Positions 1 to 64,000 of a stretch of 64,000 bases of DNA are shown in pieces; within the stretch, counting starts at the first letter, position 1, and every line of letters begins with the position of its first letter. This DNA comes from Nocardioides perillae (GTDB taxonomy: Bacteria > Actinomycetota > Actinomycetes > Propionibacteriales > Nocardioidaceae). The position numbers and the translations under genes are program-made. Location: NCBI RefSeq assembly GCF_013409425.1, contig NZ_JACCAC010000001.1, positions 1,612,001 to 1,676,000 of the forward strand, given 5' to 3'. Under the pieces are notes generated by a model that was given only the letters and a program-made list of their open reading frames with translations, was not told the origin of the DNA and made no database searches.

Positions 1-146
1 CCCAGGTCTTCGGCGGCTACGGCTTCATGGAGGAGTACCCCGCCGCGCGCTTCTACCGCGACGCCAAGGTGCTCGAGGTCGGCGAGGGGACGTCCGAGGT
101 GCAGCGCATGCTCATCGCGCGCGGTCTCGGCCTGCCGGTGGAGTAG
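1..146 (+). CDS. Acyl-CoA dehydrogenase, C-terminal fragment (cut by window edge)
   Basis: The last 47 codons of an acyl-CoA dehydrogenase read in frame from base 3 to a TAG at 144-146. Visible landmarks are GGYGF, the YRDAKV stretch and EGTSEVQRML, the conserved C-terminal helical region that helps bind FAD across the tetramer interface in this family. The enzyme oxidises acyl-CoA to enoyl-CoA with FAD. Chain-length specificity cannot be judged because the substrate pocket lies outside the window. A putative leaderless promoter for the next gene follows the stop. Confidence 0.9.
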   Translation, partial: QVFGGYGFMEEYPAARFYRDAKVLEVGEGTSEVQRMLIARGLGLPVE

Positions 147-188
147 ACCGGGTCGCACCGGCCGTCCGCCCCGACCGGCCGCGCCCGC

Positions 189-194
189 TAGCCT
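189..194 (+). promoter_or_regulatory. Putative -10 (TAGCCT), leaderless gtrA-like start
   Basis: TAGCCT ends 8 nt before the GTG at 203 and no Shine-Dalgarno lies between them. It fits the TANNNT pattern repeated across this window, so the GTG is probably at or next to the transcript 5' end. Confidence 0.5.
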
Positions 195-202
195 CGGGCC
201 TC

Positions 203-658
203 GTGGGCACACGGGGGGAGCGGCTGCCGGCCGAGGTGGGGCGCTTCCTCGCCGTCGGCGGCCTGGCCACGCTCGTGTCGCTCGCGCTCTTCAACGCGCT
301 GCTGCACGGGCCCGGCGACGACGGTGCGCCGCTCGCCGACCGCCCCATCACGGCGTACGTCGTGGCGAACCTCGTCGGGATGGTCGTGAGCTACCGCGGC
401 AGCCGGCACTGGGCCTTCCGCCACCGCCCGCCCGTGCACGCCGACGGCGGGCGCACCGCCTTCGTGGCGGTCAACCTCGCCACCATGCTGCTGCCGATCG
501 CGTGCCTGTGGGCCAGTCGCGACCTGCTCGGGCTCGCCGACCCGCTGAGCGACAACGTCGCGGCCAACGTCGTGGGCCTGCTGCTCGGCACCGCGGCGCG
601 CTTCTGGCTCTTCCGCGCCTTCGTCTTCCGGCGGCCCGCCGCGGTGCTCGCGGCGTGA
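203..658 (+). CDS. GtrA family membrane protein
   Basis: A 151-residue protein with four predicted membrane helices (about residues 13-31, 49-66, 85-105, 118-136). The first helix is FLAVGGLATL-like, and the SYRGSRHWAFR segment after helix 2 is typical of GtrA proteins. Family members act in flipping or modifying polyprenyl-linked sugars or as helper subunits of glycosyltransferases. The gene overlaps the following luciferase-like gene by 4 bp (GTGA), suggesting coupled translation, though the two are not functionally linked in any obvious way. No dedicated glycosyltransferase partner lies adjacent, so the sugar is unknown. Confidence 0.8.
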   Translation: MGTRGERLPAEVGRFLAVGGLATLVSLALFNALLHGPGDDGAPLADRPITAYVVANLVGMVVSYRGSRHWAFRHRPPVHADGGRTAFVAVNLATMLLPIACLWASRDLLGLADPLSDNVAANVVGLLLGTAARFWLFRAFVFRRPAAVLAA

Positions 659-1440
659 GCGCCCGACGCGGGCTCTTCGTCGCGCCCTTCGACGCCCTCG
701 CCGACCCCGCGGAGGTCGGCGACCTCGCCGCGCGCGCGGAGGCCGCCGGCTGGGAGGGGTTCTTCGTCTGGGACCACGTGCAGTACGGCGACCGGGTCGA
801 GGCCGTCGCCGACGCCTGGACGTGCTGCGCGGCCGTCGCGCTGCGCACCGAGCGGCTGCTCCTCGGGCCGATGGTGACGCCGCTGGCGCGCCGCCGGCCC
901 CACGTCGTGGCCCGCCAGGCCGCCAGCCTGGCCGCGCTGTCCCGGGGCCGCTTCGTCCTCGGGCTGGGCCTCGGCGACGACGGGGTGGGGGAGTTCAGCG
1001 ACTTCGGCGACGAGTCGGACCCCCGGGTGTGCGCCAGGATGCTCGACGAGGGCCTCGAGGTGCTCACCGCGCTGCTCTCGGGCGAGCCGGTGGACCACGA
1101 CGGCGATCACCACACCGCCCGCGGCGCGCGCTTCCGGCCGGCCGCCGAGGTGCCGCTCTGGCTGGTCGGGCGGTTCGGCAACCGCGCGCCCGTGCGGCGG
1201 GCCGCGCGCCACGACGGCTTCTTCGTCATCGGGCTCGACGGCCCGGCCGACCTCGACCGGGTCACGGCGGACCTCGCCGCGCACGACCCGCGGCCCGGCT
1301 TCGACGTCGTCGTCGACCTCACCGTCGACGACGACCCCGCGCCCTGGCTCGACCGCGGCGCCTCCTGGGTGCTGACCCGCATCGGGCCCTACGACCTCGA
1401 CCTCGACGCGGTGCGCCGCGTGGTCGACGCGGGCCCGTGA
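655..1440 (+). CDS. LLM-class (luciferase-like) flavin-dependent oxidoreductase
   Basis: A 261-residue TIM-barrel protein of the bacterial luciferase-like superfamily, recognised from the N-terminal barrel strand, the FVWDHVQYGD segment near residue 40, the LGPMVTPLARRRP strand and the GRFVLGLGLGDDG motif near residue 100. Such enzymes use FMN or F420. The F420 genes cofD/cofE lie in this window, so F420 is plausible but unproven. At 261 residues it is shorter than the usual 300-340. The GTG at 655 overlaps the upstream stop; a longer in-frame extension to about 502 would lie antisense-like inside gtrA and is unlikely. Its own stop overlaps the next gene by 4 bp. Confidence 0.85.
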   Translation: MSARRGLFVAPFDALADPAEVGDLAARAEAAGWEGFFVWDHVQYGDRVEAVADAWTCCAAVALRTERLLLGPMVTPLARRRPHVVARQAASLAALSRGRFVLGLGLGDDGVGEFSDFGDESDPRVCARMLDEGLEVLTALLSGEPVDHDGDHHTARGARFRPAAEVPLWLVGRFGNRAPVRRAARHDGFFVIGLDGPADLDRVTADLAAHDPRPGFDVVVDLTVDDDPAPWLDRGASWVLTRIGPYDLDLDAVRRVVDAGP

Positions 1441-1964
1441 CCGCCGCCGAGGCCGGGACACGGATCGAGGTGCTCACCGCCGACGACTGGCCGACGTGGC
1501 GTGCGCTGCGCCTCGCCGCGCTGTCCGAGGCGCCGCAGGCCTTCGGCTCCCGGCTCGCGGACTGGACGGGTGCGGGCGACACCGAGGAGCGGTGGCGGGG
1601 CCGGCTGAGCATCCCCGGAGCGCACGACGTCGTCGCCCGGCTCGGGGGCGGGGCGGGCGGTGAGGCGGTGGGCATGGTCAGCGGCGTGCCCACCGAGGAC
1701 GACGGCGTCGCCGAGCTGATCTCGCTGTGGGTCGCCCCCGCCGCGCGCGGGCGCGGCGTGGCCGACGCCCTCGTCGCCGAGGTGGTGCGGTGGGCGCGCG
1801 AGCGCCGAGCCGGGGTGCTGCGGCTCTCGGTGGCCGAGGACAACGCGACAGCCATCGCCCTCTACGAGCGTCACGGGTTCCGGCTGTCCGGCGAGGTCAG
1901 CGGGCTGATGGCCGACGGGGTGCGCCGCGAGCTGGTGATGGCGACCTCGTTGGCGCGCGCCTGA
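1437..1964 (+). CDS. GNAT family N-acetyltransferase
   Basis: A 175-residue GCN5-related acetyltransferase. The acetyl-CoA pyrophosphate loop is visible as ARGRGVADAL (R-x-x-G-x-G/A type, about residue 104), followed by the NATAIALYERHGF motif that packs against the cofactor. The substrate cannot be inferred. The GTG start overlaps the preceding stop (GTGA), placing the gene third in a gtrA/LLM/GNAT run. The 3' end overlaps by about 68 bp the tail of the decayed DUF222/HNH frame on the other strand. Confidence 0.88.
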   Translation: MTAAEAGTRIEVLTADDWPTWRALRLAALSEAPQAFGSRLADWTGAGDTEERWRGRLSIPGAHDVVARLGGGAGGEAVGMVSGVPTEDDGVAELISLWVAPAARGRGVADALVAEVVRWARERRAGVLRLSVAEDNATAIALYERHGFRLSGEVSGLMADGVRRELVMATSLARA

Positions 1965-2757
1965 GCCCGGGGTCGGACCGACGGCGTCCACCGGCCAGGA
2001 CGAAGTCGAGGCTGAGCTCGACGTCGACCGGGCTGTGGCGGATGCGGGCCACCGCGGGTGGTCGGCTCCGGTAGCGGTGGCCGGTGGGCGTGGTGGTGAC
2101 GACCTCGTGCCCGGCGTCGGGCGGGCCGGGTCGGGCCCGCCACCCCGGCGCCTGCTCGGCGTGGTTGCACGCCTCGCACAGCCCCTGGGCGTTGACCCCG
2201 TCGGTGGCGCCGCCCTCGGCGTGGTCGACGACGTGGAGCGTGCACGGCGACGCCCTCGCGCACCGGCAGCAGCGCCGTCACGTAGGCCATCGTGTCGGGG
2301 GCCGGGCGGATGCTCACGTGCCGGTCCTGCTCGGCCTTGCGCCGCCGCTTCGCCACGGCGGCCGCGTCGAGCTCCGCCGCGGCGGACCGCGCCGGCCCCG
2401 TCAGCTCGCCGGTGCTCATCGCCTCCGGCTGCTCGGCGTCGCCGGCGATCGTCGCGTCGACCGTCAGGCGATCCTCCAGGCTGAGGCAGGCGGTCTCGCG
2501 CGCGAGGACCGTGGCCCTCCACTCGTCGATCCGGCCGGTGCGCCACGCGCTCCAGGTGGACGGCAGCTCGCGTGCACCACGGTGGCGAGGCCGAGGTGCT
2601 GCTGACCGCGGTGCGGCGACTCGCGCCGGGCGAGCGCGACCTGGTGAGCGACACCGCGCCCCTGCCGCGCGGCCGGCACCCCGGCCGCGGCTCGGGCGGC
2701 GCGCTGCGAGGCGTCGAGCTCGGCCGCCAGCGCGGCCTGGGCCGCCGTCGCAGATCA
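1897..2757 (-). pseudogene. DUF222 / HNH endonuclease (13E12-type) relic, frameshifted and internally deleted
   Basis: Family segments are spread over two reverse frames. About 2745-2577 carries an N-terminal DUF222 piece (QVALARRESPHRGQQHL). About 2575-2240 shifts frame (RIDEWRATVLARETACLSL, then RPAPDTMAYVTALLPV). The text then jumps back to the first frame in the HNH zone (about 2245-1960: VVDHAEGGATDG, GLCEACNHAEQAPGW). The roughly 150 residues that normally separate TALLPV from the HNH core are missing, so the junction near 2240 looks like a deletion. There is no plausible start; a TGA lies just upstream at about 2755. Intact homologues are abundant, often multicopy, in Nocardioides-like genomes. 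No intact gene occupies 1965-2838. Confidence 0.85.
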
Positions 2758-2838
2758 CACGTCGTGACCACCCCCACGAGCTCCCGCGGTGGACGGAGTC
2801 CTGGGGCCGGGCGACCTGCTCCGCTGTCCGGTCGTGCC

Positions 2839-3117
2839 TCAGCCGTCGCTCCCCGGTCCGCGGCCGGCCAGCGGGTCGGCCGGCAGGTCGGCGGGGTCGA
2901 CGTCGGCTGGTGCGACCCACTGGTGCGCCTCGCCCATGAAGGTGTGCACGAAGCCGCAGCGCACGCAGATGACGCCCTCGGCGGACCGGTTGAGCCAGTC
3001 GAGGTCGAAGAAGGTCATGCCGGTGGTCGTCATCTTGACCTCGCGACGGGCGAAGAGCAGCCCGCCGCAGACGTGGCAGGCCAGGAAGCGCTGGGTGGGC
3101 CGGACGAAGACGTGCAC
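2839..3117 (-). CDS. Small CxxC zinc-ribbon-like protein
   Basis: A 92-residue protein with two cysteine pairs, CHVCGG near residue 14 and CVRCG near residue 51, consistent with one four-Cys zinc site. The middle part (FFDLDWLNRSAEG) looks like a conserved hypothetical family of high-GC actinobacteria that I cannot name. The GTG at 3117 is preceded by GAGAGG at a 6-nt spacing, and a TAGGGT lies at 3146-3151 on the same strand, so this gene appears to carry a short leader. It is transcribed divergently from the ArsC-like gene. Confidence 0.7.
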   Translation of the reverse strand: MHVFVRPTQRFLACHVCGGLLFARREVKMTTTGMTFFDLDWLNRSAEGVICVRCGFVHTFMGEAHQWVAPADVDPADLPADPLAGRGPGSDG

Positions 3118-3222
3118 GAGGGTCCTCTCGACGCGGGGAGCACCGACCCTAGGCGAGCCCGGCCCCGACCGGCCCTGCCCGGCCGCGCCTGCCGACCGCC
3201 GCGGTGTGCTGGACTGTCCTGC

Positions 3223-3576
3223 GTGGAGATCTGGGTGAACCCGGCGTGCTCGAAGTGCCGTGCCGCGACGGCGGCGCTCGACGAGGCGGGCGTGGCCTAC
3301 ACCGTGCGCCGCTACCTCGACGACCCGCCGACCCGCGAGGAGCTCGCCGCGGTGGTCGCGCGACTGGGCCTCGAGCCCTGGGACGTCGCGCGGACCGGTG
3401 AGCCCGAGGCGGCCGCGCTCGACGACCTCACCCGCACGCCGGCCGACCGCGATCGGTGGCTCGACGCGATGGCGGCCCACCCGCGGCTCATCCAGCGCCC
3501 GATCATCACCGCCGACGACGGCACGACGGTGGTCGGTCGCGACCAGGCCAGCCTCGACCGGGTGCTGTCGTCGTGA
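3223..3576 (+). CDS. ArsC/Spx/MgsR-family (glutaredoxin-type arsenate reductase-like) protein
   Basis: A 117-residue thioredoxin-fold protein. The N-terminal WVNPACSKCR holds a CxxC with the ArsC-like NPxC context, and RPIITADDG near residue 93 matches the ArsC substrate-binding region (the arginine triad in E. coli ArsC). Glutaredoxin-coupled ArsC enzymes reduce arsenate; close relatives (YffB, Spx/MgsR) do not. No arsR or arsB is nearby, so arsenic resistance is not supported by context. The GTG at 3223 starts the beta strand directly. The stop overlaps the next gene by 4 bp. Confidence 0.85.
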   Translation: MEIWVNPACSKCRAATAALDEAGVAYTVRRYLDDPPTREELAAVVARLGLEPWDVARTGEPEAAALDDLTRTPADRDRWLDAMAAHPRLIQRPIITADDGTTVVGRDQASLDRVLSS

Positions 3577-3917
3577 GCCACCGGATCTTCGCCACGCCCG
3601 TCGCCGACGTCTACCCGCACTACGTCGCGAAGGCCGAGCGCAAGGGCCGGACCAAGGAGGAGGTCGACGCCGTGACCACCTGGCTGACCGGCTTCGACCA
3701 GGCCCAGCTCGAGGACCACCTCGCCGCGGGCACGACCTTCGAGCAGTTCTTCGCCCAGGCGCCCGGCAACCCCGACGCCGCCCTGGTCACCGGCGTCGTC
3801 TGCGGCGTGCGGGTCGAGGAGGTCGACGACCCGCTGATGCAGCAGGTCCGCCGCCTCGACAAGCTGGTCGACGAGCTGGCGCGCGGCAAGGCCCTGGCGA
3901 AGGTCCTCCGCTCCTAG
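3573..3917 (+). CDS. DUF2200 family protein
   Basis: A 114-residue cytosolic protein that matches DUF2200 nearly end to end: HRIFATPVADVYPHYV at the start, KAERKGRTKEEVD, the FEQFFAQAP motif, and VCGVRVEEVDDPLMQ followed by the RLDKLVDELARGKALAKVLRS tail. The function of the family is unknown. The GTG at 3573 overlaps the ArsC-like stop. The 3' end is overlapped by the reading frame of the convergent secreted protein (see 3787-4845). Confidence 0.9.
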   Translation: MSHRIFATPVADVYPHYVAKAERKGRTKEEVDAVTTWLTGFDQAQLEDHLAAGTTFEQFFAQAPGNPDAALVTGVVCGVRVEEVDDPLMQQVRRLDKLVDELARGKALAKVLRS

Positions 3918-4845
3918 CCTCGGCGGCGGGAGAGAGGGCTGACCGCGAGCCGGGCAGCAGCGAAGCAGGGGGCCGCTCGGCCACCACCTCGACCGGCATC
4001 CCGACCGCGGCTCGGAGTGCCTCGGCGAGCCCTGGCTCCCGGGCGGCGCGGGGTCGCATCCCGACCACCAGGCCCGACCCGTCCGGGCACGCGCTCGCCG
4101 AGGACCAGGCGGGGCGCCTGCCGGTCGCACGCAGCCAGTCCGCGAGGCGCCCGTAGGCCTCGCGCACGTCGGCCCGGGAGTAGCGCACCTCCCGCACGAC
4201 CACCCGCGCGCCGCCCGGTCGTGGGCCGGCCAGTGCCCGGACCCTGCTCGGCACCGGCGCGGCCCACGACAGGACGACGGCGCCGCCCGCCTGCCAGTAC
4301 GCGAGCCCCGCGCCCCCGGGGAGGCCCGACGTCGTGGCGCGGATGCGGTGGACCACCGGCGCCAGCACCCACTGCACCGCCTGCGACACCTGCCCCGCCG
4401 CGTCGACGCCGACCGAGCGAGCCGACGGGTCCCACTCGTAGGCGTGGGCCACCCCGGCGGCGCGGAGACGCATCAGCACATCCGGCTCGACGCGGTGGTC
4501 GAGGTCCCCGCTGCGGTCGACGACCAGCGCGACGACCCCGACGGCCGTCGGTGCGGCGTGGCGGACCTCCACCCCGGACAGCCCGTCGAGCCGGGCCACC
4601 ACCCGGCGCTGGCGCGCCTCCTCGGGCACCGGGGGAGCCGCCGCCAGGGCGTCGCGCGCCTGGCACCCGGCTCCCGTCCTGGCGCTTCCGAGCGCCCCCG
4701 CGCGCACCGGGGCCGTCGACCCCTCGAGGGCGGGCGCCGTCGCCGGCGCCTCAGGCCGTGCGCTGCACGCGGCGGCGCCGGACAGCGCCGTCGCGAGGGC
4801 GGCCGTGGCGGCCACCGCGCGGCGTACGCGGGTCGAGACGTCCAC
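3787..4845 (-). CDS. Exported protein of unknown function (possible lipoprotein)
   Basis: A 352-codon frame beginning with a signal-like segment (RRAVAATAALATALSGAAAC); the AAAC could be a weak lipobox. The mature part has no domain I can name. The segment about residues 170-240 (YWQAGGAVVLSW, then VREVRYSRADVREAYGRL) faintly recalls the propeptide-like domains found next to actinobacterial S1 proteases, but this is only a resemblance. Residues from about 310 on are antisense to the convergent DUF2200 gene and read as Arg/Pro-rich overprint. A neighbouring frame stops at 3914, so the natural end may be near there if a frameshift is present. Confidence 0.6.
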   Translation of the reverse strand: MDVSTRVRRAVAATAALATALSGAAACSARPEAPATAPALEGSTAPVRAGALGSARTGAGCQARDALAAAPPVPEEARQRRVVARLDGLSGVEVRHAAPTAVGVVALVVDRSGDLDHRVEPDVLMRLRAAGVAHAYEWDPSARSVGVDAAGQVSQAVQWVLAPVVHRIRATTSGLPGGAGLAYWQAGGAVVLSWAAPVPSRVRALAGPRPGGARVVVREVRYSRADVREAYGRLADWLRATGRRPAWSSASACPDGSGLVVGMRPRAAREPGLAEALRAAVGMPVEVVAERPPASLLPGSRSALSPAAEARSGGPSPGPCRAPARRPACRGGGPAASAGRRPPRPARRRRRR

Positions 4846-4898
4846 GCGGGTGTGACGGCTGAGGGTGCCCGACGGTTCCCGCCACCCACCGTGTCGCG

Positions 4899-5537
4899 TC
4901 AGCGGGCCCAGAGGTCGGTCCAGCGGTGGCCGAGGGCGCCCACGAGCTCGCGCAGCAGCGGCAGGCTGACGCCGACGACGTTGTGGTGGTCGCCCTCGAT
5001 GCCGCGCACGAAGGCGCCGCCGAGGGAGTCCACGGTGAAGGCGCCGGCGACGTGCAGGGGCTCGCCCGTGGCGACGTACGCCGCGACCTCGTCGTCGTCT
5101 GGCGAGGCGAAGTGGACGACGGTCGAGGCCGTGGCCTCCTCGTGGCGACCGGACGCCAGGTCGACGAGGTGGTGGCCGGTGTGCAGCACCCCCGAGCGCC
5201 CCCGCATCGCGCGCCACCGCTCGGTCGCGACCTCGGCCGTGCCGGGCTTGCCGAGCGCCTCGCCGTCGAGCTCGAGCACGGAGTCGCAGCCGAGGACGAG
5301 CGCGCCGGTCGGCAGGTCGTCGCGGGCGGCGACGGCACGGCACTTCAGCCCGGCGAGCCCGAGCGCGAGCTCGGCGGGCGGCAGGCCGTCGAGCACCGAC
5401 TCGTCGACGCCGGAGACGACGACGTGCGGGTCGAGCCCGGCGCTGCGCAGCGTCGCGAGCCGCGCGGGGGAGGCGGAGGCCAGGACGAAGGGGAGGGTGC
5501 GGCGGCGGGTCGGGCCGGAGGTGGGCGCATCGGTCAC
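4899..5537 (-). CDS. maf: Maf family nucleoside triphosphate pyrophosphatase
   Basis: A 212-residue Maf protein. The N-terminal VLASASPAR matches the Maf signature (usually SxSPRR, here SPAR), and GCDSVLELDGEALGKP supplies the acidic metal-binding motif. Maf proteins hydrolyse non-canonical or pyrimidine NTPs, acting in nucleotide-pool sanitation and septum control. The GTG at 5537 sits 7 nt downstream of a TAGGGT on its strand, and 25 bp separate it from the divergent MFS start. The longer upstream frame to 5672 would lie inside the MFS gene and is rejected. Confidence 0.92.
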   Translation of the reverse strand: MTDAPTSGPTRRRTLPFVLASASPARLATLRSAGLDPHVVVSGVDESVLDGLPPAELALGLAGLKCRAVAARDDLPTGALVLGCDSVLELDGEALGKPGTAEVATERWRAMRGRSGVLHTGHHLVDLASGRHEEATASTVVHFASPDDDEVAAYVATGEPLHVAGAFTVDSLGGAFVRGIEGDHHNVVGVSLPLLRELVGALGHRWTDLWAR

Positions 5538-5544
5538 GCCGCCG

Positions 5545-5554
5545 ACCCTACGAT
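5545..5554. promoter_or_regulatory. Overlapping divergent leaderless -10 elements (maf / MFS)
   Basis: Reverse-strand TAGGGT (5550-5545) lies 7 nt from the maf GTG. Forward TACGAT (5549-5554) lies 8 nt from the MFS ATG. The hexamers share the TA at 5549-5550, so only one polymerase could occupy the site at a time. Confidence 0.6.
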
Positions 5555-5562
5555 CGGGCGCG

Positions 5563-6834
5563 ATGCCTCCCGAGACCACCCGGCGCAGCACCTCCCACGG
5601 CGAGGGCCGCCACGACCGGGCCTGGCTGCTCGCCCTCGGCGCCCCCGCGCTCGGCATGGCCTTCACCGTCACGGTGGTCGCCTCCTACGTGCCGGTGCTG
5701 CTCGAGGCCGGGTCCGACCCGGTGACGATCGGCCTGCTGGTGGCCGCCGAGGGGTTCCTCGGCATCTTCGTCCCGGCGCTCGTCGGCAACGCCTCCGACC
5801 GCCGCAGCCGCCGGGTGCGCGACCGCCTGGGCCTGCTCGTCGCGGCGGCCGCGCTCGTGGTCGCCGGCCTCGCCCTCGTCGGCGTCCTCGCGACGGTCGG
5901 CGGGTTGTCGGTGTGGGTCTCGGCGCTGGCGCTGCTGCTGCTCTACCTCGGCTACCACGCCTTCCTCGCGCCCTACTGGACCCTCTTCTCCGACACCGTC
6001 GCGCCCGAGCGCAGCGGCCGGGCCGTCAGCGTCGAGGGCACGTGGCGGGTGCTGGGCACCGGCGCCGGGCTCATCGGCGGCGGGCTGCTGATCGCGCTGC
6101 AGCCGGGTCTGCCCTTCCTGGTGGCGGCCGGCCTCGTCGTGGTCACCGTGCTCGTGCTCGTGCGCGGGCTGGGGGAGCGCGGTGACGACCCCGTGACGGG
6201 CGAGACGGTCGAGGGGCGGGCCTCCACCGGCGCGATCCGCACGCTGCTGCGCGACCCCGCGATCCGCCGCCTGGCGGTCGCCAACGGGTTGTGGAACTTC
6301 GCCCTCATGGCGCTGCGCGCCTTCGTCGTGCTGTTCTTCGTGGCCGGGCTGCAGCGCGACACCGCCTTCGTGGCGACGGTCGTCTTCCCGCTCGTCGCGG
6401 TGGGCATCCTCGCCGCCGCGCCCGCCTCGGGCTGGCTCGCGGAGCGGTTCGGCCACGTGCGGCTGCTCGTCGTCGCGCTGGTGGCGTGGGGCGGCACCAT
6501 GGCGGTGCCACCCTTCTACACCGGTCCGTGGATCGTCGCGGCGATCCCGGTGGTCGCGGCGGGTGCCGCCGTCGTGCTCACGCTCCCGCTCTCGGTGCTG
6601 ATGCGGGTGACCCCCGACGAGCGCCACGGGGCGGCCGCCGGGCTCTTCGGCGTGAGCCGCGGCGTCGGGTCCACGCTGGGCCCGGTGGTCGCGGGCGTGG
6701 CGATCGTGCTGCTCGACGGGGTGGCGCCCTTCAGCGACACCCAGGGCTACGGCGCCTTCTGGCTGGTCTGCTCGGCGGCCCTGCTCCTCAGCGTGCCGCT
6801 GACGTGGTCGCTGCGCGACCAGCCGGGTCTCTAG
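5563..6834 (+). CDS. MFS transporter
   Basis: A 423-residue major facilitator with about 12 hydrophobic segments. The loop between helices 2 and 3 carries GNASDRRSRRVRDR, the typical MFS motif A position, and a similar ASGWLAERFGHVRL occurs in the second half. A long central loop (about residues 205-230) separates the two six-helix bundles. The overall character (YHAFLAPYWTLFSDTVAPERSGRA near residue 135) resembles GPH/SLC45-like sugar transporters, but the substrate is unknown. Translation probably begins at a leaderless ATG at 5563, which shares its promoter region with maf. Confidence 0.85.
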   Translation: MPPETTRRSTSHGEGRHDRAWLLALGAPALGMAFTVTVVASYVPVLLEAGSDPVTIGLLVAAEGFLGIFVPALVGNASDRRSRRVRDRLGLLVAAAALVVAGLALVGVLATVGGLSVWVSALALLLLYLGYHAFLAPYWTLFSDTVAPERSGRAVSVEGTWRVLGTGAGLIGGGLLIALQPGLPFLVAAGLVVVTVLVLVRGLGERGDDPVTGETVEGRASTGAIRTLLRDPAIRRLAVANGLWNFALMALRAFVVLFFVAGLQRDTAFVATVVFPLVAVGILAAAPASGWLAERFGHVRLLVVALVAWGGTMAVPPFYTGPWIVAAIPVVAAGAAVVLTLPLSVLMRVTPDERHGAAAGLFGVSRGVGSTLGPVVAGVAIVLLDGVAPFSDTQGYGAFWLVCSAALLLSVPLTWSLRDQPGL

Positions 6835-6856
6835 CCGTCAGCGCGCACCGAGCGCG

Positions 6857-7092
6857 TCAGCGCGGCAGCGCGCTCGCCCGCCAGGCGCCGGGGCCGGGCG
6901 TGAGGGGCTGCCGCAGCCCGCGCGCGGGCCGCGACCACTCCGGCGTACGCCGGGGGGCCGGGGCCTCGCCGCCGCCGAGGGCCGCCACGACCGCCACGAT
7001 CGCGGCGACCTCCTCGGGGGTGGCGTCGGGGTTGACGACCCGCAGCACCGGGCGGGCGGGAGCCTGCTCGGGGCCGAGGTCCTGCTCGCCGC

Positions 7093-7096
<4 letters not shown>
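6857..7096 (-). CDS. Acyl-CoA carboxylase epsilon subunit
   Basis: A 79-residue protein ending the carboxylase operon. The core [24 protein letters not shown] followed by a W-containing basic tail ([11 protein letters not shown], then [12 protein letters not shown]) is characteristic of the small epsilon subunit that stabilises actinobacterial acyl-CoA carboxylase alpha/beta complexes. Its GTG overlaps the stop of the beta subunit (GTGA), so it is almost certainly co-translated. No biotinylated alpha subunit is in this window. Confidence 0.9.
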
Positions 7097-8712
<1,616 letters not shown>

Positions 8713-8767
8713 GTCTGTGGCCTCCTCGGATGGCCTCGATGCCTGGTGGTGGGTCAATGTAGTGGTC

Positions 8768-9607
8768 GTGCCGACCCACCCCGCCACGCGCCCACCACTC
8801 GACCAGGACCGCCTCGCCGACCTGCTGCGCGCGCCCGCGCGTGCCGCGGCCGCCGGGTGGTCGGTCACCGTGCTGGAGGAGGCGGGCTCGACCAACGCCG
8901 AGCTCGCCGGGCTGGCCCGTGGCGGCGCCCCCGAGGGCACCGTGGTCACGACCGAGCACCAGACCGCCGGGCGTGGCCGCCTCGACCGCACCTGGGCCAT
9001 GCCCGCCCGCAGCGCACTCGCCGTCTCGGTGCTGCTGCGCCCGCAGGTGCCGGCCGCGTCGTGGCCGTGGCTGCCGCTGCTCGTCGGCACCGCCGTGGCG
9101 GGCGTGCTGCCCGCCCACGGCGTGCCCGCGGTGCTGAAGTGGCCCAACGACGTGCTCGTCGAGGAGCCGGCGGCGTCGGGCGAGCTGCGCAAGCTCGCGG
9201 GCATCCTCGTGGAGCGGGTCGACACCCCCGAGGGCCCGGCCGCCGTCGTCGGCTGCGGCCTCAACACCGACCTCGACCGCGGCGAGCTGCCCGTCGAGAC
9301 CGCCACCTCCGTGCGCCTGGTCACCGGGAGCAGCCCCGACCGCACCCTGCTGCTGGCCGACCTGCTCGCCGCCCTCGCCGAGCAGTACGCCGGGTGGGCG
9401 GCGCCCGGCGGCGCCGACGCCCTGCACGCGGCGTACTCCCGCGCGTGCTCGACGGTCGGTCGCGAGGTGCGCGTCGAGCTGCCCGCCGGGGGGTTGCTGA
9501 CCGGGCGCGCGTCGGGCATCGACGCCGGCGGCGGCCTCGTCGTCGACGCGCTGGCCGGGCAGGTCGTGGTCGGCGCGGGCGACGTCGTGCACGTCCGCCC
9601 CGCCTGA
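8768..9607 (+). CDS. birA: Biotin--[acetyl-CoA carboxylase] ligase
   Basis: A 279-residue ligase that adenylates biotin and attaches it to the carboxylase biotin carrier. Motifs are [10 protein letters not shown] (about residue 37), [11 protein letters not shown] (the biotinoyl-AMP loop, about 66), [10 protein letters not shown] (about 122), KLAGILVE and GCGLNTD. There is no N-terminal helix-turn-helix, so this is the monofunctional type and not a repressor. It lies divergent to pccB with 55 bp between starts, which makes functional sense because the carboxylase complex is its client. Start is uncertain: GTG at 8762 is an alternative in the same frame. Confidence 0.93.
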
Positions 9608-9647
9608 GCGGGCGCGCGAGACGTCCGTTCGGTGGCAGGATCGGGGC

Positions 9648-10634
9648 GTGTCCTCCCCGTCCGAGACCCCCGAGCAGCCCGGCCTGGCCGCGCTGATCAT
9701 GGGTGAGCTCCCGGCCTTCGACGCCGAGGAGGTCGCTGAGCAGGCCGGCGTCAGCGTCGAGCAGGCGCGTCGGCTGTGGCGGGCGCTCGGCTTCCCGCAG
9801 CTCGACGACGCGCGCGGCTTCACCAGCTCCGACGTGGCGGCGGTCTCCACGCTCTACCGCACGGTCGAGTCGGGCGCGCTCGACTTCGACACGGCCGTCG
9901 ACCTCACCCGCGCGGTCGGCCAGACCATGGCGCGGCTGGCCGACTGGGGGGTCGGCACGCTGCTCGACCGGGTCGAGGCGCTCGAGCGCGGCGAGCAGGC
10001 CACGGGCTCGCGGCTCGGCTCGGCCCGACGGCTGCTCGAGGAGCTCGGCGAGCCGTTCGAGGCGCTGCTCACCTACTCCTGGCGACGTCACCTGGTCGCC
10101 GCCGTCGCCCGGATGGAGGCGCTCGGCGCCGACGACGAGGACCTGCACACCAGCAACCTCACGGTCGGCTTCGCCGACATCGTCAGCTTCACCGCGCTGT
10201 CCAACCAGCTGGAGGAGGGCCGCATCGGCGACCTCGTCGAGCTCTTCGAGTCCCGCTGCGGCGACGTGGTCGCTGCCCACGGCGGCCGGGTGGTCAAGAG
10301 CATCGGCGACTCCGTGCTCTTCACCACCGACACGCCCGTGGCGGCTGTCGAGATCGCCGAGGGGATCATCGCCGTCATCGGCCGCGACCCGCGGATGCCC
10401 GACGTGCGGGTGGGCCTGGCCACGGGCTCGGTCGTGATGCGCCTCGGCGACGTCTTCGGCCCCCCGGTCAACATGGCCGCGCGGCTCACCGCCGTCGCCC
10501 GGCGCAACCGGGTCATCGTCGACGCGGTGACCGCCAAGCGGCTGCCGCCCGAGGACTTCGACACCCGGCGGCTGCCGGCGCGGCCGGTGCGCGGCTTCGG
10601 TCTCGTGGAGCCGGTCGCCGTGCGGCGCCACTGA
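9648..10634 (+). CDS. Class III adenylate cyclase with N-terminal regulatory domain
   Basis: A 328-residue soluble protein. Residues about 1-165 form an all-helical domain like the autoinhibitory domain of mycobacterial Rv1264-type cyclases; the catalytic domain follows. Cyclase residues are in place: [12 protein letters not shown] (first metal Asp), [12 protein letters not shown] (Lys for adenine and second Asp), and [15 protein letters not shown] (transition-state Asn and Arg). It should therefore make cAMP. An imperfect -10 (CAGGAT, 9636-9641) lies 6 nt before the GTG. The gene precedes purK with a separate promoter signal in between. Confidence 0.88.
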
Positions 10635-10644
10635 GCGCCCCGTC

Positions 10645-10650
10645 TAGGCT
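10645..10650 (+). promoter_or_regulatory. Putative -10 (TAGGCT), leaderless purK
   Basis: TAGGCT ends 7 nt before the GTG at 10658 with no Shine-Dalgarno, suggesting purK-purE has its own leaderless transcript rather than relying on the cyclase gene. Confidence 0.55.
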
Positions 10651-10657
10651 GGCGGCC

Positions 10658-11836
10658 GTGACCGCGTCGACGCCTGCCCCCACGCTGGCGGTCGTCGGCG
10701 GCGGCCAGCTGGCCCGGATGATGGCCCAGCCGGCCATCGCGCTCGGGCTGCCGCTGCGCCTGCTCGCCGAGGCCGAGGGCGTGTCCGCCGCCCAGGTGAT
10801 CCCCGACCACGTCGTCGGCGACCACCGCGACCTCGAGACGCTGCGCCGCGTCACCGCCGGTTGCCCGGTGGTCACCTTCGACCACGAGCACGTGCCGACC
10901 GAGCACCTGCACGCCCTGGAGGCCGACGGCGTCGCCGTGCGCCCCGGCCCGCGTGCGCTCGTGCACGCCCAGGACAAGGGCGTCATGCGCGCGGCGCTCG
11001 AGCGGCTCGGCCTGCCCTCACCGCGCCACCGGCTGGTGACCGCGCCCGAGGAGGTCGCCGACTTCGGCTTCCCGTGCGTGCTCAAGACGACCCGCGGCGG
11101 CTACGACGGCAAGGGCGTGTGGGTCGTGCGCGACCTCGACGGCTGCGCCGAGGCGTTCGCCGCGGCCGAGGCGGCCGGCGTCGAGGTGCTGGCCGAGGAG
11201 CTGGTCGACTTCCGGCGCGAGCTGTCCGCCCTCGTGGCGCGCTCCCCGAGCGGCCAGGCCGCGGCGTACCCGGTCGTCGCCTCGACCCAGGTCGACGGCA
11301 TCTGCCACGAGGTGGTCGCGCCGGCGCCCGACCTCGACCCCGACCTGTCGGCCCGCGCCCAGCGCATCGCGCTCGAGCTCGCCGGCGCGCTCGACGTGAC
11401 CGGCATCCTCGCCGTCGAGCTCTTCGAGACCACCGACGGCCGGGTCCTGGTCAACGAGCTGGCGATGCGCCCGCACAACACCGGCCACTGGACCCAGGAC
11501 GGCGCGGAGACCTCGCAGTTCGAGCAACACCTGCGCGCCGTGCTCGACCTGCCGCTCGGCTCGCCCGCCCCGCGGGCCCGGTGGACGGTCATGGTCAACA
11601 TCCTCGGGGCGCCCGAGGACCCCGAGCGCGGCGAGGTGGGGCGGCTGTGGGACGGCTACCCCCACGCGCTCGCCCGCGACCCGCGGCTGCGGGTGCACCT
11701 CTACGGCAAGGACCTGCGGCCCGGCCGCAAGGTCGGCCACGTCAACGCCTACGGCGACGACCTCGAGGACTGCCTGGAACGCGCGCGGCACGCCGCCGCG
11801 TGGTTCCGCGGCGACCTCGGCGACGAGAGCGAGTGA
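10658..11836 (+). CDS. purK: 5-(carboxyamino)imidazole ribonucleotide synthase PurK
   Basis: A 392-residue ATP-grasp enzyme converting AIR, bicarbonate and ATP to N5-CAIR in purine synthesis. It has an N-terminal Rossmann-like [10 protein letters not shown] motif (about residue 13), [11 protein letters not shown] (about 73), the ATP-grasp core [15 protein letters not shown] (about 145), and metal-binding [27 protein letters not shown] (about 258-284). The GTG at 10658 is preferred because of the upstream -10. PurE follows after 1 bp, the usual pairing for this two-step conversion. Confidence 0.97.
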
Positions 11837-11837
11837 G

Positions 11838-12380
11838 ATGAGCGAGCAGGCCACCGGCGGGGCCCGGGTCGGGATCGTCATGGGGTCGGACTCCGACTGG
11901 CCCACCATGCAGGCCGCGGCCGAGGCGCTGGCGGAGTTCGGGGTGGCCTACGAGGCCGACGTCGTCTCGGCGCACCGGATGCCCGACGAGATGCTGCGCT
12001 GGGGCCGCGAGGCCGCCGGCCGCGGGCTGTCGGTGGTGGTCGCCGGCGCCGGCGGAGCCGCGCACCTGCCCGGCATGCTCGCCGCCGTCACGCCGCTGCC
12101 GGTGATCGGTGTGCCCGTGCCGCTGCGCCACCTCGACGGCATGGACTCCTTGCTCTCGATCGTGCAGATGCCCGCCGGGGTGCCGGTGGCCACCGTGTCG
12201 ATCGGGGGCGCGCGCAACGCCGGGCTGCTGGCGGTGCGCATCCTCGCCGCCACCGACCCCGCCCTGCAGCAGCGGATGACCGCCTTCCAGGACGACCTGC
12301 GCGACCAGGCGCACGCCAAGGGCGAGGTCGTGCGCCGCGAGTCGGGCGGCGGCGCCCGCCGCGTCGGCTTCGGCGGCTGA
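11838..12380 (+). CDS. purE: N5-carboxyaminoimidazole ribonucleotide mutase PurE
   Basis: A 180-residue class I PurE that rearranges N5-CAIR to CAIR. The phosphate-binding GSDSDWPTM (about residue 15) and the SAHRMPDEM motif with the catalytic His (about residue 47) are intact, as are [12 protein letters not shown] and the long helix [17 protein letters not shown] basic/glycine-rich tail of about 15 residues extends the C-terminus. It begins 1 bp after purK and is followed 7 bp later by the membrane acyltransferase gene. Confidence 0.97.
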
Positions 12381-12387
12381 CCGGCCC

Positions 12388-13584
12388 GTGGCCGGCACGG
12401 GGCGGGGCACGGAGCGAGGCCGTCGCCACGACCGCGTCGTCGGCGTCGACGTGGCGCGCTGCGCCGCGCTGCTCGGGATGGTCGCCACGCACGTGCTCGA
12501 CGAGCGCGCCCCGACCGGTGAGCTGACCCTCGCCCACGAGGTCGCCGGCGGTCGGGCCTCCGCGCTCTTCGCCGTGCTCGCCGGGGTCAGCCTCGCGCTG
12601 CTGACCGGCGGCCCGCGGCCCGTGGTGGGCCGCGAGCGGGCGGCGCGCAGCGCCGGGCTGGTGGTGCGGGCCCTGCTCGTGGCCCTGATCGGCCTGCTGC
12701 TCGGCATGCTGGACACCGGGATCGCGGTGATCCTCACCTACTACGGCGTCGTCTTCCTGCTCGCACTGCCCTTCCTGGGCCTGCGCACGCGGTCGCTGCT
12801 GGTGGCGGCGGGTGCCTGGGCGGTGCTCGCCCCGCTGGCCTCGCACCTGCTGCGGCCCTCGCTGCCGCCCCGGGGCTACGCGTCGCCCACCCTCGAGCAG
12901 CTCGCCGACCCCGGTCAGCTGCTCTCCGAGCTGCTGTGGACCGGCTACTACCCGGCCGTGCCGTGGCTGTCCTACGCCCTGCTCGGCCTGGCCGTCGGGC
13001 GTCTCGACCTGCGCTCGTGGCGCGCCGTCGGCACGCTCGTGGCCGGCGGGGCGGTGCTCGCCGGGTTGGCCCACGCCGTCTCGGGGTGGCTCACCGCGCA
13101 GCCGGGCGTGCTGCGCGCCCTGCTGCGGGACCCGTCGTACGCCGCGCCCGACGGCCCCACGCTCGAGCAGGAGCTCGCCTCGGGCATGTTCGGCACGACC
13201 CCCACCGGCGGGCCGGTGCAGTGGCTGCTGGTCGACGCCCCGCACTCGGCGACGCCCTTCGACCTGGCCGCCACCGGGGGCACGGCGCTGCTGGTGCTGG
13301 GGCTCGCGCTCGTCGTCGACCGGCTGCCGGGCGCGGTGCGCCGCGCGGCGGCGGTCCTCTTCGGCGCGGGCGCGGCGACGCTGACGCTCTACTCCCTCCA
13401 CCTGGTGATGAAGACCCCCGACGTGCCCCCGGCGGAGGTGCCGGGGTCGTTCGCCACGCACGTCGGGGTGCTGCTCGCGGTCGGGGCGGTGCTCGCGCTG
13501 TCGGGCCAGAGCGGACTGCTGGAGCGGGTCGTCACCGCCGCCTCGCGCGGCACCGCCGCGCTGGTGCGCGGCCGGGGACGGTGA
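12388..13584 (+). CDS. Polytopic membrane protein, heparan-alpha-glucosaminide N-acetyltransferase-like (DUF1624/DUF418 type)
   Basis: A 398-residue protein with about nine to ten membrane segments. The N-terminal GVDVARCAALLGMVATHVL matches the opening of the HGSNAT-like/acyltransferase-3-like membrane families, where a His in the first helix is thought to act in acyl transfer. TYYGVVFLLALPF and PWLSYALLGLAVGRLDL are further family-like segments. The likely role is acetylation of a cell-envelope glycan, substrate unknown. It follows purE by 7 bp but shares no pathway with it. It converges on the CoA-binding gene with a 9-bp gap. Confidence 0.75.
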   Translation: MAGTGRGTERGRRHDRVVGVDVARCAALLGMVATHVLDERAPTGELTLAHEVAGGRASALFAVLAGVSLALLTGGPRPVVGRERAARSAGLVVRALLVALIGLLLGMLDTGIAVILTYYGVVFLLALPFLGLRTRSLLVAAGAWAVLAPLASHLLRPSLPPRGYASPTLEQLADPGQLLSELLWTGYYPAVPWLSYALLGLAVGRLDLRSWRAVGTLVAGGAVLAGLAHAVSGWLTAQPGVLRALLRDPSYAAPDGPTLEQELASGMFGTTPTGGPVQWLLVDAPHSATPFDLAATGGTALLVLGLALVVDRLPGAVRRAAAVLFGAGAATLTLYSLHLVMKTPDVPPAEVPGSFATHVGVLLAVGAVLALSGQSGLLERVVTAASRGTAALVRGRGR

Positions 13585-13593
13585 CCGGACGGC

Positions 13594-14004
13594 TCAGCCG
13601 CGCCGGCGCCACTCGATCGCGGGGCAGGTGTCCATGACCATGGCGACGCCTGCGGCGGTGGTGCGGGCGAAGGCGTCCTCGTCGACGACGCCGAGCTGGA
13701 ACCACACCCCCCTCGCACCGACCTCGACGGCCTGGTCGGCGAAGGGACCGGCCTGCTCGGAGCGGCGGAAGACGTCGACGACGTCGACCGGGAAGGGGAC
13801 GTCGGCCAGCGTGGCGTAGCCCTGCTCGCCCAGCACCGTCGGCGCGCTCGGGTGCACCGGCACGATCCGCTTGCCGCGCTGCTGCAGCAGCGCCGCGATC
13901 GAGTACGCCGTGCGGCTGGGGTCGCCGGAGAGGCCCACCACCGCCCACGTCTCGCAGTCGTCGAGCATCAGGGAGACCGCGTCAGGGTCCTGCCAGGAGG
14001 TCAT
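13594..14004 (-). CDS. CoA-binding domain protein (YccU-like)
   Basis: A 136-residue single Rossmann-fold protein of the CoA_binding_2 family. VVGLSGDPSRTAYSIAALLQQRG (about residues 22-44) is the nucleotide-binding glycine loop region, followed by KRIVPVHP and the VDVVDVFRRSEQA segment. The C-terminal GVAMVMDTCPAIEW, with a conserved Cys-Pro, is typical of this family. Function is unknown; members bind CoA. Predicted leaderless: TACGGT lies 6 nt upstream of the ATG. Confidence 0.9.
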   Translation of the reverse strand: MTSWQDPDAVSLMLDDCETWAVVGLSGDPSRTAYSIAALLQQRGKRIVPVHPSAPTVLGEQGYATLADVPFPVDVVDVFRRSEQAGPFADQAVEVGARGVWFQLGVVDEDAFARTTAAGVAMVMDTCPAIEWRRRG

Positions 14005-14010
14005 GCTGCG

Positions 14011-14016
14011 ACCGTA
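14011..14016 (-). promoter_or_regulatory. Putative -10 (TACGGT), leaderless CoA-binding gene
   Basis: On the reverse strand TACGGT ends 6 nt before the ATG at 14004, matching the TANNNT spacing rule seen elsewhere in the window. Confidence 0.5.
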
Positions 14017-14052
14017 CCCACGGCCCCGCCCCGACCCACCGCGCCGCCGGGC

Positions 14053-14946
14053 CTAGCCCCCCGGCAGGATCCGCGGCAGCTCGGACGCCCTGCCCGTGAA
14101 CTGCGGGTCGCGCTTCTCGCGGAAGGCGGCCACGCCCTCCTTGCCGTCGCCGACCGAGGTGTGCCACATGGCGACCGAGTCGGCGACGTGGGCGTCGAGC
14201 GGGTGCGGCGCGGCGGTGCCGGCGTACACGAGCTGCCGGGCGAGTGCAAGCGCGACGGGGGAGCGGCCGACGACGAAGGAGCGGGCGAGCTCCTGCGCGG
14301 CGCCGAGCAGCTCGTCGGGCTCGTGGACCGAGCGCACCAGCCGCCCCGCCTGCGCCTGCTCGGCGGTGAGGATCTCCGCCGAGTAGACCCACTCCAGGGC
14401 CTGCTGCACGCCGACGATGCGCGGCAGGAACCAGCTCGAGCACGCCTCCGGCACGATGCCGAGGCGGCCGAAGACGAAGCCGATCCGGGCCTTGGTCGAG
14501 GCCAGCCGGATGTCCATCGCCAGCGTCATCGTGGCGCCGATGCCGACGGCCGCCCCGTTGATCGCGGCGATGACCGGCTTGCGGCAGTCGTGGATGGCCA
14601 GCGTGACCTTGCCGCCGGTGTCGCGCACCCCGTCGGCGTACGGCGCCTCCGTCAGGTGGGCGCGCAGGTCCTCCGGCGTCGGGTCGACGGTCTCGTCGAG
14701 GCCGAAGACGTTGCCCTCGGCGGAGAGGTCCATGCCCGCGCAGAACGCGCGGCCCGCGCCGGTGACCACCACGGCGCGCACGTCGTCGTCGAGCGCGACC
14801 TCGCGGAAGAACCGCTCGAGCTCGCGCGCCATCGTGACGGTGAAGGAGTTCAGCGCGTCGGGGCGGTCGAGGGTGAGGGTGGCGACGCCGTCGCCGTCGA
14901 CCTCCACAGAGAGGGTCTCGAGGTCGGCGGTGGTCACGCGGGGCAT
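14053..14946 (-). CDS. Enoyl-CoA hydratase/isomerase family protein
   Basis: A 297-residue crotonase-fold protein. The oxyanion-hole loop GRAFCAGMDLS (about residue 66) and the second loop NGAAVGIGATMTLAMDIRLAS (about 127) are clear. The GIVPEACSSWFLPRIVG region carries a Glu at the place of a catalytic hydratase residue. The C-terminal half is conventional. The precise substrate is unknown. AGGAG lies a few bases before the ATG at 14946. The next gene upstream on this strand is an LCP protein 60 bp away, probably a separate unit. Confidence 0.9.
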   Translation of the reverse strand: MPRVTTADLETLSVEVDGDGVATLTLDRPDALNSFTVTMARELERFFREVALDDDVRAVVVTGAGRAFCAGMDLSAEGNVFGLDETVDPTPEDLRAHLTEAPYADGVRDTGGKVTLAIHDCRKPVIAAINGAAVGIGATMTLAMDIRLASTKARIGFVFGRLGIVPEACSSWFLPRIVGVQQALEWVYSAEILTAEQAQAGRLVRSVHEPDELLGAAQELARSFVVGRSPVALALARQLVYAGTAAPHPLDAHVADSVAMWHTSVGDGKEGVAAFREKRDPQFTGRASELPRILPGG

Positions 14947-15006
14947 GCGGGGTCTCCTGGCTGGTGGGACGGGCAGGTCGTGGGTCCGGGGGTGGGGGGA
15001 AGGAGA

Positions 15007-16203
15007 TCAGCGGGGCGGCAGGCCCGAGGGCGTGCAGAGCCGGTCCGGGATGGACGCGGTGTCGTCCTCGGCGAGGTAGCGGAACATCCGCGGGGCCCGC
15101 TCGGAGTCCCAGTTCACCGCGAGGTCGGCGATCGGCACGCCGCAGGTCAGCCCCGCCTCGCCGTCGACGCGGGTCATCGCCAGCGCGAAGAGGCCCATCC
15201 GGAAGGGGCCGGTGCCCTCGCTGACGCGCACCGACTCGGCGGCGGCGTGGGTGAGGGCCCAGTAGCGGAACGGGTCGAGGACCGAGCGGGGCGAGACCGC
15301 CTTGCCGGCGACGCCGGAGACGACCTCCCGCTGCGCCTGGGCGCGCTGCACGTCGCCGAGCTCGCGGTAGGTCTTGCGCGAGCGGGCGTAGCCGAGCGCG
15401 GTCACGCCGTCCGCCTCCTGGCAGCCCGCCTCGACCTTCAGGCCGGCCTGCGGGTCCTGGATCGCCTGCTCAGGGCAGATCTCGATGCCGCCGACCGCGT
15501 CGACGACGCCGACGAAGCCGCCGAAGCCGACCTCGACGTAGTGGTCGACCCGGATGCCGGTGTTCTGCTCGATGGTGCGCACCAGCAGCTGCGGGCCACC
15601 GAAGGCGTAGGCGGCGTTGACCTTGGTCGTGCCGTTGCCCGGCACCTCGACGATCGAGTCGCGGGGGATCGACATCAAGACGTTCGGCCCGTCACCGGTG
15701 TGCAGCAGCATGATCGTGTCGGTGCGCCGGCCCCCGGCGTTGCCGGTGGTGAGCTCGCGGCGCTGCTCGGGCGTCAGGCCCTCGCGGGAGTCGCTGCCCA
15801 CGACGAGGTAGGTCGTGCCGGGCTGCTCGGGCGGCCGCTCGCCGTCGGGCGCGGCGTCGACCTCGGAGACCTCGCGCCACGCCAGGAAGGGCGTGACCAC
15901 CAGGAAGACCAGCCACAGCACGAGGAGCAGCAGCAGGATCCGCAGCACCGGCGGGCGTCGACGCCGACCGCGGGCGGGTCGGCGGGGCTCGCGCGCCGGC
16001 GTCGGGGCCGCGGGTCCGCGGGGCGGCGGGGGAGGGGCGTACGGCGCGCCCGCACCGCCGCGCGGCTGCGTCGGCATCACCCGGGTCGGGTCGGGCTCGG
16101 GGCGGCCGGGCCCACCGGGCGCACCTGACCCGCTGCCGTAGAGCCAGTCGTACTCGGGCGTCCCCTCCTCGGGGCCGCCACCGCTGCGGGGCCGCTGTGC
16201 CAT
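15007..16203 (-). CDS. LytR-CpsA-Psr (LCP) family glycopolymer ligase
   Basis: A 398-residue membrane-anchored LCP protein: a Pro/Gly-rich cytosolic region (residues 1-85), one membrane helix (about 87-106), then an external LCP domain. Visible are the VVGSDSREG strand, RRTDTIMLLH (the Arg/Asp pair that binds polyprenyl pyrophosphate), MSIPRDSIV, KVNAAYAFGG and a later ALGYARSRKTYRELGDVQRAQAQ. These enzymes transfer glycopolymers from lipid carriers to peptidoglycan. Divergent from a second LCP gene at 16341, next to galactan genes, which suggests a role in attaching that polymer. TAGCGT lies 7 nt before the ATG. Confidence 0.92.
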   Translation of the reverse strand: MAQRPRSGGGPEEGTPEYDWLYGSGSGAPGGPGRPEPDPTRVMPTQPRGGAGAPYAPPPPPRGPAAPTPAREPRRPARGRRRRPPVLRILLLLLVLWLVFLVVTPFLAWREVSEVDAAPDGERPPEQPGTTYLVVGSDSREGLTPEQRRELTTGNAGGRRTDTIMLLHTGDGPNVLMSIPRDSIVEVPGNGTTKVNAAYAFGGPQLLVRTIEQNTGIRVDHYVEVGFGGFVGVVDAVGGIEICPEQAIQDPQAGLKVEAGCQEADGVTALGYARSRKTYRELGDVQRAQAQREVVSGVAGKAVSPRSVLDPFRYWALTHAAAESVRVSEGTGPFRMGLFALAMTRVDGEAGLTCGVPIADLAVNWDSERAPRMFRYLAEDDTASIPDRLCTPSGLPPR

Positions 16204-16210
16204 GGCCCGG

Positions 16211-16216
16211 ACGCTA
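16211..16216 (-). promoter_or_regulatory. Putative -10 (TAGCGT), leaderless LCP gene
   Basis: Reverse-strand TAGCGT ends 7 nt before the ATG at 16203; there is no Shine-Dalgarno. Confidence 0.55.
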
Positions 16217-16340
16217 CCGCGCCCACCTGGGTGGGAACCCCCCGGCGCGTCGCGCCCGCCTGTGACGCGTGTGGCTGGTGATACTGACGGACGGGCTGCC
16301 CCTTCCCCGGCAGCCCCGGTCGAGCAAGAGAGGCACCCCC

Positions 16341-17777
16341 ATGCCGCCCGTCCTCACCCCGGGGCACCCCGGGCACCCCGGACCCGAGGAGCGCGCCGCG
16401 CGCGTGCGCTTCCGGCGCGCGATGACCCTCATGGTCATGACGCTCGTGCTGCCCGGCTCGGCCCAGCTCGTCGCGGGCAACCGGCGCGTGGGGCGCCTCG
16501 TGCTGCGCGCGTGGCTGCTGCTGCTCGCCGCCGGCCTGCTCGCCGTCGTCGTCGTCGCCCTGTGGCACGGCGTCGCCTTCCGGCTCGCGGTCAGCGCGAC
16601 CGCCCTCACGCTGCTGCGCTGGGTGCTCGTGCTCGTGGCGGTCGGCTGGGCCGCGCTCTTCTTCGACGCCTGGCGACTCGGCAACCCGCTCAGCCTGCAG
16701 CAGCGCCAGCGGCTCGCCGTGGTCGGCGTCAACGGCTTCCTCTCCCTCGGCGTCGCCGGCACGCTGCTCTTCGGCTCCCACCTCGTGGCCGTGCAGCACG
16801 AGCTGGTCGACACCCTCTTCGTCGACGGCGAGACCAGCGAGGCCGCCGCCGGGCGCTACAACGTGCTCCTGCTCGGCGGCGACGCCGGTGCGGGCCGGTG
16901 GGGTCTGCGCCCCGACTCGCTGACCGTCGCCAGCATCGACGCCGAGACCGGTCGCACGGTGCTGGTCGGCCTGCCGCGCAACATGGCCTCCTTCCCCTTC
17001 CGGGAGGGCTCGGTGATGGCCGAGCAGTTCCCCGACGGCTTCGACTGCGAGGGGTGCTACCTCAACTCCGTCAGCACCTGGGCCCAGGACCACCGCGAGC
17101 TCTTCGACCGCCCCGGGCGTGCCGGCGTCGACGCGACGGTCATGGCGGTCGAGGGCATCACCGGGCTCGACGTCAGCTACTACGCCATGGTCAACCTCGC
17201 CGGCTTCAAGGACCTGGTCGACGCGGTCGGCGGGGTCGAGCTCACGGTGCGCGACCGCATCCCCGTGGGCGGGCTCGGCAGCGACGTGACCGGCTACGTC
17301 GAACCCGGCAGGCAGGTGCTGAACGGCCACGACACGCTGTGGTTCGCCCGGGCCCGCGAGGGCTCCGACGACTACTCGCGCATGGCACGGCAGAAGTGCG
17401 TGATGAACGCCCTGCTGCACCAGGTGAGCCCGCAGACGGCGCTGGTGAACTTCCAGGAGATCGCGCAGGCCGGCTCGGCGATGGTCTCCACCGACCTGCC
17501 CGCCTCCGAGGTCGGCCGCTTCGTGCAGCTGGCGCTGCGGGCGCGCACCCAGCCCGTCTCGACGGTCTCGCTCGTGCCCCCGGCCGTCGACACCGCCGAC
17601 CCCGACGTCGAGCAGGTGCAGGCGATGGTGCGCCGGGCGATCGACCGTGCCGAGGGCGAGGCCGCCCCGCCGAAGCGCCGGCGGAAGGCGCCCACCACCG
17701 TCACCGGCGGCTCGCTGGGCTCACGCGACGAGGGGTACGCCGCGAACGACGCCGACGACCTCGCGAGCGCGTGCTGA
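16341..17777 (+). CDS. LytR-CpsA-Psr (LCP) family protein with multi-helix N-terminus
   Basis: A 478-residue LCP protein. Unlike the usual single anchor, it has about four hydrophobic segments (residues about 34-50, 56-76, 83-105, 128-150) before the LCP domain. The domain has NVLLLGGDAG, RPDSLTVASID (polyprenyl-pyrophosphate Arg/Asp), VGLPRNM and LWFARAREGSDDYSRMARQKCVMNALL, where Arg residues contact the pyrophosphate. Ligase for an envelope glycan is the expected role. It heads the galactofuran block; the next gene starts 17 bp later. AAGAGAGG about 8 nt before the ATG serves as ribosome site. Confidence 0.9.
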   Translation: MPPVLTPGHPGHPGPEERAARVRFRRAMTLMVMTLVLPGSAQLVAGNRRVGRLVLRAWLLLLAAGLLAVVVVALWHGVAFRLAVSATALTLLRWVLVLVAVGWAALFFDAWRLGNPLSLQQRQRLAVVGVNGFLSLGVAGTLLFGSHLVAVQHELVDTLFVDGETSEAAAGRYNVLLLGGDAGAGRWGLRPDSLTVASIDAETGRTVLVGLPRNMASFPFREGSVMAEQFPDGFDCEGCYLNSVSTWAQDHRELFDRPGRAGVDATVMAVEGITGLDVSYYAMVNLAGFKDLVDAVGGVELTVRDRIPVGGLGSDVTGYVEPGRQVLNGHDTLWFARAREGSDDYSRMARQKCVMNALLHQVSPQTALVNFQEIAQAGSAMVSTDLPASEVGRFVQLALRARTQPVSTVSLVPPAVDTADPDVEQVQAMVRRAIDRAEGEAAPPKRRRKAPTTVTGGSLGSRDEGYAANDADDLASAC

Positions 17778-17780
17778 CCG

Positions 17781-17786
17781 TAGGGT
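17781..17786 (+). promoter_or_regulatory. Putative -10 (TAGGGT), leaderless glfT1-like start
   Basis: TAGGGT ends 7 nt before the GTG at 17794. The alternative GTG at 17785 would fall inside the hexamer, so this element favours 17794. Confidence 0.55.
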
Positions 17787-17793
17787 GACCGGC

Positions 17794-18732
17794 GTGCCGG
17801 ACCCGACCGCGACCCCGCCCCGCGTGCTGGCCGTCGTGGTCACCTTCCAGCGCCGCGCGCTGCTCGAGCGGCTGCTGGACACGCTGGAGGCCACCCCCGG
17901 CCTCGCCGGCGTGCTCGTGGTCGACAACGCGTCGACCGACGGCACGGGGGAGTGGCTCGCGGCTCGCCCGCAGGGCGACGTGCCGGTGCGGCACCGCACG
18001 CTCGCGACCAACCGCGGCGGCGCCGGCGGCTTCCACGACGGGCTGGCCTGGGCGCTCGAGGAGGGCGCCGACCTGGTGTGGCTGATGGACGACGACGGCC
18101 TGCCCCAGCCCGGCTGCCTCGCCACCCTGCTCGAGCACCGCGACGACCTCGACTTCTGGGGCCCCGCGGTGGTCGACGAGGCCGACCCCGACCGGCTCGT
18201 CTTCCCGATCCGCCTGCCCGGCGGCACCCGCGTGGTGCACCGCACCGCCGAGGTCGAGGCCGCGGCCCGCGCCACCGGCGGGCTCGTGCCCGACGCGGTC
18301 ATCCCCTTCAACGGCGTGCTCGTCACCCGTGCACTGGTCGAGCGCATCGGTCTCGTGCGCGAGGAGTTCTTCATCTGGGGCGACGACCACGAGTACCGCC
18401 TGCGCGCCGAGCGCGCCGGCGCCCGCCTCGCCACCGTGGCCGCCGCCCGCGTGCACCACCCCAGCGTGGGCGACCTCGGCAGCCCGATGGCCTTCGGCCG
18501 CACGACCTACAACCACAGCCCCAGCGACCTCAAGGCCTACTGCATGGCGCGCAACAACCTGGTCAACCTGCGCACCTACCGCGGCCGGCCCCACGCCCTC
18601 GCCTTCGTGGCGAAGACGCTGTGGTTCTACACCCTGACGCGCCGCGACCCGGCCCGGCTGCGGCTGATGCTCGGCGGCATGCGCGACGGCCTGCGCGGCG
18701 ACTTCACCCGGCACACGAGGTTCCTGGCGTGA
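17794..18732 (+). CDS. glfT1: GlfT1-like galactofuranosyltransferase (GT2)
   Basis: A 312-residue GT-A glycosyltransferase. VVDNASTDGTGEWL (residue about 45) and NRGGAGGFHDGL lead to the metal-binding MDDDG (about 97). The second half matches mycobacterial GlfT1 features: LVFPIRLPGG, PFNGVLV, FFIWGDDHEYRLRAERAG and TLTRRDPARL. GlfT1 adds the first galactofuranose residues to the rhamnosyl-GlcNAc-PP-decaprenol primer on the cytosolic face. Acceptor identity here is inferred from the neighbouring glf and glfT2. It overlaps the next GT gene by 4 bp. Confidence 0.82.
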   Translation: MPDPTATPPRVLAVVVTFQRRALLERLLDTLEATPGLAGVLVVDNASTDGTGEWLAARPQGDVPVRHRTLATNRGGAGGFHDGLAWALEEGADLVWLMDDDGLPQPGCLATLLEHRDDLDFWGPAVVDEADPDRLVFPIRLPGGTRVVHRTAEVEAAARATGGLVPDAVIPFNGVLVTRALVERIGLVREEFFIWGDDHEYRLRAERAGARLATVAAARVHHPSVGDLGSPMAFGRTTYNHSPSDLKAYCMARNNLVNLRTYRGRPHALAFVAKTLWFYTLTRRDPARLRLMLGGMRDGLRGDFTRHTRFLA

Positions 18733-19646
18733 GCGGCGCGTCCGTCGCGGTGGTGGTGGTCACCTACGACCGGTGCGAGCTGCTCGGGGGCATGCTCGAC
18801 GGCCTCGCGGCGCTCACCACCCCGCCCGCCGCGGTCTACGTCGTCGACAACGCGAGCTCCGACGGCACGGCCGCGCTGCTGGCCGAGCGCGCGGCGCGCG
18901 GCGACCTGCCGCTGCGCGTGGTGCGCGCCCCTGCGAACCTCGGCGGGGCCGGCGGCTTCCACCTCGGCCTGCGCACTGCCCACCGCGACGGCCACGACCT
19001 CTTCTGGCTCATGGACGACGACGTCGTGCCGGCGCCCGACTGCCTCGAGCGGCTCCTCGAGCACGCCGACGAGGCCGACGGCTTCGTGGCCGTGCGCGAG
19101 GACCGCGAGGGGCGGCTGGTCGAGAAGGCCGCGCTCGACTTCGACCTGCGCAACCCCCTCGCGCTGCGACCGAAGCGGGCCACCGTCGACTCGGCGTACG
19201 CCGTGCGGGCCGACATGCCCGCGACCGTCGAGGTCCAGAACGTCGCCTTCGAGGGCTTCCTCGTCCACCGCCGCGTCGTCGACCGGGTGGGCCTGCCGGA
19301 CCCCTCGTTCTTCATCTTCTACGACGACGTCGACTTCGCGCTGCGCGCCCGCCGCGACGGGGCGCGGATCGTGGCGGTGCGCGACGCCGTGCTGGTGCGC
19401 CAGCTGGCCTTCGACCAGCAGCACGACCTGGCGGGGTGGAAGGGGTTCTACATGTACCGCAACCTCTTCGTCGTCCACCTGCGCTACGGCGAGAACGTGC
19501 TGGTGCGCCTCAAGCCGTGGCTGCTCGTGCTGGCGGTCGTGCTGCTCAGCCCGGTGCGGGGCGGGCCGGGCGAGGCGCGCAACGTGATCCGGGCCATGGC
19601 CTCGGCGCGCGGGATGCGTCGCCCGCCGCCGACGTCCGTAGACTGA
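18729..19646 (+). CDS. Second GlfT1-related GT2 glycosyltransferase
   Basis: A 305-residue paralogue-like neighbour of the preceding gene: VVDNASSDGTAALL, NLGGAGGFHLGL and MDDDVVPAPDCL carry the sugar-nucleotide and metal sites, and FFIFYDDVDFALRARRDGA the acceptor Asp region. The central part (FDLRNPLALRPKRATVDSAY) differs from the first gene, so it probably uses another acceptor. A hydrophobic stretch (PWLLVLAVVLLSP, about residue 258) may bind the membrane. GTGA overlap with the upstream gene suggests co-translation. Its function within galactan or another rhamno/galacto-polymer is inferred only. Confidence 0.78.
   Translation: MSGASVAVVVVTYDRCELLGGMLDGLAALTTPPAAVYVVDNASSDGTAALLAERAARGDLPLRVVRAPANLGGAGGFHLGLRTAHRDGHDLFWLMDDDVVPAPDCLERLLEHADEADGFVAVREDREGRLVEKAALDFDLRNPLALRPKRATVDSAYAVRADMPATVEVQNVAFEGFLVHRRVVDRVGLPDPSFFIFYDDVDFALRARRDGARIVAVRDAVLVRQLAFDQQHDLAGWKGFYMYRNLFVVHLRYGENVLVRLKPWLLVLAVVLLSPVRGGPGEARNVIRAMASARGMRRPPPTSVD
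19639..19644 (+). promoter_or_regulatory. Putative -10 (TAGACT), leaderless glf
   Basis: TAGACT, overlapping the end of the upstream glycosyltransferase gene, ends 8 nt before the GTG at 19653. Confidence 0.5.
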
Positions 19647-22853
<3,207 letters not shown>

Positions 22854-22861
<8 letters not shown>

Positions 22862-23726
22862 GGCCGCCCTCCCGCCGCTCTCGCCCCCTGCGGCGACCAG
22901 CGGTCTGCTCGAGGTCGTGCGCCGCCGCTACCTGCTGCGGTTGCTGGTGCGGCGCGCGATCGACTCGCGCTACCAGGGCACGGCGCTGGGCTGGACGTGG
23001 AGCTACCTGCAGCCGTTCGTGCGGTTCTGCATGTTCTACTTCCTCTTCCAGGTCTTCATCGGCCGCGGCAGCGGCGTCGAGAACTTCGCCATCCACCTCT
23101 TCTCGGGGATGGTCCTGGTGCACTTCTTCACCGAGACCTTCAACGGTGGCACGAAGTCGCTCGTCAGCAACCGCGGGCTGATCGTCAAGCTGCCGATGCC
23201 GCGCGAGCTCTTCCCCGTGTCCTCGATGCTGGTGGCGCTGTGGCACACCGGCCCGATGCTGGTGATCCTCACCGTCGCCAGCGCGCTGGCGGGGTGGCGA
23301 CCCGACCCGGTCGGGCTGCTCGCGGGCCTCATGGGCTTCGCGCTCATCGGCGTGCTGGGCCTGGCGCTCTCCCTCTTCTTCAGCGTCGCCAACGTCTTCT
23401 TCCGCGACTTCGGGAAGGTCGTGCAGACGCTGACGCAGTTCACCACCTTCAGCGTGCCGATGATCTACCCCTTCACCTTCGTCGAGCAGCGCTTCGGCGC
23501 GGCCGCCGAGTACTACCTGCTCAACCCCGTCGCCGAGGCGGTGCTGCTGATCCAGCGGTGCTTCTGGACCGGCACCAACAGCGACCCGAGCACCGCCGTC
23601 GACGTGCACCTGCCGGACGACCTCTTCGCCCGCGGCGGGATCATGCTCGGGGTCAGCGCGCTGCTGCTGCTGCTCGCGCAGCTGTGGTTCATGCGCTACG
23701 AGAAGCAGGTCCCGGAGCGCCTGTGA
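22854..23726 (+). CDS. ABC-2 type permease, Wzm-like polysaccharide exporter
   Basis: A 290-residue ABC-2 permease with about six membrane helices. The N-terminal amphipathic RYLLRLLVRRAIDSRYQGTALGWTWSYLQP is typical of Wzm/TagG-type exporters, and GLIVKLPMPRELFPVSSM precedes the third helix pair. With the next gene it forms a transporter that flips lipid-linked galactan in mycobacteria (Rv3783/Rv3781 type). The ATG at 22854 overlaps the glfT2 3' end by 8 bp, so it is translationally coupled. Confidence 0.9.
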
Positions 23727-24487
23727 CCACCTACATCGAGGTGGAGCACGCCACCAAGTCCTTCCGCATGCAGTACCACAAGTCCCTCAAGCAGATCGCG
23801 CTCGCGCGGGCCCGGGGGATGAAGACGCACGACCGCTTCGCCGCGGTCGACGACGTGTCGTTCACCGTCGAGGGCGGCGAGTCGATCGGCGTCATGGGCC
23901 TCAACGGCTCGGGCAAGTCGACGCTGCTCAAGCTCATCAGCGGCGTGATGGTGCCCGACAGCGGCACTGTGCTCACGCGCGGCCGGATCGCCGGGCTCAT
24001 CGCCACGGGGGCGGGCTTCCAGCCGCAGCTCAGCGGGCGCGACAACCTCTGGCTCAACGCCGCGATCCTGGGGATGTCCGAGGCCGAGACGCGCCGCAAG
24101 CTCGACGACATCGTGGAGTTCGCCGACCTCGGCAAGTTCCTCGACACCCCGGTGACCTACTACAGCTCCGGGATGCGGGCCCGTCTCGGCTTCGCCGTCG
24201 CGATCCACGTCGACTCCGACATCTTCATCGCCGACGAGGCGCTGGCGGTCGGCGACCGGCCGTTCAAGCGCAAGTGCAAGGCCAAGATGCGCGAGCTGCG
24301 CGAGAGCGGCACGACGATCTTCTTCGTCAGCCACGCCGCGGGTGCGGTGCGGGAGATGTGCGACCGGGTCCTCGTGCTGGAGAAGGGCCGGCTGACCTAC
24401 GACGGCGACGTCGAGGGCGGCATCAAGCACCTGCACTACGACGAGGGCGACGACGGCGACGACGACGAGCTCGAGGGCGGCGACTGA
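23723..24487 (+). CDS. ABC transporter ATPase, Wzt-like polysaccharide exporter
   Basis: A 254-residue ATPase of the RfbB/TagH group: Walker A GLNGSGKST (residue about 60), Q-loop in GAGFQPQLSGRDNLW, signature YYSSGMRARLGFA, Walker B IFIADEAL and the switch His in FVSHAAGAV. It lacks the C-terminal carbohydrate-binding domain of long Wzt proteins, as mycobacterial RfbE does. The tail is a run of Asp/Glu/Gly. The GTG overlaps the permease stop by 4 bp. It ends the galactan transcription unit; a weak hairpin follows. Confidence 0.92.
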   Translation: MTTYIEVEHATKSFRMQYHKSLKQIALARARGMKTHDRFAAVDDVSFTVEGGESIGVMGLNGSGKSTLLKLISGVMVPDSGTVLTRGRIAGLIATGAGFQPQLSGRDNLWLNAAILGMSEAETRRKLDDIVEFADLGKFLDTPVTYYSSGMRARLGFAVAIHVDSDIFIADEALAVGDRPFKRKCKAKMRELRESGTTIFFVSHAAGAVREMCDRVLVLEKGRLTYDGDVEGGIKHLHYDEGDDGDDDELEGGD

Positions 24488-24500
24488 TCCAGCGGGCCGG

Positions 24501-24514
24501 GCGGTCTGGACCGC
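24501..24514 (+). terminator. Weak hairpin after the Wzt-like gene
   Basis: GCGGTC-TG-GACCGC can form a 6-bp stem with a tiny loop 14 nt after the stop. There is no U-tract, so termination is only suggested. Confidence 0.3.
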
Positions 24515-24588
24515 GCGGAGGTCTCAGGGTGCCGGGTCGGCGGCCGATGGGCAGAAAGTGCGGGGCTCTCGGCGTGTCGACTGGAAAT

Positions 24589-24600
24589 TACAGCGTTGTA
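24589..24600. promoter_or_regulatory. AT-richer palindrome upstream of the amidase gene
   Basis: TACA-GCGT-TGTA, an inverted repeat with a 4-nt centre, sits in the least GC-rich patch of this 200-bp intergenic region, about 90 bp before the ATG at 24690. Two copies of CGTGTGAC follow at 24625-24632 and 24652-24659. This may be the promoter/operator zone of the amidase; no factor is identified. Confidence 0.3.
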
Positions 24601-24689
24601 GTTGCTCACTTCCCCTTCCCGGGCCGTGTGACGGGTGTGAAGATCGGGACTCGTGTGACTCCCTTCCCCACGCACACTGGAGCATCCGC

Positions 24690-27545
24690 ATGCGTTCCCG
24701 CGCCTCTCAGCCCCACCGACCGACGGACCACCCGACCGCGCTGAGCGCCGGTCGGTCGCGGTTCGTCACCGCGACCCAGCAGGGCCTCGCGCTCGCGGTG
24801 GTGCTGGCCGTGCTCGCGCCGGCGGCGAGCGTGCTGTCGCTCGAGGTCGTCGGCACGGTGCCCGGCACCGCCCCGGCCACGGTGCCGACCGTGCCGGCCA
24901 CCGCCCCTGCCGCTCCCGCCGCGCCGGCCGCCGAGCCGACAGCGCAGGTGGAGCAGGAGGAGGTCGAGGCGGTCGTCCGCGAGGTGCAGGTGACGCCCGA
25001 CGACGAGCCCGGCCAGCCCGCCGAGCCCGAGCAGTCGCCCGAGCAGTCGCCCGAGCCGCCCGCCCAGCCGGTCGAGCCCGAGCGCGTCGTGTCCGCGCCC
25101 GAGACCGTCGAGGGCTACGGCACGGTCGGCGTCACCTGGGATCCCGCGGAGCAGCTCGAGGAGGAGGACCTCACCGTCGAGGTGCGCACCCGCGACGCCG
25201 CGGGGGAGTGGACCGGGTGGACGGCGCTGGAGTACCACGACGAGCACGGCCCGACGCCCGGCACGCCCGAGGCGGCGAACGCGCGACCCGGCACCGAGCC
25301 CCTGGTGGTCGGCGCCGTCGAGGACGTGCAGGTGCGCGCCTCCGGCGAGGTCCCCGACGACCTGCGCCTCGCGGTGATCGAGCCCGGTGAGTCGGAGGGC
25401 ACGGTGGAGGAGGCCCCGGCGCTCGACACCGGCGCCGTCGCGGCGCCCGCGCCCGGCAGCGAGGACGCGATCGTGCTGCAGGCCGGCCAGACCGCCCCGC
25501 GGCCGCAGATCTTCTCCCGCGCGCAGTGGGGGGCCGACGAGCGGATGCGCAGCGGCAGCCCGAGCTACGGCACGATCAGCGGCGGCTTCGTCCACCACAC
25601 GGTGAACGCCAACGACTACACCCGCGCCGAGGTGCCGGGGATCATCCGCAGCATCTACGCCTACCACACCCGCTCGCGCGGCTGGAGCGACGTCGGCTAC
25701 AACTTCCTCGTCGACCGCTTCGGCCGGATCTGGGAGGGGCGCGCAGGCGGCGTCTCGCGCCCGGTCATCGGGGCGCACACCCTGAACTACAACGGCGACT
25801 CCTTCGCCGGCTCCGCGATCGGCAACTTCGACGTCGTGCGGCCCAGCGACGCCGTGCTGCAGGCCTTCGGCTCGCTGATGGCGTGGAAGCTCAGCCTCCA
25901 CGGCGTCGACCCGCAGGACCGGTCGGTGAGCATCAACGGGCGCACCTTCCAGGCGATCAACGGCCACCGCGACGCGGGCTCCACCGCCTGCCCGGGCCGC
26001 TACCTCTACGAGCGGCTCGGCACGATCCGCACCTACGCCGGCCGGGCGATGACCGGCGAGCCCGCGCCGACCCCGACCCCCACCCCGACGCCGACGCCGA
26101 CCCCCGAGCCGGAGCCGGAGCCGACCCCGCCGCCCACCCCCACCGTCACCCCCAGCCAGGTCGACTCCGACCTCGCCGGCACGGCGTACCCGGACCTCGT
26201 GGTGCGGCGTGCGGAGGACGGTCGCGGCATGGTGCTGCCGACCGGTGGCCTGGTGTCCTTCGGCGGCTCCGCGGTGCTGAGCCGCAGCGGCTGGTCGGGC
26301 CGCACCGCGCTGGCCGCGCCCGACCTCACCGGCGACGGTCGCGTGGACCTCGTCTCCTTCGCCGCGAGCGGTGCGGCGCAGGTGCGCCGCGGTCTGCCGC
26401 GCGGTGGCTTCGGCGCCCTCTGGCGCGTCGTCCCGGGCACGCGGGGCCACCAGCTGGTGACGCCGGTCGGTGACGTCGACGGGGACGGTCGGGGAGACCT
26501 GGTCGCCCGCCACCGCGGGAGGCTCGTGACCTTCCGCCAGGTCGCGACCGGCACCTTCCGAGCCCGCGCCCTGCCCGTGGGTGCACGGGGCTACTCCCAG
26601 CTCGCCGCGGCCGGCGACGTCACGGGCGACGGCCGCCCCGACCTGTGGGCCCGCGGCGCCTCGGGCAAGCTCTTCCTGCACCGCGGCCTGGGTGCCGGGC
26701 GGTTCGCGACCCGGGTGGCCGTCGCGGGCGCGACGACCACCTACACCCGTGTCGTCGGCGGTCTCGACCACACCGGTGACGGGCTCCCGGACCTCGTCGG
26801 CCAGCGCTCCGACGGCAGCCTCGACCTGCTCCCCGTGCGCCCCGGCGGCGCGCTGGGCCCCGCCGCCGGCCCGGTCCGCGGCCCGGCGTCGCTGTCCTCG
26901 CTCTCGGGCGCGGGGCAGCTCACGGGCGGGCCGGCCCCCGACCTGCTGGCGGTGCGCTCCGACGGTGCCCTCGTCGCGCTGCCCAACCGCGGCACCTTCG
27001 ACCTCGGGCGCCCGGTGGACACCGGCCAGTCCTTCGACGCCGGTGACCTCGTCCTCAACGCCGGCGACTTCACCGGCGACGGCCACGGCGACGTGCTGCT
27101 GCGGCGCAAGGTCGGCACGCTGTGGCTCTACCGCGGTGACGGCACCGGGCGCCTCGCCGACCCGGTCTGGGTGGGCGGCAAGGGCAACTTCGCCGGCGCC
27201 ACCGAGCTGCGGGCGACCGGCGACGTGAGCGGCGACGGGCTGCCCGACGTGATCGGCCGCACGTCGGCCGGCCAGCTGACCGTCTGGCCGGGCGCCGGGG
27301 CGAAGGCGCTCGGCAAGGGCTACGCCGTGAAGGTGGCGGGCGGGTCCGGGTCGGGCGCGGGGAACCCCGCGGCCCGCACCGGCTACGACCTCGTCGTCGC
27401 CGTCAGCGACCTGCAGCGGCGCGGCCCGGCCGACCTGGTGGTGCGCGACGCGGCCGGAGCCCTCTTCCGCCTCGACGGCACCGCGTCCGGCTACGCCGCG
27501 CCGCGCTACCTCGGCGACGCGCCGGGCTACGACCTGGGCGGCTGA
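24690..27545 (+). CDS. Secreted N-acetylmuramoyl-L-alanine amidase with VCBS/FG-GAP repeats
   Basis: A 951-residue exported protein. A signal segment (about residues 29-52) is followed by a Pro/Ala/Glu-rich linker, an unnamed beta-like region (about 130-245), then an amidase_2/PGRP domain (about 275-440) beginning FSRAQWGADE, with zinc ligands expected at FVHHTVN (about 300), the GHRDAGSTACPG His and Cys (about 425). A PT/PE repeat linker (about 452-480) leads to about eight FG-GAP/VCBS propeller repeats with D-x-D/N-G-D-G calcium motifs (DLTGDGRVDL, DVDGDGRGDL, DVTGDGRPDL). It should cleave the amide between MurNAc and stem peptide; the propeller probably binds the wall or matrix. Confidence 0.93.
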   Translation: MRSRASQPHRPTDHPTALSAGRSRFVTATQQGLALAVVLAVLAPAASVLSLEVVGTVPGTAPATVPTVPATAPAAPAAPAAEPTAQVEQEEVEAVVREVQVTPDDEPGQPAEPEQSPEQSPEPPAQPVEPERVVSAPETVEGYGTVGVTWDPAEQLEEEDLTVEVRTRDAAGEWTGWTALEYHDEHGPTPGTPEAANARPGTEPLVVGAVEDVQVRASGEVPDDLRLAVIEPGESEGTVEEAPALDTGAVAAPAPGSEDAIVLQAGQTAPRPQIFSRAQWGADERMRSGSPSYGTISGGFVHHTVNANDYTRAEVPGIIRSIYAYHTRSRGWSDVGYNFLVDRFGRIWEGRAGGVSRPVIGAHTLNYNGDSFAGSAIGNFDVVRPSDAVLQAFGSLMAWKLSLHGVDPQDRSVSINGRTFQAINGHRDAGSTACPGRYLYERLGTIRTYAGRAMTGEPAPTPTPTPTPTPTPEPEPEPTPPPTPTVTPSQVDSDLAGTAYPDLVVRRAEDGRGMVLPTGGLVSFGGSAVLSRSGWSGRTALAAPDLTGDGRVDLVSFAASGAAQVRRGLPRGGFGALWRVVPGTRGHQLVTPVGDVDGDGRGDLVARHRGRLVTFRQVATGTFRARALPVGARGYSQLAAAGDVTGDGRPDLWARGASGKLFLHRGLGAGRFATRVAVAGATTTYTRVVGGLDHTGDGLPDLVGQRSDGSLDLLPVRPGGALGPAAGPVRGPASLSSLSGAGQLTGGPAPDLLAVRSDGALVALPNRGTFDLGRPVDTGQSFDAGDLVLNAGDFTGDGHGDVLLRRKVGTLWLYRGDGTGRLADPVWVGGKGNFAGATELRATGDVSGDGLPDVIGRTSAGQLTVWPGAGAKALGKGYAVKVAGGSGSGAGNPAARTGYDLVVAVSDLQRRGPADLVVRDAAGALFRLDGTASGYAAPRYLGDAPGYDLGG

Positions 27546-28321
27546 CCCGCGCGGGCGGTGGCCCGCTCCTGGGCGGCGAGGGCGTCGAGCCGGGCCTGGT
27601 CGGCGCCCGCCACGAGCACGAGCGAGCCGCCCTTCACCAGCGACTCGGTGAAGCACGGCAGGCCGCGGGGGGACGCCGGCGGCTCGTCGCTCAGCAGCCG
27701 CCCGCCGTCGCCCAGCAGGGTGCCGGCGGAGGCCTGCCGCCACAGCTCGGCCTGGGTGGTGCCCGGCAGGGCCTCGTCGTCGCCGGTCGGCGGGTCCCAC
27801 GGCACGAAGGCGTCGGGCTGCGCCCACACCTCGGCGCCGAAGTCGCGCACCCCGTCGCCCGGCGGCTCGGGGAAGCGCACCCCGAGCGGGAGCAGCGCCG
27901 AGGCCACCACCGGCAGCCGCCGGGCCTCCGCGCGCCAGCGCTCGAGCCCCGCGGGGCCGCACACGACGGCGTCGGGCGCCCCCACGGCGGCGTCGGTGGC
28001 GTCGGCGCCGTCGGTGGCGTCGGCGAGCTCGGCGACCAGCCCGACGCTCCAGGCGGCCCCGAGGAAGACCGGGGCCAGCCAGTGCGTCGGCAGCTCGATG
28101 CGCAGCCGGCGCCCCCGCTCCAGGTCGCACTCCTCGACCAGCAGGGAGGCGGTCTTCGCGACCCAGTTGGCGTAGGTGGTCACCGAGAGCTCGACGCGCT
28201 CGCCGCTCGCCTCGTCGTACGCCGTGACGAGCGGTCGGCCCGCGTCACCGCGCAGCAGGTCGGCGAGGAGCTCGGCGAAGGTGGCGGGGGTGGTCGACGG
28301 CGGGGTGGCGGGGGAGGTCAC
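27527..28321 (-). CDS. TIGR03089 family protein (truncated acyl-adenylating-like)
   Basis: A 264-residue protein resembling the N-terminal part of acyl-CoA synthetases and matching the actinobacterial TIGR03089 family: LVTAYDEASGERVELSVTTYANWVAKTASLL at the start and an ELPTHWLAPVFLGAAWSVG strand later. The adenylate-forming core motif is not visible, so enzymatic activity is doubtful. It overlaps the amidase by 19 bp at the 3' ends and is divergent from manC, where the two -10 elements overlap. Family function is unknown. Confidence 0.82.
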   Translation of the reverse strand: MTSPATPPSTTPATFAELLADLLRGDAGRPLVTAYDEASGERVELSVTTYANWVAKTASLLVEECDLERGRRLRIELPTHWLAPVFLGAAWSVGLVAELADATDGADATDAAVGAPDAVVCGPAGLERWRAEARRLPVVASALLPLGVRFPEPPGDGVRDFGAEVWAQPDAFVPWDPPTGDDEALPGTTQAELWRQASAGTLLGDGGRLLSDEPPASPRGLPCFTESLVKGGSLVLVAGADQARLDALAAQERATARAGQPPRS

Positions 28322-28327
28322 CGCACC

Positions 28328-28337
28328 ACCCTAGGCT
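28328..28337. promoter_or_regulatory. Overlapping divergent leaderless -10 elements (TIGR03089 / manC)
   Basis: Reverse TAGGGT (28333-28328) lies 6 nt from the GTG at 28321. Forward TAGGCT (28332-28337) lies 7 nt from the manC ATG at 28345. The two share the TA at 28332-28333, as in the maf/MFS region. Confidence 0.6.
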
Positions 28338-28344
28338 CGGGGCC

Positions 28345-29517
28345 ATGCCTGACCGCCCCCTCGACGGCCATCCCGACGGCGACCCCGACCGTGACCCCGA
28401 CGGCGACCCCGACGGCCCGCTGCCGCACCTCCACGCCGTCGTGCCGGCCGGCGGCGCCGGGACCCGGCTGTGGCCGCTCTCGCGGCGCGCCGCCCCGAAG
28501 TTCCTGCTCGACCTCACCGGCAGCGGACGCACGCTGCTGCAGGCCACGGTCGACCGGCTCGCACCGCTGGTCGAGGACCGCGTGCTCGTCGTGACGGGCC
28601 GGGCGCACGAGGCCGCGGTGCGGGAGCAGCTGCCGGGGCTGCCCCCGGGTGCCGTCGTCGCGGAGCCGTCGGCCCGCGACTCCATGGCCGCGATCGGGCT
28701 GGCCGCGGCCCTGCTCGAGCGCCGCGACCCCGACGCGGTGATGGGCTCCTTCGCCGCCGACCACGTCATCACCGAGCCCGACGCCTTCCGCCGCTGCGTG
28801 CGCGACGCGGTCGCGGTCGCCGAGGAGGGCTGGCTCGTGACGCTCGGCATCGCCCCCAGCCACCCCGCCACCGGCTTCGGCTACGTCGAGGTCGGCGAGC
28901 CGCTCGGCTCGGGCGCTCCCGGGCGCCACGCGGTGGCCTTCGTCGAGAAGCCGCCGCTGGAGTTGGCGCGCGGCTACGTCGCCGGCGGGCGCCACCGGTG
29001 GAACGCCGGCATGTTCGTCGTGCGCCCCGGCGTGCTGCTCGACCTGCTCGCCGACTCCGACCCCGGCTTCGCCCGCGACCTGCGGGCGGTCGCCGCCGGG
29101 ATCGAGGCCGGCGACGACGAGGTGCTCGAGCGCGCCTGGCCCGACCTGCCGAGGATCGCGCTCGACCACGCGGTCGCCGAGCCCGCGGCCGCCGCCGGGC
29201 GGGTCGCGGTCGTGCCGGGGGCGTTCCCCTGGGACGACGTGGGCGACGTCGACTCACTCGCCACCCTGCTGGGCGCCGGCGACGTCGAGCCCGGCGCCGG
29301 CCCGGTCGTGCTGGGCGACGCCGCGCTCGTGCGGGCCGTCGAGGCCTCGGGCCTCGTGGTGCCCGGCTCAGGCCGCACCGTCGCCGTCGTGGGCCTCGAC
29401 GACGTGGTCGTCGTGGACACCCCCGACGCGGTGCTGGTGACCTCCCGCGCCCGTGCCCAGCAGGTCAAGGCCGTCGTCGACGCCCTGCGCGCGGCCGGGC
29501 GCGACGACCTGACCTGA
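28345..29517 (+). CDS. manC: Mannose-1-phosphate guanylyltransferase
   Basis: A 390-residue nucleotidyltransferase making GDP-mannose from mannose-1-phosphate and GTP. VVPAGGAGTRLWPLSRRAAPKFLLDL (about residues 32-57) is the signature loop and the FVEKP element (about 200) contacts the sugar. The first 28 residues are a family-foreign extension of GDPD/RDPD-type repeats encoded by near-identical 12-nt units; the conserved domain starts at HLHAVV. It lies near manB (phosphomannomutase) and the LCP/galactan block, so GDP-mannose is needed for envelope glycans. The type II isomerase half is absent. Confidence 0.93.
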   Translation: MPDRPLDGHPDGDPDRDPDGDPDGPLPHLHAVVPAGGAGTRLWPLSRRAAPKFLLDLTGSGRTLLQATVDRLAPLVEDRVLVVTGRAHEAAVREQLPGLPPGAVVAEPSARDSMAAIGLAAALLERRDPDAVMGSFAADHVITEPDAFRRCVRDAVAVAEEGWLVTLGIAPSHPATGFGYVEVGEPLGSGAPGRHAVAFVEKPPLELARGYVAGGRHRWNAGMFVVRPGVLLDLLADSDPGFARDLRAVAAGIEAGDDEVLERAWPDLPRIALDHAVAEPAAAAGRVAVVPGAFPWDDVGDVDSLATLLGAGDVEPGAGPVVLGDAALVRAVEASGLVVPGSGRTVAVVGLDDVVVVDTPDAVLVTSRARAQQVKAVVDALRAAGRDDLT

Positions 29518-29520
29518 GGG

Positions 29521-30276
29521 TCAGCCGGCGTTGGGCTCGGGGGAGTCGGTGTAGGGGTACTCGTCCATGAACGCCTCGAGGGCCTCGCCGCTCGGCGCCG
29601 AGCAGTACTGCGTGACGCCGACCTGACCGCCCTCGGAGCCGTCGCCGACCGACCAGTGCGTGAAGGCGACGTGCTGGCCCTCGGGGAACGCGGCGCCGTC
29701 CTCCTCGGTCCAGGGCGCGGCCTTGAACTTGAGGCGGAAGTTGGTGTCGTCGCCCTCGAACTTCTCGGCGATCGCGCGCACCTGGCTGAGCATCTCGGCG
29801 TCGTTGGCGGCGGTCTCGTCGTACCACATCACGGTGTAGCCGTGCTCGAGGTTGTGCACGAGGTAGCCGAGCTCCGGACGGTCGGAGCCGTAGAACTTGC
29901 GCGAGATCGGCTCCCACGTGGGGTAGTGACGACCGGTCGCGGGCGGGGCGTCGGCGTAGGTGAGCGGCGTGCCCTCCGCGACGTGCTCCTGGTTGCCGGT
30001 GGCCGGCTTGGTGGTGATCTCCTGGCAGACGCTCGCGGGGGCGCCGATCGAGGCCAGCTCGATCTCCTCGAACTGGCGCAGGTCCCACCAGTCCTTGATC
30101 GGCCGGTAGGCCGCAGCGCCGATGATGAGCAGCGCGACCACGACGCAGACGCCGACGATCATGAAGTTGCGGCGACGGTCGGCCTTGCGCGTCTGGGAGC
30201 GCATCTGCTCCACGACGGCGCGACGGTCGGTGCCCCCGCCGGTGCTCGACTTGGGGGACTTGGGCTTCTTGGCCAC
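29521..30276 (-). CDS. DUF3105 family membrane-anchored protein
   Basis: A 251-residue protein: a basic N-terminus, one transmembrane helix (about residues 39-59), then an external DUF3105 domain. Family features are SRKFYGSDRPELGYLVHNLEHGYTVMWY (NLEHG, with conserved His and Glu) and PEGQHVAFTHWSVG. Function is unknown; the His/Glu pattern suggests metal binding. GAGGAAG precedes the GTG at 30276. It converges on manC with a 3-bp gap. Confidence 0.9.
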   Translation of the reverse strand: MAKKPKSPKSSTGGGTDRRAVVEQMRSQTRKADRRRNFMIVGVCVVVALLIIGAAAYRPIKDWWDLRQFEEIELASIGAPASVCQEITTKPATGNQEHVAEGTPLTYADAPPATGRHYPTWEPISRKFYGSDRPELGYLVHNLEHGYTVMWYDETAANDAEMLSQVRAIAEKFEGDDTNFRLKFKAAPWTEEDGAAFPEGQHVAFTHWSVGDGSEGGQVGVTQYCSAPSGEALEAFMDEYPYTDSPEPNAG

Positions 30277-30324
30277 GGGGGTCTTCCTCGCAGGGTTCTC
30301 GTCGCGGGTGCGTCGGGCCCGAGT

Positions 30325-31335
30325 CTACGGGCGCGGCTCCACCGCTGCGGGGGAGACCCGGAGCTCCAGGCCCGGCCGCCCGTCGGGCCGCGGGCCCGCG
30401 GCGACGAGGCGCCAGCCGTGCGCGAAGCAGGCCACCGCGAGCAGGCCCGCCTCGCCGCGCGGCCCGTCGTCGGCGAGCAGTCGCTCCCCGCCGCCCGCGG
30501 TCACGACCGCCGCCCCCGCCACCCTCGCCAGCACCGCCGCGAGCTCGTCGAGGCCCACCGCACTGCCGTACGGCGTGCTCGTGGCCGGGTCGCCGACCAG
30601 GGCGGTCACCACGGCCTCGCGCGCGCCGTAGCCGAAGAGGTCGCCGCCCTCCCGCCGCACCAGGGCGCGGGCGCCCGGCCCGTCGTCCGCCGGCGGCAGC
30701 AGCAGGTCGGCACGGCCGCGCACGACCGCGAAGGGGCGCCCGGCGAGCTTGCCCTGCGCCAGCTCGGCGGCGCCGGCGAGCTCGTCGGCGACCGCGGGCG
30801 CCGTGACGGCGAGCTCGTTGCCGTGGGCGTCGTGGCGGCCGGCGTAGTCCTCCAGCACGCGCAGCCCGGCCGCGCCGACGGCGATGTCGGTCTGGCCCTC
30901 GCGCCACGCGCGGCCGGCGGTGTCGGTGACGACGACGCCGAGGTGCCGATCGGTGCGGGCCTGCAGGTCGGCGCGCAACCGGGCCGCGGAGGCGTCGGGG
31001 TCGACCGGGAGCAGCACGACCTGGCCGCGCGCCACGTTGGAGGCGTCGATGCCGGCGGCGGCCATCGTGAGGCCGTGGTGGGTGCGCACGATCGTGGTCG
31101 GCCCGCGGCGCGCCACGACCCGGGCGGTCTCGCCGGCCAGCGCGGCCTCGCGGTCGCCGGGGCGCACCCGACCCTCGGCCTTCGAGACCACCTTGCTGGT
31201 GACCACGACGACGTCGCCGTCGGCCAGCGCCTCGCCCGCGGCGGCGAGCGCGTCGAGCAGCAGCGCCGCGAGGTCGGCGCCGGCGGCCACCTCGGGCACC
31301 CCGTCGGGCGCGAGGACGGTGAGGCGCCCGGTCAC
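30325..31335 (-). CDS. cofE: Coenzyme F420-0:L-glutamate ligase (FbiB/CofE domain, no nitroreductase domain)
   Basis: A 336-residue protein whose first about 240 residues are a CofE domain: GDVVVVTSKVVSKAEGR, the VRTHHGLTMAAAGIDASN stretch with metal/F420 ligands, and VVVTDTAGRAWREGQTDIAVG. It adds glutamates to F420-0. The remaining about 90 residues (from EGGDLFGYGAREAVV) are not the C-terminal nitroreductase domain of mycobacterial FbiB (448 residues), so dehydro-F420 reduction must be elsewhere or handled differently. It starts 7 bp after cofD. Confidence 0.9.
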   Translation of the reverse strand: MTGRLTVLAPDGVPEVAAGADLAALLLDALAAAGEALADGDVVVVTSKVVSKAEGRVRPGDREAALAGETARVVARRGPTTIVRTHHGLTMAAAGIDASNVARGQVVLLPVDPDASAARLRADLQARTDRHLGVVVTDTAGRAWREGQTDIAVGAAGLRVLEDYAGRHDAHGNELAVTAPAVADELAGAAELAQGKLAGRPFAVVRGRADLLLPPADDGPGARALVRREGGDLFGYGAREAVVTALVGDPATSTPYGSAVGLDELAAVLARVAGAAVVTAGGGERLLADDGPRGEAGLLAVACFAHGWRLVAAGPRPDGRPGLELRVSPAAVEPRP

Positions 31336-31342
31336 GGCCGCC

Positions 31343-32362
31343 TCACCGGACGCCGACGAGGTCGAGGGCGGCGACCGCCATCGCCGCGGTGGCGTCGAGG
31401 TCGGTCATCATCAGCGGCACGGCGCGCGCCGCGATGCCGGCGGCCTCCACGCCGGCGACCTCGTCGGCGTCGCGGGTGTCGACCAGCCAGGCGTCGAGCA
31501 CGCCCGGCACGCCGTCGGTGCCGGTGCCGCTGCGCGCGCCGTGGTGCCGCGCGACCGCGCCGGCGGACACCTCGACGCCGATCGCCGTGAGCACCTGGCG
31601 CGCCATGCCGTGCACGTGGTCGCGCCCGACGACGGGGGAGAGGCCGACGACGGGGGCGGGCGAGCGGCGCAGCGCGTCGCGCACGCCCGGCACCCCGAGC
31701 ACGGTGCCGAGCGAGACGACGGGGTTGGAGGGCGGGAGCACGACCACGTCGGTCTCGGTGAGGGCCTCGAGCACGCCCGGCGCCGGTGCGGACTCCGCGA
31801 GCCCGACCGGGACGACGGCGAGCGCGGGCACCGCGGCGCGCAGGCGCACCCAGTACTCCTGGAAGTGCACCACCCGCTGACCGCTCGGCGACCCCTCGTC
31901 GGGCACCGCGACGTGCGTCTCGACCCGGTCGTCGGTCATCGGCAGCAACCGCACGCCCGGCTGCCAGCGCCGGCACAGCGCCTCGGTGACCGCCGAGAGC
32001 GGGTAGCCCGCCTCCAGCATCTGGGTGCGCACCAGGTGGGTGGCCACGTCGCGGTCGCCGAGACCGAACCACGTCGGCTCCACCCCGTAGGCCGCGAGCT
32101 CCTCCTTGACGTGCCACGTCTCGTCGCGCCGGCCCCACCCGCGCTCGAGGTCGATGCCGTCGCCGAGGGTGTACATCACGGTGTCGAGGTCGGGGCACAC
32201 CTTGAGGCCGTGGACCCACAGGTCGTCGGCGGTGTTGGCCACCACCGTGACCTCGGTCGTCGCGTCGCCCCCGGGCACGAGCCCGGTGCGCAGGCCGTGG
32301 AGCAGGCCGCGCAGGAAGCGGGCCCCGCCGACGCCGCCGGACAGCACCGTGATCTTCTGCAT
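31343..32362 (-). CDS. cofD: 2-phospho-L-lactate transferase (FbiA/CofD)
   Basis: A 339-residue CofD enzyme transferring the phospholactyl or phosphoenolpyruvyl group to Fo, the first committed F420 step in this pair. Signature segments are VLSGGVGGARFLRGL (about residues 6-20), VVANTADDLWVHGLKVCPDLDTVMYTL (about 47-73) and PPSNPVVSLGTVLGVPG (about 222). The ATG at 32362 begins directly at the family start (MQKITVLSG); an in-frame GTG at 32392 is an alternative. It faces the divergent whiB. The cofD-cofE-whiB arrangement resembles fbiA-fbiB-whiB2 of mycobacteria. Confidence 0.95.
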   Translation of the reverse strand: MQKITVLSGGVGGARFLRGLLHGLRTGLVPGGDATTEVTVVANTADDLWVHGLKVCPDLDTVMYTLGDGIDLERGWGRRDETWHVKEELAAYGVEPTWFGLGDRDVATHLVRTQMLEAGYPLSAVTEALCRRWQPGVRLLPMTDDRVETHVAVPDEGSPSGQRVVHFQEYWVRLRAAVPALAVVPVGLAESAPAPGVLEALTETDVVVLPPSNPVVSLGTVLGVPGVRDALRRSPAPVVGLSPVVGRDHVHGMARQVLTAIGVEVSAGAVARHHGARSGTGTDGVPGVLDAWLVDTRDADEVAGVEAAGIAARAVPLMMTDLDATAAMAVAALDLVGVR

Positions 32363-32454
32363 GCGCCCAGCCTGCCCCACGCCGGCCTCCACCCCCGCGG
32401 GTGGCGCTGGTCGAGACCAGTGCCGGTACCCCGTCGGCCATACCAGATGCGGGC

Positions 32455-32484
32455 TTGACTACCGGTGTACGACAGGCATGTAAT
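32455..32484 (+). promoter_or_regulatory. Putative whiB promoter (-35 TTGACT, -10 TGTAAT)
   Basis: TTGACT (32455-32460) and TGTAAT (32479-32484) are 18 nt apart in a relatively AT-richer patch between cofD and whiB. Transcription would start near 32491, leaving a leader of about 105 nt before the whiB GTG. Confidence 0.55.
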
Positions 32485-32500
32485 TCCAGTCGTGTCACCG

Positions 32501-32510
32501 TCACCGGTGA
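32501..32510. promoter_or_regulatory. Perfect palindrome TCACCGGTGA in the whiB leader
   Basis: A 10-bp perfect palindrome, preceded by an overlapping GTCACCGTCACC direct pair, lies just downstream of the predicted start point. Possible operator; the binding protein is unknown. Confidence 0.35.
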
Positions 32511-32597
32511 GCACCCGCGGGACCGCCGGTCCCCGGGCGGTGGTGGAGGCCGTGGGGACGGTCCCGCGAGGGGCCACAAGGGTCGGAAGGGGTAGTC

Positions 32598-32849
32598 GTG
32601 AGAGAGCTTTTCCTCGTCGACGAGACCGAGGAGGACGGGTGGCAGGAGCGCGCGCTGTGCGCGCAGACCGACCCCGAGGCGTTCTTCCCGGAGAAGGGCG
32701 GGTCCACCCGCGAGGCCAAGAAGGTGTGCTTGACGTGCGAGGTGCAGACCGACTGCCTCGAGTACGCCCTGGGCAACGACGAGCGCTTCGGCATCTGGGG
32801 CGGGCTCTCGGAGCGGGAGCGCCGCAAGCTGAAGAAGCGCGCGGTCTGA
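32598..32849 (+). CDS. whiB2: WhiB-family iron-sulfur regulator (WhiB2-like)
   Basis: An 83-residue Wbl protein with four cluster-binding cysteines at 21, 44, 47 and 53 (spacing C-x22-C-x2-C-x5-C), the FGIWGGLS turn (about residue 64) and a basic C-terminal RERRKLKKR for DNA contact. Wbl proteins bind a [4Fe-4S] cluster and partner with the primary sigma factor. Position next to cofD/cofE and upstream of DUF3499/manB supports a WhiB2/WhmD-type assignment, which controls septation in mycobacteria and Streptomyces. A perfect hairpin follows the gene. Confidence 0.93.
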   Translation: MRELFLVDETEEDGWQERALCAQTDPEAFFPEKGGSTREAKKVCLTCEVQTDCLEYALGNDERFGIWGGLSERERRKLKKRAV

Positions 32850-32867
32850 GCGCGGGCTGAGCGTGGA

Positions 32868-32891
32868 CCGGTCGCACCCTGGTGCGACCGG
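32868..32891 (+). terminator. Perfect 11-bp hairpin after whiB
   Basis: CCGGTCGCACC and GGTGCGACCGG are separated by CT and form an 11-bp stem 19 nt after the whiB stop. There is no U-tract, as is common for actinobacterial terminators. It insulates the following GT2 promoter. Confidence 0.7.
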
Positions 32892-32936
32892 CCCACCGTC
32901 AGCCCGGGCACCCGCCGCCGGACGCGGCGCCGCCCG

Positions 32937-32942
32937 TAGGGT
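32937..32942 (+). promoter_or_regulatory. Putative -10 (TAGGGT), leaderless GT2/membrane protein
   Basis: TAGGGT ends 8 nt before the GTG at 32951 and just downstream of the whiB terminator hairpin. Confidence 0.55.
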
Positions 32943-32950
32943 GGTCGGCC

Positions 32951-35900
32951 GTGACCCACCCCTCGTCCTCGCTGCCGCCGGCACCGCAGCCGTCGCCGGC
33001 GTGGCCGTCGGTGGGCGTGGTGCTCGTCAGCCGTGACGGTGCCCGGTGGCTGCCCGCGACGCTGGCCGGGCTGGCCGAACAGAGCGTCGCGCCGGCCCAC
33101 GTGCGCGCGGTCGACGCCGGGAGCAAGGACGCCACGCCCGACCTGCTGCGGGAGGCACTCGGCCCCGAGGCCGTGCTCGCCGCGCCGGGGTCGGCGGGCT
33201 TCCCCACCTCGGTGCGGCTCGCCGTCGAGGCGCTGCCGCCCACCGAGTGGGTGTGGCTGCTGCACGACGACGCACGCCCCGCTCCCGACGCGCTCGAGCG
33301 CCTGCTGTCGGCCGCGGCCGCCGACCCGGGTGCCGCGGTCCTCGGCCCCAAGCTGCGCGAGTGGCCGTCGCTGCGCCGCCTGCTCGAGCTGGGCGTCACG
33401 ATCTCGGGCACCGGTCGGCGCGAGACCGGGCTCGAGCGGGGGGAGTACGACCAGGGCCAGCACGACGACGTGCGCGAGGTGCTCGCCGTCAACACCGCGG
33501 GCATGCTCGTGCGCCGCAGCGTCTGGGACGAGCTCGACGGTCTCGACGAGCAGCTGCCGGTCTTCGGCAACGACCTCGACCTCGGCTGGCGCACGGCCCT
33601 GGCCGGTCACCGCACCCTGGTGGTGCCGACGGCCGTCGTCTTCCACGCCGAGGCCGCCCACCGCGGGGTGCGGCGCACACCCCTGACCGGGCGCCACACC
33701 CACTACGCCGAGCGGCGCGCGGCCCTGTGGACCCTGCTCGCCAACGGCTCGGCACGCAGCCTGCCGTGGCGGGTCCTGCGGCTCACGCTGGGCACGCTGC
33801 TGCGCGTGCTCGGCTTCCTGCTGGTGCGCGCGGTCGGGCAGGCGCTCGACGAGCTGGCCGCGCTCGTGTCGGTGCTCTCGCGCCCCGGCGAGCTGCGGCG
33901 GGCCCGACGTCGCCGCCGCGCCGCGCGCGAGGCACGCGCCGCCGGCGGTGCGCCGGCGGTCGCCCCGGGCGACGTGCGCCGGCTGCTCGCGCCCTGGTGG
34001 CTGCCCTACCGCCACGGCCTGGACGCGGTCTCCGACGTCGTGGCCGCGGCCACCGTGCAGGCCCAGGACGTCGCCGAGCGGCGTCGCGCCGCCGCCGCGG
34101 CCGAGCGCGCCGCCCAGGAGCGCGCCGCCCAGGAGCGTGCCGCGGTGCGCGCCGGTGCGCCGCCGCGCGCGCCCGTCCCCGGCGGCGTCGTGGCCGGGCA
34201 GGGCAACCAGGCCGGGCGGGTCGGCCCGTCCGGCCGGTCCGGCCGGTCCGGCCAGGGCGCGGACGAGGAGGACGCGCTGCTCGCCCAGGACGGTGGCCTG
34301 CTCGCACGCGTCGTCACCGACCCGGTCGCCGTGGTGCTGGCCGTCGGCACCGTGCTGCTGCTCGTGGGCGCGGCCGACGCCTTCGGCGTCGTCGACGCGC
34401 CGGGCCTGCCGCCCGCGCCCGCGGCCGTGGGTGACTGGTGGGCCCTGCACGCCGCCTCGACCCACGCCCTCGGCACCGGCAGCGAGGTGCCGGCGCCGGG
34501 CTACGTCGCGGTGCTGGCCGTCCTCGCCACCCTGCTCGCCCCGCTCGGGCTCGGCCCGGGCGCGGTCGTCTCGCTGCTCCTCTGGCTGGCCGCCCCCGTG
34601 GCCGGGTGGGGAGCCTGGCGGCTGCTGCGGGTCGTGGGTCACCTCGAGGACGCCCGGGGTGCGCCGCGGTGGCTGCTCGCGCTGGGGGCCGGGACCTATG
34701 CGCTGGTCCCGCTGACCTCGGGCGCCTGGGCCGAGGGACGGCTCGGCACCGTGGTGGCCGCCGCCCTGCTGCCGTGGCTGGCGCACGCCGCGCTCGGCTT
34801 CGCCGACCCCGAGGCCGACCGCCGGTGGCGGGCGGCCTGGCGCACCGCCCTGCTGCTCGCCGTCACCAGCGCGGCCAGCCCGGTCGCCTGGCCGACGGCG
34901 CTGCTGCTCGCCGTCGTCGTGCTCGGTGCGGCCGCGCTCCTCGCCCCGCGCGCCGTGCGTGCACCCGCCACCTGGGCGCCCCCGGCCGTCGCGCTCCTGG
35001 CGGTGCCGGTGCTCCTCGCGCCCTGGGTGGTGCCCCTGCTGTGGACCGGCGGGGCCGAGGTGCTGCTGCTCGACCTCGGCCGGCTGCCGTCGCCGCGCGT
35101 CGGCGCGCTGGACCTCGCCACCGGCCGTCTGGGCGGCAGCGGGGCGCCGGCCTGGCCGGGGCTGCTGCTGGCGTGCCTCGCGCTGCTGGGGCTCGTGCCG
35201 CGCCGCACCCGGGTCGTGGCGCTGCTGTGCTGGCTGGTGGCGCTCGCGGTCGCGGCCCTCGCCGCGGCCCTCAGCCGGGTCACCCTCGACCTGCCGGGCA
35301 CCACCACCGGGCCCGGCCTCGGCTTCCTCGTCGTGCTCGCGCAGGGGGTGCTCGTGACGGCCGCCTTCACCGGCGGCCTCGCCCTGCCCGCGCTGCGTGC
35401 GCGTGCACGGGCAGCGGCCGGGCCCCGCGCCCTGCTGCTCGGCGCTCCCGCGCTGGTCGCGCTCGCGGCCGCGGTGCTCGTGCCGCTCGCCGGCCTGGGG
35501 TGGTTCCTGGCCGCCGACGACCGCCTCGAGGACGGCGCCGACCCCGAGGTCCCGGCGTACATGGCCCAGGAGGCGGCGCTGCCCGGCGGCCCGGGTGTGC
35601 TGGTCGTGCGCGGCGATGTCGACGCGGGGCTGCGGTGGACGGTGCTGCGCGGCGACGGTCTGACCGCGGGCGAGGACGAGCCGCTCGTGCTGGCCGCGGA
35701 GGACCGCGGGCTGACGGCGGCCGTCCGTGGCCTGGTCACCAGCCCGTCGCCCGACCTGGTGGGCGACCTCGCCGAGCGGGGCCTGGGCTACGTCGTGCTC
35801 CCGGCGCCCGTCGACGGCAGTGTCGCCGCCGTGCTCGACAGCGCCACGGGCCTCGAGCAGGCGAGCGCCGAGGACCGGTCGACCCGGGCGTGGGCGGTCG

Positions 35901-36043
35901 TGCCCGAGGACGGCTCGCCGGTGGTCGCCGACGCGGTCGACCGCGAGGTCGCCTGGTGGCGGTGGGTGCTGCTGGGCCTGCAGGCCCTCGCCGTGGTGGT
36001 CGTCGCGGTGCTCGCCGGACCGACGCGGGAGGGCGCGCGGTGA
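32951..36043 (+). CDS. Large GT2 glycosyltransferase fused to a polytopic membrane region
   Basis: A 1030-residue protein. Residues about 20-260 are a GT2 fold: VGVVLVSRDGARWL, VDAGSKDATPDLL, WLLHDDARPAPDAL (metal DD) and FGNDLDLGWRTALAGH. Then comes an Arg/Ala-rich linker with AQERA repeats (about 375-400), SGRSGRSG repeats (about 424-434), and about twelve hydrophobic segments (about 455-870). The external C-terminus (about 870-1010) ends in a last helix. The DUF5719 gene follows with 4-bp overlap. This fused type with a DUF5719 partner is common in actinobacteria, but its glycan is unknown. It may modify a lipid-linked envelope sugar. Confidence 0.85.
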   Translation: MTHPSSSLPPAPQPSPAWPSVGVVLVSRDGARWLPATLAGLAEQSVAPAHVRAVDAGSKDATPDLLREALGPEAVLAAPGSAGFPTSVRLAVEALPPTEWVWLLHDDARPAPDALERLLSAAAADPGAAVLGPKLREWPSLRRLLELGVTISGTGRRETGLERGEYDQGQHDDVREVLAVNTAGMLVRRSVWDELDGLDEQLPVFGNDLDLGWRTALAGHRTLVVPTAVVFHAEAAHRGVRRTPLTGRHTHYAERRAALWTLLANGSARSLPWRVLRLTLGTLLRVLGFLLVRAVGQALDELAALVSVLSRPGELRRARRRRRAAREARAAGGAPAVAPGDVRRLLAPWWLPYRHGLDAVSDVVAAATVQAQDVAERRRAAAAAERAAQERAAQERAAVRAGAPPRAPVPGGVVAGQGNQAGRVGPSGRSGRSGQGADEEDALLAQDGGLLARVVTDPVAVVLAVGTVLLLVGAADAFGVVDAPGLPPAPAAVGDWWALHAASTHALGTGSEVPAPGYVAVLAVLATLLAPLGLGPGAVVSLLLWLAAPVAGWGAWRLLRVVGHLEDARGAPRWLLALGAGTYALVPLTSGAWAEGRLGTVVAAALLPWLAHAALGFADPEADRRWRAAWRTALLLAVTSAASPVAWPTALLLAVVVLGAAALLAPRAVRAPATWAPPAVALLAVPVLLAPWVVPLLWTGGAEVLLLDLGRLPSPRVGALDLATGRLGGSGAPAWPGLLLACLALLGLVPRRTRVVALLCWLVALAVAALAAALSRVTLDLPGTTTGPGLGFLVVLAQGVLVTAAFTGGLALPALRARARAAAGPRALLLGAPALVALAAAVLVPLAGLGWFLAADDRLEDGADPEVPAYMAQEAALPGGPGVLVVRGDVDAGLRWTVLRGDGLTAGEDEPLVLAAEDRGLTAAVRGLVTSPSPDLVGDLAERGLGYVVLPAPVDGSVAAVLDSATGLEQASAEDRSTRAWAVVPEDGSPVVADAVDREVAWWRWVLLGLQALAVVVVAVLAGPTREGAR

Positions 36044-37527
36044 GCCGCCGCGTCGCGCGCGCCTCGCGCCGCCTCGAGGGCACGGTCGTCGCCGCCGTGC
36101 TCGTGCCCCTGCTCACCGTCGCCGCGGTGCTGGGCCTCGACCCCGGCCCGCGTGGCGGCACCGGCGCGTCCGGGCTGGGTCCGGCCGCCGAGGCGCCGCT
36201 CGAGGCCGTCGACCTCGGCTGCCCGGCGGCCGGACCGGCACCCCGGCTGCTGGTCGCTGCACCCGGTGTCGCACCCGGTGCCGGACCCGGTGCCGACGCC
36301 GGGGGTGCCCCGGTGGGGTCGGTCGCGGTCGACCGCGTCACCTCGGGTGGCGGGCCCGCGGCTCGCTCGGCCGTGCCGGCGGACGGTGCCGGGGAGGAGT
36401 CGGCGCCGGTGCGCCGCGTGCGCGCCGGGGGCGCGGCGGCGGTCGTGCGGGGTCGCGGCGACCTCGCGCCCGGCCTGCTCGCGCTGCGCCTCGCCGGTGG
36501 GGCCACGGGCGCGGCCGCCGTCGCCTGCCCCGCGCCCGCCCCCGAGCAGTGGTTCACCGGTGTCGGCGCCGGTGCCACCCACGCCTCGGTGCTCGAGCTC
36601 GTGAACCCTGACGCCGGGCCCGCGGTCGCGGACGTGACGGTGCTCGACGCCACCGGCACGGCCGACGTGCCCGCGCTGCGCGGGCTCACCGTGCCCGGTC
36701 GCGACGTGCTGCGCCTCGACCTCGCCACCGTCGCACCGCGCCGCGGGGAGCTGGCCCTGCGCGTCGTCGTGACGCGCGGTCGCCTGGCCACCTCCGTGCT
36801 GGACCGGGTCGACCGTCTCGGCCGCGACGGGGTCCGCCAGGACTGGCTGCCGGCTCAGTCCGCGCCTGCCCGCGACCTCGCGCTGCCGGGCCTGCTGCCC
36901 GGCGCGGGTGCCCGCACCCTCGTCGTCACCAACCCGGGCGAGGACGAGGCACGGGTGCAGGTGCAGGTCGTGACGCCCGACTCCACGCTCGCGCCCGTCG
37001 GGCTCGAGCCGGTCGTCGTCGAGCCCGGCACGGTCGAGGTGGTCGACCTCTCGACCGTGCTCGCCCGCGAGGCCGCCGCCGGCGCGGTCGCGCTCGCGCT
37101 CGACTCGGGCGCGCCGGTCACGGCCACGCTGCGCCAGTCGGTGGCCGGCGGGCTCGCCCACGCGGTCGGCACGGCCCCCGTGGCGGCGGCGACGGCCCTG
37201 CTGCCACCCGGCCGCTCGCGGCTGGTGCTCGTGCCGGGCCGCACCGTCGCGACCGCCACCGTGCGTGCCTGGACCGCCGACGGGGTGGCGCTGCGACCGC
37301 TGCGCCGCGAGCTCGACCCCGGCCGCGCCGCGGTGGTGCGCCTGCCGGCGCGCGCGGCCCGCGTGGCGCTCGAGGTGGCCGGCACCGACCCCGCCGGCGA
37401 CCCCGCGCAGGTCGCCGCCGCGCTGCTGACGACCGGGAGTCGCCGCGGCACCGGCGCGGTCGTGCTGCCGCTGGTGGCGTCGGTCGACCGGGCCCTCGTG
37501 CCGCAGGTCGGCCCCGGCCTGCCCTGA
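36040..37527 (+). CDS. DUF5719 family exported protein
   Basis: A 495-residue protein with an N-terminal anchor or signal helix (about residues 14-34), a Pro/Gly/Ala-rich stretch (about 40-130), and a mostly beta C-terminal part that fits DUF5719: PEQWFTGVGAGATHASVLELVNPDAGPAVADV (about 170-200) and repeated strand-rich modules. It is likely extracytoplasmic. The GTG overlaps the preceding GT stop, so it is probably a functional partner of that transferase. No enzymatic motif is visible. Confidence 0.8.
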   Translation: MSRRVARASRRLEGTVVAAVLVPLLTVAAVLGLDPGPRGGTGASGLGPAAEAPLEAVDLGCPAAGPAPRLLVAAPGVAPGAGPGADAGGAPVGSVAVDRVTSGGGPAARSAVPADGAGEESAPVRRVRAGGAAAVVRGRGDLAPGLLALRLAGGATGAAAVACPAPAPEQWFTGVGAGATHASVLELVNPDAGPAVADVTVLDATGTADVPALRGLTVPGRDVLRLDLATVAPRRGELALRVVVTRGRLATSVLDRVDRLGRDGVRQDWLPAQSAPARDLALPGLLPGAGARTLVVTNPGEDEARVQVQVVTPDSTLAPVGLEPVVVEPGTVEVVDLSTVLAREAAAGAVALALDSGAPVTATLRQSVAGGLAHAVGTAPVAAATALLPPGRSRLVLVPGRTVATATVRAWTADGVALRPLRRELDPGRAAVVRLPARAARVALEVAGTDPAGDPAQVAAALLTTGSRRGTGAVVLPLVASVDRALVPQVGPGLP

Positions 37528-37543
37528 CCCTGGTCCGGCCGGC

Positions 37544-37981
37544 TCAGGGCTCGTAGCGGGGGTCGACGTCCTCCGGGTCGAGGCCGAGGAGCTCGGCGAC
37601 CTGCTCGACGACGACCGTCAGGAGGAGGTCCTCGAGGTCGGCCCGCGACGCGGCGCGGTGCTCGACCGGGCGGCGGAAGAGCACGACGCGGGCGGGGCGG
37701 GTGCCCTGCCCGGGCACGAGCGAGGCCAGCGGCACCTCGCCCTCCCAGTCGTCGGGCAGGTGCGGCACGTCCTCCACGGCGTACTCGACGAGGCCGAGGC
37801 GGTCCGACCACCGGGCGTCGACCTCGGCGACGACGTCGAGCGCGAGCCGGTCGAACCGCTCCCGCGGGGTGCGGACCACCGAGCGGCCGCCGCCGGCCGG
37901 GGGCGGGGCGAGCACGCCGGGCCCGCGCTGGCCGCGCCCGCGGCGGTCGCGCCGCCGGGGTCGGGGGTCGGGACCGGGCAC
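37544..37981 (-). CDS. Zincin_1 (DUF1025) metallopeptidase-family protein without HExxH
   Basis: A 145-residue protein. The conserved part starts at FDRLALDVVAEVDARW and continues with GLVEYAVEDVP, RVVLFRRPVEHRA and the C-terminal LLTVVVEQVAELLGLDPEDVDPRYEP. In metal-binding relatives the last region carries HExxH; here the place reads VEQVA, so both His are missing and proteolytic activity is unlikely. The GTG at 37981 lies 6 nt from a TAGGAT on its strand. It is divergent from the DUF3499 gene, as in the mycobacterial Rv3259/Rv3258c pair. Confidence 0.8.
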   Translation of the reverse strand: MPGPDPRPRRRDRRGRGQRGPGVLAPPPAGGGRSVVRTPRERFDRLALDVVAEVDARWSDRLGLVEYAVEDVPHLPDDWEGEVPLASLVPGQGTRPARVVLFRRPVEHRAASRADLEDLLLTVVVEQVAELLGLDPEDVDPRYEP

Positions 37982-37987
37982 CGGCCG

Positions 37988-37993
37988 ATCCTA
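37988..37993 (-). promoter_or_regulatory. Putative -10 (TAGGAT), leaderless Zincin_1 gene
   Basis: Reverse-strand TAGGAT ends 6 nt before the GTG at 37981. Confidence 0.5.
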
Positions 37994-38043
37994 GCGACGG
38001 GCGAGCCTGGCGACGGTGGTCCCGGCGACGGGCGAGCCTGGCG
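37994..38043. repeat. 19-bp direct repeat between Zincin_1 and DUF3499 genes
   Basis: GCGACGGGCGAGCCTGGCG occurs exactly at 37994-38012 and again at 38025-38043, a 31-bp step, in the divergent intergenic region. It could be an operator pair or a simple duplication. Confidence 0.7.
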
Positions 38044-38064
38044 GGGCGGCGCGGCGCATCGGGG

Positions 38065-38070
38065 TAGCGT
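38065..38070 (+). promoter_or_regulatory. Putative -10 (TAGCGT), leaderless DUF3499 gene
   Basis: TAGCGT ends 6 nt before the GTG at 38077, downstream of the 19-bp repeats. Confidence 0.5.
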
Positions 38071-38076
38071 GCGCTC

Positions 38077-38481
38077 GTGCAGTCCGCCCGCCGTTGCTCG
38101 CGCACCGCGTGCGGCCGTCCCGCGGTCGCCACGCTGACCTACGTCTACGCCGACCAGACGGCCGTGCTGGGCCCGCTCGCGACCTACGCCGAGCCGCACG
38201 CCTACGACCTGTGCGAGGCCCACAGCGAGCGGCTCTCCGCGCCGCGCGGGTGGGACGTGCTGCGCCTCGCGCGGGAGGTCGACAGCGGGCCGAGCAGCGA
38301 CGACCTGCTCGCGCTCGCCGACGCGGTGCGCGAGGCGGCGCGACCGGTCGCCCCGTCGGTGCGCGGCCCTCGCGGCGCCGTGCCGGGCCCGGCGACGCTC
38401 ACGCCGGAGCAGGAGGCCGACCGCGACGGTGGGCGCGAGACCGCCCGCCGCGGGCACCTCCGGGTGCTCACGACCGACTGA
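38077..38481 (+). CDS. DUF3499 family protein
   Basis: A 134-residue protein. The N-terminal RRCSRTACGRPAVATLTYVYADQTAVLGPL and CEAHSERLSAPRGWDVLRL are characteristic of the actinobacterial DUF3499 family (Rv3258c type). Cys 7, Cys 12, Cys about 46 and a following His suggest a zinc site. Function is unknown. It lies between the Zincin_1 and manB genes in conserved order. Confidence 0.92.
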   Translation: MQSARRCSRTACGRPAVATLTYVYADQTAVLGPLATYAEPHAYDLCEAHSERLSAPRGWDVLRLAREVDSGPSSDDLLALADAVREAARPVAPSVRGPRGAVPGPATLTPEQEADRDGGRETARRGHLRVLTTD

Positions 38482-38490
38482 GCGGACGAC

Positions 38491-38496
38491 TAGGGT
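38491..38496 (+). promoter_or_regulatory. Putative -10 (TAGGGT), leaderless manB
   Basis: TAGGGT ends 7 nt before GTG 38504. An alternative GTG at 38495 would overlap the hexamer, supporting 38504 as the start. Confidence 0.55.
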
Positions 38497-38503
38497 GCTG
38501 GTC

Positions 38504-39886
38504 GTGCCCTCCGACGCCTCGGGAACCCTCGACCCCGCCAACCTGCAGGCCGTCTTCAAGGCCTACGACGTGCGCGGCACTGTGCCCGACCAGCTCGACG
38601 AGGTGCTCGCGCGGCGTGTCGGCGCCGCCTTCGTCGCGGTGACCGGGGCGCCCACCGTGGTGGTCGGTCACGACATGCGTCCCAGCTCGCCGGAGATGGC
38701 GCGGGCCTTCGCCGAGGGCGCCGCCGAGGCGGGCGCCGACGTGGTCGCCGTCGGCCTGGCGTCCACCGACCAGCTCTACTTCGCCTCGGGCCACCTGGGC
38801 CACGCCGGCGCGATGTTCACCGCCTCCCACAACCCCGCGCAGTACAACGGCATCAAGATGTGCCGCGCCCACGCCGTGCCGGTCGGGGCGGAGAGCGGGC
38901 TGCACGAGATCCGCGACCTCCTCGCCCGCGGGGACGAGCTGCCGCCGGCGGCCACGCCCGGCGAGGTCACCGCGCGCGACGTGCTCGACGAGTACGCCGC
39001 GCACCTGCTGTCGCTGGCGCCCGTGACGGGTCGTCGGCTGCGCGTGGTCGTCGACGCGGGCAACGGCATGGCGGGCCACACAGCCCCCGCCGTCCTCGGA
39101 CGCCTGCACGACGTCGTCGACCTCGTGCCGCTCTACTTCGAGCTCGACGGCTCCTTCCCGCACCACGAGGCCAACCCGATCGAGCCCGAGAACCTCCGCG
39201 ACCTGCAGGCCGAGGTGCTCGCGCGGGGGGCGGACGTCGGGCTCGCCTTCGACGGCGACGCCGACCGGTGCTTCGTCGTCGACGAGCAGGGCCGCGCGGT
39301 CTCGCCGTCCACGCTGACCGCGCTCATCGCCGAGCGAGAGCTCGCCCGCGCCCCCGGCTCGGCCGTCATCCACAACCTGATCACGAGCCGCGCCGTGCCC
39401 GAGTTGGTCGCCGAGCGGGGCGGCCGCCCCGTGCGCACCCGGGTGGGCCACTCCTTCATCAAGGCGACCATGGCCGAGACCGACGCCGTCTTCGGCGGTG
39501 AGCACAGCGGCCACTTCTACTTCCGCGACTTCTGGCGGGCCGACTCGGGCATGCTCGCCGCGCTGCACCTCCTCGCCGCCCTGGGGGAGTCCGAGCAGCC
39601 CCTGAGCGCCCTGCTGCAGCGCTACGAGCGCTACGCCAGCAGCGGGGAGGTCAACAGCACCGTCGCCGACCAGGCGGCCGTCGTGGCGGAGCTGCGCCGA
39701 CGGTGGTCGGAGCGCGACGACGTCGTCCTCGACGAGCTCGACGGCCTCACCGTCACCCACGCCGACTGGTGGTTCAACGTGCGCCCGTCCAACACCGAGC
39801 CGCTGCTGCGGCTCAACGCCGAGGGTCGCGACACCGCCACCATGGAGCAGGTGCGCGACGCGGTGCTGGCCGTCGTGCGCGCCTGA
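38504..39886 (+). CDS. manB: Phosphomannomutase/phosphoglucomutase
   Basis: A 460-residue alpha-D-phosphohexomutase converting mannose-6-phosphate to mannose-1-phosphate, the substrate of ManC. The active-site phosphoserine loop FTASHNPAQYNGIK (Ser about 108), the metal-binding DGDADRCF (about 250), the sugar-recognition GEHSGHFYF (about 331) and the phosphate-binding RPSNTEPLLRLN (about 427) are complete. Gene order manB, Trm112, SIS protein resembles the Rv3257c-Rv3256c region. Confidence 0.95.
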   Translation: MPSDASGTLDPANLQAVFKAYDVRGTVPDQLDEVLARRVGAAFVAVTGAPTVVVGHDMRPSSPEMARAFAEGAAEAGADVVAVGLASTDQLYFASGHLGHAGAMFTASHNPAQYNGIKMCRAHAVPVGAESGLHEIRDLLARGDELPPAATPGEVTARDVLDEYAAHLLSLAPVTGRRLRVVVDAGNGMAGHTAPAVLGRLHDVVDLVPLYFELDGSFPHHEANPIEPENLRDLQAEVLARGADVGLAFDGDADRCFVVDEQGRAVSPSTLTALIAERELARAPGSAVIHNLITSRAVPELVAERGGRPVRTRVGHSFIKATMAETDAVFGGEHSGHFYFRDFWRADSGMLAALHLLAALGESEQPLSALLQRYERYASSGEVNSTVADQAAVVAELRRRWSERDDVVLDELDGLTVTHADWWFNVRPSNTEPLLRLNAEGRDTATMEQVRDAVLAVVRA

Positions 39887-39904
39887 GCCATCCCGACCCA
39901 CCCC

Positions 39905-39936
39905 GCCACCCGTCCCACCCGCCACCCGTCCCACCC
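39905..39936. repeat. 16-bp tandem duplication upstream of the Trm112 gene
   Basis: GCCACCCGTCCCACCC is repeated exactly, 39905-39920 and 39921-39936, in the 72-bp gap between manB and the Trm112 gene. Confidence 0.7.
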
Positions 39937-39958
39937 CTCCGAGCCCGAGGAGCCTCCC

Positions 39959-40138
39959 GTGCCGATCCCCCCCGACCTGCTCGCCCTGGTCGTCTGCCCC
40001 GGGTGCCGCGCCGACCTCGAGCCCGCCGCCGGCCCCGCCGGCGAGGAGGAGCTCGTGTGCACCGGGTGCGGCAACGCCTACCCCGTGCGCGACGACATCC
40101 CCGTGCTGCTCCTCGACGAGGCCCGCCGGCGGTCCTGA
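39959..40138 (+). CDS. Trm112-like small zinc protein
   Basis: A 59-residue protein not prominent by length. It reads PPDLLALVVCPGCRADL, then LVCTGCGNAYPVRDDIPVLL, with two CxxC pairs forming one zinc ribbon, the Trm112/UPF0434 pattern. In bacteria these proteins are often adaptors for methyltransferases. GAGGAG (39947-39952) lies 6 nt before the GTG. The TGA overlaps the ATG of the SIS gene (TGATG), so the two are coupled. Confidence 0.9.
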   Translation: MPIPPDLLALVVCPGCRADLEPAAGPAGEEELVCTGCGNAYPVRDDIPVLLLDEARRRS

Positions 40139-41190
40139 TGGGGTGGTTCGACGAGTCCCGGCTCGACGACGAGCGCGCGCTCGCCGCGCGCGACCACCTG
40201 CTGCGCCACCTCGCCGAGTCGGGGGCCCGGGTGCGCCGCGAGGTCACCGCCGCCCGCGAGAGCGGGGCCGGCGCCGCGCGCGCGGGCGACGCGGGCGAGG
40301 TGCGCCCGCGGGCCGTGGTCGCGGCGGGGCCCGACTCCCGGCTGCTGCGGGCGGTGCTGGAGCCGTGGTGCCCGGTGCCGTTCGTCGCCTGGCCCGGGCC
40401 GGGCCTGCCCGGGTGGACCGGTGGCCTCGACCTCGTCGTGGTGCTCGCGCCGGAGGGGTCCGACCCCGGCTCGGCCTCGGCCGTCGCCGAGGCCGTGCGC
40501 CGCGGCTGCTCGGTCGTGGTCGCGTGCCCGCCCGCCTCGCTGGTCGCCGAGCACGCGGCCGGGCGCTGGAGCACGCTGCTGCCGACCGTGACCGGCGACC
40601 AGCTCGCCGTCGCGGTCGTGGTGCTCGAGCACCTCGCGGCGCTCGGCCTCGGCCCCGGCACCGACGCGGAGGAGGTCGCCGCGGCCCTCGACGACGTGGC
40701 CGTCGCGTGCTCGCCCTACCGCGACCTGGCCGTCAACCCGGCCAAGGAGCTCGCGATCGGCCTCGCCGACACGACGCCGCTGGTGTGGGGCGGCTCGACG
40801 CTGTCCGCCCGCGCGGCGCGTCGGGTGGCCGAGGCGGTCCGCGTCGCGACCGGGCGCACGGTGCTGCCGGGCGATGCCGACCACCTGCTGCCCGTCGTCG
40901 AGGCCGCCCGCCCGCGCGACGTCTTCGCCGACCCCGTCGACGCGCCCGGGGGAGCGGCGCGGCCGGCGCTGCTGCTCCTCGACGACGGCGCGGACGACCC
41001 GGTGGTCCGCGAGGACCGCGGTCGGCTGCGGGCCGCGGCGGCCGCCCACGACGTGCGGGTGGAGGAGGTCGACGCCTCCGGACCGGGCGACGGGCGGGTG
41101 GCCCGCAGCGAGCTGGCGCGCTACGCCTCGCTGGTGCTCACCGGGTCCTACCTCGCGCAGTACCTCGCCGTCGGGTCGGTCGACGGGTGA
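40138..41190 (+). CDS. SIS-domain phosphosugar isomerase-like protein (Rv3256c type)
   Basis: A 350-residue protein related to the bifunctional phosphoglucose/phosphomannose isomerases (bact-PGI_C). The N-terminal half contains SIS-like strands (VVAAGPDSRLLRAVL, VVVLAPEGSDPGS, SVVVACPPASLVAEH), and the C-terminal half has NPAKELAIGLADTTPLVWGGSTLSARAARRVAEAV followed by a LLLLDDGADDP strand. It lies in the manB neighbourhood, suggesting mannose metabolism, but the usual SIS catalytic signature is weak, and a binding or regulatory role is possible. Confidence 0.82.
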   Translation: MGWFDESRLDDERALAARDHLLRHLAESGARVRREVTAARESGAGAARAGDAGEVRPRAVVAAGPDSRLLRAVLEPWCPVPFVAWPGPGLPGWTGGLDLVVVLAPEGSDPGSASAVAEAVRRGCSVVVACPPASLVAEHAAGRWSTLLPTVTGDQLAVAVVVLEHLAALGLGPGTDAEEVAAALDDVAVACSPYRDLAVNPAKELAIGLADTTPLVWGGSTLSARAARRVAEAVRVATGRTVLPGDADHLLPVVEAARPRDVFADPVDAPGGAARPALLLLDDGADDPVVREDRGRLRAAAAAHDVRVEEVDASGPGDGRVARSELARYASLVLTGSYLAQYLAVGSVDG

Positions 41191-41228
41191 CCCTCCCGCG
41201 GGGCGGGTCGCGCCGCGCCGCCCGCGGT

Positions 41229-41234
41229 TAGGCT
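41229..41234 (+). promoter_or_regulatory. Putative -10 (TAGGCT) before a 17-codon leader ORF
   Basis: TAGGCT ends 7 nt before GTG 41242, the first codon of a short ORF that ends on the DUF808 start. Confidence 0.5.
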
Positions 41235-41241
41235 GCTGCCC

Positions 41242-41291
41242 GTGACGGCACCTGCCCCCCTCGCCCCTGCTCGCGTGGCCGGAGACGCGGC

Positions 41292-41295
<4 letters not shown>
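41242..41295 (+). CDS. Possible 17-residue leader peptide coupled to DUF808
   Basis: From GTG 41242 the frame reads [17 protein letters not shown] and ends at TGA 41293-41295, overlapping the DUF808 GTG at 41292 by 4 bp (GTGA). A leaderless-type -10 precedes it at the usual spacing and there is no Shine-Dalgarno for DUF808 itself. If real, ribosomes would load on the leaderless leader and reinitiate at DUF808. It could be chance; no homologues can be checked here. Confidence 0.4.
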
Positions 41296-42236
<941 letters not shown>

Positions 42237-42297
42237 CGACGGTCGCGCCCGCACCGGTGGCGGCCGCGAGGATTCCTGCTTCGCTGGGGCGCCGCTC

Positions 42298-42303
42298 TAC
42301 TCT
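42298..42303 (+). promoter_or_regulatory. Putative -10 (TACTCT) for ahcY
   Basis: TACTCT would give a start near 42310 and a leader of about 45 nt with AGGAGA (42342-42347) before the ATG at 42356. No SAH riboswitch fold was recognised in this short leader. Confidence 0.4.
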
Positions 42304-42355
42304 CGGAGGGCACGAGCACGCCCCGTCCGCACCGCTTCCGCAGGAGAGACACCTC

Positions 42356-43801
<1,446 letters not shown>

Positions 43802-43808
43802 TCCCGGG

Positions 43809-43843
43809 GTCTGCCCGGTGGCGACCACCGCCACCGGGCAGAC
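43809..43843 (+). terminator. Strong 15-bp hairpin after ahcY
   Basis: GTCTGCCCGGTGGCG and its exact complement flank a 5-nt loop (ACCAC), 8 nt after the ahcY stop. A perfect 15-bp stem without a U-tract; likely terminator separating ahcY from mtrA. Confidence 0.8.
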
Positions 43844-43884
43844 TGGGACGGTGAGCGGAGCGAGGCGGAGCAGGAGGCGGTGAC

Positions 43885-44577
43885 GTGGACGACCTGATCC
43901 AGCGCGGCCGCGTGCTCGTCGTCGACGACGACGCCCCGCTCGCCGAGATGCTCTCCATCGTGCTGCGCCAGGAGGGCTTCGACAGCCGCGTGTGCACCCG
44001 CGGCGACCTCGCCATGGAGGCCTTCCGCGACTACGGCCCCGACCTCGTGCTGCTCGACCTGATGCTCCCCGGCCGCGACGGCATCGACGTGTGCAAGGAG
44101 ATCCGCTACGAGTCCGGCGTGCCGATCGTGATGCTCACCGCGAAGGGCGACACCGTCGACGTCGTGGTGGGGCTGGAGTCCGGCGCCGACGACTACGTCG
44201 TCAAGCCGTTCAAGCCCAAGGAGCTCGTCGCCCGCATCCGCGCCCGGGTGCGCCGCTACGAGACCCGCACCCCCGAGGTGCTGGTCGTCGGCGACCTGAC
44301 GATCGACGTCGCCGGCCACGTGGTGAGCCGCGGTGACGCCCCGATCAACCTCACCCCGCTGGAGTTCGACCTGCTGGTCTGCCTGGCGCGCAAGCCCTGG
44401 CAGGTCTTCACCCGCGAGGTGCTCCTCGAGCAGGTGTGGGGCTACCGCCACGCCGCCGACACCCGGCTGGTCAACGTGCACGTCCAGCGCCTGCGGTCCA
44501 AGGTCGAGCACGACCCCGAGCGGCCCGAGATCGTCGTGACGGTGCGGGGTGTGGGCTACAAGGCAGGTCATGCGTGA
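43885..44577 (+). CDS. mtrA: Response regulator MtrA
   Basis: A 230-residue OmpR/PhoB-type regulator. The receiver domain has the acidic pocket VVDDDAPLAE, phosphoacceptor Asp 58 in LLDLMLPGRDG, MLTAKG and the Lys in YVVKPFKPKEL. The winged-helix half has the MtrA-type DTRLVNVHVQRLRSKVEHDPE recognition region. MtrA governs cell-wall and division genes (rpf, amidases, dnaA) in actinobacteria. GGAGG precedes the GTG. It overlaps mtrB by 8 bp. Confidence 0.97.
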   Translation: MDDLIQRGRVLVVDDDAPLAEMLSIVLRQEGFDSRVCTRGDLAMEAFRDYGPDLVLLDLMLPGRDGIDVCKEIRYESGVPIVMLTAKGDTVDVVVGLESGADDYVVKPFKPKELVARIRARVRRYETRTPEVLVVGDLTIDVAGHVVSRGDAPINLTPLEFDLLVCLARKPWQVFTREVLLEQVWGYRHAADTRLVNVHVQRLRSKVEHDPERPEIVVTVRGVGYKAGHA

Positions 44578-46270
44578 GCGCTCGGCCTGGCGCCGCGGAC
44601 CGGCCTTCTGGCGGCGCTCCATCCAGCTGCGCGTCGTCGTCAGCACCCTGCTCCTGACCGCTGCCGTCGTCGGGGCCGTCGGTTGGTTCCTGCTGCAGCA
44701 GACCCGCGACGGTCTGCTGGACAACCGGGTCGAGGCGGTCGTCGCCGAGGCCGAGAACGAGACCGCGGAGGCCGAGAACCGCCTCGTGGCCGCCTCGGGC
44801 ACCGACGTCGACGCCGCGGCCCAGCGCACCGCGCTGGTGGAGCCGATCATCCTGCGCGGCGCCAGCCGTGGCTTCGGCGTGGTGCTCGCCGCGACGGGCG
44901 GGGAGGCCGGGGCCCGGCTGCCCGCGGGCGGCGCGCTCTTCACCGACGGCCTGGACCCCGCGAGCGTCCCCGACGCCCTCCAGGACCACTTCCGGGCCGC
45001 CGACGAGACCGCCTGGAGCTTCTCGGCCATCGCGGCGACCGCGCCGGACGCGCCGGTCGCCGAGGGCCCCGCGGTCGTCGTCGGCTCGACGCTCACGCTG
45101 CCGGCCGACGGTCGCACCTACACGCTCTACTACCTCTTCCCCCTCGAGGAGGAGCAGGAGACGCTCGCGCTGGTGACCCGCGCCCTGGTCACCGCCGCGG
45201 CCCTGCTGCTCGTGCTGGTCGCCGGCGTGACCTGGCTGGTCACCCGCCAGGTCGTCACGCCGGTCCGGCTGGCCCGCCGGGTGGCCGAGCGGCTGGCCGC
45301 GGGCACCTTGCAGGAGCGGATGCGGGTGCGCGGCGAGGACGACCTCGCGCGCCTCGCGACCTCGTTCAACCAGATGGCCTCCAACCTCCAGCGCCAGATC
45401 CGCCAGCTCGAGGAGCTCAGCCGCGTGCAGCGGCGCTTCGTCTCCGACGTCTCGCACGAGCTGCGCACGCCGTTGACGACCGTGCGCATGGCGGGCGACG
45501 TCCTGCACGACGCGCGCGACGGCTTCGACCCCGGCACCCGGCGGGCCGCGGAGCTGCTGCAGACCGAGCTCGACCGCTTCGAGACGCTCCTGGCCGACCT
45601 GCTCGAGATCAGCCGCTTCGACGCCGGTGCCGCCGTGCTCGACCTCGACGACGTCAACCTCGTCGACGTCGCGCACCGCGTCGTCGACTCGACGCGACCG
45701 CTGGCCGAGCAGCGCGGCGTGCACGTGCGGGTGCGCGCCGGGGCGCAGCCGTGCCTGGCCGAGGCCGACGTGCGCCGCGTCGAGCGCATCGTGCGCAACC
45801 TGGTCACCAACGCCATCGACCACGCCGACGCGGGGGAGGTCGAGGTGCGCGTCGCCGGCGACGCCCACTCGGCGGCGCTCGCCGTGCGCGACCACGGGGT
45901 GGGGCTCGCGCCGGGGGAGTCGGCCATGGTGTTCAACCGCTTCTGGCGCGCCGACCCGGCCCGCGCCCGCACGACGGGCGGCACCGGTCTCGGGCTGTCG
46001 ATCTCGCTCGAGGACACCCACCTGCACGGCGGCTGGCTGCAGGCCTGGGGGCGCCCCGGAGAGGGGGCGCTCTTCCGCCTCACGCTGCCGCGCCGGGCCG
46101 GCGAGCCGCTGCGTGCCTCCCCGCTCCCGCTCGTGCCGCACGACGCCGACGGCGCGCGGGGCACCGGGGGGACGGGCGGCGCCGGGGGCAACGGCAGCAC
46201 CGGGGCTGCCGAGGGGCCGGGCAGCCGACCCGGGTCGGCCCCCGCGCGCGGCCCGGAGGTCTCCGCGTGA
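44570..46270 (+). CDS. mtrB: Sensor histidine kinase MtrB
   Basis: A 566-residue kinase: helix 1 (about residues 22-44), an extracytoplasmic domain (about 45-195), helix 2 (about 200-222), a HAMP domain (about 225-280), the HisKA box VSHELRTPL with His 296, and an HATPase domain with NLVTNAIDHA (N box), DHGVGLAPG (G1) and GGTGLGLS (G2). A Gly/Thr-rich tail follows. It phosphorylates MtrA. The ATG at 44570 is supported by the 8-bp overlap with mtrA. lpqB follows with a GTGA overlap. Confidence 0.96.
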   Translation: MRERSAWRRGPAFWRRSIQLRVVVSTLLLTAAVVGAVGWFLLQQTRDGLLDNRVEAVVAEAENETAEAENRLVAASGTDVDAAAQRTALVEPIILRGASRGFGVVLAATGGEAGARLPAGGALFTDGLDPASVPDALQDHFRAADETAWSFSAIAATAPDAPVAEGPAVVVGSTLTLPADGRTYTLYYLFPLEEEQETLALVTRALVTAAALLLVLVAGVTWLVTRQVVTPVRLARRVAERLAAGTLQERMRVRGEDDLARLATSFNQMASNLQRQIRQLEELSRVQRRFVSDVSHELRTPLTTVRMAGDVLHDARDGFDPGTRRAAELLQTELDRFETLLADLLEISRFDAGAAVLDLDDVNLVDVAHRVVDSTRPLAEQRGVHVRVRAGAQPCLAEADVRRVERIVRNLVTNAIDHADAGEVEVRVAGDAHSAALAVRDHGVGLAPGESAMVFNRFWRADPARARTTGGTGLGLSISLEDTHLHGGWLQAWGRPGEGALFRLTLPRRAGEPLRASPLPLVPHDADGARGTGGTGGAGGNGSTGAAEGPGSRPGSAPARGPEVSA

Positions 46271-48027
46271 GCCGCGGGGCACGGCGTACGCCCGTGGTGG
46301 CGGTGCTCCTCGCCCTGCTGCTCGCGGTGTCGGGGTGCGTCGGGCTGCCCGAGTCGGGGCCGGTCGTCGAGACCGGCGAGCGGGCGCGCGACGGGGTCGC
46401 GCCGGGCTACTCCTACGTGCCGCAGCCGCCCCAGGCCGGCGCCTCGCCGGGCGAGGTCGTGCGCGGCTTCCTCGACGCGATGACGGCGACCCCGCTGCAG
46501 ACCGCGGTGGCGCGGCAGTTCCTCGCGGTCGACGCCCAGGCGACGTGGGAGCCCGAGCGCGGCACCGTGACCTACGACGAGGTGAGCGACCCCAGCGGGA
46601 CCGGCACGGTCAGCGTGCGCCTGAGCGGCGGCGGCCGCCTCGACGCGCGCGGGGCCTGGCAGGGGCCGCTCTCGGCCGAGGCGAGCACCCTGGACTTCCC
46701 GATGGTGCAGGAGGAGGGGGAGTGGCGCATCGGCCGCGCGCCCGACGCCCTGGTGGTGCCCGAGTCGTGGTTCGGCCAGCGCTTCCGCAGCGTCGACCTC
46801 TACTTCCTCGACCCGACCGCGCGCGTGCTCGTGCCCGAGCCGGTCTTCGCGCCGCGCGGCGAGCAGCTCGCCACGACCCTGGTGCAGGGCCTCGTCGCCG
46901 GACCGGGCCCGGCCCTGCGCGGGGTGGCCCGCACGTTCTTCCCCGCCGGCAGCGCCGTCGAGCTGTCGGTGGTGGTGGCCGACGGGCTCGCGGAGGTGTC
47001 GCTGCAGGGCGACCCGCGCGCCCTCGACGGGCAGGCGGCCGAGCTGGTCCTCGCGCAGCTGGCCTGGACCCTGCGGCAGGACCCGGCGGTGCGCTCGCTG
47101 CGGCTGACCGTCGGGGGCGAGCCCGTCACCGTCGCGGGCGGGCCCTCGGCCACCGACGTCGACTCGGCCGCCGCCTACGACCCCACGGTCGTCACCTCCA
47201 GCTCGCAGCTCTTCGGGCTGCGCGACGGCGCCGTGGTCGTCGCCTCCCCCGGGGTCGAGGAGCAGGTGAGCGGCCCGCTCGGCACGGGCGACTACCAGCT
47301 GCGCGACCTGGCCGTCGACCTCGGCGCCACCCGCGTCGCGGGTGTGGCGGCCGACGGCAGTGCGGTGTGGGTCGCCCCGCTCGACGGCGTCGCCGGCGCC
47401 GGCGGCCGGGGCGGCGCCGGGGTGGTGACGTGGCCCGGCGCCGACCACCTGCGGCCCGGCTGGGACCACGCCGGCCGGCTGTGGCTGCTCGACGCGGGTC
47501 GGGGCGGGGCCGAGCTGTCGGTGGTGGTCGGCGGCCGGCGCCGGGTCGTCGAGGCGCCCGGCGTGACCGGGCAGCGGGTGCGCCAGCTGCTCGTCTCCCG
47601 CGACGGGTCGCGCCTGGTCACGGTGCTCGCCGGCGGTGGCGGCCGGGTGCAGGTGAGCCGGGTCCGCTACGACGAGCGCGGCCGGGTGCTGGGTGTCGGG
47701 CGCCCGGTGCGCCTCGGCCGGGGCGCGGGCGACCCGCTGGTGGTCCGCGACGTGGGCTGGGCCTCGCCGACCGACCTGCTCGTCGTGCACGCCGTGACCG
47801 GCGACCTGACCGAGCTGCGCTCGCTGCGCGTCGACGGCTCGCCGGCGAGCCTCGCACCCGAGGGCTCGGCCGACCTGCTGCGCGAGCGCGTGCGGCAGGT
47901 GGTGAGCTCGCCCGTCGCCGACGAGCCGCTGCTCGTCTCGACGCCGGCCGGCCTGCTCGACCCGCGCCTGCCGGCGGGCGAGGTGCTCGTGCCCCCCGAC
48001 GTCACCGACGTCACCTACGTGGGCTGA
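46267..48027 (+). CDS. lpqB: Lipoprotein LpqB
   Basis: A 586-residue lipoprotein with a clear signal and lipobox LAVSGC (Cys 24). A GerMN-like domain (about residues 190-300; LYFLDPTARVLVPEPV) precedes a beta-propeller-like C-terminus with LpqB family features. LpqB binds MtrB outside the membrane and modulates MtrA phosphorylation in mycobacteria. The GTG overlaps the mtrB stop by 4 bp, so the trio mtrA-mtrB-lpqB forms one unit. Confidence 0.95.
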   Translation: MSRGARRTPVVAVLLALLLAVSGCVGLPESGPVVETGERARDGVAPGYSYVPQPPQAGASPGEVVRGFLDAMTATPLQTAVARQFLAVDAQATWEPERGTVTYDEVSDPSGTGTVSVRLSGGGRLDARGAWQGPLSAEASTLDFPMVQEEGEWRIGRAPDALVVPESWFGQRFRSVDLYFLDPTARVLVPEPVFAPRGEQLATTLVQGLVAGPGPALRGVARTFFPAGSAVELSVVVADGLAEVSLQGDPRALDGQAAELVLAQLAWTLRQDPAVRSLRLTVGGEPVTVAGGPSATDVDSAAAYDPTVVTSSSQLFGLRDGAVVVASPGVEEQVSGPLGTGDYQLRDLAVDLGATRVAGVAADGSAVWVAPLDGVAGAGGRGGAGVVTWPGADHLRPGWDHAGRLWLLDAGRGGAELSVVVGGRRRVVEAPGVTGQRVRQLLVSRDGSRLVTVLAGGGGRVQVSRVRYDERGRVLGVGRPVRLGRGAGDPLVVRDVGWASPTDLLVVHAVTGDLTELRSLRVDGSPASLAPEGSADLLRERVRQVVSSPVADEPLLVSTPAGLLDPRLPAGEVLVPPDVTDVTYVG

Positions 48028-48144
48028 GCGCGAGCCGGGCCGGCCCGGGCCGCCGGGTGTCCCCAGCGCACCGGGCGGGCCCCGCCGTCCCCAGGTCGAC
48101 GCGCCGCGGGTGCACACGGGGCGCGCGCACGCTGGAGTGGGGCC

Positions 48145-49044
48145 GTGCCCGAGCCTGCTGCTCCCCGCCTCGAGCCCGCCGGGTGGTGGGACGCCCTGCT
48201 CGACCTCGCGCTGGGTGCCGCGTGCACGGTGTGCGCCCGGCCCGGGCGGGTGCTCTGCGCTGCCTGCCTCCGCGGGCTCCCGACCTCGGCCGGCCCCGCC
48301 CGGCCGACCCCGTGCCCCGACGGCCTGCCGCCGACCTGGGCCACCACGGCGTACGACGGGGCGGTGCGCGACCTCGTCCTCGGCCACAAGGAGCGGGGGC
48401 GGCTGGCCCTCGCCCGCCCGCTCGGCGCGCTGCTCGCGACCGCGGCCCTCGCCGCGGTGCGCGGTGCGGCGCGCGGGGCGGAGCCCGGTGACGCGCCTGT
48501 GGTCCCGGTGCTGCTGGTCCCCGTGCCGTCACGGCCGGGCGTCGACCGGGGGCGCGGCCACGCCCCGACCGCCGCGCTGGTCCGGGCGGCCGCCGCCTCG
48601 CTGCGCGCCGGCGGTGTGCCCGCGACGGTCGCGCCGCTGCTGGCCTCGCACCGCGGTGTCGCCGACCAGGCCGGCCTCGACGCCGCGGCGCGCGCGGCCA
48701 ACCTGGCGGGCTCGCTGCACTGCCCCGCGGCGGGCCTGCGCCGCCAGGCCCGCCGCACGCCCCGGGCGCGGGTGGTGCTGTGCGACGACGTGCTCACCAC
48801 CGGCGCCACGCTGGCCGAGGCCGCCCGCGCCCTGCGCGCCTGCGGCGTGCCGGTCGAGGCCGCGGCCGTCGTCGCCGCCACCCGGCGGCGCCTCCCGGCG
48901 GCGCCTCCCGCCGGCGACCCCACCCCGCGGGGGCCACCCTCGCGGGGGTCGCGGCGCGGACGACCCCGTGCCGTCCCTTCCCACGGGCCGGTGATGCGTC
49001 TAGCGTCGGTGCATGGAGTCCCCCTCGACCTGCCCGGGTCCTGA
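48145..49044 (+). CDS. comF: ComF-family phosphoribosyltransferase-like protein
   Basis: A 299-residue frame. N-terminal CxxC pairs (CTVCARPG, CAACLRGL) make the expected zinc ribbon, followed by AYDGAVRDLVLGHKERG and the type I PRTase motif VVLCDDVLTTGATL (about residue 210). Beyond about residue 250 the tail is low-complexity Pro/Arg and overlaps a leaderless-type promoter and short ORF. Natural ComF proteins often end near there, so the tail may be dispensable. The role is DNA uptake/competence-related or unknown outside Bacillus/Haemophilus. Confidence 0.88.
   Translation: MPEPAAPRLEPAGWWDALLDLALGAACTVCARPGRVLCAACLRGLPTSAGPARPTPCPDGLPPTWATTAYDGAVRDLVLGHKERGRLALARPLGALLATAALAAVRGAARGAEPGDAPVVPVLLVPVPSRPGVDRGRGHAPTAALVRAAAASLRAGGVPATVAPLLASHRGVADQAGLDAAARAANLAGSLHCPAAGLRRQARRTPRARVVLCDDVLTTGATLAEAARALRACGVPVEAAAVVAATRRRLPAAPPAGDPTPRGPPSRGSRRGRPRAVPSHGPVMRLASVHGVPLDLPGS
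49001..49006 (+). promoter_or_regulatory. Putative -10 (TAGCGT) within the comF tail
   Basis: TAGCGT ends 6 nt before an ATG at 49013. This is either a leaderless promoter for an 18-codon ORF or the promoter for hpf with a leader of about 120 nt. Confidence 0.45.
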
Positions 49045-49069
49045 CCACCGCGGCGGGTCGCTGCGGTGA
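49013..49069 (+). CDS. Possible 18-residue leaderless small ORF upstream of hpf
   Basis: ATG 49013 starts the frame MESPSTCPGPDHRGGSLR, ending at TGA 49067-49069. It overlaps the last 32 bp of the comF frame and lies 61 bp upstream of hpf. The -10 spacing matches the window's leaderless rule. It may be an upstream ORF influencing hpf, or chance in GC-rich DNA. Confidence 0.35.
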   Translation: MESPSTCPGPDHRGGSLR

Positions 49070-49130
49070 CCCCGGGCCGTCCACGGGGCCTCCACGCCCG
49101 ACCCACACAACCCCAACCCCGGGAGGTTCC

Positions 49131-49766
49131 ATGGACGTCGTGGTCACGAGTCGGCACTGCGAGGTGTCGGACCGGTTCCGCAGTCACGTCGAGGAGAAGC
49201 TGGCGCGGCTCGAGAAGCACGACCACCGCATCATGCGCGTGGCAGTCGAGGTCGCGAAGGAGCGCAACCCCCGCCAGCACGACCGCGCGGTGCGCGTCGA
49301 GCTGACGGCCTTCTCGAAGGGGCCGGTGATCCGGGCCGAGGCCGCCGCCGAGGACAAGATGGGCGCTCTCGACCTCGCCGTCGACAAGATGGCCGCGCAG
49401 ATGCGCAAGGCCGCCGACCGCCGCCGCGTGCACCGTGGCCAGCACCGACCCGTCTCCGTCGGCGAGGCGCTCGCCGACGTCGTGCCCGACGGCTTGACGC
49501 CCCCCGCCGCCGACGACGAGGTCGCCGTGTCCGACCGCCAGGTCGGGCCCGTGGCCGTCGACGGCGACGGCCCGCTGGTCGTGCGCGAGAAGACCCACCC
49601 CGCCGCCCCGATGACGCTCGACCAGGCGCTCTACGAGATGGAGCTCGTCGGCCACGACTTCTTCCTGTTCGTCGACAAGGAGAGCGAGCGGCCCTCGGTC
49701 GTCTACCGCCGCCGCGGCTACGACTACGGCGTGATCTCGCTCGACCTCGACGGCGAGCAGGCCTGA
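49131..49766 (+). CDS. hpf: Long-form ribosome hibernation promoting factor
   Basis: A 211-residue protein with an N-terminal HPF/YfiA domain (MDVVVTSRHCEVSDRFRSHVEEKLARLEKHD, about 1-100), a linker, and a C-terminal dimerisation domain (VREKTHPAAPMTLDQALYEMELVGHDFFLFVDKESERPSVVYRRRGYDYGVISL, about 150-206) that drives 100S ribosome formation. GGGAGG (49121-49126) precedes the ATG. The order lpqB-comF-hpf-secA is the actinobacterial standard. Confidence 0.96.
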   Translation: MDVVVTSRHCEVSDRFRSHVEEKLARLEKHDHRIMRVAVEVAKERNPRQHDRAVRVELTAFSKGPVIRAEAAAEDKMGALDLAVDKMAAQMRKAADRRRVHRGQHRPVSVGEALADVVPDGLTPPAADDEVAVSDRQVGPVAVDGDGPLVVREKTHPAAPMTLDQALYEMELVGHDFFLFVDKESERPSVVYRRRGYDYGVISLDLDGEQA

Positions 49767-49772
49767 GCCGGC

Positions 49773-49825
49773 CGCCCCGCTGCCCCGGCGGCCACCCCCG
49801 TGGCCGGTCCGGGGCAGCCGGGGCG
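49773..49825 (+). terminator. Very strong two-part hairpin after hpf
   Basis: The inner stem CGGCCAC/GTGGCCG (49789-49795 with 49800-49806) is closed by the outer stem GCTGCCCCGG/CCGGGGCAGC (49779-49788 with 49809-49818), and a few further G-C pairs extend outward. Likely terminator between hpf and the orphan response regulator. Confidence 0.8.
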
Positions 49826-49842
49826 CGTGCCATGATGCGGAG

Positions 49843-50544
49843 GTGGCAGACACGGACGAGGGGGGCTTCCCCGAGGTCGAGGAGGGCGACGCGGCGGTCC
49901 GCGTCGTCGTCGTCGACGACCAGGAGCTGTTCCGCCGCGGCCTGGTGATGCTGCTCGGCACCGAGCCGGGCCTCGAGGTGGTCGGCGAGGCCGGCGACGG
50001 CCTCGAGGGCACCGAGCTCGCCGCCGCCACCGTGCCCGACGTCGTGCTGCTCGACGTGCGGATGCCCAAGCGCTCCGGCACCGAGGCCTGCCGGTTGATC
50101 AAGGAGCGGGTCCCGGCGGCCAAGATCATCATGCTCACCGTCTCCGACGAGGAGTCCGACCTCTACGAGGCGGTCAAGGCCGGCGCCTCGGGCTACCTGC
50201 TGAAGGACTCCTCCATCGAGGAGGTCGCCCAGGCCGTGCGCGTCGTGGCCGAGGGCCAGTCGCTCATCAGCCCCAGCATGGCGGTCAAGCTGATCGACGA
50301 GTTCAAGCAGATGTCGCGCCCCGAGCGCGACCAGCAGCCGGGCCTGCGCCTGACCGAGCGCGAGCTGCAGGTGCTGCGGCTCGTCGCGCGCGGTCTCAAC
50401 AACCGCGAGGTGGCCAAGCAGCTGTTCATCAGCGAGAACACCGTGAAGAACCACGTGCGCAACATCTTGGAGAAGCTGCAGCTGCACTCCCGCATGGAGG
50501 CGGTCATGTACGCCGTGCGCGAGAAGCTCCTCGACATCCCGTGA
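49843..50544 (+). CDS. Orphan NarL/FixJ-type response regulator
   Basis: A 233-residue regulator. The receiver has VVVVDDQELFRRG, phosphoacceptor Asp about 67 in VLLDVRMPKRSG, and MLTVSDEESD with the conserved Lys in GYLLKDSS. The LuxR-type HTH (LTERELQVLRLVARGLNNREVAKQLFISENTVKNHVRNIL) is about residues 170-212. No kinase is adjacent; the same orphan sits between hpf and secA in Streptomyces-like genomes, suggesting a conserved but unnamed circuit. A CATGAT lies 6 nt before the GTG. The next gene starts 7 bp later. Confidence 0.92.
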   Translation: MADTDEGGFPEVEEGDAAVRVVVVDDQELFRRGLVMLLGTEPGLEVVGEAGDGLEGTELAAATVPDVVLLDVRMPKRSGTEACRLIKERVPAAKIIMLTVSDEESDLYEAVKAGASGYLLKDSSIEEVAQAVRVVAEGQSLISPSMAVKLIDEFKQMSRPERDQQPGLRLTERELQVLRLVARGLNNREVAKQLFISENTVKNHVRNILEKLQLHSRMEAVMYAVREKLLDIP

Positions 50545-50551
50545 GGTCCGC

Positions 50552-51778
50552 GTGAGCCGGCCCGACCAGCTCTCCCGGGCGCAGGCCCGGCGCGTGGCCC
50601 TCGCGGCCCAGGGCTTCCTCGACCCGCCCCACGCCCGGCCGACGGCGGCGACGCTGGCGCGCACGGTGCGCCGCACCGGGGTGCTGCAGGTCGACTCCGT
50701 CAACGTGCTGCAGCGCGCCCACTACGTGCCGCTGTGGTCGCGGATGGGCGCCTACGACACCGACCTGCTGCACCGTGCTGCGGAGCGCCGGCCCCGCCGG
50801 CTCGTGGAGTACTGGGCGCACGTGCAGGCGCTGATGCCGGTCGAGCTGTGGCCGGCCATGCAGCACCGCATGGACGACTACCGGGCGGCTCGCGGGAAGT
50901 GGGCCGCCCAGGTCTCCGACGACGTCGCCGCGGGCCTCCTCGCCGCGGTCACCGACGCCGGGGCGAGCACCGCCCGCGAGCTCGACGACGGGGCGCCGCG
51001 CAGCACGGAGCACTGGGGGTGGAACTGGTCGGCGGCCCGCAAGGGTCTCGACTACCTCTACATGACCGGCCAGCTGGCCATCGCTGGTCGCACCCGTGCC
51101 TTCGAGCCGGTCTACGACCTGCCCGAGCGGGTGCTGCCGCCCGAGGTGCTCGCTGCGCCGACCCCCGACCGCGCCGAGGCGTCGCGCGAGCTGGTGCGCC
51201 GCGCGGCCCGCTCCCACGGCGTCGCCTCCCTGGCCTGCCTGCGCGACTACTACCGGATGGCCCTCGACGACACCACGACCGCGGTGGCCGAGCTGGTCGA
51301 GGCGGGCGAGCTGCTCCCGGTGACGGTCGAGGGGTGGCGCCGCCCGGCGTACCTCCACCGCGACGCCCGCCTGCCGCGCCGCGTCGAGGCGCGCACCCTG
51401 CTCAGCCCCTTCGACCCGGTGGTGTGGGAGCGCGACCGCACCGAGGCCCTCTTCGGCTTCCGCTACCGCATCGAGATCTACGTGCCGGCGCCGCAGCGCA
51501 CCTACGGCTACTACGTCCTGCCGTTCCTCTTCGGCGACCGGCTGGTGGGTCGCGTCGACCTCAAGGCCGACCGCCGCACCGGCACGCTGCTGGTCCCCGG
51601 GGCGTACGCCGAGCCCGACGCGCCGCCGGAGACCGCGGCCGCGCTCGCCGCCACGCTGCACGACCTCGCGGGCTGGCTGGGGCTCACCACGGTGGCTGCG
51701 CCGGCCCGCGGCGACCTCGCCGAGCCGCTCGTCGCCGAGCTGGCCGCGGGTGCCGGAGGTCACGACCCGGCTGGGTAG
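50552..51778 (+). CDS. YcaQ/AlkX-type winged-helix DNA glycosylase (HTH_42)
   Basis: A 408-residue HTH_42 protein. The catalytic QxD signature is present as Gln46-Val47-Asp48 within VLQVDSVNVLQRAHYVPLWSR, as in E. coli YcaQ, whereas AlkZ relatives have QxQ. LVEYWAHVQALMP, the LSPFDPVVWERDRTEALFGFRYRIEIYVPAPQRTYGYYVLPFL stretch and the LVGRVDLKADRRTGTL strand are all family-typical. YcaQ unhooks interstrand DNA crosslinks. It lies upstream of secA in the conserved hpf-secA interval. Confidence 0.88.
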   Translation: MSRPDQLSRAQARRVALAAQGFLDPPHARPTAATLARTVRRTGVLQVDSVNVLQRAHYVPLWSRMGAYDTDLLHRAAERRPRRLVEYWAHVQALMPVELWPAMQHRMDDYRAARGKWAAQVSDDVAAGLLAAVTDAGASTARELDDGAPRSTEHWGWNWSAARKGLDYLYMTGQLAIAGRTRAFEPVYDLPERVLPPEVLAAPTPDRAEASRELVRRAARSHGVASLACLRDYYRMALDDTTTAVAELVEAGELLPVTVEGWRRPAYLHRDARLPRRVEARTLLSPFDPVVWERDRTEALFGFRYRIEIYVPAPQRTYGYYVLPFLFGDRLVGRVDLKADRRTGTLLVPGAYAEPDAPPETAAALAATLHDLAGWLGLTTVAAPARGDLAEPLVAELAAGAGGHDPAG

Positions 51779-51844
51779 CATGGACGGCGGTGTGCTCCCG
51801 GGTCTCGGGGGCCGACCTGCCACCGACGACTGGAGCTCCGCCCC

Positions 51845-54676
<2,832 letters not shown>

Positions 54677-54683
54677 GCGGGCA

Positions 54684-54697
54684 GGGGTCTCGACCCC
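54684..54697. terminator. Short hairpin between secA and convergent gene
   Basis: GGGGTC-TC-GACCCC forms a 6-bp stem between the secA stop and the convergent Rv3235-like stop. A weak bidirectional terminator candidate. Confidence 0.35.
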
Positions 54698-54720
54698 GGG
54701 CCTCGCAGGGTCGGCCGCGG

Positions 54721-55278
54721 TCAGGCGAACTCGAGGGCGGTGCAGGTCCAGCGGCCGTGGTCGCGCTCGAAGCGGGCGGCCACGGCCCGTGAGCGCTGGC
54801 CGTGGCGCACGTGGGCGCTGACCTCCACCGCGGTGGGTGAGACCACGCAGGCGTGCACCCCGAGCACGTGCGGTCGCACCTGCGGGTGTCGCCGGGCGGC
54901 CGGGGCGGCGGTGCCGTGCAGCCGGGCCCGTGCGACGAGCTGGGCGCGGCGGTCGAGGTCCTGGTAGACCTCCGTGCTGGTCCAGCGCAGCAGCTGCGAG
55001 ACCGGCCGGTCACCGCCGGCGACCTCCACGGCCGCCTGCGTGAAGCGGTGGGCCCACGCCTCGACGTCGCGTCGCACCCGCACCGCACGTGGCTGGTCGA
55101 GCCCGAGGACCTCGGCCTCGCGGCGCGGCGGTGGGTCCAGGCGTGGCCACAGGTCGAGGGCCAGCGCCCCCTGCGTGCTGCGGGCCGCCGCGCTTGCCGG
55201 CGAGGCGGTGCGGACGGCGGTGGTCGAGCTGGTGCTCGAGCTGGTGGTGGAGCTGGTCGGTGAGGCGGTCGTGGGCAC
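54721..55278 (-). CDS. Rv3235 family protein
   Basis: A 185-residue protein. The N-terminal about 30 residues are a Ser/Thr-rich low-complexity run. The C-terminal part (RRDVEAWAHRFTQAAVEVAGGDRPVSQLLRWTSTEVYQDL, then RHGQRSRAVAARFERDHGRWTCTALEF) matches the Rv3235-type actinobacterial family, which sits near secA. Its function is unknown. It reads away from the LysM gene with a 11-bp gap, probably one operon. Confidence 0.85.
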   Translation of the reverse strand: MPTTASPTSSTTSSSTSSTTAVRTASPASAAARSTQGALALDLWPRLDPPPRREAEVLGLDQPRAVRVRRDVEAWAHRFTQAAVEVAGGDRPVSQLLRWTSTEVYQDLDRRAQLVARARLHGTAAPAARRHPQVRPHVLGVHACVVSPTAVEVSAHVRHGQRSRAVAARFERDHGRWTCTALEFA

Positions 55279-55289
55279 GGCTGCTCCTC

Positions 55290-55994
55290 TCACAGGGTCG
55301 GCAGCCGGAGCTGCTGGTCGGGGTGGATCAGGTCGGGATCGGCGCCGACGACGGCGCGGTTGGCGCGGTGCACTGCCTGCCAGGCTGCGGTGACCTCGGC
55401 GTCGTCGGCCCCGGGTGGCAGGTTGGCGGCGGCGATGCTCCACAGCGACTCGCCGGGCTGCACCACGTGGGCGCCCGACGCGGCGACCTTCGCGGACCCG
55501 TGGTCGACCGCCGTGGCCCGGGACGGCAGCGGCAGGCCGCTGAGGGCCGCGGCGCCGGACGAGGTGCCCGACGGCCAGGGCCGCAGGCCGGCGCTGCCGG
55601 CGCCCCCGGTCGCACCGGGGTCGGCGTGGGCGGGCAGCGCGAGACCGGTCGCGAGGGCGACGCCGCACGCGGTGAGCAGGGCGCGCCGCACGGCGCGCGG
55701 CACCCCTCCTGCGACCCGGTCGGTCTCGACGGTGCCCGGGCGGACCACCAGCGGCACGGCGACGAGGAGCGTCACCGCCCATCCCCAGGCAGCGGCGGCC
55801 GCGAGGGCGAGCGCGGCGAGCCAGGTCAGCAGCAGGGGGAAGGAGGCGTCGAGCACCGGCCCGGCGCCGTCCGAGGTCAGCAACCGGGCGGCGAGGAGCA
55901 GCTCTGCCACCGATGCACGCAGCAGCAGCCCGGCGGCGGCGGTGACGCCGACGGCGAGCGCGGTCGCGCGGAGGCGGACGAGGATCCGAGACAT
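55290..55994 (-). CDS. Membrane protein with C-terminal LysM domain
   Basis: A 234-residue protein with membrane segments at about residues 10-35 and 55-80 and perhaps 105-120, and a C-terminal LysM module (VVQPGESLWSIAAANLP, about 170-230, ending VGADPDLIHPDQQLRLPTL) for peptidoglycan contact. ATG 55994 is preceded by GAAAGG at 8 nt. It has one of the few canonical -35/-10 promoters in the window. With the Rv3235-like gene it may act in envelope homeostasis; the exact role is unknown. Confidence 0.88.
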   Translation of the reverse strand: MSRILVRLRATALAVGVTAAAGLLLRASVAELLLAARLLTSDGAGPVLDASFPLLLTWLAALALAAAAAWGWAVTLLVAVPLVVRPGTVETDRVAGGVPRAVRRALLTACGVALATGLALPAHADPGATGGAGSAGLRPWPSGTSSGAAALSGLPLPSRATAVDHGSAKVAASGAHVVQPGESLWSIAAANLPPGADDAEVTAAWQAVHRANRAVVGADPDLIHPDQQLRLPTL

Positions 55995-56007
55995 GCCGCG
56001 AACCTTT

Positions 56008-56024
56008 CGTTTGCGTGCGTTTGC
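56008..56024. repeat. Helically phased direct repeat in the lysM leader
   Basis: CGTTTGC occurs at 56008-56014 and 56018-56024 (10-bp step, GCAAACG on the gene's strand), between the predicted start point and the Shine-Dalgarno. Candidate operator. Confidence 0.45.
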
Positions 56025-56027
56025 CTC

Positions 56028-56056
56028 ATTGAACGTCCGGTGTCGTGGCGCGTCAA
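56028..56056 (-). promoter_or_regulatory. lysM promoter (-35 TTGACG, 17 bp, -10 TTCAAT)
   Basis: On the reverse strand TTGACG (56056-56051) and TTCAAT (56033-56028) are 17 bp apart, the best sigma70-like match in the window. The leader is about 27 nt with GAAAGG at 56008-56003. Confidence 0.65.
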
Positions 56057-56192
56057 CCGCGCTTCCACAACCGGGGCACCGTCGCCGGACGGTGGCCGAG
56101 GGCACGGGGCGCCGAGGCACGGCGGCGCGCCGGGGCGGCGGCGCGGCCGGTCGGGGGGTGGTCGCGCGACCGACGGTCCGGGGAGGGGCAGC

Positions 56193-56822
56193 TCAGAAGC
56201 GGTAGTCGAAGAGCGCGAGGTCGTGCGCGTGCGCCTGCTCGACCAGGCGGCGGCCGGCGACGGTGTAGGAGCGCCAGTAGGCCCGGTCGCGGTCGGTGAC
56301 GTTGGTGCGGGGCACCTGCACCTCGAGGCCGAGAAGGTCGCGCAGGTCGGCCTCGAGCGACTCCATGCGCAGCACGACGTCGGCCTCGTCGACGTGGCCG
56401 GCGTTGATGCGGCGAGGACGGCCGGGCTCTCCGACGGCCTTGACGAGCCAGTCGTCGAAGTCGAGCGTCACGGCGTCGACGACCTGGTCGAGCACGCCGG
56501 GCGTCGTGTGCACCCACGAGTCGGGCTTGCGGAGCTCCTCGACCCAGCGAGTGCGGGTGCGCTGGTGCTCGGCGACGTAGAAGTCGAACGGGTTGCGCGT
56601 CGTGGTGACGGTGCGCCGGGCGGGGTCGTCGTGCAGGAGCCCGGCGGCGACGAGCTGGCGGACCGTGCCGTGCTTGGCGTCGACGCCCGCCGCGCGGGCC
56701 CGCTCCGGGTCGGGCACCTGCACGGCGTCGCGCTGCGCCAGCAGGGCCTCGAGCAGCGCCGTGCTGCCGGTGCCGGGCGCGGCGGTCACCACGATCCCCG
56801 CCGCGCGGTCGAGGACGGCCAT
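56193..56822 (-). CDS. Sulfotransferase-like protein
   Basis: A 209-residue P-loop protein. The N-terminal VVTAAPGTGSTALLEALLAQ (about residues 11-30) resembles the 5'-phosphosulfate loop of PAPS sulfotransferases, and TTTRNPFDFYVAEHQ (about 73-87), with the Arg, resembles the 3'-phosphate loop. The rest is short compared with most family members. The acceptor is unknown. ATG 56822 precedes the conserved strand; a GTG-initiated longer frame to 56987 looks like overprint on the divergent gene's promoter. Confidence 0.75.
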   Translation of the reverse strand: MAVLDRAAGIVVTAAPGTGSTALLEALLAQRDAVQVPDPERARAAGVDAKHGTVRQLVAAGLLHDDPARRTVTTTRNPFDFYVAEHQRTRTRWVEELRKPDSWVHTTPGVLDQVVDAVTLDFDDWLVKAVGEPGRPRRINAGHVDEADVVLRMESLEADLRDLLGLEVQVPRTNVTDRDRAYWRSYTVAGRRLVEQAHAHDLALFDYRF

Positions 56823-56972
56823 CAGCTGCGACCGCCACGGCGCGGCTGTCGGTGCGGGGTGTGCTCCACGTGGGCCAGGGTGCCAGCCGCTGCGGCACCG
56901 CAGGCCCACCCGGTCGCGCCACCCACCCGCCCGACCGCACCCACCCGGCGCGGGCGCCGCCCGGGTGGCCCC

Positions 56973-56978
56973 TACGCT
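56973..56978 (+). promoter_or_regulatory. Putative -10 (TACGCT), leaderless hypothetical gene
   Basis: TACGCT ends 7 nt before the ATG at 56986. Confidence 0.5.
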
Positions 56979-56985
56979 TCCGCGC

Positions 56986-57507
56986 ATGAGCTGGGAGCAC
57001 GACCTCTTCGCCGCGCTCGACGACCTCGAGGGTCAGGCCGAGGGTGCCTTCGCCGCCGAGCGCGAGGCGGAGGTCGCCGACCGGGCCGCGGCCGAGTACG
57101 CCACGGTCCCGCTCGTCGCCCGCCTCATGGCGTCGGTCAACCGCGACGTGGTGCTCGGCGTGGTGGGGGTCGGCGTCGTGCGCGGCGAGCTGCGCCGGGT
57201 CGGCCCGGACTGGTGCCTGCTGGCCGCCGAGCAGCAGGAGTGGGTCGTGCGCGCCGCGGCGCTGACCACCGTGGTCGGCGCCAGCGACCGGGCGCGCCCG
57301 GAGGCGGCGTGGTCGCCGGTCGACCGGCTCGGGCTCGGGTCGGCGCTGCGGCGCCTCGCGCAGGCGGGCGAGCGCTGCGTGCTGCGCACCGTCGACGGCG
57401 CCGCGCACGAGGCCGTGCTGCGCCGCGTCGGCGCCGACTTCGTCGAGACCACCGACGGCCGGCTGCTCGGCTTCGCGGGCGTGGCCGCCGTGCAGTCGTG
57501 GGCCTGA
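56986..57507 (+). CDS. Conserved hypothetical cytoplasmic protein
   Basis: A 173-residue protein with no membrane segment. It begins MSWEHDLFAALDDLEGQAEGAF, a coiled/helical stretch, then a beta-rich middle (VLGVVGVGVVRGELRRVGPDWCLLA) and a C-terminal repeat of that character (RCVLRTVDGAAHEAVLRRVGADFVE). I do not recognise the family with certainty; similar proteins adjoin tatB/mrp in related genomes as far as I recall. It converges on tatB with a 10-bp gap. Confidence 0.75.
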   Translation: MSWEHDLFAALDDLEGQAEGAFAAEREAEVADRAAAEYATVPLVARLMASVNRDVVLGVVGVGVVRGELRRVGPDWCLLAAEQQEWVVRAAALTTVVGASDRARPEAAWSPVDRLGLGSALRRLAQAGERCVLRTVDGAAHEAVLRRVGADFVETTDGRLLGFAGVAAVQSWA

Positions 57508-57517
57508 GCCCGACCGC

Positions 57518-57856
57518 TCAGGTGGCCTCCACGTCGTACGGCGGGACCTCGCCCTCGCCGAGCACCGCACCGGCGCGCCGGCGGCGGCGACGCTCCTCGG
57601 CGTCGTCCTCCTCGGCGAGCGCCTCCATGACGTGCTTGCGCACGATGGCGCGCGGGTCGAGGTCGCGCAGCTCGAGGTCGGCGTAGGCCGGGCCCAGCTC
57701 GGCGCGCAGGTCGTCGCGCGCGCCGTTGGCCAGGTCGCGGACCCGGCGGATGAGGCGACCCGACTGCCGGGCGAACTCCGGCAGCTTGTCGGGGCCGAAG
57801 ACGAAGATCGCCACGAAGGCGATCACCACCATCTCGGTGAGGCCGACCCCGAACAC
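57518..57856 (-). CDS. tatB: Sec-independent (twin-arginine) translocase subunit TatB
   Basis: A 112-residue protein: one membrane helix (MVVIAFVAIFVFG, about residues 9-21) and the GPDKLPEFARQSGRLIRRVRDLANGARDDLRAELG amphipathic helix typical of TatB, then a charged tail. It recognises folded Tat substrates together with TatC, which is not nearby. The GTG is 7 nt from a TAGGGT. tatB next to mrp is conserved in actinobacteria. Confidence 0.9.
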   Translation of the reverse strand: MFGVGLTEMVVIAFVAIFVFGPDKLPEFARQSGRLIRRVRDLANGARDDLRAELGPAYADLELRDLDPRAIVRKHVMEALAEEDDAEERRRRRRAGAVLGEGEVPPYDVEAT

Positions 57857-57863
57857 GTGCGCG

Positions 57864-57869
57864 ACCCTA
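57864..57869 (-). promoter_or_regulatory. Putative -10 (TAGGGT), leaderless tatB
   Basis: Reverse-strand TAGGGT ends 7 nt before the GTG at 57856, in the 27-bp gap after mrp. Confidence 0.55.
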
Positions 57870-57883
57870 CCGCGGGCGCTCGG

Positions 57884-59050
57884 TCAGAACTTCGCGGAGG
57901 GCGTCAGGCCGAGCTGCATCCCGGCCAGCCCGCGGCCGCGGCCGGCGAGGCCGTCGGCGATCCGCCGCAGCACGACGGCGGCCGGGGCGGTCGGGTCGGC
58001 GTCGACGATCGGCTTGCCGACGTCGCCGCCCTCGCGCAGCGAGGTGTCGAGCGGCACCGTGCCGAGCAGCGGCACGTCGTAGCCGAAGCGCTCCGAGAGC
58101 GTGCGCGCGACGCGCTCGCCACCGCCGGAGCCGAAGATCTCGAGGCGGTGCTCGCGTCCCTCCGCCGCGCAGTGCGGGCAGGGGAGGAAGCTCATGTTCT
58201 CGACGACGCCGACGACGCGCTGGTGCAGCATCGAGGCCATCGTGCCGGCCCGCTCGGCGACCTCGGCCGCGGCCTCCTGCGGGGTCGTGACGACCACGAC
58301 CTCGGCACCGGGCAGGTGCTGGCCGAGCGAGATCGCCACGTCGCCGGTGCCCGGCGGGAGGTCGAGCAGCAGCACGTCGAGGTCGCCCCAGTAGACGTCG
58401 GAGAGCATCTGGACCAGGGCACGGTCGAGCATCGGTCCGCGCCACGCGACCACCTGGTCGCGGCGCGGCTTGAGCATGCCGATCGAGATCACCGAGACAC
58501 CCGAGGCGGTCGGCACCGGCATGATGAGGTCCTCGACCTGGGTCGGGCGCGCGTCGGCGACGCCCAGCATCGCCGGCACCGAGTGGCCGTAGATGTCGGC
58601 GTCGACCACGCCGACCTTGAGGCCCTGCGCGGCCATCGCCAGCGCGAGGTTGACCGTCACCGACGACTTGCCGACGCCGCCCTTGCCGCTGGCGATCGCG
58701 AAGACCTTCGTGAGGTTGCCGGGCTGGGCGAAGGGGATCTCGCGCTGGGCCCGGCCGTCGCTGAGCACCTCCTTGAGGCGCCCGCGCTGCTCGGCGTCCA
58801 TGACGCCGAGGGTGAGGTCGACGCCGGTCACGCCCGGCAGCGCCGTGACGGCGGCCGTGACGTCGCGGTTGATCGTGTCCTTGAGCGGGCACCCCGCGAC
58901 CGTCAGCAGCACGGTCACGCGCACGGTGCCGTCGGTCTCGACGACGACGCTGTCGACCATGCCGAGCTCGGTGATCGGGCGCTTGATCTCGGGGTCCTGC
59001 ACGCCGGCGAGGGCGGCCGTGACCTGCTCGACCGTGGGGGTGGCACTCAT
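57884..59050 (-). CDS. mrp: Mrp/NBP35-type P-loop iron-sulfur carrier
   Basis: A 388-residue protein with an N-terminal DUF59/MIP18 domain (VQDPEIKRPITELGMVDSV, about residues 17-35) fused to a ParA-like ATPase: IASGKGGVGKSSVTVNLA (Walker A, about 125), VVDADIYGHSVP, LLLDLPPGTGD (Walker B) and FLPCPHC (about 293), the CxxC cluster ligand of the ApbC/Mrp type. It loads Fe-S clusters. Start ATG 59050 gives the standard length and lies 7 nt from a TAGGCT. Confidence 0.95.
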   Translation of the reverse strand: MSATPTVEQVTAALAGVQDPEIKRPITELGMVDSVVVETDGTVRVTVLLTVAGCPLKDTINRDVTAAVTALPGVTGVDLTLGVMDAEQRGRLKEVLSDGRAQREIPFAQPGNLTKVFAIASGKGGVGKSSVTVNLALAMAAQGLKVGVVDADIYGHSVPAMLGVADARPTQVEDLIMPVPTASGVSVISIGMLKPRRDQVVAWRGPMLDRALVQMLSDVYWGDLDVLLLDLPPGTGDVAISLGQHLPGAEVVVVTTPQEAAAEVAERAGTMASMLHQRVVGVVENMSFLPCPHCAAEGREHRLEIFGSGGGERVARTLSERFGYDVPLLGTVPLDTSLREGGDVGKPIVDADPTAPAAVVLRRIADGLAGRGRGLAGMQLGLTPSAKF

Positions 59051-59057
59051 GCCTCCC

Positions 59058-59063
59058 AGCCTA
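59058..59063 (-). promoter_or_regulatory. Putative -10 (TAGGCT), leaderless mrp
   Basis: Reverse-strand TAGGCT ends 7 nt before the ATG at 59050. Confidence 0.55.
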
Positions 59064-59109
59064 CGCGGGCCGGCCGTGCCGCCCGGGGGCGCCGGGGGTG
59101 ACGCTCGCC

Positions 59110-59802
59110 TCAGCGCGGGCGGTCGGCGCCGGGCCCGGAGCCCCCCTCGCGGTCGTCCTCGCGGTCGTCGTCGGCCTCCTCGAGGTCGGCCCGCAGCGCG
59201 CGCAGCTCGGAGCGCAGGAAGTCGCGCGTGGCGACCTCGCCGAGCGCCATCCGCAGCGAGGCGACCTCGCGGGCGAGGAACTCCATGTCGGCGTGGGCGC
59301 GCGCGTTGGCCTGGCGGTCCTGCTCGGCGACCACCTTGTCGCGCTGCTCCTGTCGGTTCTGCGCGAGCAGGATCAGCGGCGCGGCGTAGGAGGCCTGCAG
59401 GCTCAGCATCAGCGTGAGGAAGATGAAGGGGTAGGCGTCGAACGCGGCGTCCTCGGGCGCCAGCGCGTTCCACGTGACCCACACGAGCACGAAGAGCGAC
59501 ATGTAGAGCAGGAACCGCGCCGTGCCCATGAACCGCGCGAACTGCTCGGCGAAGCTGCCGAAGGCGTCGGCGTCGTAGCTCGGGCGGCGCACCAGGCTGC
59601 GACGGGCCTCGCGCGGGGTGTCGAGCCGGCCGTCGGCCTGGCGTGCCTCCGGGCGTCGCTGCTCGGGCCGTCGCTGCTCGGGCCGTCGCTGCTCGGGACG
59701 GCGGGCGTCAGGACGGCGGGCGTCAGGACGGCGGGCGTCAGGACGGCGCTGGTCACGGCGGGGCTGGTCGCGGCGGGGCTGGTCGCGGCGGGGCTCAGAC
59801 AC
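59110..59802 (-). CDS. DUF1003 membrane protein with repeated N-terminal extension
   Basis: A 230-residue protein. Residues about 1-57 are basic repeats of five residues (RRDQP, RRPDA and RRPEQ classes) encoded by 15-bp tandem units. The DUF1003 part (about 72-190) has two membrane helices, FLLYMSLFVLVWVTWNAL and FIFLTLMLSLQASYAAPLILL, and then NRQEQRDKV and a coiled acidic C-terminus. Function unknown. It overlaps the MgtE-N/CBS gene by 8 bp, as in the Rv1232c neighbourhood. Confidence 0.88.
   Translation of the reverse strand: MSEPRRDQPRRDQPRRDQRRPDARRPDARRPDARRPEQRRPEQRRPEQRRPEARQADGRLDTPREARRSLVRRPSYDADAFGSFAEQFARFMGTARFLLYMSLFVLVWVTWNALAPEDAAFDAYPFIFLTLMLSLQASYAAPLILLAQNRQEQRDKVVAEQDRQANARAHADMEFLAREVASLRMALGEVATRDFLRSELRALRADLEEADDDREDDREGGSGPGADRPR
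59640..59796. repeat. 15-bp coding tandem repeats in the DUF1003 gene
   Basis: Three blocks of 15-bp units follow one another: CGTCGCTGCTCGGGC-type (about 59653-59700), CGGCGGGCGTCAGGA-type (about 59698-59745) and CGGCGGGGCTGGTCG-type (about 59757-59796). Each block is about three near-exact copies. In-frame length change would add or remove RRxxx units. Confidence 0.75.
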
Positions 59803-61093
59803 GCGGCACCCCCCGCGGCGGCGTCACGGGCACCGTGCGGGCGGCGCGCTCGCGCCAGCCCTCCGGCAGCATGTGGTCGAGCAGGTCGTCCACGGTCACG
59901 GCGCCGAGGAGTCGGCCCTCGTCGTCCACCACGGGCGCGGCCACGAGGTTGTAGGCCGCGAGGTGCGCGGCGACCTCGTCGATCGTCATCTCCGGGCGCA
60001 GCGGGTCGAGCGACTGGTCGAGCGCGGCGGCGACCAGCGTCGAGGGCGGCTCGCGCAGCAGGCGCTGGATGTGGGCGACGCCCAGCAGCCGCCCGGTCGG
60101 CGGCTCGAGCGGCTGGCGGCAGACGTAGACGAGGGCGGCCAGCGACGTGGTGAGGTCGGGGTTGCGCACGTGCGCGAGCGCGTCGGCGACCGTGGCGTCG
60201 GGGCCGAGGATCACCGGCTCCGGCGTCATCATCGCGCCGGCGGTCTGCTCCTCGTAGGACATCAGCCGGCGGACGTCGGCGGCGTCGTCGGGCTCCATCA
60301 GCCCGAGCAGCTGCGCCGCCGTCTCCGGCGGCAGCCCGGCGATCAGGTCGGCCGCGTCGTCGGCCGACATCTCCTCCAGCACGTCGGCGGCGCGCTCGGA
60401 GTCGAGGTGCTCGAGGATCTCGACCTGGTCCTCCTCGGGCAGCTCCTCGAGCACGTCGGCGAGCCGCTCGTCGTCGAGGGCGGCGACGACCGCCGTACGC
60501 CGCTCGAGGGGGAGGTCGTGGATCATGCTCGCCGCGTCGGCCGGGCGCAGCTCGTTGAGCGCGGCCACGAGCTGCACGGCCGGCTGGGTCTCCTCGCGCC
60601 GGGTGAGGCCCTCGACGTCGCGCCACTCGACCACGTGGGTCTGGCCCTTGCGCCGGAAGCCGCGGCCGGCCTCGCGGGCGGCGACGCGGCTGAGGTACCA
60701 GTCGCGGGTGCGCGCCTGCTCCATCGCCACGTCGTAGACGGTGCCGGTCACGCGCTCGGCGTCGCTGCCCTCGCCCACGCGCACCGAGACCTCGCGGTCG
60801 AGCAGCTGACCCACGACCAGGGTCTCGGTCGGCCGCTGCTCGAAGCGGCGCATGTTCAGCAGGCCGGTCGTGTGCACCTGCGCGCCGTCGATCGCGGTCA
60901 CCCGCGTCATCGGCACGAAGATCCGTCGGCGGCCGAAGACCTCCACCACCAAGCCGAGCACGCGCGGCTGGTCGGCCTCGGCGCGGATCGCCACCACGAC
61001 GTCGCGCACCTTGCCGACCTGGTCGCCCAGCGGGTCGAAGACCGGCAGGCCCACCAGCCGGGCGGCGTAGACACGGGCGGGGGCGTTGCTCAC
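59795..61093 (-). CDS. MgtE N-terminal/CBS protein without channel domain, with PRC-like N-terminus
   Basis: A 432-residue soluble protein. The N-terminus (VYAARLVGLPVFDPLGDQVGKVRDVVV) is PRC-barrel-like. The MgtE_N helical repeat follows (AALNELRPADAASMIHDL, LADVLEELPEEDQVEILEHL, AADVLEEMSADDAADLI, about 205-290), then a CBS pair (MTPEPVILGPDATVADAL and LVAAPVVDDEGRLLGAVTVDDLLDHML). The Mg2+ channel domain is absent. Mycobacterial Rv1232c has this architecture. It may sense Mg2+ or a nucleotide. Leaderless GTG 61093, 7 nt from TAGCGT. Confidence 0.9.
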   Translation of the reverse strand: MSNAPARVYAARLVGLPVFDPLGDQVGKVRDVVVAIRAEADQPRVLGLVVEVFGRRRIFVPMTRVTAIDGAQVHTTGLLNMRRFEQRPTETLVVGQLLDREVSVRVGEGSDAERVTGTVYDVAMEQARTRDWYLSRVAAREAGRGFRRKGQTHVVEWRDVEGLTRREETQPAVQLVAALNELRPADAASMIHDLPLERRTAVVAALDDERLADVLEELPEEDQVEILEHLDSERAADVLEEMSADDAADLIAGLPPETAAQLLGLMEPDDAADVRRLMSYEEQTAGAMMTPEPVILGPDATVADALAHVRNPDLTTSLAALVYVCRQPLEPPTGRLLGVAHIQRLLREPPSTLVAAALDQSLDPLRPEMTIDEVAAHLAAYNLVAAPVVDDEGRLLGAVTVDDLLDHMLPEGWRERAARTVPVTPPRGVPRV

Positions 61094-61100
61094 GGTTCGC

Positions 61101-61106
61101 ACGCTA
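61101..61106 (-). promoter_or_regulatory. Putative -10 (TAGCGT), leaderless MgtE-N/CBS gene
   Basis: Reverse-strand TAGCGT ends 7 nt before the GTG at 61093; its divergent partner at 61124-61129 is 17 bp away. Confidence 0.5.
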
Positions 61107-61123
61107 CCGGGCCGCAGGCGGCG

Positions 61124-61129
61124 TACGCT
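61124..61129 (+). promoter_or_regulatory. Putative -10 (TACGCT), leaderless lipoprotein gene
   Basis: TACGCT ends 7 nt before the ATG at 61137. Confidence 0.5.
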
Positions 61130-61136
61130 GGCCTGC

Positions 61137-61547
61137 ATGCGGACCCGCGTGCCGACCACCTCGCTGCTCCCCGCCGTCCTGGCGGGGCTGCTCCTCGCCG
61201 GGTGCGGTGGGGACGGCGCCAGCCAGGCCGGGGACGGTGCCGACGACGCCGTGCCGAGCGACGGGTCGAGCGTCGGGCAGAGCGCGAGCCCCGCTGCGCT
61301 GCCGCAGCCGCAGTGCTCCGAGGTGTGGGTGACCGGCGCGACGCTGCCGGCCGGCTACGAGCTCTGCTACGACGGCGAGGCCCGGGTGGCGCCCGACGGC
61401 GCCTACTGCGAGGTCGGCAAGCCGCTGGTGACGCACGCCGGCCGCTGGTGGGCCGTGCGGGGCGGTGAGGTGCAGGAGGCCACCACCGACGGCCGCCTCG
61501 TCGAGGACCCCGGCTACGCCGCGGACCTGCGGACCTGCCGCGGATGA
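61137..61547 (+). CDS. Small hypothetical lipoprotein
   Basis: A 136-residue lipoprotein: signal peptide with lipobox LLAGC (Cys 23), a Gly/Asp/Ser-rich spacer, then a compact domain with four cysteines (QCSEVW, ELCYDG, AYCEVGK, RTCRG), which probably form two disulfides outside the cell. I recognise no named family. Divergent from the MgtE-N/CBS gene. Confidence 0.78.
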   Translation: MRTRVPTTSLLPAVLAGLLLAGCGGDGASQAGDGADDAVPSDGSSVGQSASPAALPQPQCSEVWVTGATLPAGYELCYDGEARVAPDGAYCEVGKPLVTHAGRWWAVRGGEVQEATTDGRLVEDPGYAADLRTCRG

Positions 61548-61649
61548 CGCCTCTGCGCTGGTAGCCTGCCGCCGGGGGACAGGTGTGCGCGAGCGCGACC
61601 CCTGCGCCGGCGGCGCCCACCGCCACCGTCATCCCGGGAGACCCCAGCC

Positions 61650-63146
61650 GTGCCTCGCTCCACCTCCGCTGTCCTGCGTCACCGGGTCCGTGCCCGGGCC
61701 CGCTCCTGCGCCGCGGCGCTGCTCGCGGGCGGGCTCGTCGCCGCCGCGCTGAGCGCGCCCGTCACCGCGACCGCCGCCGCACCTGCCGCCGCACCTGCCG
61801 CCGTGGCGACCGCGCCGGCCGCCCTGGCCCCCTCGGCGCTGCGCGCGGCGGCCGTCTCGGCGCGAGCCCCGAAGCGCTACACGCCGCCGGTCGGCGTGCG
61901 CTTCAACGACCCGCTCGGCGGCCGCGACGCGCGCCGCAAGATCCTCGGTCACCTGATCCGCACGGTCGACTCGGTGCCGAGCCGCCAGGCGATCCGCATC
62001 GCGTCGTGGAACATCCGCAGCAACGACCTCGTCGACGCCCTGGTCCGCGCCCACCGCCGCGGTGTGTCCGTGCGCGTCGTCATCGACCGGCTCAACGCCA
62101 ATCCCGACAACCCCAACGAGGGCTTCGACCGACTTGCGCGCGCCCTCGCCGGCAGCCGCAACGGTTCTCGGCCGCCCGAGCTCCGTTCGGTGACGCAGCG
62201 ATGCGCTTCGGCCTGCCGCGGCCCGCGGGGCATCGCCCACGCCAAGTTCTTCCTCTTCTCCAAGGCCGGCAACGCGCGCTGGATCACGATGTTCGGCTCG
62301 GCCAACGCCACCGACCTCGCCGCCACGCACCAGTGGAACGACCTGTTCACCCTGCGCGACCGCCCGGGGCTCTACGAGCACTTCGAGCTGGTCTTCGACG
62401 AGATGGTTTCGGATCAGCACGCAACCCAGGGCTTCGTCACGGCCGACTTCGGGCCCTACCGCACGGCCTTCTACCCCTACCGCGACGAAGGCGCCGTGGG
62501 TGACCCGGTGCTGAACGAGCTGAACCGGACGCGGTGCGCGGGCGCCACCGGTGGTGCGGGCACGAAGGGCCGCACCCGCATCCGCATCGCCATGACCTCC
62601 TGGCACGGCGACCGCGGCATCGCGATCGCCGAGCGGCTGCGCCAGATGTTCGACCGCGGCTGCAACGTCAAGGTGGTCTACGCCGTCATGGGCAACGAGA
62701 TCCTGCGCATCATGCGCCGCGGCGGCCCCCGGCCGATCCCGCTGCGCCAGATCGTGCAGGACTTCGACTCCGACGGCGTCTACGACCGCTACCTGCACAT
62801 CAAGACGATGACGATCAGCGGCAACTACGACGGCGTCGGCGACGCCGAGGTCACCTTCAACGGCTCGGCGAACTGGACCCCCGTCGCGCTCGTCAGCGAC
62901 GAGGCCGGCATGCGCATCTTCGGCCGCGGCGTCCGCGCGCAGTACGAGCAGTGGGTCGACCGGCTCTACGCCAACCCGCCCTACAACCCGGGTGGCGCCG
63001 GGGGCAGCGCGGGCGGGGCGGGTCGCACCGTCGCCGGTCGCACCACCGTGACCAGCCCTGCCCACGCCGGTCTCGCCCCTGCCGAGGTCGAGCAGCTGGC
63101 CCGGGCCCGCGGCGTCGACCCCTACCGCGAGGTGCAGGTCAACTGA
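61650..63146 (+). CDS. Secreted phospholipase D-like protein, HKD variant with Ser for Asp
   Basis: A 498-residue exported protein with a signal peptide (about residues 1-43) and an Ala/Pro spacer. Two PLD half-domains are seen: HAKFFLFS (His 197) with FGSANAT, and HIKTMTIS (His 383) with FNGSANWT. In both HxKx4D motifs the Asp is Ser, a variant also found in the actinobacterial branch with HxKFFLFS. A DQ/FDSDGVYDRY segment and six-plus cysteines suit an extracellular enzyme. Substrate and activity are uncertain. GGGAG lies before the GTG at 61650; the TAGCCT near 61562 suggests a leader of about 80 nt. Confidence 0.85.
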   Translation: MPRSTSAVLRHRVRARARSCAAALLAGGLVAAALSAPVTATAAAPAAAPAAVATAPAALAPSALRAAAVSARAPKRYTPPVGVRFNDPLGGRDARRKILGHLIRTVDSVPSRQAIRIASWNIRSNDLVDALVRAHRRGVSVRVVIDRLNANPDNPNEGFDRLARALAGSRNGSRPPELRSVTQRCASACRGPRGIAHAKFFLFSKAGNARWITMFGSANATDLAATHQWNDLFTLRDRPGLYEHFELVFDEMVSDQHATQGFVTADFGPYRTAFYPYRDEGAVGDPVLNELNRTRCAGATGGAGTKGRTRIRIAMTSWHGDRGIAIAERLRQMFDRGCNVKVVYAVMGNEILRIMRRGGPRPIPLRQIVQDFDSDGVYDRYLHIKTMTISGNYDGVGDAEVTFNGSANWTPVALVSDEAGMRIFGRGVRAQYEQWVDRLYANPPYNPGGAGGSAGGAGRTVAGRTTVTSPAHAGLAPAEVEQLARARGVDPYREVQVN

Positions 63147-63163
63147 CGCCCGGCGGCCGTGCG

Positions 63164-64000
63164 GTGCAGTTGGCGGTGCAGTCGGTGGGGCAGTCGGCGG
63201 GGACGTCGGCGCGACAGCTCGCCGTCCTGCTGACGGCGCTGCCGGCGCTCGTGCTGACCGGGCTCGCGGTGGTGCTCGCCCCCGGCGGGCCCGCCGGCGC
63301 CGCCACGACCGGAGGGGCCGCGACCGGCGCCGCCACGACCGGGGACGGCGACGCCTGTGCCGCGGTCGTCGCAGTGGTGGCCGACGGCTCGGGTGAGCGA
63401 CCCGCGGCCGGCGCCGCGGCAGGGGCGACGCCGACGGTGCTGCTGCGCGCACTCGCGGGAGCGCTTGCCGAGCGCCACGGTGCCCGGCTCGACGTACGCC
63501 GCGTCGGCGGCCGCACGCTCCCCGTCACCGCCCTGCTCGGCGGCCGGGTGCGGGCGGGCCGGGTGGACCGCCAGGCCAGCGCGGCCCGCGTGCGTCGCTG
63601 GCGCGAGGGCACCGACCGCACGACCACGGCGCTCGTCGCCACCACCCGCGCGCTCGCCGGCGACCGGGGGTGCCCCGACCGGCGCGTGCTCCTCGTGGGG
63701 CACGCCCAGGGGGCGGGCGCGGCCCACCGCGCCCTGCTCCGCCTCTCCGGCACCACCGCCGCCCGGCAGGTCGTCGGCGCGGTGCTGGTGGCCGACCCCG
63801 ACCGGCGGCGCGGCACGCGGGCGCTGCGCCGCGGCGCGCCCGCGGCCCCAGCCGCCGCCCGCGGTGTCGTCACCCGCCGCCTCGCCCCGGCCCGCGACGT
63901 GCCGGGCCCCACAGCGCGCACGGCCGCCTGGAGCGTCTGCGCCGCCCGAGACCTGGTCTGCGACCTGAGCGCCGTGGGCGCCCGCCGAGCCGTCGCGGCC
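63164..64000 (+). CDS. Cutinase-like exported protein lacking the catalytic Ser (truncated by window end)
   Basis: The first 279 codons of a secreted protein. After a hydrophobic segment (about residues 24-48) the mature part shows cutinase-family order: a CAAVVAVVADGSGE start (normally GTGE-like), VLLVGHAQGAGAAHRALL where the nucleophile elbow should be GxSxG but reads G-H-A-Q-G with Ala 181, and CAARDLVCDLSAVG matching the C-xx-x-D-xx-C disulfide/catalytic Asp region. The catalytic Ser is missing, so hydrolysis is unlikely. Several GTG starts fit (63164, 63173, 63182); 63164 is tentative. It follows the PLD-like stop by 17 bp. Confidence 0.7.
   Translation, partial: MQLAVQSVGQSAGTSARQLAVLLTALPALVLTGLAVVLAPGGPAGAATTGGAATGAATTGDGDACAAVVAVVADGSGERPAAGAAAGATPTVLLRALAGALAERHGARLDVRRVGGRTLPVTALLGGRVRAGRVDRQASAARVRRWREGTDRTTTALVATTRALAGDRGCPDRRVLLVGHAQGAGAAHRALLRLSGTTAARQVVGAVLVADPDRRRGTRALRRGAPAAPAAARGVVTRRLAPARDVPGPTARTAAWSVCAARDLVCDLSAVGARRAVAA

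Follow-up and report, generated by a model that had tools for sequence, protein, structure and literature searches.

The gene with a putative start at position 63164 on the forward strand of the analyzed Nocardioides perillae DNA (a stretch of 64,000 nt, bases 1612001-1676000 of the single-contig genome, hereafter the window) encodes a cutinase-like module with alanine in the place of the nucleophilic serine, and we consider it probable that this is a maintained pseudo-cutinase module and part of an exported cutinase-RCC1-EEP phosphodiesterase system. This judgment covers the module and the system, and the surface-glycopolymer substrate proposed below is graded separately. The catalytically dead cutinase envisaged in the preliminary description gains support from a conserved loss of the nucleophile, a loss of the catalytic His in most members and purifying selection in the relatives. 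The lipid- or wall-binding role that it suggested appears plausible but incomplete, as the cutinase-like module makes up only the N-terminal third of a 960-residue cutinase-RCC1-EEP protein.

The frame has a putative GTG start at 63164, and its in-window part (63164 to 64000, forward strand) comprises a hydrophobic N-terminal segment, which suggests that the protein is exported, and the cutinase-like domain. By reading the full-length gene beyond the window edge, where the preliminary description ended, we found that this module is fused to seven RCC1 repeats and an EEP domain. The stop ends at position 66046 in window numbering, approximately 2 kb past the window (L002:6165-9047), and a Pfam scan gave in one reading frame the order of Cutinase, seven RCC1 stretches, and Exo_endo_phos (EEP). 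The seven stretches matched PF00415 with 162.9 bits (cut-off 21.7), and the EEP domain, in which the catalytic residues are present, matched PF03372 with 41.9 bits (cut-off 24.5). A (TP)n run joins the cutinase-like domain to the propeller (L002:7091-7162, about 64090 to 64161 in window numbering), and this place is occupied in five fully read relatives by about 80 residues of another, Ig-like-looking stretch.

In the family alignment, the cutinase-like domain extends on the forward strand from 63347 through the window end at 64000 to about 64099, while the Pfam match itself lies at 63662 to 64051. It scored 38.7 bits against PF01083 in the genome search and 36.9 bits in the protein scan (curated cut-off 25.9), spans profile positions 73–170 of 173 only, that is, the C-terminal part of the profile, and was the one PF01083 match in the 3.6-Mb single-contig genome. 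The reading frame confirms that the elbow at 63698 to 63712 reads G-H-A-Q-G instead of the GYSQG expected of cutinases, with the Ala codon GCC at 63704 to 63706, and the protein therefore does not have the GxSxG elbow with its nucleophilic Ser. The downstream Cys-Asp-Cys region was also correctly described as retained: it reads VCAARDLVCD in frame, with the C-AAR-D-LV-C segment at 63938 to 63961 and the codon of the acid residue Asp at 63950 to 63952 (both forward strand). A catalytic-type His (AHRSY) is encoded at 64001 to 64003, just beyond the window end. Searching with the cutinase-like profile (A1) yielded 45 PDB sequence matches, with cutinase-like enzymes and 5w95 at the top. A structure model of the relative L003, for which the alignment consisted of L003 and the window row, was poor (mean pLDDT 39.4); this low-confidence model shows a fitting strand-elbow-helix order at the Ala, and Foldseek with the same model found Humicola cutinase and lysin B as the best matches at E values of 0.002–0.003, with no match reaching 0.001, in weak agreement with an alpha/beta-hydrolase fold. 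A family search labels the N. perillae protein a cutinase, which could mislead hunts for polyester-degrading enzymes.

To define the subfamily, a survey profile was built from six cutinase-like domains, and matches at E ≤ 0.001 were found in 48 of 215 genomes of the genus. Thirty of these, N. perillae included, matched at 1.4e-33 or better and were taken as subfamily members, and the other 18, with E values of 1.3e-22 or weaker, were left out. A 294-genome sample of the family added five genomes from three other genera (G266, G319, G282, G303, and G315; E 1.0e-43 or better), while no further member at that strength was found in a 393-genome sample of the class, in which the next match had an E value of 1.4e-23. 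In total, the cutinase-RCC1 part was found in 35 genomes, with RCC1 and the cutinase-like domain sharing one frame at 35 of 35 loci; L024, whose domain is that of L003, was dropped, and the outgroup rows L057–L059 stand outside the 35. Judged from these sequences, the subfamily is a conserved, probably exported protein of Nocardioides-type bacteria. Among the literature matches listed, no title or abstract dealt with such a protein or with a natural cutinase pseudoenzyme.

Comparison of the 35 distinct domains found Ala at the nucleophile position in 28 and Ser in seven (G004, G266, G212, G176, G319, G282, and G078), and the Ala variant is hence not a lone oddity of N. perillae. By contrast, among the matches listed, control cutinase domains without an RCC1 propeller carried Ser in 42/42 and Ala in 0/42, with loci that repeat the same place counted once and with L133, in which the scan gave no domain, uncounted. 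Fisher's test of Ala versus Ser in the subfamily and the controls gave 9e-15, a value that cannot be read as if the samples were independent, because the rows share kinship. This difference rules out chance or sequencing error as the family-wide cause. The acid Asp was found in all 35 domains, and so were four Cys, both glycines of the elbow, and the Ala that follows it. A His at the aligned column was retained in two of the Ala rows (N. perillae and G315) and in 5/7 Ser rows. The module keeps sequence features of the cutinase fold, but with the Ser nucleophile lost, and the His as well in most relatives, it would not be expected to work as a serine esterase of the classical kind. Some members may have retained esterase activity, because seven keep the Ser and five of these carry Asp and His too, forming a full triad. 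The subfamily thus presents a natural series, from the Ser-Asp-His triad through Ala with His to Ala without His, which would let the passage from a cutinase to a binding module be studied.

Compared with PF01083 cutinases, such as the yeast cutinase-like enzyme 7cc4 and the mycobacterial Rv3802c (5w95), the subfamily is alike in its profile score over the cut-off, the elbow G-x-x-Q-G-A, and the Cys-Asp-Cys segment with the four invariant Cys. It differs in the Ala nucleophile position of most members, the frequent loss of the His, a changed Arg on the N-terminal side, and the fusion to RCC1, with EEP also attached in 23 of 35 members.

The best tree requires at least four nucleophile changes, and by reading, its Ala groups are a 25-row clade and, separately, N. 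perillae, G303, and G315. A single origin of the Ala was set aside because four changes are needed on the best tree, though a single Ala clade was not rejected (p-AU 0.0577) and several inner branches are weak. The selective constraint was estimated from six close pairs, all Ala-bearing, in which dN/dS of the cutinase-like domain ranged from 0.135 to 0.277, compared with 0.132–0.369 for RCC1, 0.021–0.269 for EEP, and 0.199–0.376 for the PLD-like protein; in 6/6 pairs the value was higher than that of EEP and lower than that of PLD. The cutinase-like domain is therefore under purifying selection in these Ala-bearing pairs, which indicates that the dead module is kept in those lineages; this result covers six pairs among the relatives, and the N. 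perillae branch has no close relative.

The EEP domain is fused to cutinase-RCC1 at 23 of the 35 loci and is encoded by a separate downstream gene at the remaining 12. A frameshift considered for G009, where the frame stops before the EEP, was dropped, because a separate EEP gene is present there and at 11 further loci. The copies examined retain the EEP motifs (N/E/H/D-N/D/D-H), with one copy truncated by a contig end, and the 12 PDB matches of the EEP profile are putative EEP proteins, the mannosyl-6-phosphatase 4c1r, TDP2, and nocturnin. The family match and the catalytic residues liken the domain to these hydrolases. Unlike them, the cutinase-RCC1-linked EEP forms a subfamily, which at E 1e-20 was found in 13 of 246 sampled class genomes, all within the family of N. 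perillae (2/87 genera). Three more EEP paralogues belonging to this subfamily are present elsewhere in the N. perillae genome (G000:C1:3300077-3302098 and 2388463-2389173; L176, L177), two of them adjacent. In many relatives an additional stand-alone EEP gene precedes the PLD gene (for example L019:12377-13636 and L020:5855-7123); the L020 copy scored 24.3 bits in Pfam, slightly below the cut-off, and no such gene was seen at this place in the N. perillae locus.

Upstream of the cutinase-like gene, and ending 17 bases before it, lies a PLD-like gene (61650 to 63146, forward strand), whose product starts with an export-type segment, contains two HxK...GSAN halves, and matched PF13091 with 77.5 bits (cut-off 27). 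Identification as DISARM-type DrmC was rejected at 31.3 bits against an NCBIfam cut-off of 133. PLD homologues were found in 33 of the 35 loci, with none in L079 (a 5.4-kb contig) or L080 (12 kb read), and in G004 the gene takes a downstream position, not the usual upstream one. The 34 homologues compared, which include L089 from outside the 35 loci, all keep both His-x-Lys pairs, and most carry Ser or Asn in place of the motif Asp. In N. perillae both motif Asp are replaced by Ser, leaving no full HxK(x)4D motif. The earlier view that this gene lacks canonical residues thus holds for the two Asp but not for the two His and two Lys, and because the latter are kept, the PLD-like protein may well be active. 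The PLD profile found two PDB matches, Nuc 1byr and NucT 6ehi, both nucleases; the match to the endonuclease Nuc had an E value of 0.019 by sequence and 2e-6 by profile. The N. perillae-type PLD resembles these two enzymes in its profile matches and its HxK and GSxN motifs, and differs from them in having two halves per chain and, in most copies, Ser or Asn for the motif Asp.

The wider neighborhood is conserved as well, usually in the order of c2 (pointing away), often a small lipoprotein-like gene of cluster c8, PLD, cutinase-RCC1(-EEP), and c3. In the window, the c2 member is the flanking frame at 59795 to 61159 on the reverse strand (putative start), which we take to be an MgtE/CBS-type protein, and its cluster is present in 29/35 loci. 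The small gene at 61137 to 61547 (forward strand), upstream of the PLD gene, has a lipoprotein-type start (LLAGCGG) and no Pfam family; cluster c8 occupies the corresponding place in 17/35 loci, and its likeness to this gene, which was not in the set clustered, is by position and reading only. Cluster c3 lies downstream in 28/35 loci, and its N. perillae member matches LicD and methyltransferase models. The region downstream of the cutinase-RCC1-EEP gene (L002:9117-12091, about 66116 to 69090 in window numbering) holds this LicD/methyltransferase-type gene as well as one for a DUF6752 protein, which has a sulfotransferase match below threshold, and an acyl-CoA dehydrogenase gene is found further downstream. 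Some relatives have a family-2 glycosyltransferase, whose cluster c7 is present in 17/35 loci. In the corresponding locus of G021 (L178:5534-9241), PLD is followed by RCC1-EEP without the cutinase module, which indicates that the module is dispensable. At the apparently corresponding place in G111 (L179:6252-8276), an EEP domain forms a fusion with a type I phosphodiesterase domain (PF01663), and a LicD-type gene lies beside the fusion on the opposite strand. As far as sequences can tell, the recurring theme is one of predicted phosphodiester-cleaving folds with export-type starts, to which the putative pseudo-cutinase is an accessory absent from some relatives.

This arrangement suggests that an old enzyme has been reused as a binding module, and the pseudo-cutinase is most likely the binding or docking part of the exported phosphodiesterase system. 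The ligand of the dead module would be a lipid of the envelope, a glycan bearing esters, or a partner protein. The RCC1 propeller would provide the scaffold, and phosphodiester bonds in an extracellular substrate would be cleaved by the EEP and PLD proteins. Because of the LicD-type gene downstream, our best single guess from the neighborhood is that this substrate is perhaps a phosphodiester-linked surface glycopolymer, and a nucleic acid is possible. Only tentatively do we go further and propose a new class of pseudo-cutinases, stripped of the nucleophile repeatedly and serving as the recognition module of an exported EEP/PLD/RCC1 system that would remodel a Nocardioides-type surface phosphodiester glycopolymer. 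The conserved EEP/PLD/RCC1 neighborhood offers specific activities that can be tested for this uncharacterized system found in Nocardioides-type bacteria.

The choice of substrate separates the preferred reading from its two nearest alternatives, both of which share the dead module, so that the likelihoods given to them overlap with that of the preferred reading. In the first, the EEP and PLD proteins would form a secreted nuclease machine degrading nucleic acids outside the cell, and the pseudo-cutinase and the propeller would serve for attachment. The PLD profile matches, being Nuc and NucT alone, the presence of TDP2 and nocturnin among the EEP matches, and the retained PLD His/Lys and EEP catalytic residues all agree with it, whereas the downstream LicD/methyltransferase-type gene and the family-2 glycosyltransferase of some relatives fit a surface polymer better, and DNase I is absent from the 12 EEP profile matches; we regard it as rather unlikely. 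In the second, a secreted complex of PLD, a sphingomyelinase-type EEP, and a cutinase-derived lipid-binding module would act on phospholipids. The PLD, EEP, and cutinase folds each include phospholipid-acting members, but no lipid-acting enzyme was named among the EEP or PLD sequence matches, which makes this complex improbable.

A further alternative is that the Ala domain is still an active hydrolase of unusual mechanism, working through the kept Asp and His or through another residue. The invariant Asp and the His kept in the N. perillae protein speak for such activity, but 26 of the 28 Ala proteins lack His at the aligned column. The preliminary description had left room for a nucleophile elsewhere in the fold, and none emerged among the Ser and Thr: no other one is invariant in the 28 Ala rows, the best being a Ser in 23/28, and the Cys invariant in these rows are the same four as in the Ser rows. 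Moreover, the Arg found near the N-terminus of three Ser-bearing outgroup rows is Asp in 24/28 Ala rows. Continued hydrolysis by the Ala domain seems very unlikely. Least credible of all is a functionless module in which the Ala at 63704 reflects a sequencing error, or a recent decay, confined to this genome. One genome represents the species; on the tree it groups with the Ser-bearing G004, with weak support (47/55), and by reading its Ala counts among the separate changes. Against this, Ala is found in 27 other genomes, purifying selection acts on the domain in the Ala-bearing pairs, and the frame is long and intact in a single-contig genome.

The propeller part of the protein also has known counterparts. 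A passage of PMC9218822 presents BLIP-II as a secreted binder that inhibits beta-lactamase, and the N. perillae protein resembles such RCC1/BLIP-II propellers in having seven RCC1 stretches in a probably exported protein. It differs in that most blades, by reading, have a Cys pair and in being joined to a pseudo-cutinase, and no beta-lactamase link was seen for the propeller protein. A polymorphic-toxin reading received no support, the sole 'RCC1' passage in PMC3482391 referring to an unrelated name. A scan of named genomes gave five loci, of which four match from the propeller region onward only, and the whole architecture was found in L003 (Nocardioides sp.) alone, the domain of which is identical letter for letter to that of G194 of the same genus.
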